A stretch of DNA of 64,000 bases from Streptosporangium carneum (GTDB taxonomy: Bacteria > Actinomycetota > Actinomycetes > Streptosporangiales > Streptosporangiaceae), in the NCBI RefSeq assembly GCF_027922005.1, contig NZ_BSEV01000003.1, positions 248,001-312,000 of the forward strand. The letters run 5' to 3'. The notes below the pieces were generated by a model. It was not told the origin of the DNA. It saw nothing but the letters and a program-made list of their open reading frames with translations, and made no database searches. The number at the start of each line of letters is the position of its first letter. Position 1 is the stretch's first letter. Both the position numbers and the translations under genes were made by a program. Positions 1 through 64,000 of this stretch are shown piece by piece.

Positions 1-888
1 GAGCACCGGGCCCACCACGTGGCCGGGACCGCGGGTGACCAGGAAGGAGCCGCGCTTGCGGGAGGAGGTCACCACGTTGTACGCGAACAGGTTGCCCGTG
101 GCGGTCTTGCCCTTCTCCGCCCCCAGCTCGACGAAGGTCTCGTTGTCGCGGGCGATGTTCCGGGTGACCCTGTTGCGGTCGCCGTTGAACACCTCGACGG
201 CCGCGCCGTCGGTGCCGTAGTCGTGGCTCGCCGCGTAGCTGCCGGTGATCACGTTTCCGGTGATCAGGTTGTCGTCGCCGTTGAGCAGCACGCCGAAGGC
301 GCCGGAGTCGTTGTCGCCGCCGCTGTCGTTGACGCTCATGCGGTCGTTGCGGGTCAGCACGCTGTTCCTGACGACGTTGTGAGCGCCGACGACGTGGACG
401 CCGCTGACGTTGCGGTCGGCCAGGACGCCGTCAAGCTCGTTGCGGGTGCCGCCCAGCTGGAACCCGGCCCACCGGCAGTTGCTCGCGCGCAGCCCGGAGA
501 CACGGAGGTAGGCCCCCTCGATCACCACGCACTCGTCGTCGGTACCGCTGATCTTCGGGGCGGAGCCCTTGCCGTACGGCTCGACCGAGATGGGCTTGGC
601 GGCGGTGCCCTTGGCGTCGAGCGTCAGGGGCCCGCGCCAGGCGCTGCCGCGCTTGAGGCGCACGACGTCGCCCGGGCGCAGTTTGACCGCGTTGACGTTG
701 TCCAGAGAGCGCCACGCCTTGGCGGGCGAGGTGCCGGACGCCGAGTCGTCCCCGCCCTTCGAGTCGACGTAGTAGACGCCGCCCGCGCCCGCACCCGCCT
801 CCGCCGACATCGGGGCCGCGGCGAGCAGCCCGCTCGCCGCGAGCACCGCCAGGACGGGAACGGTCCATCGCGGCCTGGTCGACTCCAT
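1..888 (-). CDS. Secreted right-handed parallel beta-helix protein (3' part outside window)
   Basis: This gene reads leftwards off the window, so the C-terminus is missing. The N-terminus is a signal peptide: basic MESTRPR, then a hydrophobic stretch ending near AEAG at about residue 32. It is followed by YYVDSKGGDD, an opening typical of pectate-lyase-like beta-helix proteins. The rest carries degenerate repeats rich in Asn and Gly, such as RNSVLTRND, NLITGNVITG and NRVTRNIARDN, as in right-handed beta-helix proteins. I chose the ATG at 888, with GGAG nine bases upstream; an in-frame ATG at 903 has no better site. It is probably an extracellular polysaccharide-binding or lyase protein. No catalytic residues can be assigned. 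Confidence 0.75.
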   Translation of the reverse strand, partial: MESTRPRWTVPVLAVLAASGLLAAAPMSAEAGAGAGGVYYVDSKGGDDSASGTSPAKAWRSLDNVNAVKLRPGDVVRLKRGSAWRGPLTLDAKGTAAKPISVEPYGKGSAPKISGTDDECVVIEGAYLRVSGLRASNCRWAGFQLGGTRNELDGVLADRNVSGVHVVGAHNVVRNSVLTRNDRMSVNDSGGDNDSGAFGVLLNGDDNLITGNVITGSYAASHDYGTDGAAVEVFNGDRNRVTRNIARDNETFVELGAEKGKTATGNLFAYNVVTSSRKRGSFLVTRGPGHVVGPVL

Positions 889-1038
889 GGGGGTACGCTC
901 CATCACTGTGACGATCAGCTGGTCAGCGCAGATCCTGGCACACCAGGTTCCCGTCAAGCCATCGGGGTGACCACTCCACGGCGAACCGTTACAACTCTTT
1001 CACCGGCGTTGAGGGTGGCATTGCCCGGCCGGCCGCCC

Positions 1039-2655
1039 TCACAGGCCGTCGCGCTCCCACCAGACGGCGGAGTCGGGCGCGAGCCGCGCCACGCCGCCCT
1101 CGACGACCGGCTCCGCGCTGGCGAGCAGCACGCGTCCCGGAAGGGGCAGCTCGACCTGCTCCCCGGTCAGGTTGAGCGTACAGGCGAACCCCTCGCCCCG
1201 GGTGAAGGCCAGCGTGCCCTCGGGAGAGTCGAGCCACTCCAGCGGGGCGTCGTCGAAGGACCTCAGGGAACGCCTGGTCCGCAGCGCCCGCCGGTACAGG
1301 CTCAACGTCGACCGCGGGTCCCTCAGCTGCGACTGGACGCTGAGCGGCCCCCATGAGGCGGGCATGGGCAGCCAGGACTCCTCGATGCCCGGCAGGCTGA
1401 AACCGAAGTGCGGCTCGACGTCGGCCCACGGGATCGGCACCCGGCAGCCGTCCCTGCCCGCGTCGGGGTCGCGCAGCCGCTGCGGGTCGCGCAGGAACTC
1501 CTCGGGCAGGTCGAGGACCTCCGGCAGGCCCAGCTCCTCGCCCTGGTAGAGGTAGGCGGAACCGGGCAGGGAGAGCGTCAGCAGCGCCGCGGCGCGGGAC
1601 CTGCGCAGGCCGACCTCGCCGCCGCCGTAGCGGGTGACGTGCCGCTTGACGTCGTGGTTGGACAGCACCCAGGTCGTGGGCGCGCCGACCAGCCCGGCCG
1701 TGGCCAGCGACTCGTGGATCACCTCGCGGAAGCGGGCCGCGTCCCACGGGGTGCTGAGGAAGTGGAAGTTGAAGGCCTGGTGCAGCTCGTCGGGGCGGAC
1801 GTAGTTGGCCAGCCGCAGCGGGGACGGCGCCCACGCCTCGGCGACGCCGATCCGCTCGCCGGGGTAGGAGTCGAGCAGCCTGCGCCAGGCCCGGTGGATG
1901 TCGTGGACGCCGTCCTGGTCGAAGAACGGGACCACGTCCGCGCCGATCATCCGGACCTGGTCCTCGTGACCGACGTCGGGCAGGCCCTCCGCCTTGATCA
2001 TGCCGTGCGCCACGTCGACGCGGAAGCCGTCGACGCCCAGGTCGAGCCAGAACCTCAGGACCGACTCGAACTCCGCGTGGACCTCGGGGTTCTCCCAGTT
2101 CAGGTCGGGCTGCTCAGGGGCGAACAGGTGGAGGTACCACTCGCCGTCCGGCAGCCGGGTCCAGGCGCGGCCGCCGAAGATCGACTCCCAGTCGTTGGGC
2201 GGCAGCTGCCCGTCCTCGCCCTTGCCCTGGCGGAAGACGTAACGCTCCCGCTCCGGGCTGCCGGGCCCCGCGGCCAGGGCCTGCTGGAACCAGGCGTGCC
2301 GGTCGGAGGTGTGGTTGGGCACGATGTCGACGATCACCCGCAGGCCGTGCCGGTGCGCGTCGTCGATGAGGGCGGCGGCGTCGGCCAGCGACCCGAAGAT
2401 CGGGTCGACGTCCCGGTAGTCGGCCACGTCGTAGCCGAAGTCGGCCATCGGCGAGGTGTAGAACGGCGTCAGCCAGATCGCGTCGACCCCGAGGTCCGCC
2501 AGGTAGCGCAGCCGGCTCCGCACGCCCAGCAGGTCACCGATCCCGTCGCCGTTCCCGTCGGCGAAGCTGCGCACGTAGACCTGGTAGATCACCGCGTCGC
2601 GCCACCAGCGGGCGGCGGTCTCACTGGGACGGTCCACATGGACGAGCTCGGTCAT
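1039..2655 (-). CDS. aglA: GH13 alpha-glucosidase / oligo-1,6-glucosidase type
   Basis: A 538-residue cytoplasmic glycoside hydrolase of family GH13 that would release glucose from maltose and malto-oligosaccharides. The (beta/alpha)8 barrel starts at about residue 20 (AVIYQVYVRSF). The four conserved regions are visible: DIVPNH near 110-115, GFRVDVAHG with the nucleophile Asp about 214, GVAEAW with acid/base Glu about 273, and LSNHD with Asp about 335. The length fits the alpha-glucosidase subgroup and there is no signal peptide. CTTGCAG-like heptamers lie about 150-170 bases upstream. With the pullulanase at 4749 it forms part of a starch/maltodextrin set. Trehalose- or sucrose-type specificity cannot be excluded. 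Confidence 0.88.
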   Translation of the reverse strand: MTELVHVDRPSETAARWWRDAVIYQVYVRSFADGNGDGIGDLLGVRSRLRYLADLGVDAIWLTPFYTSPMADFGYDVADYRDVDPIFGSLADAAALIDDAHRHGLRVIVDIVPNHTSDRHAWFQQALAAGPGSPERERYVFRQGKGEDGQLPPNDWESIFGGRAWTRLPDGEWYLHLFAPEQPDLNWENPEVHAEFESVLRFWLDLGVDGFRVDVAHGMIKAEGLPDVGHEDQVRMIGADVVPFFDQDGVHDIHRAWRRLLDSYPGERIGVAEAWAPSPLRLANYVRPDELHQAFNFHFLSTPWDAARFREVIHESLATAGLVGAPTTWVLSNHDVKRHVTRYGGGEVGLRRSRAAALLTLSLPGSAYLYQGEELGLPEVLDLPEEFLRDPQRLRDPDAGRDGCRVPIPWADVEPHFGFSLPGIEESWLPMPASWGPLSVQSQLRDPRSTLSLYRRALRTRRSLRSFDDAPLEWLDSPEGTLAFTRGEGFACTLNLTGEQVELPLPGRVLLASAEPVVEGGVARLAPDSAVWWERDGL

Positions 2656-2803
2656 ATCGATCCCCCGATCAAGTGACTTGTCAAGACGTGACGGTCCGGC
2701 GTCGTCACGACGCGGTGGCGCCTGCCACGTGCCCGGCGACCAGCCGCGGAGCCGGCGCAGGGTACGCCGGACGTTACGCGGACGTGAGCCGTGACGGAAG
2801 AAG

Positions 2804-2827
2804 TTTCTGCAAGAGTCTGCAAACTTG
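2804..2827 (-). promoter_or_regulatory. Candidate MalR-type heptamer repeats
   Basis: On the minus strand there are two direct heptamers, TTTGCAG and CTTGCAG, separated by three bases. Streptomyces MalR/Reg1 sites are described as CTTGCAG repeats ahead of maltose and amylase genes. These sit upstream of the alpha-glucosidase start. A further CTTGCAG occurs on the plus strand at 2995-3001. Operator function is inferred from the motif only. Confidence 0.4.
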
Positions 2828-2855
2828 TTACAGATCAGAGTAAAGGAGACAACAG

Positions 2856-2884
2856 GGGCGCCCTCCGCGTCGCGGAGGGCGCCC
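2856..2884 (-). terminator. Terminator hairpin after the lipase gene
   Basis: A perfect 14-base inverted repeat (arms 2856-2869 and 2871-2884, GGGCGCCCTCCGCG and its complement) with an almost closed loop. It lies 150 bases past the stop of the leftward lipase gene. There is no T-run, as is usual for actinobacterial hairpin terminators. Confidence 0.7.
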
Positions 2885-3037
2885 GGAATCTTTAGTTGTC
2901 AGCCGTTATGACGCTGTCACCTGCGGCTCCACCCCTCCGGCGGCGACCGACCGTCACCGCCGGAGGCGTCGGGCTTGCGAAAACCGTGCAAGGACTTGCA
3001 GGGGTCGGGCTCCCGGGGCCGCTCCCCCCACGGGACC

Positions 3038-4267
3038 TCAGCAGGTGGTCGCCGGGGTCCCTCCGGAACGGACGGTGTTGACGAAGTTCAGGGCGTCGTC
3101 GAAGGAGGCCGCGACCGCCGCCCTGTGGTCGGCGCCGGAGTAGACCTTGTAGCTGACCTTCTTGGCCTTCGCGCACATGGTGCTGATCAGGTGGTCCGTC
3201 GTCTGCTTCGGCACCAGGGCGTCGTCGGTGCCCTGGGCGACGAGGGTGGGGACCCGCACCGCGATGCCGGTCGGGTCCTGCGTCTGCAGGTAGCGCGTGA
3301 GCGGCCCGAGGTCGGCGCCGGGCGCGAAGACGTTGTTCACCGGGATCGTCGCGGCCACCTCGCGGATCTGCGCCAGGCAGCTCGTCCTGCCCGCCGTGAG
3401 CAGGGGCTTCGCCTCCGCGGTCAGGAGCGCGTCGGGCACGACGGCGGGGTCGGCCGCGGACGCGCCGATGAGGAGCGTGGGCAGGAAGGCCAGTGCCGCC
3501 TGGGCGCCCGGGCCGCCCGCCTGGATGTAGGGGGCGGTCTGGCTCAGCCCCACCCCGCCCGGCGCGATCGCCACCGCGCCCAGCAGCTTCACGTCCTTGC
3601 GCGTGTTCTCGGCGGCGGCGGAGAACAGCGCCGCGTGCCCGCCCTGGCTGTGCCCGATCGCGAACCAGCCCTTGCCGACCCGGTGGTCGACGTTGCGCGC
3701 GGCCCGCACCATGTCCAGCACCGTGTTGGCGGCGCTGCGGCCGTTCATGTACGGATGCTCGCCCGGCGTGCCGAGCCCCTCGTAGTCGGTCTGCACCACG
3801 GCGAAGCCGCGCGCCACCCAGGCGTCACGCGTCTTGTCCATGAGCGACAGGTAGTCGTGGACGAGCCCGGTCGCGGTGTCCGCCGAGGGAGCGCACGCGT
3901 CCGCGGTGCCGGTCGTGCCGTGCGCCCAGCTGATCACCGGCCACCCGCCCGCGGGCGGCCGCTTCTTGGGCAGCGAGACCGTCCCGGAGACCGCGATCCG
4001 CTTGCCCTTCCCGTCCTCGGACACGTAGGTGACGAGCAGGTTGCGGGCCGCGCTGGGAAGCGCCGCCGTGCCGGACAGCGGGCGGACGCCGAGGAGCTTG
4101 CCGCGCTGGCCGTGGACGGCGGCGGGACCCTTCGCCGCGGGCTCGTCGGAGGGCCCGGCGTCGGCGCTCGCCGTGCCCGCGGTGACCGTCACCGTGGCGG
4201 CGGCGAGGGTGGCCAGCGCCAGCATGACCGCGCGCCTGCGGCGCGGGGGGTGCGTGGAGGACTGCAT
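3038..4267 (-). CDS. Secretory lipase (LIP family alpha/beta hydrolase)
   Basis: A 409-residue exported hydrolase. The start at 4267 has AAGGAG five bases upstream; an in-frame ATG at 4285 lies ahead of that site and is less likely. Signal peptide: basic RRRR at 9-12, a hydrophobic core, and cleavage near ASA at about 33-35. The alpha/beta-hydrolase nucleophile is in GHSQGG (Ser about 207), the oxyanion region is WAHGTTGTAD near 115-123, and a late SGADHR could hold the catalytic His. This matches the secretory lipase family (PF03583) in order and length. It probably hydrolyses acyl esters outside the cell. It is divergent from the pullulanase gene and has its own terminator. Confidence 0.82.
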   Translation of the reverse strand: MQSSTHPPRRRRAVMLALATLAAATVTVTAGTASADAGPSDEPAAKGPAAVHGQRGKLLGVRPLSGTAALPSAARNLLVTYVSEDGKGKRIAVSGTVSLPKKRPPAGGWPVISWAHGTTGTADACAPSADTATGLVHDYLSLMDKTRDAWVARGFAVVQTDYEGLGTPGEHPYMNGRSAANTVLDMVRAARNVDHRVGKGWFAIGHSQGGHAALFSAAAENTRKDVKLLGAVAIAPGGVGLSQTAPYIQAGGPGAQAALAFLPTLLIGASAADPAVVPDALLTAEAKPLLTAGRTSCLAQIREVAATIPVNNVFAPGADLGPLTRYLQTQDPTGIAVRVPTLVAQGTDDALVPKQTTDHLISTMCAKAKKVSYKVYSGADHRAAVAASFDDALNFVNTVRSGGTPATTC

Positions 4268-4748
4268 GAACGCTCCTTGGTTCACGAGTTGCCGATTTTA
4301 ATCGTGTCTGGGCGGAACGGTCAGCGAGGATCGTCGCCGAGCCGACCGGAGGCCGGGACCGGGAACGGCGGCACGCGAGGGATGAGGCCTGAACCGACCA
4401 TCACGCCGGACCTGCCGTCCCGCTGTCCGGGACCTGTCGCGCCTGCCGTACCACGGTCCCCGCACCGCCGATCGGTTCAGGCAACCGTAGCTCGCCTGCC
4501 GGCGCGCCCTCCGGTCCCACTCAGCGGTATCGGCGCCCGGAGATCCCGGTGTCTCCCCGCTCCGGCGAAGCCGACGGCCCGAGGAGGACCGCGGACCTCC
4601 TGTTCCTGCATTACCGCCGCCCTGGTGGGAACGACGAAGGCAGGGGACCGTGCCCGCAGGGCCGACATGGCCGCCGCACCGGGCCGACCGGGCGGGACGG
4701 GGCAGAACGTTCGCTTCCGCGTCCCCTCGACCGAGGGGGACAGCGATC
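4268..4748. other. Divergent intergenic region, no gene seen
   Basis: About 480 bases separate the leftward lipase from the rightward pullulanase. No tRNA, convincing hairpin, repeat or small gene with a ribosome-binding site was recognised. It presumably contains both promoters, but no confident -35/-10 pair could be named. Confidence 0.5.
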
Positions 4749-7406
4749 GTGAGCCACACCGTCCGCGAAGACGCCGCGAGGGACCTGAGCGGATCGGCGG
4801 CGCACTGGATCGACCGGAACACGGTCGTCTGGAGAGGCGAGTCCTCCGGCGAGCTCACCCACTGTCTGCTCTTCTCGGAGAAGGGCGACATCGCCTGCGC
4901 CCTCGGAGACCTGACCGGCGACACCGGAAGCATCCGCCTGTCCCCCGGCGCGCTCACCGGCGCGCAGCGGGCCCGATGGCCCCACCTGGCCGGGCACGGC
5001 GCCTTCAGGGTCGACCCCCGCGACGCGGCTCTCCTGCCCGAGGCGCTGCGCGGCCAGGTGGTGGCGGTGCGGCGGGACGCCTCGGGCGCGCTGCTGGCCG
5101 CGACCGGCGTGCAGATCCCCGGTGTGCTCGACGACCTCTACGCCGAGGCGGTCCACGCCGGGCTCGGCCCGGTCTGGAAGGAGGGAGGGCCGGAGGTCTC
5201 GGTGTGGGCGCCGACCGCGCGCGTCGTCGAACTGGCGCTGTACGACGCCCCCCGCGGCGGGAGCCGTACCGTCCACGAGATGCGGCGTGACGACCGCACC
5301 GGCGTCTGGTCGGTCGCGGGCACGCCCTCCTGGCGATGGCGCTACTACACCTTCCTGGTCACGGTCTACTCCGGGGCCGCGGGCGGGATCGTCGTCAACG
5401 AGGTCACCGACCCCTACAGCCTGTCGCTGGCCGCGGACTCGACCCGCAGCCAGCTCGTGGACCTGTCCGACCCGTCCCTGCGGCCGGAGGGCTGGTCCTC
5501 GCTGCCCAAGCCCCTCGCCGTGCCCCAGGAGCGGGTGGCCGTCCACGAGCTGCACGTGCGTGACTTCTCGGCCTCCGACCTCTCCGTGCCCGCCGACCTG
5601 CGCGGCACCTACGCCGCGTTCGCCCTCGACTCCACGGGGACGGCGGAGCTGCGCGGGCTCGCCGTGGACGGTCTGACCCACGTGCACCTGCTGCCCGTCT
5701 TCGACTTCGCCACCGTCCCCGAGCGGAGGTCGGAGCGCGCCGAGCCGGAGTGCGACCTGGCCGCGATGCCCGCCGACTCGGACCGGCAGCAGGCCTGCGT
5801 CTCCCAGGTGGCGGCGCGGGACTCCTTCAACTGGGGCTACGACCCGCTGCACTACACCGTTCCCGAGGGCTCCTACGCCTCCGACCCCGACGGGCCCGCG
5901 CGCATCAGGGAGTTCCGGGAGATGATCGCCGGGCTGAACGGAGCCGGGCTGCGGGTGGTCATGGACGTGGTCTACAACCACACCTACGCCGCGGGCCAGG
6001 ACCCCGCGTCGGTGCTCGACCGCGTCGTGCCCGGCTACTACCACAGGCTGCTCGACGACGGCCCGGTCGCCACCTCGACCTGCTGCGCCAACACCGCGCC
6101 CGAGCACGCCATGATGGGCAGGCTGGTGGTCGACTCCGTCGTCACCTGGGCCCGCGAGTACAAGGTCGACGGCTTCAGGTTCGACCTGATGGGCCACCAC
6201 CCGAAGGCGAACCTGCTCGCGGTCCGCGAGGCCCTGAACCGGCTCACGCCCGCCGAGGACGGCGTCGACGGCCCGTCGATCATCCTGTACGGCGAGGGCT
6301 GGAGCTTCGGCGAGGTAGCGGGCGACGCCCGTTTCGAGCAGGCGACCCAGTTCAACATGGCGGGCACCGGCGTCGCCACCTTCAGCGACCGGCTGCGCGA
6401 CGCGGTGCGCGGCGGCGGCCCGTTCGACGCCGACCCCGGCGTGCAGGGGTTCGGCTCGGGCCTGGCGGGCGCGCCGAACGGCTCCGCGGCCAACGGCACG
6501 CCCGAGCAGCAGCGGGAACGCCTCCTGCGCTACCAGGACCTGATCAAGGTGGGCCTCGCGGGCAACCTTCGCGACTACGTCTTCACCGCCTCGGACGGCA
6601 GGCGGGTCAGGGGGGCCGAGGTGGACTACAACGGCTTCCCCGCCGGATACACCGCCGCCCCCGGCGAGGTCGTCAACTACGTGGACGCCCACGACAACGA
6701 GACGCTGTTCGACGCCCTGGCGTACAAGCTGCCCCGGGCGACGACGATGGCGGAACGGGTGCGGATGCAGACGCTGTCGCTGGCCACGGTCCTGCTGGGG
6801 CAGGGCGTCTCGTTCGTGCACGCGGGCAGCGAGCGGCTCCGTTCCAAGTCGTTCGACCGCAACTCCTACGACTCCGGCGACTGGTTCAACCGGCTGCTGT
6901 GGGACTGCGCGCAGGGCAACGGCTTCGGCGGGGGCCTGCCGCCCCACAGGGACAACGGCCACCGGTGGGACTACGCCAGGCCGCTGCTCGCCGACCCCGC
7001 CCTCCTGCCCGACTGCGCGGCGATCGCCTCGGCCAGGGCCAGGTACGGCGAGTTGCTGAGGATCCGCTCCTCCTCCCCCGTCTTCGCGCTCGGCTCCCTG
7101 GCCGAGGTGCAGCGGCGGCTGACCTTCCTGCCCGGCGGCGTCCGCGAGATCCCGGGGGTGGTGACGATGCACCTGGACGCCTCGGGTCTCGACCCGCGCT
7201 GGGCGTCGGTGACCGTCGTCTTCAACGCGACCCCCGAGACGAGAGCGCAGGCCGTGGCCGCCCTCGAGGGCGCTCCGGTGACGCTCCACCCCGTTCAGGC
7301 GGCCTGCGACGACCCCGTGGTGCGGCAGTCGGGCTTCGACCCCGCCACCGGAACGCTGAGCGTCCCCGGACGGACGGTGGCCGTCTTCGTGCGGCCCGCG
7401 CCCTGA
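4749..7406 (+). CDS. pulA: Type I pullulanase (alpha-1,6-glucosidase, GH13)
   Basis: An 885-residue debranching enzyme cleaving alpha-1,6 links of pullulan, starch or glycogen. I chose the GTG at 4749, preceded by GAGGGGGA. Upstream in-frame codons to 4650 give a Pro/Arg-rich tail without a site. Order: an N-terminal pullulanase-type domain, a CBM48-like module ([17 protein letters not shown], about 155-240), the signature FNWGYDP with [11 protein letters not shown], then the barrel. Catalytic residues are Asp about 479 (GFRFDLMG), Glu about 516 (YGEGW) and Asp about 649 (DAHDNE). There is no signal peptide, so it should be cytoplasmic and act on imported dextrins or glycogen. Confidence 0.93.
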
Positions 7407-7428
7407 GGCGAATCCGGGGGACCGGTCG

Positions 7429-8016
7429 TCACGCGGCCGGACGCGCGCTAGTCACCAGCCTGGCCAGACCCGGATAGTCGGTGACGATCCCGTCGTCGTC
7501 GAAGGCGAGCTCCGCGCCGAAGTTCTCGCTCTCGTAACGCACCCTGTTGGGGGCGAGGTGGGTGTACCGCTGGGGGTGACGCACCACGTGCAGATGGGGA
7601 ACCCGGACCCACGCCATGACGAGGTCCACCTGCCCCGCGCACTCGGCGAGGCCGTGCCGGAGCACCGGCATGGTGTTCGTCAGCGGCGAGAGCCCGAGAT
7701 CGCAGTCGAGCGCGCCGTTCAGGACGTTCATGTCACCGCCGGGCGGCGGCCCCTCCAGCCGCCCCTCCTCCTTGGTCTCGCACGACCAGCTTCCGTGGGC
7801 GGAGCGGCGAAGGTCGAGCGCCCTGTGCCAGTCCGCGCCGTGAACCCGCACGGACAACAGCTCGGTCACGTATCCGGGAAGGGTGCGCAGGGTGTACTCG
7901 AGCCGGTAGGGCTCGGGGTCGGTGCCGATGGCGACCCCGACCGCCGTCAGCTCCGTCCCGAGGTTCACCTCCGCGTACTCGGCGCCCTCGTCCTTCATCC
8001 ACACGAGCCCGCGCAT
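7429..8016 (-). CDS. Putative glycolipid-binding protein (DUF1089-like)
   Basis: A 195-residue protein resembling the putative glycolipid-binding family (PF06475), whose members form a spiral beta-roll with a lipid cavity. Visible features are LVWMKDEGAEYAEVNL near the start, an alternating beta-strand pattern throughout and NRVRYES near the end. There is no signal peptide or membrane segment. The start at 8016 has GAGAGGGG upstream; the in-frame extension to 8106 is Pro/Gly-rich and unlikely to be translated. It converges on the pullulanase gene with only 22 bases between stops. Its biochemical role is unknown. Confidence 0.7.
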   Translation of the reverse strand: MRGLVWMKDEGAEYAEVNLGTELTAVGVAIGTDPEPYRLEYTLRTLPGYVTELLSVRVHGADWHRALDLRRSAHGSWSCETKEEGRLEGPPPGGDMNVLNGALDCDLGLSPLTNTMPVLRHGLAECAGQVDLVMAWVRVPHLHVVRHPQRYTHLAPNRVRYESENFGAELAFDDDGIVTDYPGLARLVTSARPAA

Positions 8017-8274
8017 CGTCGCCCCTCTCACCCGCCTGTCTCCCCTCCCCCCGGGACGATCTCCCGTCTCCGGGGGAACCGCTCCCCCCGCGGGGGCCGG
8101 TGGCACCGACCTACCCCCGGAGACTCCCGTGAACCGTCACGGGGCTCGCGGACGCGGGAACGCGCAGGTCACCGCTCTCGCTCCTCGCGCGCGGCGCCCT
8201 CTCGGGGCCACCGGCCGCCCCGCCACGCGGCCCTGGCGCTTCCTGTGGCCGTGAAGACCCGCCAGGATTGGCGT

Positions 8275-9252
8275 GTGAACCGCACAGCCGTACGCCTCGG
8301 GGTCCTCCTGGCCGTAGGAGCAGCGGTGGCGGCCGTGCTCCTGGCCCTGCTGATGCCCTTCTCCTCCGGGGGCTCGTCGCTCCCCTCCGAAGGCTCGTCG
8401 CAGGACAGGCGGCAGGACGTCCAGGTCAAGCGTCTGAGCGAGCGCGACCACGTCCTCACCATCGCCTCCCCCGCGCTGGGACGCGAGGGCCTGGCACGGG
8501 TGCTGCTTCCCAGGGACTGGCGTCCGGGCTCGGGACCGTGGCCGGTGCTGTACCTGCTCAACGGGTGCTGCCAGAGCGAGTACGACGCGTGGGCGACCCA
8601 GGGGGACGCCGTCAGGCTCACCTCGGCCTACCCCGCGATCGTGGTCATCCCCGAGGTCGGCGAGATCGGCTTCTACTCCGACTGGCAGGACGGGCCCGGC
8701 TGGGAGACCTTCCACCTCACCGAGGTGCGCCGGATCCTCGAACGCGACTACGGGGCCGGAGACCGGCGGGCGGTGGCGGGGCTGTCCATGGGGGGCCTCG
8801 GCGCTATGTCCTACGCCGCCCGCAACCCGGGGATGTTCCAGGCCGCGGCCTCCTTCTCCGGCGTGCTGAACACCCTCGACGGCAACGGCGGCGTCGACTG
8901 GCTGCTCGACCAGTACGGCGAGGACTCGGCCGACCTGTGGGGCGAGCCCGGCGACCCCGACTGGGCGGCGCACAACCCCGCCGACCTCACCGGCGGGCTG
9001 CGCGGCCTGCGGCTCTTCGTCTCCTGCGGAGACGGCGCCCCGGGGCCGCTCGACCCCGCGGGCGCCGCGCAGGATCGCGGGGAGACGGCGCTGCTCCGCC
9101 AGGCGGAGACCTTCGCCCAACGGGCCGGGGCGAACGGCGGCCGGATCACCGTCGACTTCTACGGACCCGGCACGCACACCTGGCCCTACTGGCGGCGCAG
9201 CCTGGAACGCGCGCTCCCCATGCTCATGGAGTCCATCGGAGCCAGGCGCTGA
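8275..9252 (+). CDS. Membrane-anchored or secreted esterase (antigen 85 / esterase D-like)
   Basis: A 325-residue alpha/beta hydrolase of the putative esterase family (PF00756), which includes antigen 85 and S-formylglutathione hydrolase. An N-terminal hydrophobic helix (AVRLGVLLAVGAAVAAVLLA) is a signal anchor or signal peptide. The core starts near VLLPRDWRPG, and YLLNGC is the oxyanion-loop region. The nucleophile is Ser about 171 in GLSMGG, and a late GTHTWPYW supplies the usual catalytic His. The GTG at 8275 has AGGA nine bases upstream; a GTG at 8251 lacks a site. It stands alone just before the glycan locus. Confidence 0.8.
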   Translation: MNRTAVRLGVLLAVGAAVAAVLLALLMPFSSGGSSLPSEGSSQDRRQDVQVKRLSERDHVLTIASPALGREGLARVLLPRDWRPGSGPWPVLYLLNGCCQSEYDAWATQGDAVRLTSAYPAIVVIPEVGEIGFYSDWQDGPGWETFHLTEVRRILERDYGAGDRRAVAGLSMGGLGAMSYAARNPGMFQAAASFSGVLNTLDGNGGVDWLLDQYGEDSADLWGEPGDPDWAAHNPADLTGGLRGLRLFVSCGDGAPGPLDPAGAAQDRGETALLRQAETFAQRAGANGGRITVDFYGPGTHTWPYWRRSLERALPMLMESIGARR

Positions 9253-9446
9253 CCTTTCCCGCCCGCGCGGCGCAGCGTTCGGTGTTCTCCACGCTGCCCT
9301 CCGTGTTGGAGCTCCCGATGGTCCGGAAAGTTAAGACGGCCGACTTTGGACGTTCAACTCAGTCACCCCTGTCCGGTCACCCTCGTGGCTAGCGTTCTAA
9401 AACGCCCCAGCTCAGGGGCATTTGCCGTATGTCATGAGGAGCCACC

Positions 9447-11504
9447 TTGCGAGTCCTGGCCGTTGTCCCCGCCCGTGGAGGTTCGGCGGGCGTCCCGTTG
9501 AAGAACCTGGCCGCGGTGGGCGGCACTCCCCTGGTCGCCCGTGCGGTGAAGGCCTGCCTGCGGGCCGAGCTGATCGACGAGGTGGTGGTCAGCACCGACC
9601 ACCAGGGGATCGCCGAAGTGGCACGCGGGGCAGGGGCGACCGTGATCGAGCGGCCCGAGGAGCTGAGCGGTTCGACGGCCTCCAGCGAGTCGGCCGTCCT
9701 GCACGTCCTCGACCACCTCCCGGACACCCCGGACGTGGTCATCCTGGTGCAGTGCACCAGCGCGTTCATCGACCCGGCCGACCTCGACAGCGCGATCGTC
9801 AAGGTCCTCGACGGCACCGCGGACGTGGTGTTCTCCGGCCTGGAGACGCACGAGTTCCTGTGGAACACCGCCGGAGCGGGCGTCAACCACGACCCGGCCC
9901 ACCGGCCGCGCCGCCAGGACCGCGAGCCGGACTTCCGCGAGACCGGCGCCTTCTACGTGATGCGCACCGAAGGCCTGCGCGAGCACGGGCACCGCTTCTT
10001 CGGCGCCGTCACCGTGCAGCCGGTGCCGTCGCGGCACGCCATCGAGATCGACACCCCTGAGGACCTGGAGATCGTCAGGGCGCTGGCGCCGTTCGTCGAC
10101 CGGCCGGAGCCGATCGACGTGGACGCGGTGATCACCGACTTCGACGGGGTGCACACCGACGACCGCGCCTACGTCGACCAGGAGGGCCGCGAGATGGTCG
10201 CGGTCAGCCGCTCCGACGGCATGGGCGTCTCGCTCCTGCGGCGGTCCGGCGTCAAGATCATGATCATGTCGACCGAGCACAACCCGGTGGTCGCCGCCCG
10301 CGCCCGCAAGCTCGGCGTGCCGGTCCTGCAGGGCCTGACCGACAAGCGGACCGTGCTGCGCGACTGGCTGGCCATCGAGGGGATCGACCCGGCCCGCGTC
10401 GCCTACATCGGCAACGACGTCAACGACCTCGGCCCGATGGAGGACGTCGGCTGGCCCGTCACGGTGCCCGACGCCCACCCCAGGGTCCGCGCCGCCGCCA
10501 GGACCGTGCTGACCAGGCCCGGCGGCTTCGGCGCCGTACGGGAGCTGTGCGACCGGGTGCTCGCGGCCCGTCCCGAGCCCGAGGTCGCGCCGCCGGCAGC
10601 CCCCAGGACCGAGCTGCGGCTCACCCCGGTCGCCAAGCCCGTCCAGATCGGCGACGCGCTCGTCGGCGCCGGCCAGCCGGTCTACGTGATCGGCGAGATC
10701 GGCATCAACCACAACGGCGACATCGACATCGCGCGCAGGCTCATCGACGTGGCCGCGGACGCGGGCTGCCAGGCGGTCAAGTTCCAGAAGCGCACGCCGG
10801 AGATCTGCGTGCCGCTGGAGCAGCGCGACCAGATCCGCCAGACGCCGTGGGGCGAGATGACCTACATGGAGTACAAGATCAGGACCGAGTTCGGCCTGGA
10901 CGAGTACACCGAGATCGCCAAGCACTGCCAGGAGCGGGGCCTGCACTGGTTCGCCTCGCCGTGGGACGTGCCGTCGGTCGACTTCCTCGAGTCCATGGAC
11001 GTGGTCACGCACAAGGTCGCCTCGGCGAGCGTGACCGACCTGGAGCTGCTGCGCGCCCTGTCCGCGACCGGCAAGCCGATCATCCTGTCCACCGGCATGT
11101 CCACGCTGGAGGAGATCGACAGGGCGGTGGAGATCCTCGGCACCTCCAAGCTGGTGCTGATGCACGCCACCTCCACCTACCCGCTCCCGCCGGAGGAGGC
11201 CAACCTCCGCACGATCGTCACCCTCCAGGAGCGGTACGGCGTGCCGGTCGGCTACTCGGGTCACGAGCGCGGCCTGCAGATCTCACTGGCCGCGGTGACC
11301 CTGGGCGCGGTGACCGTCGAGCGTCACATCACGCTGGACCGCACCATGTGGGGCTCCGACCACGCCGCCTCACTGGAGCCCTCGGGCCTCGAACACCTGG
11401 TCCGCGACATCCGCATCATCGAGACCGCCCTCGGCGACGGCGTCAAGCGGGTCTTCCCCGGCGAGGAGGCCCCGAAGTCACGGCTGCGCCGGGTGACTGT
11501 ATGA
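9447..11504 (+). CDS. Trifunctional nonulosonate fusion: CMP-sugar synthetase / HAD phosphatase / NeuB-type synthase
   Basis: A 685-residue protein with three enzyme domains in one frame. Residues about 1-225 are a NeuA-type cytidylyltransferase (VVPARGGS followed by PLKN, then STDHQGIAEVA). Residues about 230-385 are a KdsC-like HAD phosphatase (TDFDGVHTDD, SRSDGMG, GNDVNDL). Residues about 400-685 are a NeuB-type synthase barrel (YVIGEIGINHNGD, VKFQKRTPE, STGMSTLEEI, GYSGHERG). The usual C-terminal SAF (antifreeze-like) domain of NeuB is absent. A built-in phosphatase suggests a 9-phosphate route, as in Kdn synthesis from mannose-6-phosphate. The product would be CMP-Kdn or a related CMP-nonulosonate for the neighbouring transferases. 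The start is TTG with GAGGAG upstream. Substrate choice is inference. Confidence 0.85.
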   Translation: MRVLAVVPARGGSAGVPLKNLAAVGGTPLVARAVKACLRAELIDEVVVSTDHQGIAEVARGAGATVIERPEELSGSTASSESAVLHVLDHLPDTPDVVILVQCTSAFIDPADLDSAIVKVLDGTADVVFSGLETHEFLWNTAGAGVNHDPAHRPRRQDREPDFRETGAFYVMRTEGLREHGHRFFGAVTVQPVPSRHAIEIDTPEDLEIVRALAPFVDRPEPIDVDAVITDFDGVHTDDRAYVDQEGREMVAVSRSDGMGVSLLRRSGVKIMIMSTEHNPVVAARARKLGVPVLQGLTDKRTVLRDWLAIEGIDPARVAYIGNDVNDLGPMEDVGWPVTVPDAHPRVRAAARTVLTRPGGFGAVRELCDRVLAARPEPEVAPPAAPRTELRLTPVAKPVQIGDALVGAGQPVYVIGEIGINHNGDIDIARRLIDVAADAGCQAVKFQKRTPEICVPLEQRDQIRQTPWGEMTYMEYKIRTEFGLDEYTEIAKHCQERGLHWFASPWDVPSVDFLESMDVVTHKVASASVTDLELLRALSATGKPIILSTGMSTLEEIDRAVEILGTSKLVLMHATSTYPLPPEEANLRTIVTLQERYGVPVGYSGHERGLQISLAAVTLGAVTVERHITLDRTMWGSDHAASLEPSGLEHLVRDIRIIETALGDGVKRVFPGEEAPKSRLRRVTV

Positions 11505-11507
11505 ATT

Positions 11508-11558
11508 GCTGTGTTCATTGCGACGCCTGACGGCGTCGCGGGGCTTGGGCGCTTTCGG
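11508..11558 (+). terminator. 3' hairpin element, copy A (after the nonulosonate fusion)
   Basis: It starts three bases after the fusion's TGA. A 19-base block, GCTGTGTTCATTGCGACGC (11508-11526), runs into a perfect hairpin (arms 11520-11527 and 11532-11539, loop TGAC), then GGGGCTTGGGCGCT. The same block and hairpin occur at 14236-14291 on the minus strand, again at a gene's stop codon. It probably ends transcription, but the conserved sequence outside the stem is more than a terminator requires. Confidence 0.6.
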
Positions 11559-11675
11559 GCCGGTGTCTTCCCTCGTCGCTCATCCGCTTCGCTCCTTCGC
11601 TCCTCAGTCCAGACACCGGCGCGCCCAAGCCGAAACCCGTCCCGACACCGGGGAGCCGAACGGTTCCCCGGTGTC
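11543..11675 (+). other. Two nested or stacked hairpins in the glycan-locus leader
   Basis: Left arms GCTTGGGCGC (11543-11552) and CCGGTGTC (11560-11567) pair with GACACCGG (11612-11619) and GCGCCCAAGC (11621-11630). The loop is rich in TCGCTC/TTCGCTC. Directly after it is a second perfect hairpin, GACACCGGGGA (11644-11654) with TCCCCGGTGTC (11665-11675). This fills most of the gap before the GT2 gene. It could be an attenuator-like leader or a compound terminator; no gene is seen here. Confidence 0.5.
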
Positions 11676-11824
11676 GAGGAGGGGACGACGCTCGGATATC
11701 GCACCGTCGCCGTGCAGGGGCTTCCCGGGGGCGGCCCCCGGCGGTGTGATCGATTCAGGCAGCGGCCCCGGAGCGGGAACGCCCGGAGGCCTGTGGTGAC
11801 CATCTTCGACAGGGAAAGAAAAAG

Positions 11825-12754
11825 TTGATCAAGTTGTCCGTCGTCGTCCCGGTCAGGGACGCCGAGCTCTACATCTCCGACGCGCTCACCTCGCTGACCA
11901 GGAACGCGCGCAGGGACTTCGAGTTCATCGTGGTTGACGACGGATCGGCGGACGCGACCGGGCAGATCATCGAGGACTTCCGCGACGATCTTCCCGGTCT
12001 CGTCGTGCTGCGCAACGAGACGCCGGTCGGGCTGGCCGACGCCCGCAACCTAGGGGTCTCGCTGGCCTCGGGACGCTACCTGACCTTCATGGACGGCGAC
12101 GACTGGCTGGCTCCCGGCTATCTCGGCGAGCTGGTGGAGGCGATCGAGCGGCTCGGCTGCGACTTCGTCCGGGTCGACCACGTCCAGGTGGAGGGCAGGA
12201 AGCGGGTGATCCACCGGGCGCCGCTGGCGACGCGCGAGGTGGTGCTGAAACCGCGTGAGCACATCATGCCCGTCAGGGTGAAGACGATGGTCGACTACCC
12301 CTACGCCTGGGCCGGGATCTACCGCCGCGACCTGGGCGAGCTGTTGACCTTCCCCGGCCACCTGCACACCGCCGAGGACCGTCCGTGGATCTGGCGGCTG
12401 CACCGCCAGGCGGGCTCGTTCGCCGTGGTGTCGCTGGCGGGGCTGTTCTACCGGAGGATGGTCTCCGGCTCGCTGACCCAGATCGGCGACGCCAGGCAAC
12501 TGCACTTCTTCGACGCCTTCGAGCTGGTGCTGTCCGACCTGGAAGAGGAGTTCGCCCCCAAGGCGGTGCGCACCTTCTGCGCGCTCCTGGCCCACCATCT
12601 GGAGCTGGGCGAGCGTTTCTCCCCAGACCTGCGCGCCCGCTTCGAGAAACGCGGCGCCGACGCCCTCAGGCGGCTGTCCCCCGACCTGCTCGCCGCGGGC
12701 CGCCTGGAGCCGGAACGTGACCAGATCCTGCAGAGGCTGTTGGAGGTCCGATGA
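11825..12754 (+). CDS. Family 2 glycosyltransferase (GT-A fold)
   Basis: A 309-residue inverting glycosyltransferase. The N-terminal GT2 signature KLSVVVPVRDAELYI opens the Rossmann-like fold. VVDDGSAD is the nucleotide-binding loop and FMDGDDWL near residue 95 carries the metal-binding DXD. The C-terminal third is helical without membrane spans, so the enzyme is probably soluble or peripheral. The start is TTG with AGGGAAAG upstream. Its stop overlaps the next start as ATGA, implying translational coupling to the polysialyltransferase-like protein. It probably adds a linker or side sugar to the polymer; donor and acceptor are unknown. Confidence 0.85.
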   Translation: MIKLSVVVPVRDAELYISDALTSLTRNARRDFEFIVVDDGSADATGQIIEDFRDDLPGLVVLRNETPVGLADARNLGVSLASGRYLTFMDGDDWLAPGYLGELVEAIERLGCDFVRVDHVQVEGRKRVIHRAPLATREVVLKPREHIMPVRVKTMVDYPYAWAGIYRRDLGELLTFPGHLHTAEDRPWIWRLHRQAGSFAVVSLAGLFYRRMVSGSLTQIGDARQLHFFDAFELVLSDLEEEFAPKAVRTFCALLAHHLELGERFSPDLRARFEKRGADALRRLSPDLLAAGRLEPERDQILQRLLEVR

Positions 12755-14037
12755 CACAGTTGTTCTACGCCTCGACCCTGTTCGGCGCGATGACGCTGGC
12801 GGCCGCGATCGACGAGGGCCGTTTCGGGCCGCACCGGGGACGCAGGATCCTGCTGGTCTCCAACAACGCGGCCATCCCGGAGATCACCCCGTCCCTGGAC
12901 CAGGCCCCCGGCTTCGCGGCGCTGCGACCGCGCTTCGACGAGGTGTGGTCGTGGAACGACATCGTGGCGCCGTTGCACCCGTCCGACTGGAAGGCCCGCA
13001 TCATCGAGGTCCCGATGCTGGCCCGCCTGCTGCGCTCCCACCTCTCCCTCGACGAGGGGCCGGACGAGCTGGTCCTGGAGTCCATCGCGGTGCCGCCGGC
13101 CAGGACCATCGCCGGCCTGGTCAAGGACTGCCCGATCACGGTCTACTCCGACGGCCTGATGAGCTACGGCCCGACCCGCGACCCCCTCCCCCAGGAGATC
13201 TCGGGGCGGATCACCCGTCTGCTCCACCTCGACCTCGTGCCGGGCCTGTCGCCGCTGTTGCTCTCCGAGTACGGGGTGCCCGCCCAGACCCTGCCCGACC
13301 AGGCGTTCCTCCGGGTGATCGGGCAGGCGGAGGAGCACGCGCGCGGCACCGAGGGCCTCGCCTCGGGACAGGCGATGATCCTCGGCCAGTACCTGTCCGC
13401 GCTCGACATCGTCACCCCCGAGGAGGAGGCCGGGCTCCACGCCGACATGCTGCGAGGTCTGGCGGCCAGGGGATTTCGCACCGTGCTGTTCAAGCCGCAC
13501 CCCGCGGGCGGGCGGCGTCACGCGCAGCAGCTCCGCGAGACCGCCGGAGAGCTGGGAGTGACGCTGACGGTCGTGGGCGAGACCGTCCCCGCGGAGTCGT
13601 GCTTCGCCGCGCTCAGGCCGGAGCTGGTGGTCGGGTGCTTCTCCACGGCCCTGATCACCGCCCGGCAGCACTTCGGCCTGCCGGTGGCGGCGGTCGGGGG
13701 CGAGACGGTCCTGGAGCGGCTGTCTCCGTACGAGAACAGCAACCGGATCCCGGTCACGATCACCGACGCCCTGCTTCCGCGCCTCTCCCCTGACGGGTCA
13801 CTGCGGGAGCCGCCGACGGTCGATCTCCAGGAGCTGGTCAGCGCCGTGGGCTACTGCATGCAGAGCGGCTCCCATCCGGGACTGCGCGAGCGGACAGCCG
13901 CCTACCTGGACGCCAACGGCCCCGCCCGTTACTTCAAGCGACAGCGCCTGACCGCGCTCGAACTGGTCTCCCCGGCCGCCACGGACTCCAGCCCCCTGGG
14001 CAAGCTCCGCCGCCGCCTCTCCAGAGCCCTCTCCTGA
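12751..14037 (+). CDS. Alpha-2,8-polysialyltransferase-family protein
   Basis: A 428-residue protein resembling the polysialyltransferase family (PF07388). It begins LFYASTLFGAMTLAAAI, a GT-B first strand. Motifs reminiscent of bacterial sialyltransferases are visible: a D/E-D/E-G-like SDGL (about 133), the HP motif FKPHP (about 250), and a serine motif CFSTAL (about 298). There is no signal peptide or membrane span. It is coupled to the GT2 gene by an ATGA overlap and lies downstream of the CMP-nonulosonate fusion. It is therefore a good candidate for polymerising the nonulosonic acid at the membrane's inner face. The linkage made cannot be read from sequence. Confidence 0.75.
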   Translation: MTQLFYASTLFGAMTLAAAIDEGRFGPHRGRRILLVSNNAAIPEITPSLDQAPGFAALRPRFDEVWSWNDIVAPLHPSDWKARIIEVPMLARLLRSHLSLDEGPDELVLESIAVPPARTIAGLVKDCPITVYSDGLMSYGPTRDPLPQEISGRITRLLHLDLVPGLSPLLLSEYGVPAQTLPDQAFLRVIGQAEEHARGTEGLASGQAMILGQYLSALDIVTPEEEAGLHADMLRGLAARGFRTVLFKPHPAGGRRHAQQLRETAGELGVTLTVVGETVPAESCFAALRPELVVGCFSTALITARQHFGLPVAAVGGETVLERLSPYENSNRIPVTITDALLPRLSPDGSLREPPTVDLQELVSAVGYCMQSGSHPGLRERTAAYLDANGPARYFKRQRLTALELVSPAATDSSPLGKLRRRLSRALS

Positions 14038-14235
14038 CTGCGTGTCCCCGTCGGCGTGCTCCCGCGATCACGCCTTCGGGGCCGGCGCCCCACCGTCGCG
14101 CGGGGGGCGACCCCGAACACCGCCGGTGCGTCGAGACGGCGCGCCCCGCCCGGCCTCGACAAACGAGACCCGTCGAAGGCACACCCATGTCGAACAGCCA
14201 CCCGCCCCCGAGTGTTCCCGCCCGGGAGCGAAAGT

Positions 14236-14291
14236 GGTTTCGGCTTGGGAGCGCCCAGGCCCGCGACGCGCAGCGTCGCAATGAACACAGC
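14236..14291 (-). terminator. 3' hairpin element, copy B (after the DUF6716-like gene)
   Basis: On the minus strand the 19-base block GCTGTGTTCATTGCGACGC (14291-14273) begins inside the stop codon. It is followed by the hairpin GCGACGC / GCGTCGC (14263-14279), then GGGCCTGGGCGCTCCCAAGCC. Against copy A it matches at both flanks but lacks the roughly 90-base inner hairpin seen at 11553-11620. The remaining sequence to 14040 is GC-rich without a recognisable gene. Confidence 0.6.
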
Positions 14292-15490
14292 TAGAAGGCG
14301 CCCAGGTAGCGGCGCATTCTTCGCTTGGCCCGGTAGCCGACACGCAGCACCTTGGGCGGCACCTCGACGCGCAGGCGGGCTCTGCGGCGGGCGGCGGCGT
14401 GCTGGGGGCCGTCGAGCAGGGACTTGGCGGGGATGAGGCGTCCTGAGCGGGCCTGGCCGACCAGGGCGACCATCCGGGAGACCCAGTCGCTGTCTCCGGC
14501 GGGGTGGAAGTAGTTCGCCTGGCACCAGGCTTCGTCCGGGGTCAGGAAGCGGCCCTCCGCCACGTCCTCCAGGGTGCCGAGCAGGCCGCTGTTCTCGAAG
14601 ACCAGGTTGATCATCTCGGCGCTGACGCCGAAGTCCGACAGCACCAGCAGCGGCACCGACTGGGCGATCGCCTCGAGGGCGGCGGTGGAGCTGACGGTGA
14701 CGAACCCGGCCGCGTGGGCCAGGTGCTCGTGCATGGGTCCGACGGCGAAACGCACCGCGTCAGGACGGACGTGCCCCTCGGTGACCAGTGACTGCCACAG
14801 GCGCTGGTAGTGGTGGCGCTCGTTGTGGGTCTGGCGCTCGGTGTCCAGCGCGCGGAGTTTGACCACCACGTCCAGGTCGGGGCGCCGCTCGGCCAGGGCG
14901 GCCAGGGCGAGCAGGATCCGCTCGCGCTCCTCCCTGCGTTTGGGCACCTTGGCCTGGGTGGCGAACACGACGCGGTTGCGCGGCCCCGTGACGGGGACCT
15001 CCTGGCCGTTGTGGAGGAACGGCAGCCGGGTGAGGCCGATCGCCCCGCCGCCGCCCAGGTCCCTGCCGATCGCCGTGAACTCCTCGACCTCCCGCCCGCT
15101 GTGCAGGACGAACAGGTCGCATCCGCTGCGGAAGAGCCATGCCTTCTCGGTCGCCGGGATGGAGATCCCCGGCAGGCCGGACACGAAGACCGGCCTCGGT
15201 TCAAGACCCGCCAGCACCTCGCTGACCAGCACGTCCACCACAGGCCCCGTGCAGGCGACCAGGACAGCGTCCGGCCTGAACCGCTCCGCCGCCCTGCGCA
15301 GCGCTCTGGCGGACAACACGGGCGGGTCGGTGGCCGCGCCTGCCACCGCCGCGTGGATCTGGGCCGCGGAGGGCGTGATGGGGGTGCGGATCACCGTCAG
15401 CTCCGCCGTACAGCCGGAGGGCAGGCTCTCCAGCAGGTAGGCGGCCCACTTCAGGTAGGAATCCGAGTCGGCCACGGCCAGGACCTTCAA
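14291..15490 (-). CDS. DUF6716-like putative glycosyltransferase
   Basis: A 399-residue protein resembling the group annotated as DUF6716 putative glycosyltransferase (from memory of the family). It begins LKVLAVADSDSYLKWAAYLL and has a two-lobe GT-B look: a first Rossmann half to about residue 150, ISIPATEKAWLFRSGCDLFVLHS in the middle, and a second half with VVFATQAKVPKRREER and VTVSSTAALEA. The TTG start overlaps the upstream gene's TGA (TTGA) and has GGAG eight bases before it. There are no membrane spans. It is co-transcribed with the polysialyltransferase-like gene at 15487, so it probably serves the same surface polymer. Confidence 0.7.
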   Translation of the reverse strand: MKVLAVADSDSYLKWAAYLLESLPSGCTAELTVIRTPITPSAAQIHAAVAGAATDPPVLSARALRRAAERFRPDAVLVACTGPVVDVLVSEVLAGLEPRPVFVSGLPGISIPATEKAWLFRSGCDLFVLHSGREVEEFTAIGRDLGGGGAIGLTRLPFLHNGQEVPVTGPRNRVVFATQAKVPKRREERERILLALAALAERRPDLDVVVKLRALDTERQTHNERHHYQRLWQSLVTEGHVRPDAVRFAVGPMHEHLAHAAGFVTVSSTAALEAIAQSVPLLVLSDFGVSAEMINLVFENSGLLGTLEDVAEGRFLTPDEAWCQANYFHPAGDSDWVSRMVALVGQARSGRLIPAKSLLDGPQHAAARRRARLRVEVPPKVLRVGYRAKRRMRRYLGAF

Positions 15491-16524
15491 CCTGTGACTC
15501 CAGTGTCGTGATGGGCGAACATCGAAAGGTGGGAACGGAGGGAGGGAGCCGCCTGGGCGGTCCACCACTCGTCGGGGACGTCCACGGTCTCCACGGCGAC
15601 GCCGCGGGCCGACAGCAGGACGCGCAGGGAGGTGACCGCGGTCGACGGCAGGCTCAGCACCCGCTGTTCCGCGGCCAGGCCCCGCAGGGTCATCTCGGCG
15701 GGGGCTCCGCCGTCGTAGACGGTGATCCCGGGTTGTTCCCTGACCCGGGCGAGATCGTCTGGGTCCTCCCTGCGGTGCGGGAAGTAGGCCACGGGTTCGG
15801 TTGAGCCGAGTCCCGCCAGCCAGGTGAAGTAGCGGTCGCGGTGGATGAGGCCGTTGCGGACCAGCGAGGTGCCGAGGACGACGGTGCGCTCCCGGGGCCC
15901 CGGCCCGCGCAGGGGCTGCGACCTGAGCCACGCGAAGTCGTGGGTGACGAGTTCGGCCCCCCTGTCGCGTACGGCCTGCGCCAGCTCCGCGGGGACGGGC
16001 AGCGCCGTGAAGACCGACAGCCGCCCCGCGCGCGCCGCGGCCCTCAGTCGCAGACCGGCGGCGACGCCGAGCGCCTTCCTGAGCGGGCTCGCCGTGGCCC
16101 TCGCTCTCAGCAGCGGCGTCCAGGCGCGCCCGGTGAGCAGTTCCAGGAGCCTGATCGTGGCCAGGCCGTCGTCGACGATCACGATTCGTCCGGGAAGGGC
16201 GGTGAGCCAGCCCGCCTGGACCTTGCCGGAGAAGGCGTCGCCGACCGCCCAGCTCACACCCCGGTGCGGCCTGGGCATCTCGGGGGCCGGCATGGCGAGT
16301 TCGAGGCCGTCGGGCGGGCCGAGCCTGGCGATCTCGCGGCGGGTGACGGCGAGCGGTCGCAGCTTGGCCCTGGGGATCACTCTGGCATGGGCGCCGAGCA
16401 ACCCCGCGTGGTGGGCCTCCACGGCGCAGAGCATCTGCAGCGGGGACTCCACCCAGGCAATGGCCGAACCCTGCTCCCGCGCGTGGTCTCGACCGTCCTC
16501 CACGCCGGGCGATGACCCGTTCAC
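15487..16524 (-). CDS. Second sialyltransferase-like glycosyltransferase
   Basis: A 345-residue protein. After a short leader it reads IAWVESPLQMLCAVEAHHAG, the opening seen in GT52/polysialyltransferase-like proteins (TPLQ-type first strand). Later motifs fit that class: IVIVDDGLATI (acidic-Gly motif), VAYFPHRRED (His-Pro-type region) and LSLPSTAVTSL (serine motif). I placed the start at GTG 16524 with GTGAGG upstream; upstream in-frame sequence is rich in improbable residues. It forms a two-gene unit with 14291 that converges on the fusion-GT2-polyST unit. A role as initiating or side-branch nonulosonic-acid transferase is inference. Confidence 0.65.
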   Translation of the reverse strand: MNGSSPGVEDGRDHAREQGSAIAWVESPLQMLCAVEAHHAGLLGAHARVIPRAKLRPLAVTRREIARLGPPDGLELAMPAPEMPRPHRGVSWAVGDAFSGKVQAGWLTALPGRIVIVDDGLATIRLLELLTGRAWTPLLRARATASPLRKALGVAAGLRLRAAARAGRLSVFTALPVPAELAQAVRDRGAELVTHDFAWLRSQPLRGPGPRERTVVLGTSLVRNGLIHRDRYFTWLAGLGSTEPVAYFPHRREDPDDLARVREQPGITVYDGGAPAEMTLRGLAAEQRVLSLPSTAVTSLRVLLSARGVAVETVDVPDEWWTAQAAPSLRSHLSMFAHHDTGVTG

Positions 16525-16624
16525 GACTGCCTCACCGTAACCCGGATGTCTTACAGGCCTGGGAACTGCGGGTGAACACCCGAATACACCCACTTGCGGG
16601 GCCAACAACAGGCGATCTACGGTG

Positions 16625-16647
16625 GTGTACGAAACCGTTTCGTACAC
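16625..16647. promoter_or_regulatory. Perfect palindromic operator ahead of the SDR-TetR pair
   Basis: Arms GTGTACGAAAC (16625-16635) and GTTTCGTACAC (16637-16647) around a single central C. It lies 25-47 bases before the SDR start. The pair includes a TetR gene, so this is the likely autoregulatory TetR operator. Confidence 0.7.
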
Positions 16648-16671
16648 CCACCCTCCTCGTAGGAGTGAATC

Positions 16672-17535
16672 GTGTGGACTCTTGATGACATTCCCGACCT
16701 CACTGGTTTCACCGCGCTGGTCACCGGCGCCAACAGCGGGATCGGGTTGCCGACCGCCTTGCACCTGGCCAGGCGCGGCGCCCGGGTGGTCATGACCGCA
16801 CGCGAACAGACGAGGGGGCAAGGGGCGCTCGACGCGATCAGGACGGCGGTTCCCGGCGGCGAGGTCGAGCTCAGGCTTCTCGACCTCGCCGACCTCGGCT
16901 CGGTACGGGCGTTCGCCGACGGCTTCGACGAGCCGCTGGACCTGCTGGTCAACAACGCGGGCATCGGCATGATCTCCCGGCAGACCACAGCCGACGGCTT
17001 CGAGATGCAGTTCGGCACCAACCATCTGGGCCACTTCGCACTGACCGGCCTGCTACTGCCCCACCTGCTGGCCAGGCCAGGGGCCCGGGTCGTCACGGTC
17101 TCCAGCGACGCGCACAGCCTGGGCAGGATCGACTTCGACAACCTGGGCCTCGAACGCGGCTACGGGCGTGTCTCCGCCTACAGCAGGTCCAAGCTCGCCA
17201 ACCTGCTGTTCACACTGGAGCTCCAGCGCCGGGCGCGAGGGAGGCTGCTCGGCCTGGCCACCCACCCCGGCGCGACGGCGACCGGCATCATGGGGAAGGG
17301 GTGGGTGGCAAGGCCCGTCGGCGCCCTCATGCGCCTGCTGCTCCAGCCGGCGGAGAAGGGGGCGATCCCCTCTCTCTACGCCGCCACCTCTCCCCACGCG
17401 ACCGGCGGCCTGTTCGTCGGCCCAGGCCCGAAGGCGCTGACCCCCTCGGCGAGGGCACGGGACGAGAGCCTGGCACGGCGGCTGTGGGAGACCTCGGAAG
17501 ACCTCACGGGCGTACGATTCAAAGTGATCACGTAG
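16672..17535 (+). CDS. Short-chain dehydrogenase/reductase
   Basis: A 287-residue NAD(P)-dependent SDR. TGANSGIG near residue 20 is the cofactor-binding Gly motif, NNAG follows at about 101-104, and VTVSS with YSRSK supplies the catalytic Ser and Tyr-x3-Lys. The overall pattern (insert LGHFALTGLLLPHL, late PGATATGIMGKG) matches the protochlorophyllide reductase / retinol dehydrogenase-like branch. The start is GTG with GTAGGAG upstream. The TetR gene follows after about 20 bases, so the regulator probably controls this enzyme through the palindrome at 16625. The substrate is not predictable. Confidence 0.87.
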   Translation: MWTLDDIPDLTGFTALVTGANSGIGLPTALHLARRGARVVMTAREQTRGQGALDAIRTAVPGGEVELRLLDLADLGSVRAFADGFDEPLDLLVNNAGIGMISRQTTADGFEMQFGTNHLGHFALTGLLLPHLLARPGARVVTVSSDAHSLGRIDFDNLGLERGYGRVSAYSRSKLANLLFTLELQRRARGRLLGLATHPGATATGIMGKGWVARPVGALMRLLLQPAEKGAIPSLYAATSPHATGGLFVGPGPKALTPSARARDESLARRLWETSEDLTGVRFKVIT

Positions 17536-17556
17536 CCGTCAGTCACCGGAGGCACC

Positions 17557-18135
17557 TTGCGTCTCGACCCCACGCGAGAGCGGGCGATTCTCGACGCGAC
17601 CGTGGAACTGCTCTCCGAGGTCGGCTACGACCGCATGTCCGTCGACCAGATCGCCAAACGGGCCAGCGCGAGCAAAGCCACGATCTATCGCCGCTGGCCC
17701 GGCAAGGAGGCCCTGGTCGTGGACCTCGTGTGCAACCACCTGGAGGTCGAGGCCGCCCCGCCGCCGGACACCGGGTCGATGCGCGGCGACCTGCTGGCGG
17801 TGGTCAAGGGGTTCTGCGGGATCCTCGAGCAGAGGCACAACATGATCTTCGGCCTCCTCCCCGCCCTGCTCACCACCCCCGAACTGGCGGCGGCCCTGCG
17901 CGACAAGGTGCCGCGCCCCGACATCACCGGCATCACCCCGCTGCTCGACCGGGCCCGCGAGCGGGGTGAGCTGCCCGGGGGGGTCGACCCGGGCGAGGTC
18001 AGGACCGTCGCCGAGTCCCTGGCCTGGCACCGGCTGCTGTTCACCGGCAGACCGCTCGACGACTCGTTCGCGGAGGAGACGGTCGACAGGGTGCTGCTGC
18101 CGCTGCTCCGCTCCTGGTCGGCGGCGGGGTCCTGA
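17557..18135 (+). CDS. TetR/AcrR family transcriptional regulator
   Basis: A 192-residue repressor. The helix-turn-helix occupies residues about 8-52 (ERAILDATVELLSEVGYDRMSVDQIAKRASASKAT in two halves, then IYRRWPGKEALV). The C-terminal ligand domain is all helical. The start is TTG with GGAGG four bases upstream. It is co-transcribed with the SDR gene. The perfect palindrome at 16625 is the obvious binding site, giving ligand-responsive control of the dehydrogenase. Confidence 0.88.
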   Translation: MRLDPTRERAILDATVELLSEVGYDRMSVDQIAKRASASKATIYRRWPGKEALVVDLVCNHLEVEAAPPPDTGSMRGDLLAVVKGFCGILEQRHNMIFGLLPALLTTPELAAALRDKVPRPDITGITPLLDRARERGELPGGVDPGEVRTVAESLAWHRLLFTGRPLDDSFAEETVDRVLLPLLRSWSAAGS

Positions 18136-18529
18136 CCCTCCCGAAGGCCCCTGCCAGGTAAAGGACCCCGTCTTGACCAGGCAAAGGACGGGTCCGCGAA
18201 AAGATCTACGTTAACCTCCGGGCGCGGCGGGCGGATCATGACCCGCGATCGCCCCCTTCGTCGCCCCGCTGCCCGAAAAGCCTTTTCCCACAGGGGTTTC
18301 CGGCCCCGAAGTGAAGATCGGCGCGGCACGGGAGGCTCGAAAGTCGGCCTAGTCTTCCCGCCTGATTCCGAGCTATTCCAAAGCCAAGGCAATGTGCCGG
18401 ACTTGTAATCGTCTGTCCGGTTCACGTACGTTCAACGAATTCGTGGCGAACGCCTAGACCTTCGCAGGTCAACGCATTGCCAGCACATTGCCCGACCGTG
18501 ATCCACCAGGTGGGACCTCCGCCTGACTG
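18136..18529. other. Intergenic region upstream of the riboswitch
   Basis: About 390 bases without a gene. A near-repeat CAGGTAAAGGACCCCGTC / CCAGGCAAAGGACGGGTC (18154-18195) lies just after the TetR gene. The promoter for the riboswitch transcript must lie here, but no clear -35/-10 pair was identified. Confidence 0.45.
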
Positions 18530-18665
18530 GACACGGCCGCCGAATCCGCGATTACGCGGAACCGGGGAACCAAGTTTTTGGGGTGAATCAGCGCGTCCAG
18601 CGCTGTAGGGCACTTTCCAGCCCGAACCCGTCAGCTAACCCGGTAGGCGGCATGGAAGCGACGCA
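18530..18665 (+). promoter_or_regulatory. c-di-AMP riboswitch (ydaO-yuaA type)
   Basis: The conserved core blocks of the ydaO class appear in order: CCGAATCCGCG near 18540, GGGGAACCAAGTTTTTGG, GGGTGAATCA near 18581, then AGCCCGAACCCGTCAGCTAA and GTAGGCGGCATGGAAGC to about 18659. The element ends 15-20 bases before the start of a secreted CHAP hydrolase. In actinobacteria this riboswitch class typically sits ahead of wall hydrolases and turns them off when c-di-AMP is high. The limits are approximate because the outer stem was not folded. Confidence 0.88.
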
Positions 18666-18680
18666 AGGAGCAGTAACCCC

Positions 18681-19403
18681 ATGGCCAAGCACCGCCTTAC
18701 CTCCACCCCCAAGACGCACTACCTGGCCCGCATCATCCTGGGAACGTCCATCGCCCTCACCGGCGCGGTCTTCGCAGGCCCCGCCGCCCTGGCGGACGCC
18801 CCGGGGAACGCCCCGGTCGGCGCTCCCCCCGTCGAGGTCAAGACCGAGGTCAAGACCGTCAAGGCCGCCAAGACCCGCCTCGAGAGCGAGGCCGAGCGTC
18901 TGCCCAAGGTCACCGCGCAGCAGGTCCTGGAGCTCGCCTCCAAGCAGATCGGCATCAGGGAGAACTCACAGGGCGGCGGAACCAAGTTCCAGTCCTGGTA
19001 CATGTCCTCCGAGCGCGCCAAGGAGACCACCGCCCGTGACGGCGGCCGCAGCGTCAGGGACTACGCCAACGCCCCCTGGTGCGCGATGTTCGTCTCCTGG
19101 GTCGGCGAGCACGCGGGCATCCGCCCCACGATGGGCTGGGACGCCTACACCGTCTCCCACGCCAAGTGGTTCAAGAACCACGACCACTGGGGCACCACCC
19201 CCAAGCCCGGCGCGGTCGTCTACTTCGACTGGAACGGCGGCAAGAACCTCGAGGGCATCGACCACGTCGGCTTCGTGAAGAAGGACAACGGCGACGGCAC
19301 GATCACCACGATCGAGGGCAACACCGGCAACGGCAAGGTCGAGCAGCGCGTCCGCCCGACCTCCCAGGTCGTCGGCTACGGCTACCCGGTCTACAGCGGC
19401 TGA
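18681..19403 (+). CDS. Secreted CHAP-domain peptidoglycan hydrolase
   Basis: A 240-residue exported protein. The signal peptide runs to ALADA at about residue 38, then a charged linker (VEVKTEVKTVKAAKTRLESE) leads to a CHAP amidase/endopeptidase domain from about residue 78. The catalytic Cys is in NAPWCAMFVSW (about 133), the His in GIDHVGFV, and the polar third residue near IEGNTGN. It would cleave peptidoglycan cross-links or the Ala-muramic acid bond. AAGGAG lies ten bases before the ATG. Expression is predicted to be under the ydaO riboswitch directly upstream, linking wall turnover to c-di-AMP. Confidence 0.88.
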   Translation: MAKHRLTSTPKTHYLARIILGTSIALTGAVFAGPAALADAPGNAPVGAPPVEVKTEVKTVKAAKTRLESEAERLPKVTAQQVLELASKQIGIRENSQGGGTKFQSWYMSSERAKETTARDGGRSVRDYANAPWCAMFVSWVGEHAGIRPTMGWDAYTVSHAKWFKNHDHWGTTPKPGAVVYFDWNGGKNLEGIDHVGFVKKDNGDGTITTIEGNTGNGKVEQRVRPTSQVVGYGYPVYSG

Positions 19404-19436
19404 CCCGCCCGCTGTAACGGCTGTTCCCCCACACCC

Positions 19437-19475
19437 GGAAAAGGGGCGTGGCTCATCCGAGCCGCGCCCCTTTCC
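19437..19475 (+). terminator. Terminator after the CHAP hydrolase
   Basis: An inverted repeat GGAAAAGGGGCGTGGCTC with GAGCCGCGCCCCTTTCC (one G-T pair, loop ATCC), about 35 bases after the stop. Confidence 0.75.
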
Positions 19476-19627
19476 GCGTCCCCGCTCCCCCTCCTCGCCG
19501 CCGTCTCCACGCGCCCGCCCACCCGACTCCCCTTGCCGCCTCCTCCCCTCCGCCCGCTCGCCCCCCGCCACCGGCACGCTCCGCCTCGGGGTCTCGGTCA
19601 TCGATCATCCCGAGCACCCTCTCCCTT

Positions 19628-19641
19628 TGGGAGCGCTCCCA
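19628..19641. promoter_or_regulatory. CebR box 1
   Basis: Exact TGGGAGCGCTCCCA, the 14-base palindrome bound by Streptomyces CebR, extended to TTTGGGAGCGCTCCCAAA. It is 230 bases before cebE. Confidence 0.9.
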
Positions 19642-19756
19642 AAGCATCAAATGTACCTTTTGTCGCCTATGTGCCTATATACACCTCGGCGACACGCGGA
19701 CGTAACGGTTGAGTTTCGGCGTATTGACGTTTCGACCACCCGTCGTCCACCCTTCG

Positions 19757-19770
19757 TGGGAGCGCTCCCA
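19757..19770. promoter_or_regulatory. CebR box 2
   Basis: A second exact TGGGAGCGCTCCCA, 129 bases downstream of the first (start to start) and about 100 bases before cebE. Two perfect boxes suggest tight repression, possibly with both repressors contacting one promoter region. Confidence 0.9.
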
Positions 19771-19871
19771 GCACATTGAGGAACCGCCCCATCGCAGGAT
19801 CGCGTTCGTCGGGGACCGATCCCCGATGTCACCTCCCACCGATTCGGGCGACCACCTGAGAGGGGTCCGGA

Positions 19872-21224
19872 ATGTCGAAAAACAGGCGGCGTGGCAGGTT
19901 CGCCACGGTCACGGCGGTGGCGGCCACGGCGCTGGCCGTAGCCTCGTGCGGTTCGGGCGAACCCGCTCAACCCACGGCGGGCGGCGGTGCCGCGTCCGCG
20001 GCGGCCGAGCCGGTGACCATCACCGTGCACACCTTCGGCGGCGGCGAGAACTTCGGCTACGACAAGGCCGTGGAGACGTGGAACGCCGCGCATCCCAACA
20101 TCCAGATCAAGTACCAGAACCTGACCGACCGCTTCGAGGACGTCTACCTGCCCCAGTTGCTCCAGCGCCTGCAGGCGGGCAGCGGCGCGGCCGACGTCAT
20201 CGCCCTCGACGAGGGCGCGATGGGCCTGATGAAGGCCCGCCCGCAGTTCTTCACCGACCTCGGCCAGTACGGCCTGGACAGCCGCAAGGCCGACTTCCCC
20301 GCGGCCAAGTGGGACAACGGCGTCAACACCGAAGGCAGGCTGTTCGCCCTCGGCACCGACATCGGCGGCATGACCCTGTGCTACCGCACGGACCTGTTCG
20401 AGAAGGCGGGCCTGCCCACGGAGCGCGAGGAGGTCGGCAGGCTCTGGCCTGACTGGAACGCCTTCATGGAGGTCGGCAAGAAGTTCCAGGCCGCCAACCC
20501 CGGCAAGGACGACCCGAGATTCCTCGACGGCCCGAACACGCTCTACAACGTGATCCTGTTCCAGGAGGCGCCGAAGAACGGCAACGTCGCCTACTTCGAC
20601 AAGGGCGACAAGCTCGTCATCGAGACCAACCCGGCCGTCAAGACCGCCTTCGACACGGTCAAGAGCTTCAGCCAGGCGGGCCTGACCGCCAAGCTGTCCT
20701 CCTTCACGCCGCCGTGGAACGCCGCCATCAAGAAGGGCGGGTTCGCCACGATGGGCTGCCCGGCCTGGATGTTGGGCGTGGTCTCCGGCGCGGCGGGCGA
20801 GTCCGGCAAGGGCAAGTGGGACGTCGCGGCGGTGCCCGGCGGCGCGGGCAACTGGGGCGGCTCCTACCTCGCGGTGCCCAAGCAGAGCAAGCACCCCAAG
20901 GAGGCCGCCGAGGTGCTGAACTACCTCACCGGCAAGGAGGGTCACGTCATGGCCTTCCAGGAGGCCGCGGCCTTCCCGAGCTCCATCCCGGCCCAGCAGG
21001 ACCCCGCGGTCAGCGAGCTGAGAAACCCCTTCTTCAACGACGCGCCGACCGGCCAGATCTTCGGAGCCTCGGTCAAGGACCTGCAGCCCACCTTCCTCGG
21101 TGAGAAGCACGCACAGGTGAAGACCTCGGTCGAGAAGGTCCTCGAGGGCATGGACCAGGGCTCGGTCCCCTACGACCAGGCCTGGACGAGGTTCCTCGGG
21201 GCCGGCGTCAAGGCGGCGGGCTGA
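19872..21224 (+). CDS. cebE: Cellobiose-type ABC transporter substrate-binding lipoprotein
   Basis: A 450-residue extracellular solute-binding protein of family 1. The signal peptide ends in the lipobox AVASC at about residue 25, so it is a membrane-anchored lipoprotein. The mature part begins VTITVHTFGGGENFGYDKAV, typical of sugar binders. GAGAGGGG precedes the ATG. It is the first gene of an operon with two permeases, a GH1 beta-glucosidase and a LacI repressor, behind two CebR boxes. That context indicates cellobiose and cello-oligosaccharide uptake. No ATPase gene is present; Streptomyces systems of this kind share MsiK. Confidence 0.9.
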   Translation: MSKNRRRGRFATVTAVAATALAVASCGSGEPAQPTAGGGAASAAAEPVTITVHTFGGGENFGYDKAVETWNAAHPNIQIKYQNLTDRFEDVYLPQLLQRLQAGSGAADVIALDEGAMGLMKARPQFFTDLGQYGLDSRKADFPAAKWDNGVNTEGRLFALGTDIGGMTLCYRTDLFEKAGLPTEREEVGRLWPDWNAFMEVGKKFQAANPGKDDPRFLDGPNTLYNVILFQEAPKNGNVAYFDKGDKLVIETNPAVKTAFDTVKSFSQAGLTAKLSSFTPPWNAAIKKGGFATMGCPAWMLGVVSGAAGESGKGKWDVAAVPGGAGNWGGSYLAVPKQSKHPKEAAEVLNYLTGKEGHVMAFQEAAAFPSSIPAQQDPAVSELRNPFFNDAPTGQIFGASVKDLQPTFLGEKHAQVKTSVEKVLEGMDQGSVPYDQAWTRFLGAGVKAAG

Positions 21225-21303
21225 CCCAGGGGCCCGCGCGGGCCGGGCGGGCGGCGCCCCCGCCGCCCGGCCCGCCGCCCGCCCCTCGCTGAAAGGCTGA
21301 TCG

Positions 21304-22278
21304 ATGACCCTTCACCTCGAAACCGCGACTCCCGCCGGGTCCGGCGGGAGCGGCCCCCCGGCGGAGCGGACACGGCGGGGCGGCGCCTGGACGGCCAGGT
21401 TCGACCTCCTGGCGACCCCCTACCTCTTCGTCTCCCCCTACTTCCTCCTCTTCGCCGTCTTCGGCGTCTTCCCTCTCGGCTACACCCTCTGGGTCTCGCT
21501 GCACGACTGGGAGCTCGCCGGGGACAGGACCTTCGTCGGGGTCGACAACTACCTCTCCCTGATCACCGACGACGCCTTCTGGAACGCGGTGGTCAACACG
21601 CTCGGGATGTTCGTCATGTCGACGGTCCCGCAGCTGGTCCTCTCCCTGGTCCTGGCGAACGCCCTCAACAAGCGCATCCGGGGCAGGCTCCTGCTGCGCA
21701 TGGGCGTGCTGCTGCCACTGGTCACCTCCGTCGTCGCGGTCGCCGTCGTCTTCACCCAGCTCTACGGGCGCGACTACGGCATGGTGAACTGGTTCCTCGG
21801 CCTCTTCGGGGTCGACGCGATCAACTGGCAGAACGAGAAGTGGTCCTCGTGGATCGCGATCTCCACGATGATCGACTGGCGCTGGACCGGCTACAACGCG
21901 ATCATCCTGCTCGCCGCCATGCAGACCGTCCCCAAGGACCTGTACGAGGCGGCCGCCATCGACGGCGCGAGCGCCCGGCGGCAGTTCTGGCGGATCACCA
22001 TCCCCCTGCTCCGCCCGACGATCGTCTTCACGGTGTTCGTCTCGACCATCGGCGGCCTGACGCTGTTCACCGAGCCGGTCATGTTCGACGGCAACCCGAC
22101 GATGAGCGGCGGCGCGACCGGCCAGTACCAGACGGTGGCGATGTTCGTCGTCAAGGAGGCGTTCCGCGACTTCGACCTCGGGTACGCGGCCGCCGCCGCC
22201 TGGCTGCTGTTCGCGCTGATCCTCCTCGGCACGCTCGTCAACCACTCCCTCACCCGCCGCATCGGGGGGACCGAATGA
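21304..22278 (+). CDS. cebF: Sugar ABC transporter permease
   Basis: A 324-residue inner-membrane permease with about six transmembrane helices; the first is near YLFVSPYFLLFAVFGVFPLGY. The ATPase-contact EAA loop reads EAAAIDGASARRQFWRITIPLLRP (about residues 215-240). It pairs with the next permease, whose ATG overlaps its TGA (ATGA). The preceding gap contains a GC hairpin (GGGCGGGCGGCGCC...) that may protect the abundant cebE message. Function follows from operon context: entry of cello-oligosaccharides bound by CebE. Confidence 0.9.
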   Translation: MTLHLETATPAGSGGSGPPAERTRRGGAWTARFDLLATPYLFVSPYFLLFAVFGVFPLGYTLWVSLHDWELAGDRTFVGVDNYLSLITDDAFWNAVVNTLGMFVMSTVPQLVLSLVLANALNKRIRGRLLLRMGVLLPLVTSVVAVAVVFTQLYGRDYGMVNWFLGLFGVDAINWQNEKWSSWIAISTMIDWRWTGYNAIILLAAMQTVPKDLYEAAAIDGASARRQFWRITIPLLRPTIVFTVFVSTIGGLTLFTEPVMFDGNPTMSGGATGQYQTVAMFVVKEAFRDFDLGYAAAAAWLLFALILLGTLVNHSLTRRIGGTE

Positions 22279-23155
22279 CCGCGACACGCACCGGCCGCCG
22301 CGCGGGCGGGACGCTCCCCGGGACCCGTGACCGCGTCTGGGACGCGGGCCCGCTGACGAAGGCCGTCCTCGCCCTCGCCATCGTGATCTCCGCGTTCCCG
22401 ATCTACTACATGTTCGTCATGGCCACCCGGACGAACGAGGAGGCGATCGACGTCCCCCCGCCGCTGCTGCCCGGCGGCCACCTGGGGGAGAACGTCGCGC
22501 GGCTGCTCGCGACCGAGGACGCCTACTTCCTCACCGGCCTGGTCAACTCGGCCGTCGTCGCGGTCACCGTGACCCTGTCGGTGATCCTCATCTCCACGCT
22601 GGCCGGATTCGCCTTCGCCAAGCTGCGCTTCAGAGGCGGCAGGGTGCTGCTCGGCCTGGTCCTGGTGACGATGATGGTCCCGCTGCAGCAGATGGGCGTG
22701 GTCCCGCTGTACGAGCTCATGGTCGCCCTCGGCTGGACCGGTCAGCTCAAGGCGGTGATCCTGCCCTTCCTGGTCAACGGGTTCGGCGTCTTCATGATGA
22801 CCCAGTACACCCGCCAGGCGGTGCCGGACGAGCTCGTCGAGGCCGCCCGGGTCGACGGCGCGTCCACCGCGCGCGTCTACGCGAGCGTCGTCCTGCCCGC
22901 GCTCAGGCCGGGCATGGCGGTGCTGGCCCTGCTCGTGTTCATGCAGACGTGGAACGAGTTCATGTGGCCGCTGATCGTGCTGAACCCGGACAACCCCGTG
23001 GTGCAGACCTCGATCGCCGCGCTCAACCAGGCCCACGGCACCGACTACGTCATGTTGTTCACCGGCACGGCGGCCTCGGTCCTCCCCCTCTTCGTCGTTT
23101 TCATCGTGTTCGGCCGCCAGATCGTCGGCGGCCTCATGGAAGGTGCGGTCAAGGC

Positions 23156-23159
<4 letters not shown>
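22275..23159 (+). CDS. cebG: Sugar ABC transporter permease
   Basis: A 294-residue permease of the MalG type. It has six predicted helices starting at AVLALAIVISAFPIYYMFV, and its EAA loop is EAARVDGASTARVYASVVLPALRPG. It starts at the ATG overlapping the cebF stop and ends at a GTGA overlap with the beta-glucosidase. The whole uptake-hydrolysis unit is therefore translationally coupled. It should form the heterodimeric channel with CebF. Confidence 0.9.
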
Positions 23160-24580
<1,421 letters not shown>

Positions 24581-24597
24581 GGGTCTAAGGATCTTTC

Positions 24598-25620
24598 ATG
24601 GGGGCGAGAACAATGAACGGCGACCGTCGTCCGACCCTTGAGGCGGTCGCGGCTCTGGCCGGTGTCGGTCGCGGCACCGTCTCCCGGGTCATCAACGGCT
24701 CGCCGAAGGTGAGCGAGAAGGCCCGCGACGCCGTGCAACAGGCCATCAGGGAGCTGGGCTACGTCCCGAACCGGGCGGCCCGCACACTGGTCACCCGGCG
24801 CACCGACACCGTCGCGCTGGTGGTCTCCGAGTCGGAGTCACGGGTCTTCGACGAGCCCTACTTCGCGGGGACCATCCGCGGCATCGGCTCCGCGCTGTCG
24901 GAGACGGGCCTGCAGCTGATCCTGGCGATGGCCCAGTCCAGGCAGGACCACGAGCGGCTGGAGCACTATCTGACCGGGCAGCACGTCGACGGCGTGCTGC
25001 TGATCTCGCTGCACGGCGCGGACCCGCTGCCGGGCAGGCTGGAGGAGATGGGCGTGCCGACCGTCATCGGCGGCAGGCCCGTCGGGCCGGCCCCCTACAG
25101 TTACGTCGACGTCGACAACAGGGCCGGGGCCAGGCAGGCGGTGAAGTACCTCCTGGGCAGGGGCCGCAGGCGGATCGCCACCGTCGCGGGCCCGCAGGAC
25201 ATGGGGGTCGGCGTCGACCGGCTCGCGGGCTACCGCGACGCGCTGATCGCGACGGGGGTGCCGGAGCTCGTGGCCTACGGCGACTTCAGCGAGGCGAGCG
25301 GCGCGGCCGCCATGCGCGAACTCCTCACGAAGGACCCCGGCCTCGACGCGGTCTTCACCGCCTCGGACCCGATGGCGCTGGGCGCGATGCGGGTGCTTCG
25401 CGAGGAGGGCAGAGCCGTCCCCGGCGACGTGGCGGTGATCGGGTTCGACGACTCACCCGCGGGGGCGCACTCCTCGCCCGCCCTGACCACCGTGCACCAG
25501 CCGACGGAGGCGATGGGCCGCCAGATGGCCCATCTTCTGGTCGCCCGCATCAACGGCGAGCATTTAGAGCAGCCTGTGGTGATACTGGACACGCACCTGG
25601 TCGAGCGGGCCTCCGCCTGA
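24598..25620 (+). CDS. cebR: LacI-family repressor of cellobiose use
   Basis: A 340-residue LacI/GalR regulator. The N-terminal helix-turn-helix (RPTLEAVAALAGVGRGTVSRVING, in two halves) is followed by the hinge YVPNRAARTLVTRR. The periplasmic-binding-type effector domain starts at TVALVVSESES. It follows bglC after only 17 bases, so it is in the operon it should control. Two starts are possible, 24598 (AAGGATC upstream) and 24613 (GGGGGCGAG upstream). Codon 323 is TTA (25564-25566), the second TTA in this operon. Cellobiose is the expected inducer by analogy to Streptomyces CebR. Confidence 0.88.
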   Translation: MGARTMNGDRRPTLEAVAALAGVGRGTVSRVINGSPKVSEKARDAVQQAIRELGYVPNRAARTLVTRRTDTVALVVSESESRVFDEPYFAGTIRGIGSALSETGLQLILAMAQSRQDHERLEHYLTGQHVDGVLLISLHGADPLPGRLEEMGVPTVIGGRPVGPAPYSYVDVDNRAGARQAVKYLLGRGRRRIATVAGPQDMGVGVDRLAGYRDALIATGVPELVAYGDFSEASGAAAMRELLTKDPGLDAVFTASDPMALGAMRVLREEGRAVPGDVAVIGFDDSPAGAHSSPALTTVHQPTEAMGRQMAHLLVARINGEHLEQPVVILDTHLVERASA

Positions 25621-25722
25621 CCGCCCCGTCCCCGGCCGGCTTCGCGCTCTCCCCCTGTCCCCGCCCGCTCGGCCCGTCCTCCGTCCTCTGTGTCCCCTCC
25701 TGTCCCCGGCGAAAGGACCATC

Positions 25723-26619
25723 GTGTCCCGGCAGTTCACCCTCCGCGGCGGCGGCTTGCACGCCGAGATCAGCGAGCGGGCCGCGGCCCTGCGCGTGCTC
25801 AGGCACGGTGAGCGCGACCTGGTGACCCCCTGGCCGCAGGACGGCCCGATCCCCTTCTACAGCGGCACCCTGCTCGCCCCCTGGCCGAACCGGGTCGGCG
25901 GCGCGCGCTACACCTTCGGCGGCCTGACCCACCGGTTGCCCGCGAACGAGGAGGACAGGGGCAACGCCCTGCACGGTCTGGTCGCCGAGACCGACTGGCA
26001 GGCGGTCGAATGGCTGGCGGTGGAGGACGAGCACGGCTTCGTACGGCTGGCGCACACCATCACCCCGACGCCCGGCTACCCCTTCACGGTCGCCCTGCAG
26101 GTGCGTCACTCCCTGACCTCCGAGGGGCTGACCACCACGCTGAGCGCGGAGAACACGGGCGAGGAGGCCGCGCCGTACGGCTGCGCGCCGCACCCGTGGC
26201 TGCTGGCGGGCGACCGGGTCGAGGACTACGAGCTGCTGGTGCCCGCCGACAGGGTGTCGCCGCCCGACGACCGGATGCTGCCGAGCTCCCTGGAGGACGT
26301 CTCCGGCACGCCGTACGACTTCAGGAGCCCGCGGACCGTCGGCGAGACGGCCCTCGACCACACCTTCACCGGGCTGACGCCCGACGCGGACGGGCTGGTC
26401 AGGGTGCGGGTGCGCGGCCCCGAGGGAGGGGTTGAGCTGCGCTGGGACGCCTCGGCGCTGCCGTGGGCGCAGGTGTGCACCGGCACCGGGTTCGGCCACA
26501 GGGGCCTGGCCGTGGAGCCGATGACCTGTCCTCCCGACGCCTTCAACTCGGGCGTCGACCTGATCGTGCTCCAGCCGGGCGACAGGGTCGAGACCTCCTG
26601 GACGATCTCCCCCCTCTGA
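25723..26619 (+). CDS. Aldose 1-epimerase family protein
   Basis: A 298-residue galactose-mutarotase-like enzyme interconverting alpha and beta anomers of hexoses. Family features are LAPWPNRVGGARYTFGG near residue 48, NALHGLV with the first catalytic His, APHPWL with the second, and the base Glu in LAVEPMTCPPDAFNSG near the end. The GTG at 25723 has AAAGGA six bases upstream; the in-frame GTG at 25690 is less likely. It sits about 100 bases after cebR in the same direction and may help process glucose released by BglC. Confidence 0.85.
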   Translation: MSRQFTLRGGGLHAEISERAAALRVLRHGERDLVTPWPQDGPIPFYSGTLLAPWPNRVGGARYTFGGLTHRLPANEEDRGNALHGLVAETDWQAVEWLAVEDEHGFVRLAHTITPTPGYPFTVALQVRHSLTSEGLTTTLSAENTGEEAAPYGCAPHPWLLAGDRVEDYELLVPADRVSPPDDRMLPSSLEDVSGTPYDFRSPRTVGETALDHTFTGLTPDADGLVRVRVRGPEGGVELRWDASALPWAQVCTGTGFGHRGLAVEPMTCPPDAFNSGVDLIVLQPGDRVETSWTISPL

Positions 26620-26820
26620 TCCGGCCGCCCGAGGCGACACGGCGGACCGGCGCGCTCCTCCGCCGCGTCTGTCTCGCCCTGATCACGCTCGTGGAGAACG
26701 GCCCCCGCCGGTGTCCGGAGAAGGACCGCGCCCGCTCCGCGGCGGAAGCGCCGCCTCGCCGCTCGGGCGCTGGAGGTGCTGCGAGCCGCGCGGTGGACCC
26801 GCGCGGGCGCGTGCCGGGCG

Positions 26821-27657
26821 TCAGACGGACGGAAGGTCGGCGACCATGATGGGGGTGGTGGTCGGCCTGTCGGATCCGCCCGCGGGCTCGACGGTCAGGC
26901 CGACCCGCTGGTCGCCTCTGAGGGGGGTGGTCAGCAGTGGCGTGGTGACGTCGCCCTCGGCCTGTTCGAGCAGGCCCGCGGGGCGGGCGCCGTCCGGGCC
27001 CATCAGCCACACCTCGTAGACCCGGGAGTCGGGCAGCGGGGGGAGCCCTCTGGTCGTGACCACCATCCGCCCCTGCGAGGGCGACAGCACCATGGTGCAG
27101 ACGCCGCCGGAGGAGACGGGGTATCTCACGGTCTTGGCGTCCGAGGCGGCGATCACGGTCACGGCCTGCCGGAGCTCGTCGCGGTCCCTGACCGCGTCGA
27201 CGGCGATGGCGCCCATGGCGACGGCGGCGGCGCTCGCGGCGGCCACCAGACCGATCGCGACCCGCCTGCGCCACGGGGGACGGGCCCTGAGCGGCACCAC
27301 GTCGCCGGGCGGAGGCCCCGCGCGACGCCCCTCGGCGTCGTGCTCGCCCGAGGGAGGAACGTCCGTACGGCGGTCGCCCGTCCTGCGGCCCTTCGGGAGG
27401 GGTTCCTCCACGGTCCGGTCGAGAAGGGGCGGTTCCTGGCGGACCTCGGCGATGCGGGCCATGACGCGGGCGCGCAGCGCGGCGGGCGGCGCCTCCGCGG
27501 CGGCCACGCCCAGCCTGGCGGCCGTCTCCGACAGCCCTCGCACCTCGACGGCGCAGGACTCGCACCTGGCCATGTGGTCCTCGAAGAACACCACGTCGTG
27601 CTCGGGCAGCGCGTGCAGCGCGTAGGCGCCGGACAGGGTGTGGAGGTCCTCGTTCAT
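26821..27657 (-). CDS. rskA: Anti-sigma-K factor (RskA-like, zinc-binding)
   Basis: A 278-residue membrane anti-sigma factor. The N-terminal zinc anti-sigma domain has HMARCESC (His-x3-Cys-x2-Cys, about residues 28-35). A charged, disordered linker leads to one transmembrane helix (VAIGLVAAASAAAVAMGAIAV, about 134-154). The extracytoplasmic RskA domain follows (VYEVWLMGPDGARPAGLL). Its start overlaps the sigma gene stop as ATGA, the usual arrangement. It should hold SigK at the membrane until regulated proteolysis releases it. Confidence 0.9.
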   Translation of the reverse strand: MNEDLHTLSGAYALHALPEHDVVFFEDHMARCESCAVEVRGLSETAARLGVAAAEAPPAALRARVMARIAEVRQEPPLLDRTVEEPLPKGRRTGDRRTDVPPSGEHDAEGRRAGPPPGDVVPLRARPPWRRRVAIGLVAAASAAAVAMGAIAVDAVRDRDELRQAVTVIAASDAKTVRYPVSSGGVCTMVLSPSQGRMVVTTRGLPPLPDSRVYEVWLMGPDGARPAGLLEQAEGDVTTPLLTTPLRGDQRVGLTVEPAGGSDRPTTTPIMVADLPSV

Positions 27658-28244
27658 CGTTCCACCCCCATGCAGTCACGGAGCCTGACGAGGCCGTCGC
27701 GCATCCTGGTCTTGACGGTGCCCAGCGGCACCCTCAGCAGCCCGGCGACCTCCGGATAGCTGTAACCACCGTAATAGGCGAGGGTCACGGCCTGTCGTTG
27801 CAGATCGGTCAGACCGCCCAGACAGCGGCGCACCCGCTCGCCCTCCAGGCGGGTGGTCACCGTCTCGGAGACCTCGTCGTAGGGGACCTCGCCCGACATG
27901 CGGGAGACCCGTTCCTCCCTGGCGGTCGAGGCCTGGGCGGACCTGACCCGGTCGACGGAGCGGCGGTGGGCCATGGTCATCACCCACGACAGGGCGCTGC
28001 CGCGCGTCCGGTCGTATCTGGAGGCGGTCCGCCAGACCTCGACCAGGACCTCCTGCGCCACCTCCTCCGCCTGCGCCCTGTCCCGCACCACTCGCCGGGC
28101 GAGGCCGAAGACCGGCCCGGCCAGCAGGTCGTAGACCCGGTCGAAGGCCTGCTCGTGCCCCAGCGCCACCTGGGACAGGAGCTCCTCCAGACCGGGTTCC
28201 TCCCCGGGGACCGGCGCCCCGGCGGGCTCACGTTCTGTCCTCAC
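27654..28244 (-). CDS. sigK: ECF RNA polymerase sigma factor SigK
   Basis: A 196-residue ECF sigma factor of the SigK group. Region 2 occupies about residues 35-100 (ARRVVRDRAQAEEVAQEVLVEVW, in two parts) and region 4 about 140-190 (LTDLQRQAVTLAYYGGYSYPEVA, then VPLGTVKTRMRDGLVRLR). The start is GTG at 28244 with AGGCGG just upstream. It is coupled to its anti-sigma factor. It is divergent from the FAD oxidoreductase gene with a gap of about 95 bases, so the shared region could hold an auto-regulated promoter. Confidence 0.9.
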   Translation of the reverse strand: MRTEREPAGAPVPGEEPGLEELLSQVALGHEQAFDRVYDLLAGPVFGLARRVVRDRAQAEEVAQEVLVEVWRTASRYDRTRGSALSWVMTMAHRRSVDRVRSAQASTAREERVSRMSGEVPYDEVSETVTTRLEGERVRRCLGGLTDLQRQAVTLAYYGGYSYPEVAGLLRVPLGTVKTRMRDGLVRLRDCMGVER

Positions 28245-28338
28245 ACCCGCCTATTCGACACCGTGTGACGGACGGATTGCCAGGAGAGGTGTTTTCTTCG
28301 AGGGCAACATGTGCCAAAATTTCATTGGGTGATGAATT

Positions 28339-29550
28339 ATGAGTCAGAACACATGTGTGATCGCCGGGGGCGGCCCGGCGGGGGCCGTGCTCGCGCTGCT
28401 GCTGGCCAGGGCGGGCGTCCAGGTGACGCTGCTGGAGAAACACTCCGACTTCCTGCGTGACTTCAGGGGTGACACCATCCATCCCTCGACGCTGCAGGTC
28501 CTGCGGGAGGTCGGCCTGGCCGAGGAGTTCCTGCGGCTGCCGCACCACAAGGCCCGCGGCATGACGATCCGGACCGACGACGGAGCGGTGCCGATCGCCG
28601 ACCTGTCCAAGCTCGACAGCGAATACCCGTACATCGCCTTCGTCCCGCAGTGGGACTTCCTCAACCTGGTGACCACGGCCGCCGCGCGCCACCCCTCCTT
28701 CCGTCTCGTCATGAACGCCGAGGTGCACGGCGTGATCCGCGAGGGCGACGCGGTGCGCGGCGTCCGCTACCGCGACCCGGACGGCGAACACGAGCTCCGG
28801 GCGACGCTCACCGTCGCCGCGGACGGCCGCCACTCCGACGTGCGGCGCGCCGCCGGGCTCGTCCCGGTCGAACACGGCGCGCCGATGGACGTGGTCTGGT
28901 TCCGGCTGCCACGCGAGCCCACGGACCCCGACGAGACGTTCCTGCGCCTTTCCATGGGCAGGCTCATGGTGGTGATCAACCGGGGAACCTACTGGCAGCT
29001 CGCCTACGCGATCCCCAAGGGGGGCTTCGACGCCCTGCGGGCCGAGGGCGTCGAGGCGCTTCGCGAGCCGGTGGCCGCCCTGCTGCCCTTCCTGAAGGAC
29101 CGCACCGGCCTGCTGACGGGCTTCGGGGACGTGAGCGTGCTGTCGGTCGCCCTCAACAGGCTGCGGCGCTGGCACCGTCCCGGACTGCTGGTCATCGGGG
29201 ACGCGGCGCACGCCATGTCGCCGGTCTTCGGCGTCGGCATCAACCTGGCCGTGCAGGACGCGGTGGCCGCGGCCAACCTCCTCGCGGGGCCGCTGGCCTC
29301 GGGCGCCGAGATCCCCGAGTCCCTGCTCGCCAGGGTCCAGCGCCGCCGTACACCGCCGACCGTGGTGACCCAGTTCGCCCAGCGCGTGGTGCAGGCCCGA
29401 GTGATCCGCCCCGCCCTGTCGGAGAACGACACACCGGTACGGCTGCCGCGCGACCTGGCCCACATGCCGGTCCTCGGCGCCCTCGCCCGCCGTTTCATCG
29501 GCCTCGGGGTCCTTCCCGAGCACGTCAGAAGCCCGTCGCAGAGCGGGTGA
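28339..29550 (+). CDS. FAD-dependent oxidoreductase (aromatic hydroxylase-like)
   Basis: A 403-residue flavoprotein of the PHBH-like monooxygenase family (FAD_binding_3). The N-terminal dinucleotide-binding motif is GGGPAGAVLALLLARAGVQV, and the DG motif is VAADGRHSDVR near 170-180. The second FAD motif is VIGDAAHAMSPVFGVGINLA (about 285-305). It probably hydroxylates an aromatic or polyketide substrate with NAD(P)H and O2; no neighbour reveals which. It is divergent from sigK, and no strong ribosome-binding site precedes the ATG. Confidence 0.82.
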   Translation: MSQNTCVIAGGGPAGAVLALLLARAGVQVTLLEKHSDFLRDFRGDTIHPSTLQVLREVGLAEEFLRLPHHKARGMTIRTDDGAVPIADLSKLDSEYPYIAFVPQWDFLNLVTTAAARHPSFRLVMNAEVHGVIREGDAVRGVRYRDPDGEHELRATLTVAADGRHSDVRRAAGLVPVEHGAPMDVVWFRLPREPTDPDETFLRLSMGRLMVVINRGTYWQLAYAIPKGGFDALRAEGVEALREPVAALLPFLKDRTGLLTGFGDVSVLSVALNRLRRWHRPGLLVIGDAAHAMSPVFGVGINLAVQDAVAAANLLAGPLASGAEIPESLLARVQRRRTPPTVVTQFAQRVVQARVIRPALSENDTPVRLPRDLAHMPVLGALARRFIGLGVLPEHVRSPSQSG

Positions 29551-29632
29551 GACCTCACCGGAGACAAAGACGTTCTCAATCCGTGGACATCTAGGTGGGT
29601 TCGCCCACGCAAGTGCAATAGCCTGGTATGTC

Positions 29633-30964
29633 GTGAGCAACAACCTCGATTCCTGGCGGCAGCTGACCGCGGCGCAGCAACCCGAGTGGCCCGACCGCGG
29701 CGAGCTGGACAGGGTGGTCGCCGAACTGGCGGGGCTGCCCCCCCTCGTGTTCGCGGGGGAATGCGACAACCTCAAGGCCGAACTGGCGGCGGTGACACGG
29801 GGCGAGGCCTTCGTGCTGCAGGGCGGTGACTGCGCGGAGACGTTCTCCGGGGCCACCGCCGACGGCGTCCGCAACAAGCTGAAGACGCTCCTTCAGATGG
29901 CCATCGTGCTCACCTACGCGGCCAAGGTGCCGGTGGTGAAGATCGGCCGGATAGCCGGGCAGTTCGCCAAGCCCCGGTCCAAGGGGACCGAGGTCCGCGA
30001 CGGGATCGAGCTTCCCGCCTACCGGGGCGACATGGTCAACGGCTTCGACTTCACCCCCGAGTCCCGCATCCCCGATCCCGGGCGGCTGCTGCGCGCCTAC
30101 CACTCCTCCGCGGTCACGCTGAACCTCGTGCGCGCCTTCACCAAGGGCGGCTACGCCGACCTGCGGCAGGTGCACGCCTGGAACCAGGACTTCGTGAGCG
30201 AGTCCCCCGCGGGCAAGCGCTACGAGCAGCTCGCCAGGGAGATCGACCAGGCGCTGGCGTTCATGCACGCCTGCGGAGCCGACCCGGAGGAGTTCCACAG
30301 CGTGGAGTTCTACTCCTCGCACGAGGCGCTCATCCTCGACTACGACCGGGCGCTCACCAGGATCGACTCGCGGACCGGCCAGCCGTACGACGTCTCGGCG
30401 CACATGGTCTGGATCGGCGAGCGCACCCGCCAGCTCGACAGCGCGCACGTGGAGTTCTTCTCCCGCATCCGCAACCCGATCGGCGTGAAGCTCGGCCCGA
30501 CCACCACCGCCGAGGACGCCCTCGCGCTGGTCAGGAAGCTCAACCCGGACAACGAGCCCGGCCGCCTGACCTTCATCACGAGGATGGGCGCGTCGAAGAT
30601 CCGCGAGCACCTGCCCTCGCTGGTGGAGAAGGTCACCGCGGACGGCGCCCAGGTGGCCTGGATCTGCGACCCGATGCACGGCAACACCTTCGAGGCTCCC
30701 AGCGGGCACAAGACCCGGCGCCTCGACGACGTGCTGAGCGAGGTCGCGGGCTTCTTCGAGGTGCACCGCGCGCTGGGCACGCACCCCGGCGGCGTCCACA
30801 TCGAGTTCACCGGTGACGACGTCACCGAGTGCGTGGGCGGCGGCTACGAGATCGTCGAGGACGACCTGGCGCTGCGCTACGAGACGGCCTGCGACCCGCG
30901 CCTCAACCGGAGCCAGTCCCTGGACCTGGCCTTCCGGGTGGCGGAGCTGTACCGCTCGGCCTGA
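29633..30964 (+). CDS. aroG: Class II 3-deoxy-7-phosphoheptulonate (DAHP) synthase
   Basis: A 443-residue enzyme condensing phosphoenolpyruvate and erythrose-4-phosphate, the first step of the shikimate pathway. Class II signatures are clear: GGDCAETF (about 63-70), KIGRIAGQFAKPRSKGTE, WICDPMHGNT (about 343-352) and GGVHIEFTGDDVTECVGG. The length matches the plant/mycobacterial class. The GTG start has no good Shine-Dalgarno, while TAGCCT/TATGTC lies directly upstream, so the message may be leaderless or nearly so. A TTCG-loop hairpin (29596-29609) separates it from the preceding gene, and a strong terminator follows. Confidence 0.95.
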   Translation: MSNNLDSWRQLTAAQQPEWPDRGELDRVVAELAGLPPLVFAGECDNLKAELAAVTRGEAFVLQGGDCAETFSGATADGVRNKLKTLLQMAIVLTYAAKVPVVKIGRIAGQFAKPRSKGTEVRDGIELPAYRGDMVNGFDFTPESRIPDPGRLLRAYHSSAVTLNLVRAFTKGGYADLRQVHAWNQDFVSESPAGKRYEQLAREIDQALAFMHACGADPEEFHSVEFYSSHEALILDYDRALTRIDSRTGQPYDVSAHMVWIGERTRQLDSAHVEFFSRIRNPIGVKLGPTTTAEDALALVRKLNPDNEPGRLTFITRMGASKIREHLPSLVEKVTADGAQVAWICDPMHGNTFEAPSGHKTRRLDDVLSEVAGFFEVHRALGTHPGGVHIEFTGDDVTECVGGGYEIVEDDLALRYETACDPRLNRSQSLDLAFRVAELYRSA

Positions 30965-30994
30965 CCGCGTCCGTCCTCCCGCGGCTCACACGCG

Positions 30995-31025
30995 AAAGCC
31001 CCGCGCCTTCGGGCGCGGGGCTTTT
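30995..31025. terminator. Bidirectional terminator between aroG and trxA
   Basis: A perfect stem AAAGCCCCGCGCC / GGCGCGGGGCTTT with a TTCG loop, flanked by T on the plus strand and A on the left. It serves the two convergent genes. Confidence 0.9.
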
Positions 31026-31036
31026 CCATCGGGCCG

Positions 31037-31408
31037 TCAGTTGTTCTGGACGCCCATCTCGTTCGCCAGCTCCGCACGGATCGCGTCCATGTCGAGCGCG
31101 CGGACCTGGCCGATGAGGTCCTCGAGCGCGGGCTCCGGCAGCGCTCCGGCCTGGGCGAAGACAACGATGCCGTCACGGATGGCCATGATCGTCGGGATCG
31201 ACGTGATGTCGAAGCCCTGAGCCAGACCCTGCTGCGCCTCAGTGTCGATCTTGCCGAACTTGATGTCGCCGTGCTTCTCCGACGACTTCTCGAAAATCGG
31301 CCCGAACGTACGGCACGGCCCGCACCAGGCCGCCCAGAAGTCCAGCAGGACGATCCCCTCGTCGGCGATGTCGTTGAAGTTCTTCTCGGTTACCTCAATG
31401 GTCGCCAC
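31037..31408 (-). CDS. trxA: Thioredoxin
   Basis: A 123-residue thioredoxin with the active-site WCGPC at residues about 28-32 and the cis-Pro in SIPTIM (about 71). It lacks a signal peptide, so it is cytoplasmic and reduces protein disulfides with thioredoxin reductase (not in this window). The start is GTG with GAGGAG six bases upstream. The C-terminal helix is slightly extended (ALDMDAIRAELANEMGVQNN). It converges on aroG across a shared terminator. Confidence 0.95.
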   Translation of the reverse strand: MATIEVTEKNFNDIADEGIVLLDFWAAWCGPCRTFGPIFEKSSEKHGDIKFGKIDTEAQQGLAQGFDITSIPTIMAIRDGIVVFAQAGALPEPALEDLIGQVRALDMDAIRAELANEMGVQNN

Positions 31409-31826
31409 CGGTGGCTCCTCTTGTTGTCACGTCTGTCTGGCTGGCATAACCACTTCCCTCCCACGAGCATTCCATCCCGTGGCGCCCGCGGGAACAGGCG
31501 GGGCGGGGGACGGGGCAGGCCGCCCGCCGAGGCCGCCGCCCGAGGCGTGATCGCGCTCAGGACACGGCCCGGGACGTGAGCGACGACCGGCGCGTGGCCG
31601 GTGTGATCGGCCGCCTCAGCGGGTGGTTCGTCGTCCGGGGGAACTCCCTGCTCCCACAGATGGACCTGTGCCTCACTCCCACCAGGCTCACCAAAAGAGA
31701 TATCCAGTCAAAAGCATTTAAATGCGTATAAGAGTGCACGGCAATCGACACCGTAAGCGCGTCGTCGCCCATCCGGCTCCCGGGGCCGGGAATTCCGCCC
31801 GCCCACGCGTCACGACTCGGAACAGG
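31409..31826. other. Intergenic region upstream of trxA, no gene seen
   Basis: About 420 bases, with a locally AT-richer patch (AAAAGCATTTAAATGCG, 31710-31726, a GCATTTAAATGC palindrome). The trxA promoter should lie at its left end. No RNA gene was recognised. Confidence 0.45.
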
Positions 31827-31879
31827 CCGGGAAAGGGGCCGGTGATTCACCGCGGTGAATCACCGGCCCCCTTTCCCGG
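31827..31879 (-). terminator. Long terminator stem after the secreted nuclease
   Basis: Arms of 26-27 bases, CCGGGAAAGGGG... and ...CCCCCTTTCCCGG, meet at the central palindrome CCGGTGATTCACCG / CGGTGAATCACCGG, with one bulged base. It begins five bases after the nuclease stop. Confidence 0.8.
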
Positions 31880-31884
31880 TGCGG

Positions 31885-34311
31885 CTACCGCCCGCCGGGC
31901 AGGGTGAGCCCGATGACCAGGGGGTCGTGGTCGGAGGAGCGGAAGGCGTCAGGCCGGTAGAGGCCCGGTGGGTTGTACTCGGTGTTGTAGTCGAGGAGGC
32001 GGCTCTCGTCGGCGTTGACGTGCCAGATCGTCGTGCTGGTCACCCGTCTGAGCAGGTCCCTGCCCGCCAGGGCGTGGTCGAGCTCGCCGCTGCGCCCGTC
32101 GAAGAGGTAGCTGTAGCGCAGCGGCGCGGGGACGAACCGCTTGGACAGGCTGGTCAGCCCGCCCGCCTCCAGCGTGTCGATCGGGTCCTCCTCGCCGTAG
32201 GCGTTGAGGTCGCCCAGCACCAGCGGGCCGGGCAGCCTCAGGCTCTCGACGAGGGCCAGCGTCGCCTTCGCCTGACGGACCCGCTCACCGTTGTAACAGC
32301 TCTGGCCGTCTCCCTGGTCGGCGTCCTGCCCGGTGGCGGCGGCGTCGCAGCCCTTCGACTTGAAGTGGTTGACCACCAGCGTGAACGGCTCGCCGCCCTG
32401 AGCCCTGCGGAAGGTCTGGATCAGCGGGGGCCGCCTGAAGACGGGATCGGTCGAGGAGCGGGCCGGGCCGACGAGCCGGAGCCTGGCGGGCTTGTAGATC
32501 ACCGCGACGTGGATCAGGTCGGTGCCCGGATAGGGGTGGGTCAGCGCGGCGTACGTGCCGGCGCCCACCTCGGCGTTGAGCGCGTCGACCAGCGCCTGGA
32601 CGGCGGTCTGGCCGTTGTTCTGGACCTCCATCAGGCCGACCGCGTCGGCGTTGAGGCCCTTGAGCGTGGCGACCAGCTTGGCGAGCTGCCGCTTCTGCTC
32701 CTCCGCGGTGCTCGCGCCGCGCGAGCCCAGCGTGGTGAACCAGTTGAGGGTGTTGAGGCTGGCCACCCTGACGTTGCCGAGGACCGGGAACGGCGCGGGC
32801 AGGCGCGGGTTGGTCCGCAGGAAGCCGATCGGCCTGGTCGGCTGGAGGCGGTACTCGCCGAAGCCGTACCCCAGCACGCCGGTGACGCCGAGCGCGGTGT
32901 CGCCGAGACGGACGGCACGCGGGTCGGTGTAGGGGACGGTCGGCGGGTTCTCCCTGGTCGAGCCGTCGTCGACGAGCAGGGAGCGACGCTCGTTCGCGGC
33001 CTCGCTCACGCCCGCCCTGTCGGTCGCCTGGAACAGGCGCCCCTCGGAGGAGAGGGTGACCTCACCGTAGCGGCCGAGGTTGTAGTGGTCGGTGACGGCG
33101 AGCGGCTCGGGGAAGGTGACGAGCATGCTCTCGACCGGCTCGAAGGTCGAGCCCTCCGCGCGCGGCAGGCTCCGCCTGACGGGCTCGACGGCGCCCGTGC
33201 CGCAGACGTCGACGGCGGTGACCGGCGACAGCTCGGTCCAGCCGTTGAACTCCACGACCTTGCCGGTGACCAGCACCCGGTCCCCCGCCTTGACGTCCCT
33301 GAACGAGCTCCTGGCGAAGGCGAACAGGCCCTCGGAGGTGGCCGGGTCGGCGTCCGGGGCCGGGTCCTGCAGGAAGAACCCGCTGAGCTGGTTCGTCTCC
33401 TGGAAGTCGCCGGTCACGACGCCCTCGACGCGCACGGTCTGGCCGGCCAGCGGGCTGACGTCGCCGCCGCCCTGCACCTGGGAGATCCGGTGGGTCGCGG
33501 GGGTCTCGCACGGCTGCGCCGTCGGCGTGGGGGTGGGTTCCACGGTCGGGGTCGGCGTGGCGGTCGGCGTGGGGGTCGGCTCCACGGTGGGCGTCGGGCT
33601 CGGCGTCGGCTCACCGGTCGGGGTGGAGGTGGGGGTCGGCTCGACGTCGCCGCAGGGCGACGGAGCGGTGGCCCGGTTGCGCGGCGCGGGAGGCGCGCTC
33701 TCCAGGTCCGTGCCGTTGACGTCGGTGTCGGCGCAGCCGTGGTCCCGGCGCAGTGCCGCCGTGGTCGCGGAGAGGGTGGGAGCGGCGGAGCCCTCGTAGT
33801 AGTTCGCGGAGCCGTACCCGACGAGGTCCGCGATCAGCGCCGCCTGCTCCGCCGTGCAGGGGGTGGAGCCGCCGTTGCACGCCAGGCCCTGCGCCGAGCG
33901 GACCAGGACGACCTTGCCCGCGGTCGCGCTCATGTTGGTCGCGCCGGTGCTGTCGGGAGTCGGCAGCGGCGCTCCGTTGGCTCCCCCGCCCAGCTGGACC
34001 AGGTGGTACCCGCCCGGGGCCAGCGTGCCCGACAGCGGCACGACCGGGTTGGCGCCGAAGACGCCGGTGCCGGTCGCGCTGCCGTACTGGACGGACCAGC
34101 CCTCCAGCGCGACCGGCGCGGAGCCGCGGTTGAACAGTTCGACGAAGTCGTTGGTGAGCGGTGCGCCGCTGTTGCCGCCACCGCCGTAGACCTGGCTGAT
34201 GACGACGGCGCCGGGCTCCGCCTGGGCGGGGGACGAGGCGAGGGCCGTGACTCCGGCGGCGGCGACGCCGAAGGCGGCGAGGGCGGCGAACGCCCGGGAT
34301 AAAGCACGCAT
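31885..34311 (-). CDS. ExeM/NucH-type secreted endonuclease
   Basis: An approximately 808-residue extracellular nuclease. The signal peptide ends ASSPAQA (about 30). It is followed by a lamin-tail-like domain (VVISQVYGGGGNSGAPLTNDFVEL), a Thr/Pro linker (TPTPTVEPTPTPTA repeats, coded near 33520-33640), an OB-fold region (VRVEGVVTGDFQETNQLSGFFLQD), and an endonuclease/exonuclease/phosphatase domain. In that last domain VASLNTLNWF, GLMEVQNNG, VVNHFKSKGCD, LVLGDLNAYGEEDP and SSDHDPLV give the metal and catalytic residues. It would degrade extracellular DNA for nutrients. The start is uncertain: ATG 34311 gives the standard signal peptide, while an in-frame GTG at 34347 would add 12 residues. Confidence 0.87.
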   Translation of the reverse strand: MRALSRAFAALAAFGVAAAGVTALASSPAQAEPGAVVISQVYGGGGNSGAPLTNDFVELFNRGSAPVALEGWSVQYGSATGTGVFGANPVVPLSGTLAPGGYHLVQLGGGANGAPLPTPDSTGATNMSATAGKVVLVRSAQGLACNGGSTPCTAEQAALIADLVGYGSANYYEGSAAPTLSATTAALRRDHGCADTDVNGTDLESAPPAPRNRATAPSPCGDVEPTPTSTPTGEPTPSPTPTVEPTPTPTATPTPTVEPTPTPTAQPCETPATHRISQVQGGGDVSPLAGQTVRVEGVVTGDFQETNQLSGFFLQDPAPDADPATSEGLFAFARSSFRDVKAGDRVLVTGKVVEFNGWTELSPVTAVDVCGTGAVEPVRRSLPRAEGSTFEPVESMLVTFPEPLAVTDHYNLGRYGEVTLSSEGRLFQATDRAGVSEAANERRSLLVDDGSTRENPPTVPYTDPRAVRLGDTALGVTGVLGYGFGEYRLQPTRPIGFLRTNPRLPAPFPVLGNVRVASLNTLNWFTTLGSRGASTAEEQKRQLAKLVATLKGLNADAVGLMEVQNNGQTAVQALVDALNAEVGAGTYAALTHPYPGTDLIHVAVIYKPARLRLVGPARSSTDPVFRRPPLIQTFRRAQGGEPFTLVVNHFKSKGCDAAATGQDADQGDGQSCYNGERVRQAKATLALVESLRLPGPLVLGDLNAYGEEDPIDTLEAGGLTSLSKRFVPAPLRYSYLFDGRSGELDHALAGRDLLRRVTSTTIWHVNADESRLLDYNTEYNPPGLYRPDAFRSSDHDPLVIGLTLPGGR

Positions 34312-34473
34312 GACCGGGAGCGTAGAGCTCGTTTGACCGGCCGACACTTACTTGAAAATGACCAGAGGGTGAAATCGGCGAATCTTGACACTTTATGTTG
34401 ACTGAAGGCATCAAGTTATAGCTTGCCTTGACGTAGATCTCGCTTAACCCTTCGTCTGGGGTATCACTGATTT

Positions 34474-35898
34474 ATGAGAACTCTGGACGTGGGTTGGGTA
34501 ACCTGCGCCGCCTCCCCGGAGTGCGCCGGATCGGCGCGACAGCCCTACGGACGCTGCATGGCCCACCTGGATCACCACGAGCTCGACGAGGTCGTCCGCG
34601 GCCTGTCCCCCGGCTCCGCCGTCGATCTGCGGGGCACCGTCGTCGGCCGGAGCCTGCTTGAGCGGGTCCTCGCCGCCACCCATGCCCGCCTTGGCCGGAC
34701 CAGGTTCGACCTGGCGGTCTTCCCCGAGGACGCCAGGTTCGGCGACGTCGCCTTCCTCGGGGACGTCTCCTTCGACCAGGCCCGATTCCATCGCCTCGCC
34801 TCGTTCGTCGACGCGCGCTTCGCGGGGAACGTCTCCTTCAGGGAGGTGAGGCTCGCCAGGGAACTGTCGTTGCACGGCGTCACGGTCGCCGGGCACGCGG
34901 CCTTCGACCGGGTCTCCGTCGGCAGGGACGCGCTGTTCAGCGCGGCGAGGTTCGCCAGGACCGCGTCCTTCGAAGGCTCCGAGTTCCACGACTTCGCCGC
35001 CTTCGACGGCGCCCGGTTCGGCGGGGACGCCACCTTCCGCGGCAGCAGGTTCGGCCGGGCGGTCTCGTTCAGGAAGGCGGAGTTCGGCGGCCTGGCCGGG
35101 TTCGAGGCGACGCGCTTCTGGGCGGGCGGCTCCCTGACCCCCGTCGTGGTCGGCCGCCGCCTCAGCCTCGCGGGGGCGTGGGCGGGCAACGGCCTCGACC
35201 TGGCCGCCCGTGACTGCGTGGTCGACCTGCGGCGGATGCGGGTGACGGGCCGCCTGGCCGTGCGCCTTGACGGCGCGGTCGCCGACCTCGAGGGCGCGAC
35301 GCTGCACGGCACGGTCACGGTCAACGGGCACGGCACGGCCAAGGTGACCTCCCTGCGCGGGGTCGAGGCCGAGGCGCTCGAACTGGTCTCCGTCGACCTG
35401 AGCACCTGCCGTTTCGCCGGGATCCGCACCCCGGAGCGGCTCAGGCTGACCGGCTGCGCGTTCGCCACCACCCCGCGCGGCGTGCGGTTCGCGCCACGCT
35501 GGCCGCCGCTGCGCTGGTGGACCCGGCGACGCACCCTGGCCGACGAGCACGCCTGGCGCGGGTGGTCCCTCTCCGAGACGGAGACGCCGACCCCGCACCG
35601 GCTCGCCGTCCTGTACTCCCGCCTGCGCGCCGGGGTCGACGACAAGGCGACCGCGGCCGACTTCGCCTTCGGCGCCATGGAGATGCGCCGCGCCACCAGC
35701 GGCGCGTCGGCACGCTGGCTGCTGTCGCTCCACTGGATCCTCAGCGGGTACGGCCTGCGGATGGGGCGCGTCCTCGGATGGTTCGCCCTGCTCGCGGCGA
35801 TCACGGTGGGAAGCATCCTGATGAGCTCGGCCTCCCACGCCGCGCGCCGGTCGACCGCGCCGAGACCTCCCCTGCCCTCGGTCCACCTGTCCCCCTAG
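34474..35898 (+). CDS. Pentapeptide-repeat-like beta-helix protein with C-terminal membrane segment
   Basis: A 474-residue protein. Residues about 70-330 form a ladder of five-residue steps centred on F/L (ARFGDVAFLGDVSFDQARF and onward), the quadrilateral beta-helix pattern of pentapeptide repeats. Then comes a conserved-looking charged block (HRLAVLYSRLRAGVDDKATAADFAFGAMEMRR, in parts) and one hydrophobic helix (MGRVLGWFALLAAITVGSILM). Larger relatives with this block often continue into a channel-like membrane region; here the protein stops after one helix with a Pro-rich tail. Cys11 and Cys17 near the start could bind metal. The function is unknown. Confidence 0.7.
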   Translation: MRTLDVGWVTCAASPECAGSARQPYGRCMAHLDHHELDEVVRGLSPGSAVDLRGTVVGRSLLERVLAATHARLGRTRFDLAVFPEDARFGDVAFLGDVSFDQARFHRLASFVDARFAGNVSFREVRLARELSLHGVTVAGHAAFDRVSVGRDALFSAARFARTASFEGSEFHDFAAFDGARFGGDATFRGSRFGRAVSFRKAEFGGLAGFEATRFWAGGSLTPVVVGRRLSLAGAWAGNGLDLAARDCVVDLRRMRVTGRLAVRLDGAVADLEGATLHGTVTVNGHGTAKVTSLRGVEAEALELVSVDLSTCRFAGIRTPERLRLTGCAFATTPRGVRFAPRWPPLRWWTRRRTLADEHAWRGWSLSETETPTPHRLAVLYSRLRAGVDDKATAADFAFGAMEMRRATSGASARWLLSLHWILSGYGLRMGRVLGWFALLAAITVGSILMSSASHAARRSTAPRPPLPSVHLSP

Positions 35899-36093
35899 CC
35901 CTCCTCTCCGGCCAGGCCGGCTCCCGGAAAACGGCCGCTTCTCCGGGTGACGTCTCCCGGAAAGGCGCTCGTGGGGGCACGACGCGACAGGCTCCGGGTC
36001 TTCTCAGGGTTGTGCCTGATGCGCCGGGCCCACCTCGGTCACCACGATGTACGGTGAAACCCTCACAGGGGGCCGGGGTGGGTGGAGGCGGGC

Positions 36094-36801
36094 ATGGAGG
36101 TGGGCGTGGAGGCCGGCACGGCCGGAGCGGGAGTCATCGACGACTACGTGGCCAAGCTCAGCCGTACGCTCAAGGGGCCCGAGGGCCCGAAACTCGACCT
36201 GGTCACCGAGGCGCGCGACAGCCTGCTCGACGCCACGGAGGCGCTGCAGCGCGAAGGGCTGACCAGGGTGGAGGCCGAGCTGGCCGCGGTCGAGGAGTTC
36301 GGCTCGATCGGCGAGGTCGCGCCGGGCTACCAGGAGGGGCTGTCGGTCTCGGCGGGACGACGGCTGGCCGCCCTGCTGTTCGTCAGCGTGCCGCTGACCA
36401 CGCTCGCCTGGAGCGTGGTCTGGCGGCTGTCCCCCGACGACCCCGCGACCTACGCGCAGTGGCCCGCCTGGTTCCTGCCGGTCTCCCGCGCCCTGGACAT
36501 CCTCCAGCTGCTCGTCGGCCTGTTCGGCGGGATGGCGCTGTTCGCGCTCGGCCGGGGACTGCGCAGGATCCGGCGCCCCCGGCTCGTCATCCGGTCGCTG
36601 GCGGTGCTGGTGTGCGTCACGCTGCCGGTCGTGGGCGCGCTGGGCGCGACTCTGACGCTCAGCTCACACCACTCGTCGCTCTTCTCCTCCTATCCGCTGA
36701 GCATTCTCGCCGAACTGCTGAGCTCCGCGTGCGCGGGCCTGCAGCTGTACGGCGCGACCCGCTGCCTGAGAGTCACCAGCAGGCGGCTCGTCACGGCGTA
36801 G
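36094..36801 (+). CDS. HAAS / permease-prefix-domain membrane protein
   Basis: An approximately 235-residue protein. The first 75 residues form the helical HAAS-type domain (IDDYVAKLSRTLKGPEGPKLDLVTEARDSLLDATEAL, in parts; AVEEFGSIGEVAPGYQEGL) that commonly accompanies PadR regulators. Four hydrophobic helices follow (AALLFVSVPLTTLAWSVVW onward). ATG 36094 has GGAGG five bases upstream; GTG 36082 and GTG 36106 are alternatives in the same frame. A PadR gene lies immediately downstream on the opposite strand, which supports a PadR-HAAS partnership. Confidence 0.72.
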   Translation: MEVGVEAGTAGAGVIDDYVAKLSRTLKGPEGPKLDLVTEARDSLLDATEALQREGLTRVEAELAAVEEFGSIGEVAPGYQEGLSVSAGRRLAALLFVSVPLTTLAWSVVWRLSPDDPATYAQWPAWFLPVSRALDILQLLVGLFGGMALFALGRGLRRIRRPRLVIRSLAVLVCVTLPVVGALGATLTLSSHHSSLFSSYPLSILAELLSSACAGLQLYGATRCLRVTSRRLVTA

Positions 36802-36863
36802 CCCCGCCCCGGCCCCTGGGCCTGTCACGGGCCTCGGCCCGGACGCCTCCCGTGTCCCCGCGC

Positions 36864-37205
36864 TCAGGTGTGCTGTCCCCGCGCGGGTCTGGGCTCGAGC
36901 ACGCCGCCGATCACGCCGCTGAACTCCCGCCAGGCCGCGCGCTCGCCGGCCAGCGACTTGTGGCCTGACGAGGTCAGCCGATAGGTGCGCCGTTTGCGTC
37001 CGCCGACCGTCGCCCACTCGCTGGCGAGGTATCCCGCCTGCTCCAGCCGTCGCAGCGCCGGGTAGACGGTGCCCGTCGGCACGTTCAGCGCGCCGCCGCT
37101 GCGCGCCTGCAGCGCCTCGATGATCGCGTAGCCGTGCAGGGGCTCGTGCTCCAGCACGGACAGCAGCAGGGCGTCCATGTGCCCGCGGAGCGCGTCGGCG
37201 TTCAC
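36864..37205 (-). CDS. PadR-family transcriptional regulator
   Basis: A 113-residue winged-helix regulator. The PadR signature is complete: HMDALLLSVLEHEPLHGYAI, PTGTVYPALRRLEQAGYLAS and RRTYRLTSSGHKSL. The start at GTG 37205 has GGGGGGAG five bases upstream (37223 is an in-frame alternative). It is transcribed away from the cytochrome bd genes. The 43-base dyad at 37296-37338, containing ATGT-N9-ACAT, lies between them, so PadR may repress both itself and cydABDC. No ligand can be named. Confidence 0.85.
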   Translation of the reverse strand: MNADALRGHMDALLLSVLEHEPLHGYAIIEALQARSGGALNVPTGTVYPALRRLEQAGYLASEWATVGGRKRRTYRLTSSGHKSLAGERAAWREFSGVIGGVLEPRPARGQHT

Positions 37206-37295
37206 GCCGCTCCCCCCGCCCACCCGGCGGCGACGGACCCCGCGAGATCACTGTGGTTGTCGGCTCGGTCGCTCACGCCCTCACCTTACCTCTCC

Positions 37296-37338
37296 ATAGG
37301 CAGGCTACATGTAGGCGTCCTACATGTAGAGTGCCTAT
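37296..37338. promoter_or_regulatory. Large dyad between padR and cydA (candidate PadR operator)
   Basis: Two copies of CTACATGTAG (37305-37314 and 37320-37329) lie symmetrically around 37317. They are flanked by ATAGGCA (37296-37302) and its complement TGCCTAT (37332-37338). The inner ATGT-N9-ACAT fits the usual PadR recognition style. It sits 33-75 bases before cydA and about 90 bases before padR. Confidence 0.65.
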
Positions 37339-37370
37339 AGGTAGACAGACACAACAACGGAGGTGAGTCC

Positions 37371-38552
37371 GTGGACGTGCTCGACCTGGCCCGGACGCAG
37401 TTCGCGGTGACGGGAAGTCTCCACTTCCTGTTCGTCGCGCTGACGCTGGGCCTGGCCCCCCTGGTCGCGATCATGCACACCCGCCACGCCGTGACCGGCA
37501 GGCCGGACCACGAGCGGGCGACCCGCTTCTGGGGCCAGATCTACGTGACCAACTACGCGCTCGGCATCTTCACCGGCCTGGTGATGGAGTTCCAGTTCGG
37601 CCTGAGCTGGAGCGGGCTGTCGGAGTACGCCGGGGACGTCTTCGGCGCCCCCCTCGCGATCGAGACGCTCGGGGCGTTCTTCCTCGAGTCCACGTTCCTG
37701 GGGCTGTGGATCTTCGGCTGGCACCGGCTTCCCCGATGGCTCCACCTGGCCTGCATCTGGCTGGTGACGCTGACCGCCTACGCCTCCGCCTTCTGGATCA
37801 TGGTGGCGAACGCGTTCCTGCAGAACCCCGCCGGAGCCGTGGAACGCGGCGGCAGGCTGGTCCTGACCGACCTCGGCGCGCTGCTCACCAACCCGACGAT
37901 GACCATGGCGCTTCCCCACGTGATCGGCGCGAGCCTGTGGGTCGCCGGCTTCACCGTCATGGGCGCCAGCGCCTACCAGCTTTTCAGGCGGACCTCCGAG
38001 CGGGAGTTCTTCACCTCCTCGCTGCGCGCCGGCGTGCTCGCCGCGTTCGCGGGCTCACTGATCGCGGTCGGCTTCGGCTACGCGCAGTTCGGCGTGGTCT
38101 CGGCCTTCCAGCCGGACAAGTTCAAGCAGCCTCTGGCGGGGCCGGGGCTCGGGATCATGATCGGGATCGGGCAGCCGCTCCAGTTCCTCATCATGTTCGT
38201 GCTGATGCCCGTGCTGTACTGGCTGCCCCGCTGGCGGTGGGCGCAGCCGGTCCTGATGATCGTCACCCCGCTGCCGTTCCTCACCGCGATCGCGGGCTGG
38301 CTGGTCCGCGAGAACGGCCGCCAGCCGTGGCTGATCAACGGGAAACTCACCGTCGCCGACGCCATGTCCCCCGGCCTGACCTCGGGGATGGTCACCCTCT
38401 CCTTCGTCGGCTTCGCCGGAGTGCTCGGCCTGCTCGCGGTCGTCGACTACCTCCTGATCGCCAGGACCGTACGGCGCGGCCCCGCGGCCGCCACCCTCGG
38501 CGTGGACGAACCCGCCGGCCCGACGACGCGCGCGCACGCGCTCAGCCACTAG
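37371..38552 (+). CDS. cydA: Cytochrome bd oxidase subunit I
   Basis: A 393-residue heme-binding subunit of the bd-type quinol oxidase, which reduces O2 at high affinity. It opens with the expected ARTQFAVTGSLHFLFVALTLG, with the heme His in the first helices. GRQPWLINGKL (about 318-328) corresponds to the GRQPW motif, and there are about nine helices. It is shorter than E. coli CydA (over 500), which indicates the short Q-loop class. The GTG start has GGAGG seven bases upstream. It heads cydABDC, an operon of oxidase plus assembly transporter. Confidence 0.93.
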   Translation: MDVLDLARTQFAVTGSLHFLFVALTLGLAPLVAIMHTRHAVTGRPDHERATRFWGQIYVTNYALGIFTGLVMEFQFGLSWSGLSEYAGDVFGAPLAIETLGAFFLESTFLGLWIFGWHRLPRWLHLACIWLVTLTAYASAFWIMVANAFLQNPAGAVERGGRLVLTDLGALLTNPTMTMALPHVIGASLWVAGFTVMGASAYQLFRRTSEREFFTSSLRAGVLAAFAGSLIAVGFGYAQFGVVSAFQPDKFKQPLAGPGLGIMIGIGQPLQFLIMFVLMPVLYWLPRWRWAQPVLMIVTPLPFLTAIAGWLVRENGRQPWLINGKLTVADAMSPGLTSGMVTLSFVGFAGVLGLLAVVDYLLIARTVRRGPAAATLGVDEPAGPTTRAHALSH

Positions 38553-38561
38553 GAGAAGACC

Positions 38562-39329
38562 GTGGACATCCTCTGGCTCGGCGTGCTCGCCCTGCTGCTG
38601 ATCGGCTACTTCGCCCTGGAGGGCTTCGACATCGGCCTGGGCATGCTGCTGCCCGTGCTCGGCAGGACCCAGCGGGACCGGGACAGGATCGTCTCCGCCA
38701 TGGCCCCGTTCGTCCTGGCCAACGAGGTGTGGCTGGTGGCCGTCGCGGGCGTGCTGTTCGGCGCGTTCCCCGAGATCGAGGGCCGGGCGCTGTTCGGCCT
38801 CTACCCGGTCGTGGTCGCCCTGCTGGTCTCGTGGATCCTGCGCGACGCCGGCCTGTGGTTCCGCCGCCGTCTCGACGGGGCCGCGTGGCGGGCGGCCTGG
38901 GACTGGGCCGTCTGCGCCGGATCGTACGGCCTGGCGCTGAGCTGGGGCATGGCGCTGGCCGCGATCGCCGGCGGCCTGTCCGGCCCGCCGGTCGGACTCG
39001 CCGGGCTCGGCTGCGGGATCGTGGTCGCCGCGCTGTTCGCCTTCCACGGCTGGACCTTCGCCTCCTGGCTGCTGCCCGGACAGGTGACCGGCGCGAGCCG
39101 CGGGACCGGGGCGCTGGTCGTATCCGCCTGCGCGGCCGCCCTGCCCGTGGCGGCGCCGCTGGCCGTACTGGCCCCGTGGCTGCTCGGACACGCCGCGCCC
39201 GCCGAGACGCTCGGTGTGCTCAGTCTCATAATCGCGCCGTTCACGCCGCTCATGGTGGGTGCGCAAGTATGGACATGGCGCACGTTCGGTCCCAGGCGTG
39301 CGGCCGATCGGACGCCGTCGTTCTTCTAG
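38562..39329 (+). CDS. cydB: Cytochrome bd oxidase subunit II (short form)
   Basis: A 255-residue partner subunit, well below the roughly 330-380 residues usual for CydB. The start is canonical (FALEGFDIGLGMLLP, then ANEVWLVAVAGVLFGAFPEIE), and about seven helices can be counted instead of eight. The missing part appears to be internal or C-terminal; the reading frame is intact and ends before cydD. GTG follows AGGAG. It is translated directly after cydA with a 9-base gap. It should still form the CydAB core, but the shortened C-terminus is unusual. Confidence 0.87.
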   Translation: MDILWLGVLALLLIGYFALEGFDIGLGMLLPVLGRTQRDRDRIVSAMAPFVLANEVWLVAVAGVLFGAFPEIEGRALFGLYPVVVALLVSWILRDAGLWFRRRLDGAAWRAAWDWAVCAGSYGLALSWGMALAAIAGGLSGPPVGLAGLGCGIVVAALFAFHGWTFASWLLPGQVTGASRGTGALVVSACAAALPVAAPLAVLAPWLLGHAAPAETLGVLSLIIAPFTPLMVGAQVWTWRTFGPRRAADRTPSFF

Positions 39330-39336
39330 GGTTGGC

Positions 39337-40995
39337 ATGCACAAGGATCTGCTGAGGCTCGCACTGAGCGAACGGGCCGTCCGCCGCCACCTGGCGCTCT
39401 GCCTGGCCGCCGCGGTCCTGGCCGGGCTGCTCGTACTGGTTCAGGCGGAGGTGCTGTCCGGGGTTCTGTCCGGTCGGTTCGCGACCTCCGCCCTGGTCGT
39501 CCTGGCGCTGGTCGTCGGCCTCAGAGCCCTGCTCGGCCTGACGCAGGGCGTGGCGGCCGGACGCGCGAGCACCGGCGTGAAGTCGGCGCTGCGTCACCGG
39601 CTGCTGTCGCGGCTGCGGGACCTGGGCCCCGCCCGGCTCGCCTCACACCGTTCCGGCGAGCTGGTGACGCTGGCGGGACGCGGACTGGACGCCCTCGACC
39701 CCTACCTGTCGGGCTACCTCCCCGCCGCGGCGGTCGCGGCCGTCGTGCCCCTCGCCGTGCTCGTCCGGCTGTTCGCCGCCGACCTGGCCAGCGCGGCGAT
39801 CGTCCTCGTCACGCTGCCTCTCATCCCCCTCTTCGGCGCGCTGGTGGGCATGCGCACCAAGGACGTCACCGAGCGGCAGTGGCGCGCTCTGTCCCGGCTC
39901 GGCGGGCACTTCCTGGACGTGGTCAGGGGCCTGCCGACGCTGCGCGCCTTCGGCCGGGCTCGTTACCAGGCCGAGGTGATCCGGCAGGTGGCCGACGCGC
40001 ACCGGGAGGCCACGATGCGCACGCTGCGGGTGGCCTTCCTGTCGTCGCTGGTGCTGGAGCTCGCCGCGTCGCTGTCGCTGGCGCTGGTCGCGGTCCCCGT
40101 CGGCCTGCGGCTGCTGTCCGGGTCCCTGGACCTGTCCACCGCGCTGCTCGTGCTGCTCCTGGCGCCTGAGGCCTACCTCCCGCTGCGCAACATGGGCAAC
40201 AAGTTCCACGCGGCGATGGAGGGGGTCGCCGCGGCCGACCAGGCGTTCGCCGTCCTCGACGGGCAGGCGGAGGAACAGGCCGCGGCACGGGCGCCCCTGG
40301 GGAGCGCGGGCACGGCGCCGGAGATCCGGCTGGAGAACGTCACCGTGCGCTACCCGGGACGGCAGGAGGCCGCCCTCGAGGACGTCTCGCTGGTGATCTC
40401 CCCCGGCGAGCGGGTCGCGCTGGTCGGCGAGAGCGGCGCGGGCAAGAGCACCCTGCTCCACCTGCTGCTCGGCTTCGTCACCCCGACCACGGGCAGGATC
40501 CTCGTCGACGGCGTCGAGCTCGCCGGCGACGACCCGTGGCGGGAACGGCTCGCGTTCGTGCCGCAGCGGCCGCACCTGTTCGCCACGTCGGTGGCCGACA
40601 ACATACGCCTCGGCTCCCCCGGCGCGACGACCGACGAGGTTCGGGCCGCGGCGAGCGCGGCGCACGCGGACGAGTTCGTCGCGGCCCTGCCGGAGGGCTA
40701 CGAGACGGCGCTCGGCGAGCGCGGCGCGAACCTGTCGGCCGGACAGCGGCAGCGGATCGCGCTCGCCCGCGCCTTCTGCCGCCCCTCGGCCGACCTGCTG
40801 CTCCTCGACGAGCCGACCGCCCGGCTCGACGGCCGGAGCGAGGCGGCGATCGTGACCGCGACCCGTGAGCTCGCCGAGGGCCGCACCGCCGTGATCGTCG
40901 CCCACAGACCCGCGATGATCGACCTGGCGGACCGGGTGATCCGGATCGCCGAAGGGCGCGTCGTCCCCGCCGCGCTGACCGGAGGGGCCCGATGA
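39337..40995 (+). CDS. cydD: ABC exporter subunit CydD
   Basis: A 552-residue half-transporter. The N-terminal membrane domain covers about 1-320. The nucleotide-binding domain has Walker A GESGAGKST (about 365), signature LSAGQRQR (about 467) and Walker B DLLLLDEP. CydDC exports glutathione or cysteine, or binds heme, for bd oxidase assembly. The ATG at 39337 follows GTTGGC; upstream in-frame codons overlap cydB. The last four bases overlap cydC (ATGA), so the pair is translationally coupled. Confidence 0.9.
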   Translation: MHKDLLRLALSERAVRRHLALCLAAAVLAGLLVLVQAEVLSGVLSGRFATSALVVLALVVGLRALLGLTQGVAAGRASTGVKSALRHRLLSRLRDLGPARLASHRSGELVTLAGRGLDALDPYLSGYLPAAAVAAVVPLAVLVRLFAADLASAAIVLVTLPLIPLFGALVGMRTKDVTERQWRALSRLGGHFLDVVRGLPTLRAFGRARYQAEVIRQVADAHREATMRTLRVAFLSSLVLELAASLSLALVAVPVGLRLLSGSLDLSTALLVLLLAPEAYLPLRNMGNKFHAAMEGVAAADQAFAVLDGQAEEQAAARAPLGSAGTAPEIRLENVTVRYPGRQEAALEDVSLVISPGERVALVGESGAGKSTLLHLLLGFVTPTTGRILVDGVELAGDDPWRERLAFVPQRPHLFATSVADNIRLGSPGATTDEVRAAASAAHADEFVAALPEGYETALGERGANLSAGQRQRIALARAFCRPSADLLLLDEPTARLDGRSEAAIVTATRELAEGRTAVIVAHRPAMIDLADRVIRIAEGRVVPAALTGGAR

Positions 40996-42701
40996 GACGC
41001 ACAGGACTGATCACAGGCCCGATGAGGCGGACGGGCGGGCGGACGGCCCTGGCCATGGCGGCCGGGGCGGCGGCCGAACTGGCCGGGCTCGGACTGATCG
41101 GGTCGGCGGCGTGGCTGATCACCAGGGCCGCCGAGCAACCGCCGCTGGCCGCGCTGAGCGTGGCGATCGTCGGCGTCAGGGCGTTCGCGACGACCAAGGG
41201 CCTCTTCCGGTACGGCGAGCGCCTGGCCGGGCACGACGTCGCGCTGCGCGCCCAGGCCACGACCAGGGAAGGCCTCTACCGGGCGCTCATACCGGCGGGA
41301 CCGCTGAAGCAGCGGGGAGCCGACCTGCTCAGCCGGATGGTCGACGACACGGACGCGGCACAGGACCTGCTGGTGCGCTGCCTGCTTCCCGCGGCCGCGG
41401 CGCTGGTGACCGGGGTGGCCTCGGTGGTGCTCGGGCTGTTCCTGCTGCCCGCCGCCGCGCTGGCGCTGCTGGCCGGGCTGCTGGTCGCCGGGGTGCTGAT
41501 CCCCGCGGGAACGGCCGCCGCCGCACGGCGCTGGTCGGCGCGGATCGCGCCCGCGCGGGCGGATCTGGCCGCCAGGGTCGCCGACCTGGTGCACGGCTCC
41601 GCCGACCTGGCCGCCTACGGCGCGACCGGCAGGGCGCTGGCCGCCTGCGCCGAAGCCGACGCCCGCCTGGCCGCCCTGGAGCACCGCCAGTCCAGGGCGA
41701 ACGCGGTGGCCACCGGGCTGGGAGCGCTGACCCAGGGCATGACGGTGCTGGCGGTCGTCTGGATCGCCGCGGGCTCGGGGACCGGCAGGGTCGCCACCGC
41801 GGTGCTCGCGCTGACCGCGCTGGTCTCGTTCGAGCCCGTGCTGCCGATGGCCGCCGCCGCGGAACGGCTGACCGGAGTGCTCGCCGCCCTTCGCCGCCTG
41901 AGGGAGGTTCGCGCGACCCCGCCCGCCGTGGCGGAGCCCGCCCGTCCCGTCCCCGTCCCCGAAGGGCCGCTGACCGTCGAGATCGACGACCTGGTGGTCC
42001 GGCACGCCCCCGGCCGTCCCGCCGCGCTGGACGGCGTCAGCCTGACCCTCGCCCCGGGACGGCGCGTCGCCCTGGTCGGTCCCAGCGGCGCGGGCAAGAG
42101 CACCCTGCTGTCGGCCATGATGCGTCTGGTCGAACCGGAGTCGGGGACGATCAGGCTGAACGAGGTCGACCTCGGGGAGCTGTCCTCCGACGACGCCAGG
42201 CGGGTGATGACGGGGCTGACCCAGGACCCCTACGTGTTCCAGGCGTCGCTGCGGGACAACCTGCGCCTGGCCGGCCCTGAGGCGAGCCAGGAGGAGCTCG
42301 CGGAGGCCGTACGGCGGGCCCGCCTCGACCGGTGGGTCGAGCGGACCGGGTGGGACGCCATGCTCGGCGAGGACGGGCGGACGGTCTCTGGGGGCCAGCT
42401 GCAGCGCCTGGCGCTGGCCAGGGCGCTGCTGAACGCGCCGCCCGTGCTGCTGCTGGACGAACCCGCCGAGGCCCTGGACGAGGAGACCGCGGACGCGCTC
42501 ATGACCGACCTGCTGGACGCGACGAACGGCCACACGACCCTGCTGGTCACGCACCGCCTGCGCGGGCTCGAGCGGGTTGACGAGATCATCGTGCTGGAGA
42601 ACGGCTCGGTCGCGCAGCGGGGCACCCACGAGGAGCTGGTCGGCGTCCCGGGGTACTACCGCGACCTGTGGAGCTCGGAGGCCCTGACCGCGGGACGCTG
42701 A
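40992..42701 (+). CDS. cydC: ABC exporter subunit CydC
   Basis: A 569-residue half-transporter, partner of CydD. The membrane domain is about 20-320. The ATPase domain has Walker A GPSGAGKST (about 364), signature VSGGQLQR (about 464) and Walker B VLLLDEPAEALD. ATG overlaps the CydD stop. Together the heterodimer supports maturation of cytochrome bd. The terminator at 42741 ends the operon. Confidence 0.9.
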   Translation: MRRTGLITGPMRRTGGRTALAMAAGAAAELAGLGLIGSAAWLITRAAEQPPLAALSVAIVGVRAFATTKGLFRYGERLAGHDVALRAQATTREGLYRALIPAGPLKQRGADLLSRMVDDTDAAQDLLVRCLLPAAAALVTGVASVVLGLFLLPAAALALLAGLLVAGVLIPAGTAAAARRWSARIAPARADLAARVADLVHGSADLAAYGATGRALAACAEADARLAALEHRQSRANAVATGLGALTQGMTVLAVVWIAAGSGTGRVATAVLALTALVSFEPVLPMAAAAERLTGVLAALRRLREVRATPPAVAEPARPVPVPEGPLTVEIDDLVVRHAPGRPAALDGVSLTLAPGRRVALVGPSGAGKSTLLSAMMRLVEPESGTIRLNEVDLGELSSDDARRVMTGLTQDPYVFQASLRDNLRLAGPEASQEELAEAVRRARLDRWVERTGWDAMLGEDGRTVSGGQLQRLALARALLNAPPVLLLDEPAEALDEETADALMTDLLDATNGHTTLLVTHRLRGLERVDEIIVLENGSVAQRGTHEELVGVPGYYRDLWSSEALTAGR

Positions 42702-42740
42702 CGGGCCGCCCGGGCCCGCAGGCGGGCTCACGAAGCGAGA

Positions 42741-42775
42741 CGTGCCGCCGGGTCCGCAGCGACCCCGGCGGCACG
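42741..42775. terminator. Terminator between cydC and the HtrA gene
   Basis: A stem CGTGCCGCCGGG(T)C with GACCCCGGCGGCACG, one bulged base, loop CGCAG. It lies between two convergent genes and can serve both. Confidence 0.75.
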
Positions 42776-42798
42776 CCTCGTTGATGAGCCTACTGAGG

Positions 42799-44124
42799 CT
42801 ACTGACCCGTCTTCTCCGCCAGGGTCACGGTGGCGGTCTGGGGCCGCCCGTCGCGGACGTAGGCGATGGTCACTTTGTCCCCCGGCTTGAAGCCCCTGAC
42901 CGCGCCGATCACGGTGGCGGCGTCCTCGACCTGGGTGTCGTTGATCTTGGTGATCAGGTCGCCCTGCCTGATCCCGGCGGCGGCGGCCGGGCTGCCCTCC
43001 GAGACCTGGCCCACCAGGGCCCCGCCCGCGTCACCGGTGGCGTCGGCGAGGCTCACGCCCAGGAAGGCGTGGGTGACCTTGCCCGTCTCGATGAGCTGCT
43101 GCGCGACCTGCTTCGCGGTGTTGATCGGGATGGCGAAGCCGACCCCGATGCTCCCCTCGCCGCCGTTGGTGGCGATGGCGCTGTTGATGCCGATCACCTC
43201 TCCGGCCGCGTTGACCAGCGCGCCGCCCGAGTTGCCCGGGTTGATCGCCGCGTCGGTCTGGATCGCGCCGCCGATGGTGGTCGGCCCGCCGCCGCTCTGC
43301 TGCTGCTGCATGCCGCCCCAGCCGGGGGGCAGCTGCTGCCGCTGCTCACCGCCGACGGTCAGCGTGCGGTTCAGCGCGCTGACGATCCCGGCGGTCACCG
43401 AGCCGGAAAGGCCGAGCGGGCTGCCGATGGCGAGCACGGAGTCGCCCACCTTGATCTTGTCGCTGTCGCCGATCGTCGCCTTGGTGAGGTTGGAGACGTC
43501 GTTGGCCCGGATGACGGCGAGGTCGGTGGCGGGGTCGGTGCCGACGACCGTCGCGGAGGCGGTCCTGCCGTCGCTGAACTTGACGCTCACCTGGCCGCCC
43601 TGTCCGCCTGCCGCGACCACGTGGTTGTTGGTCAGGATCAGGCCGTCGGCCGACAGCACGACGCCGGACCCCTCGCCGCCGCCGTTGGCGGTCTTGACCT
43701 CGATGGAGACCACGGAGGGCTGGACGGCCCTGGCCACGTCGGCGACCGTGGTCAGATTGCTGACCTGCCGTACGGCCGGAGCGGAGGAAGAGGAGGCGGC
43801 GACCGGGGTCGCGGCGCCGAACGAGGTCGCGACGAAGGCCCCCGTCACCCCGCCGCCGAGGGCCATCGCGGCCAGCGCCAGCCCCGCGCCCAGCTTCTGC
43901 CCGGCGGTGAGCGAGCCCCGCTGGGCGGGCACATGGGCGGGCATCTGGGTGGACGCGGCCAGCGGGTCGAGCACCGGGTGGATCAACGTCGGCTGCGGCC
44001 CGGTGTCCCTGTCCGACGCGTAACCGCCGGCCCGCGGCGGCACCTTGCCGAACTGGCTCCAGCCCTCGTTCTCACGGGCCGCCTCGACCGGGGTGTTCTC
44101 CTGCTCATTCTTGTTCGGGTCCAT
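42799..44124 (-). CDS. htrA: S1C serine protease, HtrA/PepD type
   Basis: A 441-residue membrane-anchored trypsin-like protease. A cytoplasmic N-terminal tail of about 75 residues precedes one transmembrane helix (LGAGLALAAMALGGGVTGAFVATSF). The protease domain carries His in LTNNHVV, Asp in TDLAVI and Ser in GNSGG. A PDZ domain closes the protein (GALVGQVSEGSPAAAAGIRQGDLITKIN). It degrades or refolds damaged envelope proteins. ATG 44124 follows GGGGGAA; an in-frame ATG at 44145 is possible. Insert QQQLPPGWGGMQQQQSGGG is a Gln/Gly-rich loop before the active-site Ser. Confidence 0.9.
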   Translation of the reverse strand: MDPNKNEQENTPVEAARENEGWSQFGKVPPRAGGYASDRDTGPQPTLIHPVLDPLAASTQMPAHVPAQRGSLTAGQKLGAGLALAAMALGGGVTGAFVATSFGAATPVAASSSSAPAVRQVSNLTTVADVARAVQPSVVSIEVKTANGGGEGSGVVLSADGLILTNNHVVAAGGQGGQVSVKFSDGRTASATVVGTDPATDLAVIRANDVSNLTKATIGDSDKIKVGDSVLAIGSPLGLSGSVTAGIVSALNRTLTVGGEQRQQLPPGWGGMQQQQSGGGPTTIGGAIQTDAAINPGNSGGALVNAAGEVIGINSAIATNGGEGSIGVGFAIPINTAKQVAQQLIETGKVTHAFLGVSLADATGDAGGALVGQVSEGSPAAAAGIRQGDLITKINDTQVEDAATVIGAVRGFKPGDKVTIAYVRDGRPQTATVTLAEKTGQ

Positions 44125-44460
44125 GTCTTCCCCCACGTCCTTCATCCGCCCGTGGATCGCGGAGCGGCGCCCGGTGGTTCCGGTACACCAAAACCATGCC
44201 TGAGCGGACGTAAGAGCAGGTTAAGAGGATGATCGGTCCCTGCCGATTCCTCTGACGGCGGCTTTATCAGCCGTGCTCAGCGGCGTTTCCGGCGCGGGCG
44301 ATCGGCCTGAAACTTCTTCTGCCGCCTGGGACGCAGGTCATTGGGCCGATGGGTCAGTGCCCACATCCTGCCGTACGGTCCGCGTCATGACGCCGAACGG
44401 CCCCGCCGGCTTCCCGCCCAGGCCCAGCGGACAGCGGCTCTCCGCCGACCTTCTCAGCGG
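44125..44460. other. Region upstream of htrA, no supported gene
   Basis: About 335 bases. A plus-strand ATG at 44388 opens a Pro/Gly-rich frame without a ribosome-binding site that runs over the NUDIX-like gene; I do not accept it. The htrA promoter should lie at the left. No hairpin or RNA stood out. Confidence 0.4.
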
Positions 44461-45021
44461 TCAGGAAGCGGCGGACGGCGGCGGGAGGGGCCGCTCCGCC
44501 AGCTTCTGGATGCGTGCCAGGTCGGCGGCGCCGACGTCGACGTCGCGGATCCGGCGCGTCCACCACCCCCAGATCGGCTCCAGGCCGGGGGCCGCGCTCC
44601 AGCCGGTTTCGGTGACCTCACCGCGCGCGTAGGCGACGGTGCGGTCGGCCAGCGCCTGGAGTTCGGCGCGGTTGGTCCAGCGGGTGTCGCAGGCGTAGGC
44701 GGCGGACGGCTGCAGCGCGCCGGTCACGGTGGCGCGGTAGATCGTCCAGTGGTGTCCCGGCGTCCGTCCGGCCTGAACGGCACGGTGGCAGTGGTCGGCC
44801 CGCCATCCGTCGGTCACGCGCTCCAGGGACATCACGGCCATGCCAAGCTGTTCGGCGACCTCGATGCGGGCGGCGAGTTCGAGGTCGCCGTGAGCGTCGT
44901 CGTGTCCGACGACCGACGTCCAGGCGTGCGGGTGATCGGCGTCTCTGATGAGCAGGTACCGGCCGGGCGCGTCAACGATCAGAACGCCGACGCGGGTGTG
45001 GTCGCACACGGCGAAGCTCAT
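44461..45021 (-). CDS. NUDIX-fold protein with degenerate NUDIX box
   Basis: A 186-residue protein with a NUDIX-like fold order: VGVLIVDAPGRYLLIRDADHPHAW, then GHDDAHGDLELAARIEVAEQLGM where the NUDIX box should be. The box REUxEE reads IEVAEQ, so the conserved Arg and one metal-binding Glu are lost. The following WTIYRATVTG and a C-terminal helix keep the usual layout. It may bind nucleotides without hydrolysing them, or use altered chemistry. It shares direction with htrA but is separated by 336 bases. Confidence 0.62.
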   Translation of the reverse strand: MSFAVCDHTRVGVLIVDAPGRYLLIRDADHPHAWTSVVGHDDAHGDLELAARIEVAEQLGMAVMSLERVTDGWRADHCHRAVQAGRTPGHHWTIYRATVTGALQPSAAYACDTRWTNRAELQALADRTVAYARGEVTETGWSAAPGLEPIWGWWTRRIRDVDVGAADLARIQKLAERPLPPPSAAS

Positions 45022-45268
45022 CGGCCCGCCGTCCCGGGGCGCCGGCAGGACATGGCGATCTCGTGCACGGCGCGCTCCCCGCTCCCCGCATCGACTGTGA
45101 TCACGAATTGAAGATAGCCGACGGCGGCACGGCCAGGGGCGGGACGAGTCGCGCTGTCACCGCGGTTCCGCCGCCGGGAGGGCCGCCGGCGAGCGCGAGG
45201 AGGACCTGGTCGCCTCGACGGTCGAGGGGCCCGACCCGGTCCTGTACGCCTCGCGCGCGAACGTCGGA

Positions 45269-46042
45269 CTACTTGGGGATCTTGTCCCGGTGACGCGGGC
45301 AGAGGCTGACGACGGCCGCGCCCGCCACGTATCCGGATGTCTCGGCGCCGAGTTCGCCGGCGTTGCTGGTCGCGACCTCGATGAGGTCACGTCCCTGGTC
45401 CAGGGCCGCGCAGACCTCCCGGCCGCGCCGCAGGAGGTCGTCCTCGTCCCGGTTCTTCAGGTCGGCCCGCTGCCGCATGGTGATCAGGAAGATCTCCTTG
45501 TTCTCCTTCTCCCCCCCGTTCGGCAGGCCGGTCGGCTCCTCGGTCGGCTCCTCTGTCGGCTCCTCGGTCGGGGTGGGAGTCGGCGTCTCGCTCGGCTCGG
45601 TGTCGGCCGTACGGGACGGCTCGGCGCTCTTCGACACGTTCACCGACGCGACCGGGTCCTCGCCCCTGTTCAGCAGGACGACCGCTCCGCCCACCAGGGC
45701 GAGCACGACCACCACCGCGACGACCACGCCTATCACCACTCCCTTCCCGCCCTTGCCCGGAGGCGGGGCGGGCGGTCCCGGCTGCCATCCGGGCGGCGGC
45801 CCCACGGGTGGCTGCTGCCATCCCTGGGGCGGTCCTGGCTGGGGATAGGGCTGCGTCGGCTGCTGCCCGTATCCCGGGCCCTGCTGGGGTGGATACGGCT
45901 GCTGCTGAGGCTGACCTGGGGGCGCGGGCGGCCACTGCTGAGGCTGACCGGGCGGATACGGCTGCTGCTGAGGCTGGCCGGGCGGCGCAGGCGGCCACTG
46001 CTGAGGCTGGCCGGGCTGATACGGCTGCTGCGGAGGATGCAC
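45269..46042 (-). CDS. Proline/glutamine-rich single-pass membrane protein with C-terminal DUF732-like domain
   Basis: A 257-residue protein. The N-terminal 95 residues are Pro/Gln/Gly-rich with two copies of a 21-residue unit beginning PGQPQQWPPAPPGQP. Then comes one transmembrane helix (GVVIGVVVAVVVVLALVGGAVVLL) and an acidic Thr/Pro/Glu linker (TEEPTEEPTEEPT). The outer domain of about 85 residues has two Cys (REVCAALDQG and VVSLCPRH) that could form a disulfide, as in DUF732 proteins. The start is GTG 46042 after GGGGTGGGG. The function is unknown; the topology is intracellular tail with extracellular domain. Confidence 0.65.
   Translation of the reverse strand: MHPPQQPYQPGQPQQWPPAPPGQPQQQPYPPGQPQQWPPAPPGQPQQQPYPPQQGPGYGQQPTQPYPQPGPPQGWQQPPVGPPPGWQPGPPAPPPGKGGKGVVIGVVVAVVVVLALVGGAVVLLNRGEDPVASVNVSKSAEPSRTADTEPSETPTPTPTEEPTEEPTEEPTGLPNGGEKENKEIFLITMRQRADLKNRDEDDLLRRGREVCAALDQGRDLIEVATSNAGELGAETSGYVAGAAVVSLCPRHRDKIPK
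45905..46030 (-). repeat. Tandem repeat coding the Pro/Gln unit
   Basis: Two near-identical copies of an approximately 63-base unit (CAGCAGTGGCCGCCTGCGCC as its core on the minus strand) encode the repeated PGQPQQWPPAPPG peptide. It is prone to copy-number change. Confidence 0.7.
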
Positions 46043-46202
46043 CCGCGCACAATACGCCCCACCCCTGACGTTCCATCCAGAAATACCGGGATAGATGCCC
46101 AAAAGAGACAGCCGAAAGCGGTCGAACCCCTCGTCAACCAGGTGTCGACGAGGACCGGGAACCGGGCGCGCCCGGATCGGAGCCGTGGCCGCGCCGCGCA
46201 CC

Positions 46203-46370
46203 TCAGAAGGTGAAGCCCTCCTGCGGCCTCTCCGTCCCCGGGACACCGTTCAGCTCGGCCTCGAGGCCGGGCAGCAGGCGTTCGAGGGCCTCGTGCCACT
46301 CACGGTGCCGCCCGGGGTGTTCGACCACGGTTCCGCACGTCCTGCACACAGGGGGCTGGGTCTGCGTCAT
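46203..46370 (-). CDS. Small Cys/His protein (55 aa)
   Basis: A 55-residue protein, MTQTQPPVCRTCGTVVEHPG followed by RHREWHEALERLLPGLEAEL. CRTC and the following HPGRH-x2-WH look like a small zinc-binding unit leading into one amphipathic helix. GGAGG lies nine bases before the ATG at 46370. It has no signal peptide. The function is unknown. Confidence 0.6.
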   Translation of the reverse strand: MTQTQPPVCRTCGTVVEHPGRHREWHEALERLLPGLEAELNGVPGTERPQEGFTF

Positions 46371-46524
46371 GTCGGGATCCCTCCGGGATAGGCGATCGGA
46401 CAGCACCCGCCGGAGGGGAGACCACCTTCCCGTCCGGCCTCGCGGACTGTCGCCTGCCCCGACAGACGGCTCCAGAACCATATTCCGCCGACGGGTTCGG
46501 AGTCCCGCCTCCTCCAGCCCTTCG

Positions 46525-46746
46525 TCAGAGGTCCACGACGCGGGAGGCGAGGGCTCCGAGCGGCGTCTGGCCCGCCGGTGTCACCACGACCCGCCTGCCC
46601 GGCTCCTCGTAGCCGTGTTCCGTCAGCCACATCAGGACGGTCGGCCCGAGGTCCTCGAAGGTGATCGGAGAATCCGGCGAGAAGAGGTCCTCGCCCGCTG
46701 CCCGCCCGGCGTCGCCCTCGACGATCGACAGGTTGTAGGTGGTCAT
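46525..46746 (-). CDS. Small hypothetical protein (73 aa)
   Basis: A 73-residue protein starting MTTYNLSIVEGDAGRAAGED, with TFEDLGPTVLMWLTEHGYEE and RRVVVTPAGQTPLGALASRV. It is soluble, with mixed strands and helices and no Cys. A GCGGGGGCG site precedes the ATG at 46746. It lies just past the acyl-CoA ligase stop on the same strand. The function is unknown. Confidence 0.5.
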   Translation of the reverse strand: MTTYNLSIVEGDAGRAAGEDLFSPDSPITFEDLGPTVLMWLTEHGYEEPGRRVVVTPAGQTPLGALASRVVDL

Positions 46747-46844
46747 GACGCCCCCGCGCTGTAGTCGTTGCCCACCGGGTCCATACCCAGGCCTGACCTG
46801 GGAACGACATCCGGGCCGCGGCGAGGCCCGTGCGGCCCGCCGGG

Positions 46845-48380
46845 TCAGGGAGCGGCGGGCCAGTACTCGTCGCGCAGGAGCCGCTTGTAGAGCTTTCCCG
46901 TGGGATGGCGGGGAAGCTCGGGCCGGAAGTCGATCGACCTCGGACACTTGTAGGCGGCGAGCCTGGAGCGGCAGTAGTCGATCAGCTCGCTCTCCAGCCC
47001 CGGACCCGCCAGGTCCATGGACATCGGCTGGACGACGGCCTTGACCTGCTCCCCCATCTCCTCGTCCGGGACGCCGAAGACCGCCACGTCCGCCACCTTC
47101 GGGTGCAGGGCCAGGACGTTCTCGGCCTCCTGCGGGTAGACGTTCACCCCGCCGGAGATGATCGTGTAGGCGCGGCGGTCCGTGAGGTAGAGGAACCCCT
47201 CCTCGTCGAGGTAGCCGATGTCGCCGAGGGTGGTCCACCCCCGGCCCAGCGGGTCGCGCGACGCCCTCGTCTTCTCCTCGTCGCCGTGGTAGACGAACCG
47301 GGGTCCTTCCGAGAAGTAGACCGTGCCGTGCTCCCGCAGCGGAAGCTCGTTGCCCTCCTCGTCGCAGACGTGCACCGCTCCCCCCAGCGGGCGGCCGACG
47401 GTGCCCCGGTGCTCCAGCCACTCCTCGGAGCCGACGTAGAGGAACCCGTTGCCCTCGGTTCCCGCGTAGTACTCGTGGACGATCGGCCCCCACCACTCGA
47501 TCATCCGTTCCTTGACCGGGATCGGGCAGGGGGCCGCCGCGTGGATCGCGCAGGTCAGCGACGAGAGGTCGTAGCGCGCCCTGGTGCTCGCCGGCAGCTT
47601 GAGCATCTTGATGAACATGGTCGGCACCCACTGCGAGTGCGTGACGCCGTACCGCTCGATCAGCGCGAGCGCCTGCTCGGGGTCGAACCTCTCCATCACC
47701 ACGAGCGTCGCGCCCAGACGCTGGAAGTTCATGCAGTAACGCAGCGGGGCGGCGTGGTACAGCGGCGCCGGGGAGAGGTACACGCTGTCGGCCGACGGCG
47801 CGAACAGGAACCGGATGAGCTGGAGCAGCGGCCCCGGCTTCTCCAGCGGAGCCGCGGACAGGAAGGGCTTGACGCCCTTCGGCCTGCCGGTGGTGCCGGA
47901 CGAGTAGAGCATGTCGGCGCCCTGGCACTCGTCCCGGACGGGGGTGACGGGCTGGGAGGCGACGGCCTCCTCGTAGGAGACGAATCCCGGGGCGACCCCG
48001 TCCAGCATGAGCCTGAGCTCGACCCTGGGCGTCGCCTCGGTGACCGAGGTCGCCACGTCCGCCAGGTCCGCCGAGGAGAGGAAGACCCGCGCCTCGCAGT
48101 TGTCCACGATGTAGGCGAGCTCGTCGGTCGTCAGTCTCGAGCTGATCGCCGTGTAGTACAGCCCTGACCGGTGCGCCGCCCAGGCGATCGTCAGGAACGA
48201 CGGGTGGTTGTCCAGCATGAAGGCGACGTGGTCGCCGGGGACGAGCCCGGTGGCGCGGAACAGATGGGCGAGCCGGTTGGACTCCTCGTCCAGCTCACGG
48301 TAGGTGACGACCCGCCCGGAGCCCGCCATGACCACGGCGGGCTTGTCCGGGGAGACTGCTGCGACGGCTCCCGGGTGCAT
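46845..48380 (-). CDS. AMP-dependent acyl-CoA synthetase/ligase
   Basis: A 511-residue ANL-superfamily enzyme activating a carboxylic acid as acyl-AMP, then acyl-CoA. The phosphate-binding loop is YSSGTTGRPKGVK (about 160-172), EYYAGTEGNG is the A5-type motif, GDIGYLDEEGFLYLTDR holds the Asp that binds the ribose (about 408), and PTGKLYKRLLRDEYW contains the catalytic Lys near the end. The pattern fits FadD4-like acyl-CoA synthetases. The substrate chain length is not predictable from sequence. It is not clearly in an operon. Confidence 0.85.
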   Translation of the reverse strand: MHPGAVAAVSPDKPAVVMAGSGRVVTYRELDEESNRLAHLFRATGLVPGDHVAFMLDNHPSFLTIAWAAHRSGLYYTAISSRLTTDELAYIVDNCEARVFLSSADLADVATSVTEATPRVELRLMLDGVAPGFVSYEEAVASQPVTPVRDECQGADMLYSSGTTGRPKGVKPFLSAAPLEKPGPLLQLIRFLFAPSADSVYLSPAPLYHAAPLRYCMNFQRLGATLVVMERFDPEQALALIERYGVTHSQWVPTMFIKMLKLPASTRARYDLSSLTCAIHAAAPCPIPVKERMIEWWGPIVHEYYAGTEGNGFLYVGSEEWLEHRGTVGRPLGGAVHVCDEEGNELPLREHGTVYFSEGPRFVYHGDEEKTRASRDPLGRGWTTLGDIGYLDEEGFLYLTDRRAYTIISGGVNVYPQEAENVLALHPKVADVAVFGVPDEEMGEQVKAVVQPMSMDLAGPGLESELIDYCRSRLAAYKCPRSIDFRPELPRHPTGKLYKRLLRDEYWPAAP

Positions 48381-48564
48381 GAATCCGAACGTTACTCGGC
48401 GCGATGACCGCTGAGAAGCCGCCGGGAATCGATGATCGCCGTCCCGGCGGGCCGACAGCCGGTGAGCGGCGGACGACGGGCCGGCAGCCGGGGGCCGGCG
48501 CCGGGATCGGCGCGGCCCCCGGCGACGCGAGGCGGGGCGAGGTTCGGACCGTTCCGGTCCCGGC

Positions 48565-49404
48565 TCAGTTGGCGGGGATGACCGCGCCCTTGTAGGTCTG
48601 CTCGATGAACTGCTTCACCTCGGGACCGGCGAGCAGCTTGGCGAGCTTGACCACGTTCGGGTCCTGCTCGTGGCCCGCGGCCACGACCAGGCCGTTGACG
48701 TAGGGGTTGCCCTCGGCCTTCTCCAGCACCAGCGCGTCCTCCGCGGGCTTGAGACCCGCCTCGAGCGCGTAGTTTCCGTTGATGACGGCGGCGTCCACGT
48801 CCTCGAGGGAGCGGGGCAGCTGCGCGGCCTCCAGCGGCTGGAACTTCAGGCCCTTGGGGTTGGCGGTGACGTCGCGCTCCGTGGCCGTGGTGCCGACTCC
48901 CGCCTTGAGGGTCACCAGGCCGTTGTCGGCCAGCAGCTTCAGCGCGCGGCCCAGGTTGGTCGCGTCGTTCGGCACGGCCACGGTGGCGTTCTGCGGCAGC
49001 TTGCCGACCTCGGTGACCTTCTTGGAGTAGAGCCCGAGGGGCTCGAGGTGGACCGGCTGGAGGAAGGTCAGCTTGGTGCCCTTGGAGGCGTTGAAGTCGT
49101 CCAGGTAGGGCTTGTGCTGGAAGAAGTTGGCGCCGAGCTGGCCGTCGTTGAGCTGCACGTTCGGCTGGACGTAGTCGGTGAACTCGACGATCTCCAGGTT
49201 CAGGCCCTCCTTCGCGGCGAGCTTGTCCTTGACGAACTTCAGGATCTGCGCGTGCGGGACGGGGCTCGCACCGACCTTCAGAACCTGGGCGGCGGGGCTC
49301 TTGGCCTCCGCTCCGGTGGTCGCGGCGGGCTCGTTCGAGCCGCAGGCGGCCAGCGTCACGACCAGGGCGGTGACGGCGGACGCGATTCCAAACAACTTAC
49401 GCAC
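48565..49404 (-). CDS. metQ: Methionine ABC transporter substrate-binding lipoprotein
   Basis: A 279-residue NlpA/MetQ lipoprotein. The signal peptide has the lipobox TLAAC (Cys about 21). The mature body shows LKVGASPVPHAQILKFVKDKLA, DYVQPNVQLNDGQLGANFFQH and QPLEAAQLPRSLEDVDAAVINGNYA, the standard family blocks. The GTG at 49404 has GGAG seven bases upstream. It is the last gene of metN-metI-metQ on the minus strand. It binds D/L-methionine for import. Confidence 0.92.
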   Translation of the reverse strand: MRKLFGIASAVTALVVTLAACGSNEPAATTGAEAKSPAAQVLKVGASPVPHAQILKFVKDKLAAKEGLNLEIVEFTDYVQPNVQLNDGQLGANFFQHKPYLDDFNASKGTKLTFLQPVHLEPLGLYSKKVTEVGKLPQNATVAVPNDATNLGRALKLLADNGLVTLKAGVGTTATERDVTANPKGLKFQPLEAAQLPRSLEDVDAAVINGNYALEAGLKPAEDALVLEKAEGNPYVNGLVVAAGHEQDPNVVKLAKLLAGPEVKQFIEQTYKGAVIPAN

Positions 49405-49475
49405 GATGTGCTCCTTTTGGGTGTGGAAAACCAGGGCCCCCGCTCGTGGCGGGGTCCCGGGGGGAGGGGGAGAGG

Positions 49476-50132
49476 TCAGTTGCGCGCGATGCGGCGGGCG
49501 ACGGTGTCGCCCAGGGTCTGCACGAGCTGGACGATGACGATCAGCACGACGACGGTGGCCACCATGAGCGTGGTCTCGAAACGCTGGTAGCCGTACCGGA
49601 TGGCCAGGTCGCCGAGCCCGCCGCCGCCGATCGTCCCGGCCATCGCCGAGTAGGAGATCAGCGCGACCACGGTCACCGTGAGCCCCGCGACCAGGCCGGG
49701 CATCGCCTCGGGGAGCAGGACCTTGCCGACGATCGTCATCCGGCTCGCGCCCATGGCGTGGGCGGCCTGCACCTTGTCGCCGCCCACCTCGCGGAGCGCG
49801 GTCTCCACCAGCCTGGCGAAGAACGGCGCGGCGCCGAGGGTCAGGGGGACCACGGTCGCGGCGGTGCCGAGGCTGGTGCCCATGATCAGCCGGGTCAGCG
49901 GGATCACCGCGATCATCAGGATGATGAACGGCAGGGAGCGGCCGATGTTGACGATCAGCGCGAGCACCCGGTTCAGCGTCCACGAGGGGAACAGCCCGCC
50001 CCGGTCGGTGACGACCAGGGCGACGCCGAGCGGCAGCCCGAGCAGCACGGTGAACAGCGTGGACCAGACGACCATCTGAGCGGTCTGGCCGGTGTTCTCC
50101 CACAGGAGCTGGCCCATCTCGTCCCAGGTCAT
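49476..50132 (-). CDS. metI: Methionine ABC transporter permease
   Basis: A 218-residue permease with five predicted helices. The EAA loop is the MetI-specific AAHAMGASRMTIVGKVLLPEAMPG (about 140-163), and YSAMAGTIGGGGLGDLAIRYGYQRF is diagnostic of the family. It lies between metN and metQ with short gaps (55 and 71 bases). It forms the membrane channel with MetN. Confidence 0.93.
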   Translation of the reverse strand: MTWDEMGQLLWENTGQTAQMVVWSTLFTVLLGLPLGVALVVTDRGGLFPSWTLNRVLALIVNIGRSLPFIILMIAVIPLTRLIMGTSLGTAATVVPLTLGAAPFFARLVETALREVGGDKVQAAHAMGASRMTIVGKVLLPEAMPGLVAGLTVTVVALISYSAMAGTIGGGGLGDLAIRYGYQRFETTLMVATVVVLIVIVQLVQTLGDTVARRIARN

Positions 50133-50187
50133 GAGATCTCCTTCGTCGGCCGGGCGGACGGGGCGCGGCGGGTGCGGAACGGCCCGG

Positions 50188-51150
50188 TCATCGGCTCTCC
50201 TCGACCAGCAGGCCGCGCTCGGCCAGGTAGGTGAGGGCGGCGGCGCGTTCCTGGCCGGTGAGGCGCAGGCGCAGGCGTCCCGACGAGACGCCCGCGACCT
50301 CCTCCAGCGCTCCGCCGAGGATGTTGACGTCCACGTCGAACTTGCGCACCACCTGCGAGACCACGGGCTCGTCCGCCTGGCCGGTGAAGGTGATCGTGAC
50401 GTGGCCCGGCTCCGGCGCGGGAAGGGGGAACAGCTCGGCGGCGAGCCTGGACCCCGGCCTGGCGAGCAGTTCGGGGATGGTGCCTGACTCCTCGATCCGG
50501 CCGTCGCGCATGATCGCGACCGAGTCGCAGATCGTCTTGACGACGTTCATCTCGTGGGTGATCAGCAGGATGGTCAGGCCGAGCTCCCGGTTGAGGCGCT
50601 TGAGCAGGGCCAGGATCGACTGCGTGGTGCCCGGGTCGAGCGCCGAGGTGGCCTCGTCCGACAGCAGCACCGAGGGGTTGCCCGCCAGCGCGCGGGCAAT
50701 GCCGACCCGCTGCTTCTGGCCTCCGGACAACTGCGCGGGATGGACCCTGGCCTTGTCAGCGAGCCCGACCAGCTCGAGCAGCTCGGCGACGCGCCTGGCG
50801 CGCTCGGCCTTGCCGAGCCCCATGACCTCGAGCGGGAAGGCCACGTTGCCCGCGACCGTGCGGGAGGACAGCAGCGCGAAGTGCTGGTGGATCATTCCGA
50901 TCCGCTGCCTGGCCCTGCGCAACTGGGCCTCCCCCAGCGCGGTCAGCTCCTGCCCCGCGACGGTGACGGTGCCCTCGGTCGGGCGTTCGAGGAGGTTCAC
51001 GCAGCGCAGCAGCGTGCTCTTGCCCGCGCCGCTCTGCCCGAGCACGCCGAAGATCTCACCCTCGCGGACGTGGAGGTCAACGCACTCGACGGCGGTCACC
51101 TCACGGCCCCGATCTCGATAGACCTTCCGCAGGCCTGACACATCAATCAC
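50188..51150 (-). CDS. metN: Methionine ABC transporter ATP-binding protein
   Basis: A 320-residue ATPase. Walker A is GQSGAGKST (about 38-46), the signature LSGGQKQR (about 141) and Walker B VLLSDEATSALDP. The C-terminal 80 residues (VTITFTGQADEPVVSQVVRKFDVDVNILGG onward) form the NIL regulatory domain that senses methionine. I chose GTG 51150 with GGGGAA six bases upstream; TTG 51180 would add ten residues. The 160-base leader upstream encodes a Met-rich peptide, suggesting attenuation control. Confidence 0.93.
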   Translation of the reverse strand: MIDVSGLRKVYRDRGREVTAVECVDLHVREGEIFGVLGQSGAGKSTLLRCVNLLERPTEGTVTVAGQELTALGEAQLRRARQRIGMIHQHFALLSSRTVAGNVAFPLEVMGLGKAERARRVAELLELVGLADKARVHPAQLSGGQKQRVGIARALAGNPSVLLSDEATSALDPGTTQSILALLKRLNRELGLTILLITHEMNVVKTICDSVAIMRDGRIEESGTIPELLARPGSRLAAELFPLPAPEPGHVTITFTGQADEPVVSQVVRKFDVDVNILGGALEEVAGVSSGRLRLRLTGQERAAALTYLAERGLLVEESR

Positions 51151-51184
51151 AGCTGTTCCCCAACATGAGCGGATCGTCAAAAGG

Positions 51185-51223
51185 CTTCCGGCGGGGAGGG
51201 GCTAGCGCGTGCCGGGGTGGAAG
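51185..51223 (-). terminator. Candidate attenuator hairpin before metN
   Basis: On the minus strand CTTCC-(ACCCC)-GGC pairs with GCCGGAAG, followed by GCCTTTTG. It lies between the leader peptide stop and the metN start, where an attenuation terminator is expected. The competing antiterminator was not identified by eye. Confidence 0.4.
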
Positions 51224-51313
51224 GGGAGATGGCTCAGTCGGCGCAGGACGAGGTGGTCCGCAGGGCAGGTCATGGCTTCGGGCCTTCGTGAGGAGAACGG
51301 GCGGGGCGGAGCT

Positions 51314-51475
51314 TCAGTGCGTGAGGCGCATACAGCTCATGGCACGCATGGCGGGCATCCCGCACATGCGCTCGCCAAGAGACACGACCCGGCCCTGCGG
51401 AGTCGTGCCACCCTGGTTCACCACGTTCACGTCTGCGTCAACACAAGCCCGCTTACCCTCATTCCCATATTTCAT
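51314..51475 (-). CDS. Met-rich leader peptide of metNIQ (candidate attenuator)
   Basis: A short reading frame on the minus strand ends MCGMPAMRAMSCMRLTH (51367 to stop 51314), with five Met and two Cys in 17 residues. An internal ATG at 51367 has GGCGAG upstream. In the same frame an ATG at 51475 gives 53 residues and follows TAGGA, itself in the loop of GTGAT-AGGA-ATCAC. Codon third positions outside the Met run are not as GC-rich as in real genes, so the longer frame may be RNA rather than protein. Within the leader TGCGTG can pair with CACGCA. Stalling at Met codons would couple methionyl-tRNA supply to metNIQ expression (inference). Confidence 0.5.
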   Translation of the reverse strand: MKYGNEGKRACVDADVNVVNQGGTTPQGRVVSLGERMCGMPAMRAMSCMRLTH

Positions 51476-51525
51476 GTGATTCCTATCACGCCGGTAGGTG
51501 AATGGATCAGGAGGCGGAACGGCGA

Positions 51526-51561
51526 ACGGCCCGCCCTCCCCCGGCGGGGAGGGCGGGCCGT
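51526..51561 (-). terminator. lon terminator
   Basis: A perfect 16-base stem ACGGCCCGCCCTCCCC with its complement and a CGGC loop, 18 bases after the lon stop. It isolates lon from the metNIQ leader that follows. Confidence 0.88.
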
Positions 51562-51578
51562 CGACGGACGGGACCGGG

Positions 51579-53948
51579 TCAGGCCGCGGCGTGCTCGGCG
51601 ACCTTGGCCGGGGTGAGCGCGATCTCCAGGACCTCCCGCACGTCGCTCACCGTGTGGACGGTGAGCTCGGCGCGGACCGCCTCGGGGACGTCGTCCAGGT
51701 CGGGCTCGTTGCGGGCCGGGATCAGCACGGTGGTGATGCCCGCCCGGTGGGCGGCCAGCAGCTTCTGCTTGACCCCGCCGATCGGGAGCACCCTGCCGGT
51801 GAGGGAGATCTCACCGGTCATGGCCACGTCGCTCCTGACCGTACGGCCCGACAGCAGCGAGGCCAGCGCGGTGGTCAGGGTGACGCCCGCCGACGGGCCG
51901 TCCTTGGGAACCGCGCCCGCGGGGAAGTGGATGTGCACCGAGCGGTCCTTCAGGGACGCCACGGGCAGCTCCAGCTCCGCGCCCCGCGAGCGCAGGTAGG
52001 ACAGCGCGATCCTGGCCGACTCCTTCATGACGTCGCCGAGCTGGCCGGTCAGGGTCAGCCCGGTGTCGCCGGTCTCCGGGTCGGCCAGCGACGCCTCGAC
52101 GTACAGGACGTCGCCTCCCGCTCCGGTGACCGCCAGGCCCGTGGCCACGCCGGGCACCGCCGTACGCTGGCTGGACTCGGGGAGCGACGACTCCGGCACG
52201 TGGCGCGGGCGGCCGAGGTAGGGGACCAGGTCCTCCACCGTCACGGGCAGCCCGGCCTGGCCGAGCGCGACGTTGGCCGTCACCTTGCGCAGGACCCTGG
52301 CGATCGAGCGCTCCAGGGAGCGGACGCCGGCCTCCCGGGTGTACTCCCCGGCGAGCCTGCGCAGCGCGTCCTCGGTGACGGTGACGTCCTCGGCGGTGAG
52401 GCCCGCCTTGTCGAGCTGGCGCGGGAGCAGGTGGTCGCGGGCGATCGCGACCTTCTCGTCCTCGGTGTAGCCGTCGAGCGTCACGACCTCCATGCGGTCG
52501 AGCAGCGGCCCCGGAATGGCCTCGAGCACGTTGGCGGTCGCCAGGAAGAGCACGTCGCTGAGGTCGAGCTCGACCTCCAGGTAGTGGTCCCTGAAAGTGT
52601 GGTTCTGCGCCGGGTCGAGCACCTCGAGCAGCGCGGCGGTCGGGTCGCCCCGGTAGTCAGAGCCGACCTTGTCCACCTCGTCTAGCAGCACGACCGGGTT
52701 CATCGAGCCCGCCTCGCGGATCGCGCGGACGATCCGGCCCGACTGGGCGCCGACGTAGGTGCGCCGGTGTCCGCGGATCTCGGCCTCGTCGCGGACGCCG
52801 CCGAGGGCGACGCGGACGAACTTGCGGCCCATCGCACGGGCGACGGACTCCCCGAGGGAGGTCTTGCCGACTCCGGGAGGACCGGCCAGCGCGAGCACGG
52901 CGCCGCTGCGGCGGCCGCCGACCACGCCGAGGCCCTTCTCGGCCCTGCGCCCGCGCACCGCGAGGTACTCGACGATGCGGTCCTTGACGTCGTCGAGACC
53001 GGTGTGGTCGGCGTCGAGGACGGCGCGGGCCGCGGCGATGTCGTAGGAGTCCTCGGTCCGCTCGTTCCACGGGATGTCGAGGACGGTGTCGAGCCAGGTG
53101 CGGATCCAGCCGGTCTCGGGAGACTGGTCGGAGGTCCGCTCCAGCTTGTCGACCTCCTTGAGCGCGGCCTCGCGCACCTTGCCGGGCAGGTCGGCCGCCT
53201 CGACGCGGGCGCGGTAGTCCTCCTCCTCGGTCTCGGGGGAGGTGCCGTTGAGCTCGGACAGCTCCTTGCGGACCGCGGCCAGCTGCTGGCGGAGCAGGAA
53301 CTCGCGCTGCTGCTTCTCCATGCCCTCCTGGACGTCCTTGCGGATCGTCTCGGCCACGTCCAGCTCGGCGAGGTGCTCGCGCGACCACTCGACCAGCCTC
53401 TCCAGGCGTTCCGCCGGGTCGGCGGTCTGCAGGATCTCGACCTTGCGCTGGGTGGTCAGCCAGGGGGCGTAGCCGGAGTTGTCCGCCAGGGTCGACGGGT
53501 CGTCCATCTTGTTGACGGCGTCGACGACCTGCCACGCGCCCCGCTTCTGCAGGATGGTGGTGGCCAGCGCCTTGTACTCCTTGGCCAGCTCCTCGGCGCG
53601 CTCCCCCGCCCTGACGGCCTCCATCTCGCTCGCCTGCACCCACAGGGCCGCGCCGGGGCCCGTGGTGCCGGAACCCACGCGGACGCGGCTGACGCCGCGC
53701 ACCACGGCGGCGGGCTCGCCGCCGGGCAGCCTGCCGACCTGCTCGACCACGGCCTTGACGCCCACGGGGCCGTACTTGCCGTCGATCCGGGGAACGAGCA
53801 GCACCTCGGGCTTGTTGTCAGCGAGTGCGCGAGCCGCGTCGATCGCGGCCCGGACCTCGCCGTCCGACAGGTCCAGCGGGACGACCATGCCCGGCAGCAC
53901 GACCTCGTCGTCGAGCGGCAGGACCGGGAGGATCAAGCTCTCACTCAT
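51579..53948 (-). CDS. lon: ATP-dependent Lon protease
   Basis: A 789-residue cytosolic AAA+ serine protease. The substrate-binding N-domain starts [15 protein letters not shown]. Walker A is GPPGVGKTS, Walker [11 protein letters not shown] and the sensor [13 protein letters not shown] region follows. The proteolytic Ser lies in [10 protein letters not shown] and the catalytic Lys in [11 protein letters not shown]. It degrades misfolded and regulatory proteins. ATG 53948 follows GGAG by five bases; an upstream in-frame start at 53981 falls inside the HAIR operator and is rejected. Heat-shock control by HspR is predicted. Confidence 0.95.
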
Positions 53949-53962
53949 CTGCACTCCAAAGG

Positions 53963-53981
53963 TTGAGTTATACCGACTCAA
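53963..53981. promoter_or_regulatory. HAIR element (HspR operator) before lon
   Basis: TTGAGT-N7-ACTCAA, the core of the HspR-associated inverted repeat CTTGAGT-N7-ACTCAAG, 15 bases upstream of the lon ATG. HspR control of lon is known in Streptomyces, so this fits an established regulon. Confidence 0.85.
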
Positions 53982-54091
53982 TTAATGGGAGCCCTTGATT
54001 GTTCCCGGACTTGAGCGTGTTCGCTGTGAGCGATCGTAATTGTGTAATTCAGCTTCCTGGCGGCCGTACCTCTCAGGGGTGACCCGGGAGC

Positions 54092-54112
54092 TCACCCCCT
54101 GGTGGGACGCCG
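54092..54112. promoter_or_regulatory. Two-component operator motif, copy 1
   Basis: TCACCCCCTGG, one variable base, then GGGACGCCG. The same 21-base sequence with one difference recurs at 56117. AGGGGTGA (54075-54082) lies nine bases before it as an inverted half-site. Located about 30-50 bases ahead of the histidine kinase start. Confidence 0.6.
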
Positions 54113-54141
54113 TCGAGGGCACTCATGCCTAGGCTGGGCGG

Positions 54142-55434
54142 GTGAACCTGCCCGCCGGTCTCGAACGGCTCCTCCGGCCACTGACCCTGGCTCTGATCGG
54201 CGGGCGGGCCGATCCGCCGTTCCCCCGCTCCCCTCGCCTGCGGATCAGGCTCCCCGCCTTCCTGGGACTGCTGCCGTTCCGCGCGGTCGACCTGGTCGTG
54301 GTCGCGAACGCGCTGATCTTCTGGTTCGTCTACAGCGAGGGCCTGACCGAGCTGATGGTGGACAACGCGAGGCTGCCCGCTCCCGTCCCCGAGTGGTGGG
54401 TCTACCTCGCAGCCGTGACCACCTTCGTCCCCGTGCTGCTGCGCGAGCAGTGGCCGCTGGCCGCCTGGCGGATCGCGCTGGCGTCCGTGTTCCTCGCCGC
54501 GCCGATCCGTGACGTCATGGGCAGCCTGCCCGTCTCGACCACCGAGGCCGTGCCGCATCTGCTCGTCGTCTACTCCGTCGCGGTCCGCTGCGAGCGCAGG
54601 ACCACCGCGGGCGTGTGGACCGTCTCGTTGCTCGTTCTGGCGCTCTCCTCCGCCGAGGTCAACCAGATCCTCCTGGCCGCGACCCTGCTGGGCGTCACCG
54701 CGCTCCTCGGCTACAACGTCCGGATCAGGCGGCTGGCCGCCAGCCGGCTGGCCGAGGAGGAGTCGCGCAGCGAGCGGGCCCTGGCCGCGCAGGCCGCACT
54801 GGAGGAGCGGGCCAGGATCGCCAGGGAGCTGCACGACGTCGTCGCCCACCACATGTCGGTGATCGCCATCCAGGCGGAGGCCGTCCCCCTGCAGGCCGCC
54901 GGGAACGCCGAGCGCCTCGAGGAGGGGCTGCGGGAGATCCGCGCGCTGTCGCTCGCGGCCATGACCGAGATGCGCCGCGTGCTCGGCGTGCTCAGGGACG
55001 GGGACGGCCGTACGGACACCGCGCCCCAGCCGGGCCTCGAACGACTCGAGGAGCTCGTCGGCACCGCGCGCTCGGCCGGGCTCACCGTGACGCTCAGCCT
55101 GGGCGGCGTCCTGACCGGACTGCCCACGGCGGTGAGCCTGTCCGCCTACCGGATCGCGCAGGAGTCGCTGAGCAACGCGATGCGGCACGCGCCCGGCTCG
55201 ACCGTCTCGGTGCGGATCAGCCGCTCCGGCGACGAGCTGCACGTCCACGTGGCGAACGACGCCGGGCTGCGCTCCCCCGCGAAACCGGGACACGTGGAAG
55301 GACCCGGACACGCGGGGCACGGCCTGATCGGGATGCGGGAGCGGGTGTCCATGCTCGGCGGAAGGCTGTGGGCCGGACCTGTCGGGACAGGCTTCGCGAT
55401 CACTGCCATACTGCCGATCATGGAGAACACGTGA
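54142..55434 (+). CDS. NarL-type sensor histidine kinase
   Basis: A 430-residue membrane kinase. The N-terminal 185 residues contain about five hydrophobic helices in a sensor without a recognisable extracellular domain. The HisKA_3 dimerisation helix carries the phosphorylated His in RARIARELHDVVAHHMSV (about 230), and the ATP-binding N box is YRIAQESLSNAMRHA (about 335). The GTG start lies in the operator-rich region. The stop overlaps the response-regulator start (GTGA). The signal is unknown; a membrane or envelope cue is likely from the topology. Confidence 0.87.
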   Translation: MNLPAGLERLLRPLTLALIGGRADPPFPRSPRLRIRLPAFLGLLPFRAVDLVVVANALIFWFVYSEGLTELMVDNARLPAPVPEWWVYLAAVTTFVPVLLREQWPLAAWRIALASVFLAAPIRDVMGSLPVSTTEAVPHLLVVYSVAVRCERRTTAGVWTVSLLVLALSSAEVNQILLAATLLGVTALLGYNVRIRRLAASRLAEEESRSERALAAQAALEERARIARELHDVVAHHMSVIAIQAEAVPLQAAGNAERLEEGLREIRALSLAAMTEMRRVLGVLRDGDGRTDTAPQPGLERLEELVGTARSAGLTVTLSLGGVLTGLPTAVSLSAYRIAQESLSNAMRHAPGSTVSVRISRSGDELHVHVANDAGLRSPAKPGHVEGPGHAGHGLIGMRERVSMLGGRLWAGPVGTGFAITAILPIMENT

Positions 55435-56087
55435 CGATCCGGGTGCTCATCGCCGACGACCAGGGCATGGTCAGGACCGGGTTCACCGTGTTCCTCGGCT
55501 CGCAGCCGGACATCGAGGTGGTCGGCGAGGCGGCGAACGGCCGCGAGGCCGTGACCAGGGCCGCCGAGCTGCGGCCCGACGTGGTGCTGATGGACGTGCG
55601 GATGCCGGTCATGGACGGGCTGGCCGCCACCCGGGAGATCATGGCCTCGGGGGACCCGACGCCGAAGATCCTGATCCTGACCACGTTCGACCTGGACGAC
55701 TACGTCTACGACGCATTGCGGGCGGGCGCCAGCGGCTTCCTGCTCAAGGACGCCTCAGCGCAGCAGCTCGCCGAGGCCGTCAGGGTGGTCGCCGCGGGAG
55801 AGGCGCTGCTCGCCCCCTCGGTGACCAGGCGGCTGATCTCGGAGTTCGCCCGCGTCGGGCCGCGCCGCCCGCGCGTCAGGCTGGGCGACATCACCGAGCG
55901 CGAGACCGAGGTGCTCGTCCTCGTCGCCCAGGGCCGCTCCAACCAGGAGATCGCCGCGGAGCTCGTGCTGTCCGAGCAGACGGTGAAGACCCATGTGAGC
56001 CGGATCCTGGCGAAGCTGAACCTGCGCGACCGGGCCCAGGCGATCGTCCACGCCTACGAGACGGGTCTGGTACGGCCCGGCGAGTGA
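55431..56087 (+). CDS. NarL/FixJ-family response regulator
   Basis: A 218-residue regulator. The receiver domain has the acidic pocket IADDQ (about 9) and the phospho-acceptor Asp in VVLMDVRMPVMDG (about 54), with Thr in ILTTFD and Lys in FLLKDAS. The C-terminal LuxR-type helix-turn-helix is ITERETEVLVLVAQGRSNQEIAAELVLSEQTVKTHVSRILAKL, in parts. It is translationally coupled to the kinase. The repeated motif upstream of the kinase gene and of 56222 is a strong candidate for its binding site. Confidence 0.9.
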   Translation: MTIRVLIADDQGMVRTGFTVFLGSQPDIEVVGEAANGREAVTRAAELRPDVVLMDVRMPVMDGLAATREIMASGDPTPKILILTTFDLDDYVYDALRAGASGFLLKDASAQQLAEAVRVVAAGEALLAPSVTRRLISEFARVGPRRPRVRLGDITERETEVLVLVAQGRSNQEIAAELVLSEQTVKTHVSRILAKLNLRDRAQAIVHAYETGLVRPGE

Positions 56088-56116
56088 CCCGGGCCGATCA
56101 CCCGGCGTCTCCCGGG

Positions 56117-56137
56117 TCACCCCCTGGAGGGACGCCG
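56117..56137. promoter_or_regulatory. Two-component operator motif, copy 2
   Basis: TCACCCCCTGG, A, GGGACGCCG, matching copy 1 at 54092 except the central base. It is followed by an inverted AGGGGTGA at 56150-56157. It lies about 85-105 bases before the alpha/beta hydrolase gene, suggesting that gene and its partner belong to the regulon. Confidence 0.6.
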
Positions 56138-56221
56138 AGGGTGACCGCCCAGGGGTGACGTGCGCGACAGGGCGCGGCTCCTACCGTCCTGTCCGGTTCC
56201 CCCACCGGACAGGAGACTCAC

Positions 56222-56962
56222 ATGTTCCGTCGCGTGCTCGCGATGGCCGCGACCGCCGCGTTCGCCTACGCGATCGTCCCCACCCACCACGGCGACCGGA
56301 TCGTCAGGGTCTACGGCGACCTGCGTACGGCCGAGCGCGTCGCGGTCATCGTGCCCGGCGCCGACACCACGTCGGCCACCTTCGAGGGCGGCAGGGCCAA
56401 GCCGTACAGCACGCCGGGAGGCGGCGCCCTGGCGCTGCTGGCCGAGGCGCGGGCGCTGGATCCCGGAGCGCGGCTGGCGGTGGTCGCCTGGCTCGGCTAC
56501 GACAGCCCGGCGACCGTCAGCCTCGGGGTGGCGACCGAGGAGGCCGCCGAGGCGGGAGCCGTCGAGCTGCGACGCTACCTCACGGGGACGCTCGGGGGCC
56601 GGCGGGTGAGCCTGCTGTGCCACAGCTACGGATCGGTCGTGTGCGCGAAGGCCGCGCCCGGGTCGGGGGTGGCGGACCTGGCGGTCTTCGGCAGCCCCGG
56701 GCTCGGCGTCTCCTCCGCCTCCGAACTGGGCGGCGTCCCCCTGTGGGCGGGCAGCGGCGGCGAGGACTGGATGCGCGGGGTGCCCAAGCTCAGGCTCGGG
56801 CCGCTCGGCTTCGGCCCCGACCCGGCCGCCCCCTCCTTCGGCGCCCGCCTGTTCGCGACGGGCTCCGCCGGGCACAGCGACTACCTGAGACCCGGCGGCG
56901 AGTCGCTGCGCAACCTCACCCTGATCGCCCTCGGCCGGACGGGCGAGGTGTCCCGTGGCTGA
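56222..56962 (+). CDS. DUF1023-like alpha/beta hydrolase, exported
   Basis: A 246-residue protein resembling the DUF1023 alpha/beta hydrolase family. A hydrophobic N-terminus (VLAMAATAAFAYAIV) acts as signal peptide or anchor. VAVIVPGADTTSATF is the first core strand and turn, and LLCHSYGSVV holds the nucleophile Ser (about 141). GHSDYLRPG supplies a candidate His. Its stop overlaps the next gene, so the two are coupled. Preceded by the repeated motif that probably places it under the upstream two-component system. The substrate is unknown. Confidence 0.72.
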   Translation: MFRRVLAMAATAAFAYAIVPTHHGDRIVRVYGDLRTAERVAVIVPGADTTSATFEGGRAKPYSTPGGGALALLAEARALDPGARLAVVAWLGYDSPATVSLGVATEEAAEAGAVELRRYLTGTLGGRRVSLLCHSYGSVVCAKAAPGSGVADLAVFGSPGLGVSSASELGGVPLWAGSGGEDWMRGVPKLRLGPLGFGPDPAAPSFGARLFATGSAGHSDYLRPGGESLRNLTLIALGRTGEVSRG

Positions 56963-58070
56963 CCCGGAGGGCAGGGACCGGGGGGTGGACGCGCTGCGGG
57001 CGCTGGCGATCCTCGGGGTGGTCGGGGGGCACTGGCTGGTCACGGCGTGGGAGCGCGGGCCCGGCGGGACGGTGCACATCACCAGCCCGCTCGTCCACCT
57101 GCCGGCGCTCACGCCGCTGTCGTGGGTGTTCCAGACGCTGGCGGTGTTCTTCTTCCTGGGCGGTTTCGCGGCCGCGCGGAGCCTGCGGTCGACCGCGGCG
57201 GAGGGACAGGCGTCCTGGGTCAGGACCAGGCTGGGGCGGCTGTCGAGCCCGCTGGGGGCGCCCGCCCTGGTCTGGGCGGGGATCGCCGTGGGGACGGCCC
57301 TGCACGGCATGCCGGCCTGGACGATCAGGGCTCTCCTGCTCCCGGCGATCGGGCCGCTGTGGTTCCTGGCGGTGTTCGCCGCGCTCAACGCGGCCACCCC
57401 GCTGCTGCTGCGGGCCCGGCCGTGCGTCGTGGCCGCCTCGGCGTTCGCGGTCGTGCTCGTGGTCGACGCGTTCAGGTTCTGGCAGGCCGGGCCCGAGTGG
57501 CTGAAGTGGGTGAACCTGGTGGCCGGGTGGCTGGTGCCGTACGCGCTGGGGGTGGGCTGGGCCCGCGGCGCGCTCGCCTCGCGCGGGGCCGCCGCCGCCC
57601 TCCTCGCGGGAGGCGCGGCCGGAGCCGCGGTGCTGGTCACCGGATTCGGGTATCCGGCGAGCATGGTCGGCGTGACGGGGGCCAGGGTCTCCAACCTCGG
57701 TCCGCCCACGCTCGCCGCGGTCTGCTTCGGCCTCGCCCAGGTGGGGCTGGCGCTGCTGGCGCGCGAGCCGCTGGCCCGGCTGGTGCGGCGTCCCCGCCTC
57801 TGGGCGACGGTCGCGGCGGTCAACCTGGGCGCGATGGCGGTCTTCCTGTGGCACCAGACCGCGCTGACCCTGACCGTGCTGACCGTGCTGCGCTTCGACG
57901 ACGTCCCCGGCCTGCTGGGCACGCCGGGCGGGGCCGCGTGGCCGGTGTACCGGCTGCTCTGGCTGCCGGTGTTCGCCCTGGTTCTCGCCCTGCTGCTCGC
58001 CGCGGCCTCGGGCCCCGCGCTGCTGGCCCGCCTCGCCGGGAGGCGGTTAAATGACAGGGTGTCATCATAG
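56955..58070 (+). CDS. Acyltransferase 3 family membrane protein
   Basis: A 371-residue integral membrane acyltransferase with about ten helices. The family opening RDRGVDALRALAILGVVGGHWLV carries the conserved Arg and His, and FFLGGFAAARS and GAMAVFLWHQTALT are later conserved parts. It would transfer an acyl group to a surface glycan, lipid or antibiotic. GTG at 56955 overlaps the hydrolase stop. Codon 365 is TTA (58047-58049), rare here. The last codons overlap palindrome 1 of the heme-oxygenase control region. Confidence 0.8.
   Translation: MADPEGRDRGVDALRALAILGVVGGHWLVTAWERGPGGTVHITSPLVHLPALTPLSWVFQTLAVFFFLGGFAAARSLRSTAAEGQASWVRTRLGRLSSPLGAPALVWAGIAVGTALHGMPAWTIRALLLPAIGPLWFLAVFAALNAATPLLLRARPCVVAASAFAVVLVVDAFRFWQAGPEWLKWVNLVAGWLVPYALGVGWARGALASRGAAAALLAGGAAGAAVLVTGFGYPASMVGVTGARVSNLGPPTLAAVCFGLAQVGLALLAREPLARLVRRPRLWATVAAVNLGAMAVFLWHQTALTLTVLTVLRFDDVPGLLGTPGGAAWPVYRLLWLPVFALVLALLLAAASGPALLARLAGRRLNDRVSS
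58051..58065. promoter_or_regulatory. Palindrome 1 ahead of heme oxygenase
   Basis: ATGACA-GGG-TGTCAT, perfect. It resembles the HrtR operator ATGACACAGTGTCAT of Lactococcus (remembered consensus). It lies 43 bases, four helical turns, before palindrome 2. Confidence 0.6.
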
Positions 58071-58093
58071 CTTGACGAGGGCGGGCGGCCTTT

Positions 58094-58108
58094 GTGACAC
58101 TGTGTCAT
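58094..58108. promoter_or_regulatory. Palindrome 2 ahead of heme oxygenase
   Basis: GTGACACTGTGTCAT, with perfect TGACAC-T-GTGTCA core, 27 bases before the heme oxygenase ATG. TTGACG at 58072 lies between the two palindromes, consistent with operator control of a promoter. Confidence 0.65.
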
Positions 58109-58135
58109 TAAAGACCCTTTGAACGCGGAGTGATC

Positions 58136-58789
58136 ATGAGTGAGCCGCCCTTCTCCGAAGTGCTCAGGAACGCCACCTGGAGCAACCACGAGTCCGCAGA
58201 GGACGAGGGCTACCTCAAGGTCCTGATGGAGGGACGGCTCAGCCGCGAGGCCTACGGCGAGATGGTCGCCCAGCACTACTTCGCCTACGTCGCCCTCGAC
58301 ACCGTCTCCGAGACGCTCGCCGAGGACCCGGTCGCGGGCCCCTTCGTCTTCCCCGCGCTCTACCGTGAGCCCGCCCTGGTCCGCGACCTGGAGACGATCT
58401 ACGGGGCGGAGTGGAGGTCGAGGATCGAGCCCTCCGAGCCGACCAGGAGGCTGGTCGCCAGGATCGAGCAGACGGCCGCCTGGCCCGGCGGCTACGTCGC
58501 CCACCACTACACCCGGTACATGGGCGACCTGTCGGGCGGACAGTTCATCCGGATGGAACTGCAGAAGATCTACGGCTACCAGCGGGACGGCGGAGTCGAC
58601 TTCTACCTCTTCGACGAGATCGGCAGCCTGCCCCGGTTCAAGAACGAGTACCGGGCCCGGCTCGACGCGCTCGCGGCCGACGAGGCGGAGAAGCAGCGGA
58701 TCATCGAGGAGACCAGGCTCGCCTACCGGCTCAACACCGAAGTGCTGGCCGACCTCGGACGGGTGGTGCGGGCCGAGCTCGCCGCCTGA
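58136..58789 (+). CDS. Biliverdin-producing heme oxygenase
   Basis: A 217-residue all-helical enzyme that opens heme to biliverdin, CO and Fe(II). The proximal His is in WSNHESAEDEGYL (about 18), and the distal helix signature GDLSGGQFIRMEL (about 130-142) is unmistakable. It has no signal peptide, so it acts on intracellular heme for iron recovery. ATG 58136 follows GGAG by six bases. Two palindromes upstream and a TetR gene downstream suggest heme-responsive repression. A terminator follows the gene. Confidence 0.93.
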   Translation: MSEPPFSEVLRNATWSNHESAEDEGYLKVLMEGRLSREAYGEMVAQHYFAYVALDTVSETLAEDPVAGPFVFPALYREPALVRDLETIYGAEWRSRIEPSEPTRRLVARIEQTAAWPGGYVAHHYTRYMGDLSGGQFIRMELQKIYGYQRDGGVDFYLFDEIGSLPRFKNEYRARLDALAADEAEKQRIIEETRLAYRLNTEVLADLGRVVRAELAA

Positions 58790-58814
58790 CCCGGCGCGCC
58801 GCCGCGCACCTCTC

Positions 58815-58853
58815 CGAACGCCCCGGTACGGCCCGCCCGTGCCGGGGCGTTCG
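58815..58853 (+). terminator. Terminator after heme oxygenase
   Basis: CGAACGCCCCGG-TACG pairs with CGTG-CCGGGGCGTTCG in a long stem, about 25 bases past the stop. Confidence 0.8.
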
Positions 58854-59052
58854 GTCGTCCGGGGCAGGCGAACGGGACTCCGAGGAAAGTCACGACGCGA
58901 CGGAAAGAGAGTCCGGGGCGGAGACCCGCAGGGAGGCGGGGCGCAGTGGAGCGGGAAGGGCCAGGGAGGAAGAGCGCGCGACGTCCCGAACCGGTTCGAG
59001 AAGGAACGCTCGTGGCCGAACCGGGACGTCGCCGCTGTGCCACCATGGGAGC

Positions 59053-59646
59053 ATGCCCCGGATTTCGGCCGCGACGATCGGCGAGCACCGCGCCCAGACG
59101 CAGGACCGGATCCTGCAGGCCGTCTCGCGTCTCTCCCGCGACCAGGGCATCGACGCCATCTCGATGACCGACGTGGCGAGCGAGGCCGGGATCACCCGGA
59201 CCGTTCTCTACAACTACTTTCCCGACAAGGCCGCGCTGCTGCTGGCCTTCACCGAACGGGTGACGCGCTACTTCATCGAGAGCTACGAGCGGGAGCTGCC
59301 GCAGGACGCCTCCCCCTCCGAGCGTCTGCGGGTGTTCGTCCGCCTCCAGCTGGCCGGGCTGCTCGCCCACCCCCACCCCGGCCCCGCCGACCTGTCGGCG
59401 GCGCTCGGCCCCGACGCCTACCAGCGCCTGGCCGACCACGTCGAGCCGATGCAGCGCATCCTGACCGGGATCATCGAGGGCGGCGTGGCGTCGGGCGACT
59501 TCAGGACCCCCGACGTGACAGCGGCCGCCCGCATCATCCTCGCCGTCATCGGGGCGGAACGGGTGCCGCTGCTCAGCGGCGAGATGACGCCGGAGGACGC
59601 GGAGGCGATCGTCTGCGAGTTCGTGCTGCGCGCCCTGGGCGCCTGA
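59053..59646 (+). CDS. TetR-family regulator near heme oxygenase
   Basis: A 197-residue repressor. The helix-turn-helix is QDRILQAVSRLSRDQGIDAISMTDVASEAGITRTVLYNYF, in parts, residues about 17-57. The C-terminal domain is helical (YQRLADHVEPMQRILTGIIEGG onward), with several His (AHPHPG near 105) that could coordinate heme. The ATG lacks a clear ribosome-binding site (GGGAGC only). A terminator separates it from heme oxygenase, so it has its own promoter. It is the best local candidate for binding the palindromes at 58051 and 58094, but that is inference. Confidence 0.8.
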   Translation: MPRISAATIGEHRAQTQDRILQAVSRLSRDQGIDAISMTDVASEAGITRTVLYNYFPDKAALLLAFTERVTRYFIESYERELPQDASPSERLRVFVRLQLAGLLAHPHPGPADLSAALGPDAYQRLADHVEPMQRILTGIIEGGVASGDFRTPDVTAAARIILAVIGAERVPLLSGEMTPEDAEAIVCEFVLRALGA

Positions 59647-59854
59647 GCACCCGGCACGACGCGACACCCGGACGCGGGGCCACGGGGGCACCGGGACACG
59701 GAAACAGCGGGGACGCGGGGACACCGAGACGGAGGCTCTCCGGGACGCCGGGAGACTCGGACGTCCGGAGGTCGTGGGAGAGGTGCCGGAGCCGGCGGGG
59801 AAATGTCGGTGGCTGCGGCTAGCTTTCGATCACCCCGATTCGAGGAGCTGCGAG

Positions 59855-60181
59855 ATGTACCGTCAGGGAGACATCCTGATCGTCCCCGTCGGCGAGGAGA
59901 CCGTCCCCGCCTCGGTCGTCGCCACACCGTCCGTGCCGCGTGACGCGCGCGGCCGTCTGGTGCTGGCCCTGGGCGAGGCCACGGGGCACGCCCACGCGGT
60001 GGTGGGGCCGGGCAGCCTGGTCCGCGGGGCGCGCCCGATGGACCCCGCCTTCCTCCACCTTCCGTCGGGAGGGCGCGTGGTCCACGAGGAGCACGCCGCC
60101 ATCTCCCTTCCCAAGGGGTGGTACCACGTGCGCCGCCAGCGCGAGTACGTCCCCGGCGCCTTCCGCGTCGTCGCCGACTGA
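59855..60181 (+). CDS. Conserved hypothetical protein (MYRQGDILIVPV family)
   Basis: A 108-residue, all-beta-looking protein starting MYRQGDILIVPVGEE, with ATGHAHAVVGPGS, DPAFLHLPSGGRVVHEEHAAI and LPKGWYHVRRQREY. The repeated His-x-His and HEEH could bind metal. GGAG lies eight bases before the ATG. It lies about 110 bases before the DUF6745 gene on the same strand, so the two are probably co-expressed. No function is assigned. Confidence 0.65.
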   Translation: MYRQGDILIVPVGEETVPASVVATPSVPRDARGRLVLALGEATGHAHAVVGPGSLVRGARPMDPAFLHLPSGGRVVHEEHAAISLPKGWYHVRRQREYVPGAFRVVAD

Positions 60182-60290
60182 CCGGCCCCGCCTCCGTCCT
60201 CCCCGCCTCCGTTTCCCCGCTTCCCCCTCTCCCCCGCCGTCCCGAGGACGTCTCGGCACGGCCCGCCGCCCATTCCAGGAGCACCCGAGC

Positions 60291-61394
60291 ATGACCGTCG
60301 CCACCGAACTCACCGACGCGCTGACCGCCGCGACGCTCCGCTGGGAGGAGACGGCCTTCCGCTCCGCCCCCGCCGACCGCGCCCGCGCGGAGGAGGGAGT
60401 GCGGCTGGCCTACCGGATCGGCGGGCTGGCCGAGCCCGAGCACATCGTCTGGGTCGGCTCCCCCGCCGAAGGCGCGAGGATCGCCGTGCGGCTCGGCACG
60501 GGCGGGAAGCGCGGTGCGCCCGACGCCAAGCCGTCCGACGTCGAGCTGCCCGGGGTCGGCGCGCTCGACGCGGGCAGGTCCGTCCGCGACGAGGTGCGGA
60601 CCAGGCCGTGGGAGCGCGCCAGAGCCGACGCGCACGCCCGGCTCGGCCTCACGGACTGGCCGCTGGCCTGGTCCCTGACCGCGGGCGCGCTGTGGGACCC
60701 GGTGAACAGGCTGGTCACCCGGATCCGCGTGGCCGTCGCCGCGACCGGGAAGTCGGAGAGCGCGGGGGCCGAGTTGCGCGCCTCGACTCTGGACGCGGTG
60801 CTGGGCCAGCACGACGCGCCGTGGCTGTCGCTGTTCGCGGCGCTGGGCAGCCCCGAGGTCGAGGGGCTGGTCCAAGTGGCCGAGTCCGCCGGATGGTGGT
60901 GGCCGTTCGAGCGGGTCGCGCTGGTCTGCGAGCGCCCCGCGGAGCTGCGCCGCGACGACTCGGGCCGCCTGCACGGCGTCGAAGGGCCCGCTCTCTCCTT
61001 CCCCGACGGCTTCGCCCTGCACGCCTGGCACGGCATGCCGGTCCCCGAGGACTTCGGCGCCTCCATCGCGGGCCTGACCCCCCAGCGGATCCGCGCCGAG
61101 GAGAACGCCGAGCTGCGCAGGGTCATGCTGGAGCACTTCGGCTACGACCGCTACCTCGCCGAGTCGGGCGCGACCCCGCTGCACCGCGACGAGACCGGCG
61201 TCCTGTGGCGTGTCGACCTGTCGGACGACGAACCGGTGGTGATGGTCGAGGTGGTCAACTCGACCGCCGAGCCCGACGGCACGTTCCGCACCTACTGGCT
61301 GCGCGTCCCTCCGACGACCCGCACCGCGCGGGAGGGGGTCGCCTGGACCTTCGGCGTGCCGGAGGCCGACTACCACCCGGCCAAGGAGACCTGA
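60291..61394 (+). CDS. DUF6745-like protein
   Basis: A 367-residue protein whose C-terminal half matches my recollection of DUF6745 proteins: DSGRLHGVEGPALSFPDGFALHAWHGMPVPEDF, in parts, then AELRRVMLEHFGYDRYLAESGA and TYWLRVPPTTRTAREGVAWTFG. The N-terminal half is less conserved in look. AGGAG lies about ten bases before the ATG. Its 3' end overlaps the convergent radical-SAM gene by 25 bases. The function is unknown; it is probably cytoplasmic. Confidence 0.68.
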   Translation: MTVATELTDALTAATLRWEETAFRSAPADRARAEEGVRLAYRIGGLAEPEHIVWVGSPAEGARIAVRLGTGGKRGAPDAKPSDVELPGVGALDAGRSVRDEVRTRPWERARADAHARLGLTDWPLAWSLTAGALWDPVNRLVTRIRVAVAATGKSESAGAELRASTLDAVLGQHDAPWLSLFAALGSPEVEGLVQVAESAGWWWPFERVALVCERPAELRRDDSGRLHGVEGPALSFPDGFALHAWHGMPVPEDFGASIAGLTPQRIRAEENAELRRVMLEHFGYDRYLAESGATPLHRDETGVLWRVDLSDDEPVVMVEVVNSTAEPDGTFRTYWLRVPPTTRTAREGVAWTFGVPEADYHPAKET

Positions 61395-62275
61395 GGAATC
61401 CTTTCCAGGACGCCCCCGGCGAAGACGTCGTAGAGTCCGGTGGGCTCCAGATGCACATACCCGATGTGGCAGTCGCACAACGCCGCCGGACAGGCCCTGG
61501 GACGCAGGGCCTCGCGGAAGGACCCGTCGTAGAGGTTGCCGAGGACGGCGGGGACGAAATGGCAGCGCCGTACGGTGCCGTCGCCCGCCACGGAGATCAC
61601 GCTCTCCCCGGTTCGGCACGGCTGCCCGGCGCTGCGGTGCGGCGTCCTGCTGTGGTGGAACAGCGGGTCGATCTCCGCCCAGCGCGCCGCCTCCTCGTCC
61701 GTGTAGAGGCGCCCCTCCTCGGCGTTCACCCACAGATACACCTGGTCCGGCAGGTCGGCGCGGAGCCTGAGGGCGTGCTCCAGATGCTCCGGCAGCCCGA
61801 CGACGCCGACACTGAAGCGGACCCCGCGCCCGGCGAGGTCACGGCACCTGCCGAGGAAGCGTTCGTAGCCGACCTGCCCCGGGTGGTAGGTCACCCAGAG
61901 GGCGAGGGTGTCCAGGTCAGCCTCCGCCAGCCAGTCGGGGCGGCAGCTGAAGTTCGTCTGGATGGCGACCCTCCTGACGTGCGGAAGGTGGCTGAGCTCG
62001 ACCATCGCCCTGCGGTACCACGAGCGGACCAGCCCCTCGCCCCACGGTGTGAACAGCACCGAGACCGGATGACCGCATTCGGCCGTCCACGCGGTGAACC
62101 TCTCGAGCGCCGCCCTGTCCTCCCGCAGTTGCCGGGGGCTGTCGCGGCGCTTGGCGAAGGGGCAGTACGGGCAGTCGTAGTCGCAGCTGGACAGCGGCCC
62201 CCGGTACAGGATCGTCAGATGGCCGGGGTCGTGGCCGTCCGCGGAGGGGGTTCGCGGAGCCGCGTTCACGCCCAT
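61370..62275 (-). CDS. STM4011-family radical SAM protein
   Basis: A 301-residue radical SAM enzyme. The iron-sulfur ligands are in LTILYRGPLSSCDYDCPYCPF (Cys-x3-Cys-x2-Cys, about residue 33). VSVLFTPWGEGL and VAIQTNFSCRP are core barrel strands. A late cluster C-x14-C-type pattern (RRCHFVPAVLGNLYDGSF, CPAALCDCHIGY) suggests an auxiliary cluster. The start at ATG 62275 has GGAGG five bases upstream; in-frame ATG 62314 and TTG 62389 (TTGA overlap with the upstream gene) are alternatives. It is translated with STM4012- and STM4013-type genes. The substrate is unknown. Confidence 0.8.
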   Translation of the reverse strand: MGVNAAPRTPSADGHDPGHLTILYRGPLSSCDYDCPYCPFAKRRDSPRQLREDRAALERFTAWTAECGHPVSVLFTPWGEGLVRSWYRRAMVELSHLPHVRRVAIQTNFSCRPDWLAEADLDTLALWVTYHPGQVGYERFLGRCRDLAGRGVRFSVGVVGLPEHLEHALRLRADLPDQVYLWVNAEEGRLYTDEEAARWAEIDPLFHHSRTPHRSAGQPCRTGESVISVAGDGTVRRCHFVPAVLGNLYDGSFREALRPRACPAALCDCHIGYVHLEPTGLYDVFAGGVLERIPQVSLAGW

Positions 62276-62385
62276 GTTCGCCTCCAGAAGGGCGTCTTCG
62301 ATCGGACGCCTCATGAGATCAGGCCTTTCGGGGAGATCAGGCGCCTCGGGGGAGGTGGCCCCGGGCCCCGGCTTCGGAAGGGACG

Positions 62386-63735
62386 TCAACGCTGCTCGTA
62401 TCCGGCCATCAGCTCACGCACTCCCTCGGAGAACAGCCATGGGCCGATCGCGTCGGAGTGGGCCAGGCCCTCCGGGGTGAGCCGGGGGCGGCGCTCGCCG
62501 CCGGACGCGGCGGTGTCGAGCCAGCCCCTGGCGGCCAGACGGTCCAGCTCCTCGCCGAAGTCGTCCTCGGCCTCGGCCCCGAAGCGCTCGCGGTATCCGC
62601 CCTGGTCCAGCCCCTCGGCCTGGAGCAGCGACTGGATCAGGTGACGGCGGCGGCGCTCCGCGTCGTCCAGGCGGAACCCCACGTTGGCGAACGCGAACTC
62701 CGCCGGGGCGAGCCGCACGTAGTCGTCGATGATCCCGCGCACCTCGCGGACGCCCACCGCGTACTCGTAGGAGTAGTGGAGGCCGGAGGTGTAGGAGCGG
62801 GCGCCGCAGCCCAGGCCGACCATGCCGTCGCTCTGGCAGCGGTACTCGCTCAGGCCGCCGGACCCCGGCAGCCGGAACATCCGCATCGACACCTGTTCGT
62901 ATCCGGCGGCGAGCAGGTGGTCACGGCCTTGGCGGTAGAGGCTGAGCCGGTGGTCGTCCCAGTCGTGCGCGCGGCGGCCGAGACCGGTCAGCGGACGGAC
63001 GTACAGCGGGTAGAGGTAGATCTCCTCCGGCCGCCAGCCGAGCGCCGCGTCCAGCGAGTGACGCCAGGACCGCTCGGTCTGCCCGTCGATCCCGTAGATC
63101 AGGTCGATGTTGAGCGCCTCGACCCCGGCCTCCCTGATCCGGCCGAGCGCCGCCTCGACCTCCCTGCGCCGCTGCGGCCTGACCGCGGCGCGGGCCTCGG
63201 CGTCGACGAAGCTCTGCACGCCGATCGAGATCCGGGTCGTGCCCCGCTCCACCAGGACGGCGAGCCGGTCGGCCGTCGCGGTCGCGGGTGAGGTCTCCAC
63301 CGACAGCGGCACGGCGCGCAGGTCGGCGCCCATGATCCGCTCGGTGAGGTCGAACATCCGGGTGAGCTCCGCCGCGCTCAGGTAGGTCGGCGTGCCGCCC
63401 CCGACGGCCGCGGTCACGAACCTCGGCCCGTCCAGGGCCTCCCGTACGGCGCGCGCCTGGTGCTCCAGAGCGTCGAGGTAGGCGGCGACGAGCTCCTCCG
63501 GGGCGCCGGTCCTGGTGAACAGGTTGCAGAACCCGCAGCGCATCTCGCAGAACGGGATGTGCAGGTAGAGGAAGAGGGCGTCGAGCGGCTCCCCCGCCCA
63601 CACCTCCCGGAGCGAGGGCCGGGGGTCCAGCGGCCGGTAGGCGGTCTTGTGCGGGTAGGCGTAGACGTATCCCTGGTAGGGGCCGCCCGCCGGTCCCCGC
63701 CCTCGCTCCTGCCCGTGCTCCCCGGTCACCGCCAC
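62386..63735 (-). CDS. STM4012-family radical SAM protein (HemW-like)
   Basis: A 449-residue radical SAM protein resembling coproporphyrinogen III oxidase-like/HemW proteins. The cluster motif is CEMRCGFCNLF (Cys-x3-Cys-x2-Cys, about residue 64), followed by GGGTPTYLS and SVETSPATAT. The C-terminal HemN-like region is GLDQGGYRERFGAEAEDDF. GTG 63735 overlaps the STM4013 stop; GTG 63729 gives a tight GTGA overlap. The cassette context (STM4013, 4012, 4011) separates it from true heme biosynthesis. Confidence 0.82.
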   Translation of the reverse strand: MAVTGEHGQERGRGPAGGPYQGYVYAYPHKTAYRPLDPRPSLREVWAGEPLDALFLYLHIPFCEMRCGFCNLFTRTGAPEELVAAYLDALEHQARAVREALDGPRFVTAAVGGGTPTYLSAAELTRMFDLTERIMGADLRAVPLSVETSPATATADRLAVLVERGTTRISIGVQSFVDAEARAAVRPQRRREVEAALGRIREAGVEALNIDLIYGIDGQTERSWRHSLDAALGWRPEEIYLYPLYVRPLTGLGRRAHDWDDHRLSLYRQGRDHLLAAGYEQVSMRMFRLPGSGGLSEYRCQSDGMVGLGCGARSYTSGLHYSYEYAVGVREVRGIIDDYVRLAPAEFAFANVGFRLDDAERRRRHLIQSLLQAEGLDQGGYRERFGAEAEDDFGEELDRLAARGWLDTAASGGERRPRLTPEGLAHSDAIGPWLFSEGVRELMAGYEQR

Positions 63736-64000
63736 TGCCCCCGTTCCATCGTGAACTCCCCGTAGGGCACGGTCCAGACGACCTCGTGGCCGATCCGGTG
63801 CCCGACGTGCCCGTCCTCGCCGTAGGCGGTGCCGTGGTCGGAGCAGACGATCGCGAACCCCGGACGCCGGGCGCTCATCAGGGCGAAAAGCCGGCCGATG
63901 TGCCGGTCGACGTACTCCAGCGCGGCGGCGTGGCTGCGCCTGTCGTCGCCGTGTTCGCGGGTGGCCCCCGGCAGGTGGAACCAGTTGGGCTGGTGCAGCG
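63726..64000 (-). CDS. STM4013-family hydrolase (N-terminal part beyond window)
   Basis: Only the last 90 residues are in the window, beginning LHQPNWFHLPGATREHGDD and ending GEFTMERGQWR. IVCSDHGTAYGEDGHVGHRIGHEVV carries the metal-binding Asp/His of the alkaline phosphatase/sulfatase superfamily. It fits the STM4013/SEN3800 hydrolase that accompanies STM4011 and STM4012. The stop overlaps the next gene's start region. Confidence 0.78.
   Translation of the reverse strand, partial: LHQPNWFHLPGATREHGDDRRSHAAALEYVDRHIGRLFALMSARRPGFAIVCSDHGTAYGEDGHVGHRIGHEVVWTVPYGEFTMERGQWR

Follow-up and report, generated by a model that had tools for sequence, protein, structure and literature searches.

A NeuA-phosphatase-NeuB fusion protein of Streptosporangiaceae as a probable single-chain CMP-Kdn synthase

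A single gene of the soil actinobacterium Streptosporangium carneum encodes a NeuA-type CMP-nonulosonate synthetase, a KdsC-type HAD phosphatase and a NeuB-type synthase in one chain. It lies in a 64,000-nucleotide stretch of contig NZ_BSEV01000003.1 (assembly GCF_027922005.1), hereafter the window. From its domains, specificity residues and neighbours we infer that the product is quite likely a trifunctional CMP-Kdn synthase, which would turn mannose-6-phosphate, phosphoenolpyruvate (PEP) and CTP into CMP-Kdn and feed a teichulosonic-acid polymer. The NeuB-type barrel would make Kdn-9-phosphate from mannose-6-phosphate and PEP, the middle HAD domain would strip the 9-phosphate, and the N-terminal NeuA-type domain would use CTP to convert Kdn to CMP-Kdn. 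Adjacent polysialyltransferase-like, GT2 and DUF6716 glycosyltransferases would then polymerise CMP-Kdn into teichulosonic acid, a wall polymer that contains Kdn but no phosphate. An earlier note on this DNA had already proposed Kdn, and the HAD triad, the similarity of the NeuA domain to structure 9t4z and the gene cluster lend that proposal support in silico. The features of the gene are as follows.

9324..9446, + strand: conserved upstream/promoter block (alignment of 10 upstream regions)
9436..9441, + strand: GAGGAG ribosome binding site (alignment of upstream regions)
9447..11504, + strand: fusion gene NeuA-HAD-NeuB, 685 aa, TTG start (ORF reading, Pfam/NCBIfam)
9447..10091, + strand: NeuA-type CMP-nonulosonate synthetase domain, residues 1-215 (PF02348; nearest solved structure 9t4z)
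10119..10577, + strand: KdsC/Kdn9P-phosphatase-type HAD domain, residues 225-377 (D231/D233, S275, K300, D324, E277/R285/K288)
10575..10634, + strand: linker spanning roughly residues 377-396 (low pLDDT; lacks a start codon preceded by a ribosome binding site)
10635..11501, + strand: SAF-less NeuB-type synthase barrel, residues 397-685 (PF03102; best structure 6ncs)

The frame is open for all 685 codons, and Pfam and NCBIfam place three domains in it, in agreement with the earlier description of three enzymes in one unbroken frame. Each of the regions for which a domain search had been proposed (PF02348, KdsC-type HAD and PF03102) was matched. Pfam assigned CTP_transf_3 to residues 5-173 and NeuB to 432-667, with a weak HAD match; the NCBIfam matches were KdsC-type models over 225-377 and NeuB/PseI models over 412-681, none of which reached its curated cut-off. 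A frameshift or stop that splits the domains had been raised as a concern. Because relatives share the identical continuous frame, with the domains unsplit, we rule out a frameshift or assembly artefact as the source of the fusion.

The TTG start is credible because the GAGGAG motif precedes it and the region up to the start codon is conserved. This motif is kept in 10/10 aligned upstream regions, and the same ten sequences show strong conservation from about 9324 onward, up to the start codon. Among 81 loci parsed out of a set of 100, the first codon was TTG in 57 and GTG in 24, and 76 had a Shine-Dalgarno-like 5-mer 5' of the start. The block also contains repeats of CACCC and, 5' of the ribosome binding site, a short inverted repeat in which CCCC is followed by GGGG. 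When the window was scanned with a PHO-box consensus, 193 sites scored at least 16; no clear PHO box was identified for the gene, none of the best 25 of these sites falling within 9253-9446.

Conservation and structure were assessed with an alignment (A2) of 50 rows picked from the loci, of which 36 cover NeuA-HAD and 37 cover NeuB. An AlphaFold2 model built on A2 had a mean pLDDT of 85 and a pTM of 0.47, and does not fix the arrangement of the domains. Values below 50 were confined to the linker (377-394), two stretches of the HAD domain (240-243 and 254-256) and residues 683-685. The first Foldseek matches were 6ncs for the barrel (TM-score by target 0.88), 9t4z for NeuA (0.84) and 3mmz for HAD (0.84).

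In the NeuA domain, R10, K19, Q102, E200 and D202 are invariant (36/36). The Arg, Lys and Gln presumably belong to the CTP-binding motifs and the acidic pair to the metal site, so that the domain carries both the PF02348 motifs and the metal pair of a CMP-nonulosonate synthetase. Its nearest solved relative by sequence is 9t4z, titled PpNeuA CMP-Kdn synthetase; the two have E-x-D in common, whereas the other three aligned enzymes have D-x-D. This similarity suggests a CMP-Kdn synthetase, with a possible preference for Kdn over Neu5Ac. PpNeuA is probably the Prymnesium enzyme of PMC6200933, an identity that we infer. According to that paper, the Prymnesium CMP-Kdn synthetase did not use Neu5Ac, and the route from mannose-6-phosphate to CMP-Kdn was shown biochemically with Prymnesium enzymes and a Bacteroides phosphatase; three accessions of the Kdn pathway of Bacteroides thetaiotaomicron are named there as well. 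The paper describes the Prymnesium enzymes, which follow the route proposed here, as separate proteins, unlike the fusion, and reports that no phosphatase homologue was found in that organism.

The HAD domain retains D231/D233, S275, K300, D324 and D327 in 36/36 sequences, and the E277/R285/K288 triad is equally constant (36/36). In chain 3e81, which we take to be BT1713, the Kdn-9-phosphate phosphatase of Bacteroides, the corresponding E56/R64/K67 stand at the same distances from the first DxD aspartate as in the fusion (46, 54 and 57), with the 3e81 residues read from an alignment to the HAD domain of Methylomagnum. Glu56, Arg64 and Lys67 reportedly mark Kdn-9-phosphate phosphatases, a finding credited to Lu et al. 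in 2009. In B. thetaiotaomicron the Kdn pathway consists of three separate proteins. For BT1713-BT1715 the same three activities would be expected as for the fusion, and the phosphatase residues of BT1713 are shared with it. Among related entries, 3mmz of S. avermitilis has the Glu and Lys of the triad in common with the window HAD; the first and third sites are Ala and Gln in 3n1u, and in the aligned stretch of 4hgq position 56 is Ala. In three aligned chains named as Kdo-8-phosphate phosphatases, Arg occupies the first site, and the third is Glu, Thr or Ala. A Kdo-8-phosphate phosphatase (KdsC), and hence a Kdo product, was rejected because the fusion has Glu277 where these chains carry Arg. 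The Kdn-9-phosphate phosphatase model NF058599 scored 90.7 bits against a curated cut-off of 180. The earlier note had argued for a 9-phosphate intermediate from the KdsC-like phosphatase as such; the intermediate holds up, by way of the Glu/Arg/Lys triad, but the argument from a KdsC-like domain by itself does not.

Mammalian CMAS also has a NeuA domain followed by a KdsC-type HAD domain, with no NeuB domain, and its HAD domain is an oligomerisation platform. The HAD domain of the fusion might likewise be structural, with another phosphatase or none acting on the intermediate. We consider this very unlikely, since Asn replaces the first DxD aspartate in the aligned mouse CMAS HAD (3ewi), whereas the fusion keeps D231 and all the other catalytic residues. 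The idea gains something from genomes without the domain: a search of 11 genomes at E ≤ 1e-10 found no HAD in four (G412, G182, G366 and G329) despite the same NeuA and NeuB being present. These four, of f20/g41 and taken as Streptomyces, were chosen because the HAD seemed missing. As they have NeuA and NeuB without it, the built-in phosphatase is not indispensable everywhere, and the step can go otherwise, at least in these HAD-less genomes. For the fusion itself we favor a catalytic Kdn-9-phosphate phosphatase.

The synthase barrel has the TIM-barrel residues of the NeuB/NANS family (PF03102). E417, K445, K523, H606, E625, H627 and D638 are invariant (37/37) and correspond to the family residues Glu25, Lys53, Lys129, His215, Glu234/His236 and Asp247, presumably with catalytic roles. 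Loss of catalytic residues had been named as grounds for abandoning the earlier interpretation, and none is lost in any of the three domains. The barrel is followed by no SAF domain that Pfam or NCBIfam could match. Supply of SAF by another protein was ruled out, as the whole host genome gave no SAF match at E ≤ 0.001; a control search matched in 8/14 genomes. SAF is also absent, by length, in split homologues and in homologues of 301 aa on a Methylomagnum plasmid, 293 aa on a Hymenobacter plasmid and 312 aa on S. meliloti pSymB. The solved Leptospira synthase 6ncs, the top structural match of the barrel, is SAF-less too, its 290 aa leaving no room for the domain. Given these split relatives, the 293-312 aa homologues and 6ncs, SAF is, as far as sequences and lengths tell, not a strict criterion of the NeuB/NANS family. 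The absence noted earlier is thus real, but it is not a loss particular to the fusion.

At the position of NmeNeuB Glu134 the fusion has Ser528, and A2 has Ser in 33/37 sequences, Gly in 2 and Cys in 2. The aligned Leptospira, Campylobacter, Bacillus and Neisseria enzymes are acidic there (Asp in the stand-alone 6ncs), and this acidic residue of the family is absent from the fusion barrel. Because Ser528 replaces Glu134, the fusion synthase may differ from a standard NeuB. The Methylomagnum and Hymenobacter synthases have Ser at this position and that of S. meliloti has Thr. Since these three are both SAF-less and non-acidic there, the SAF-less, Ser-type synthase is best read as a wider lineage in several phyla and not as decay within the fusion.

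Four genes downstream of the fusion recur with it.

11825..12754, + strand: GT2 glycosyltransferase, conserved neighbour (79/80 loci)
12751..14037, + strand: polysialyltransferase-like protein, PF07388, conserved neighbour (79/80 loci)
14291..15484, - strand: DUF6716 putative glycosyltransferase, conserved neighbour (69/80 loci)
15487..16644, - strand: conserved protein near the fusion, no Pfam match (62/80 loci)

These counts come from tblastn on 80 named loci with flanks of up to 8 kb, some of them shortened by contig ends. NeuB, NeuA, GT2, polysialyltransferase-like and DUF6716 genes thus occur together at the fusion locus, as in the teichulosonic-acid gene set, which was defined from the window and a Planobispora rosea list and not from the S. 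coelicolor record. In PMC8269224, the P. rosea counterparts of SCO4877, 4878, 4879, 4880 and 4882 are listed as Pho-activated, one of them is named sialic acid synthase, and the authors call the cluster product teichuronic acid. SCO4873-4882 is described in PMC13011467 as the teichulosonic-acid cluster of S. coelicolor and a PhoP target. By way of the P. rosea orthologue list, SCO4873-SCO4882 is the same kind of gene set as that of the window, with phosphate control reported. The neighbours and the published Planobispora and S. coelicolor work together point to a phosphate-controlled teichulosonic-acid (Kdn) wall-polymer cluster. The literature searched on teichulosonic acid yielded no wall-polymer analysis of Streptosporangium. 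Elsewhere in the window, a class-II DAHP synthase gene (29633-30964, + strand) lies beside an FAD-binding oxygenase-like gene (28339-29550), and the two (28339-30964, + strand) may belong to a cluster for an aromatic secondary metabolite.

The same fusion could make another nonulosonic acid, for example Neu5Ac from ManNAc-6-phosphate or an unknown 9-carbon acid, with HAD again removing the 9-phosphate. Among the NCBIfam models, TIGR03569 NeuB_NnaB fits the synthase best, though below its cut-off, and Ser528 makes for a non-standard active site; both would suit such a product. It is nonetheless improbable given the Kdn-9-phosphate triad of the HAD domain, a CMP-Kdn synthetase as the nearest solved NeuA and, provided that PpNeuA is the Prymnesium enzyme, the reported failure of that enzyme to use Neu5Ac. 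Moreover, the host genome has no NeuC above the cut-off (one NeuC-like hit fell below it), and the wall polymer of streptomycetes contains galactose and Kdn, as stated in PMC11481543. As for the substrate of the favored Kdn route, a bacterial PGI/PMI (PF10432) is present in the host genome, where two models found no type I mannose-6-phosphate isomerase.

The host genome (9.8 Mb) has a single match to the fusion protein. The best relatives of this protein, other Streptosporangium among them, share 92-93% identity with it. The three domains share one frame in 100/100 loci, a figure that is not a frequency because the loci are best matches (including the best 80 of 410), contain the window gene itself (L001) and represent only 91 distinct proteins. 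In a sample of 250 Streptosporangiaceae genomes, own genome included, 115 had a match at a threshold of 1e-60, and the fusion occupies a single frame in 99 of these (rows counted by hand). The 99 comprise 94 full-length, stop-free rows; G403, whose whole frame was seen on closer reading; G599, G576 and G580, each with two overlapping pieces in the same frame; and G481, which is cut by contig ends but has two pieces that both span the junction. Another 14/115 have a two-ORF form (seven whose full-length match is interrupted by one stop, seven with two ORFs), and the remaining two are truncated at contig ends. The stop always lies between HAD and NeuB in the four single-stop genomes inspected in detail (G388, G150, G210 and G219). 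The earlier note had called a triple chain unusual. The triple fusion itself stands, but not as a one-off, for it is the prevailing form among matching family genomes and a clade-wide variant of a known pathway. Nine relatives (G002, G004, G009, G011, G012, G015, G018, G023 and G029) also carry a second, distant NeuB with 38-40% identity.

Outside the family the genes are arranged differently. Most of the actinomycete genomes inspected there, including the Streptomyces-like f20/g41, encode NeuA-HAD and NeuB in two ORFs, in contrast to the single chain of the window. Among 20 genomes outside the family, 18 show this arrangement and none has the triple fusion; G329 has NeuA and NeuB separate without HAD, and in G243 (L160) the two share one frame with no HAD between. 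A class sample of 394 genomes, with ORFs inspected in detail for part of them, added only one further stop-free full-length row among the matches listed, that of G285 (f47), which is fused. Of the other genomes inspected, G214 has three separate genes. NeuA and NeuB share one frame without HAD in G412 (L137:6493-8184) and one G182 copy (L140:6355-7956), and lie apart, with HAD missing, in the other G182 copy and in G366. The remaining genomes of that reading with both genes have NeuA-HAD plus NeuB. A phylum sample (296 genomes, E ≤ 1e-150) gave just three matches: the host itself and two genomes seen before. On S. meliloti pSymB (L156, 3062-6397), genes for a SAF-less synthase, NeuA-HAD and DUF6716 stand in a row beside an annotated alpha-2,3-sialyltransferase gene, placing the same module in a rhizobium.

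The fusion may have originated from neighbouring neuA-HAD and neuB genes through loss of the intervening stop. A 37-row tree built by a quick method, in which S. meliloti and L144 form long branches, requires the fused state to have changed twice, once at the Streptosporangiaceae clade and once at G285. As its starred branches force only one change, a single origin with later losses may also account for the distribution. In the literature searched, a search of limited reach, we found no description of a NeuA-HAD-NeuB fusion and no assay of an enzyme with this architecture.

A ribosome-binding-site-like motif and an ATG remain at the junction in the fused G285 and in the frames that join NeuA to NeuB in G412 and G182. 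The HAD-less frames of G412, G182 and G243 are possibly two-domain fusions or sources of a dual product. By the same token, a fused triple frame could yield two proteins, through an internal start for a separate NeuB or through cutting of the linker. There is little chance of this, as the only in-frame start codon listed at the HAD-barrel junction of the window has no ribosome binding site, and motif-like hits occur at the junction in only 2/81 parsed loci, both inside the last HAD helix. For the window, an internal start giving a separate NeuB was ruled out on the basis of that start codon.

If the single chain is a CMP-Kdn synthase, one polypeptide might carry mannose-6-phosphate all the way to an activated sugar of the sialic-acid family, passing Kdn-9-phosphate and Kdn between its domains, while the little-described SAF-less Ser lineage would use a solution unlike that of classical NeuB for closing the active site and dealing with the phosphosugar. 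This fuller picture is tentative and rather less likely than not. One gene should make CMP-Kdn, which would render the biosynthesis of Kdn wall polymers in actinomycetes testable in one tube. The natural series of split genes, one in-frame stop, full fusion and NeuA-NeuB without phosphatase offers a test of what, if anything, fusing buys, and the SAF-less, Ser-type lineage offers one of how NeuB may function without its lid domain.
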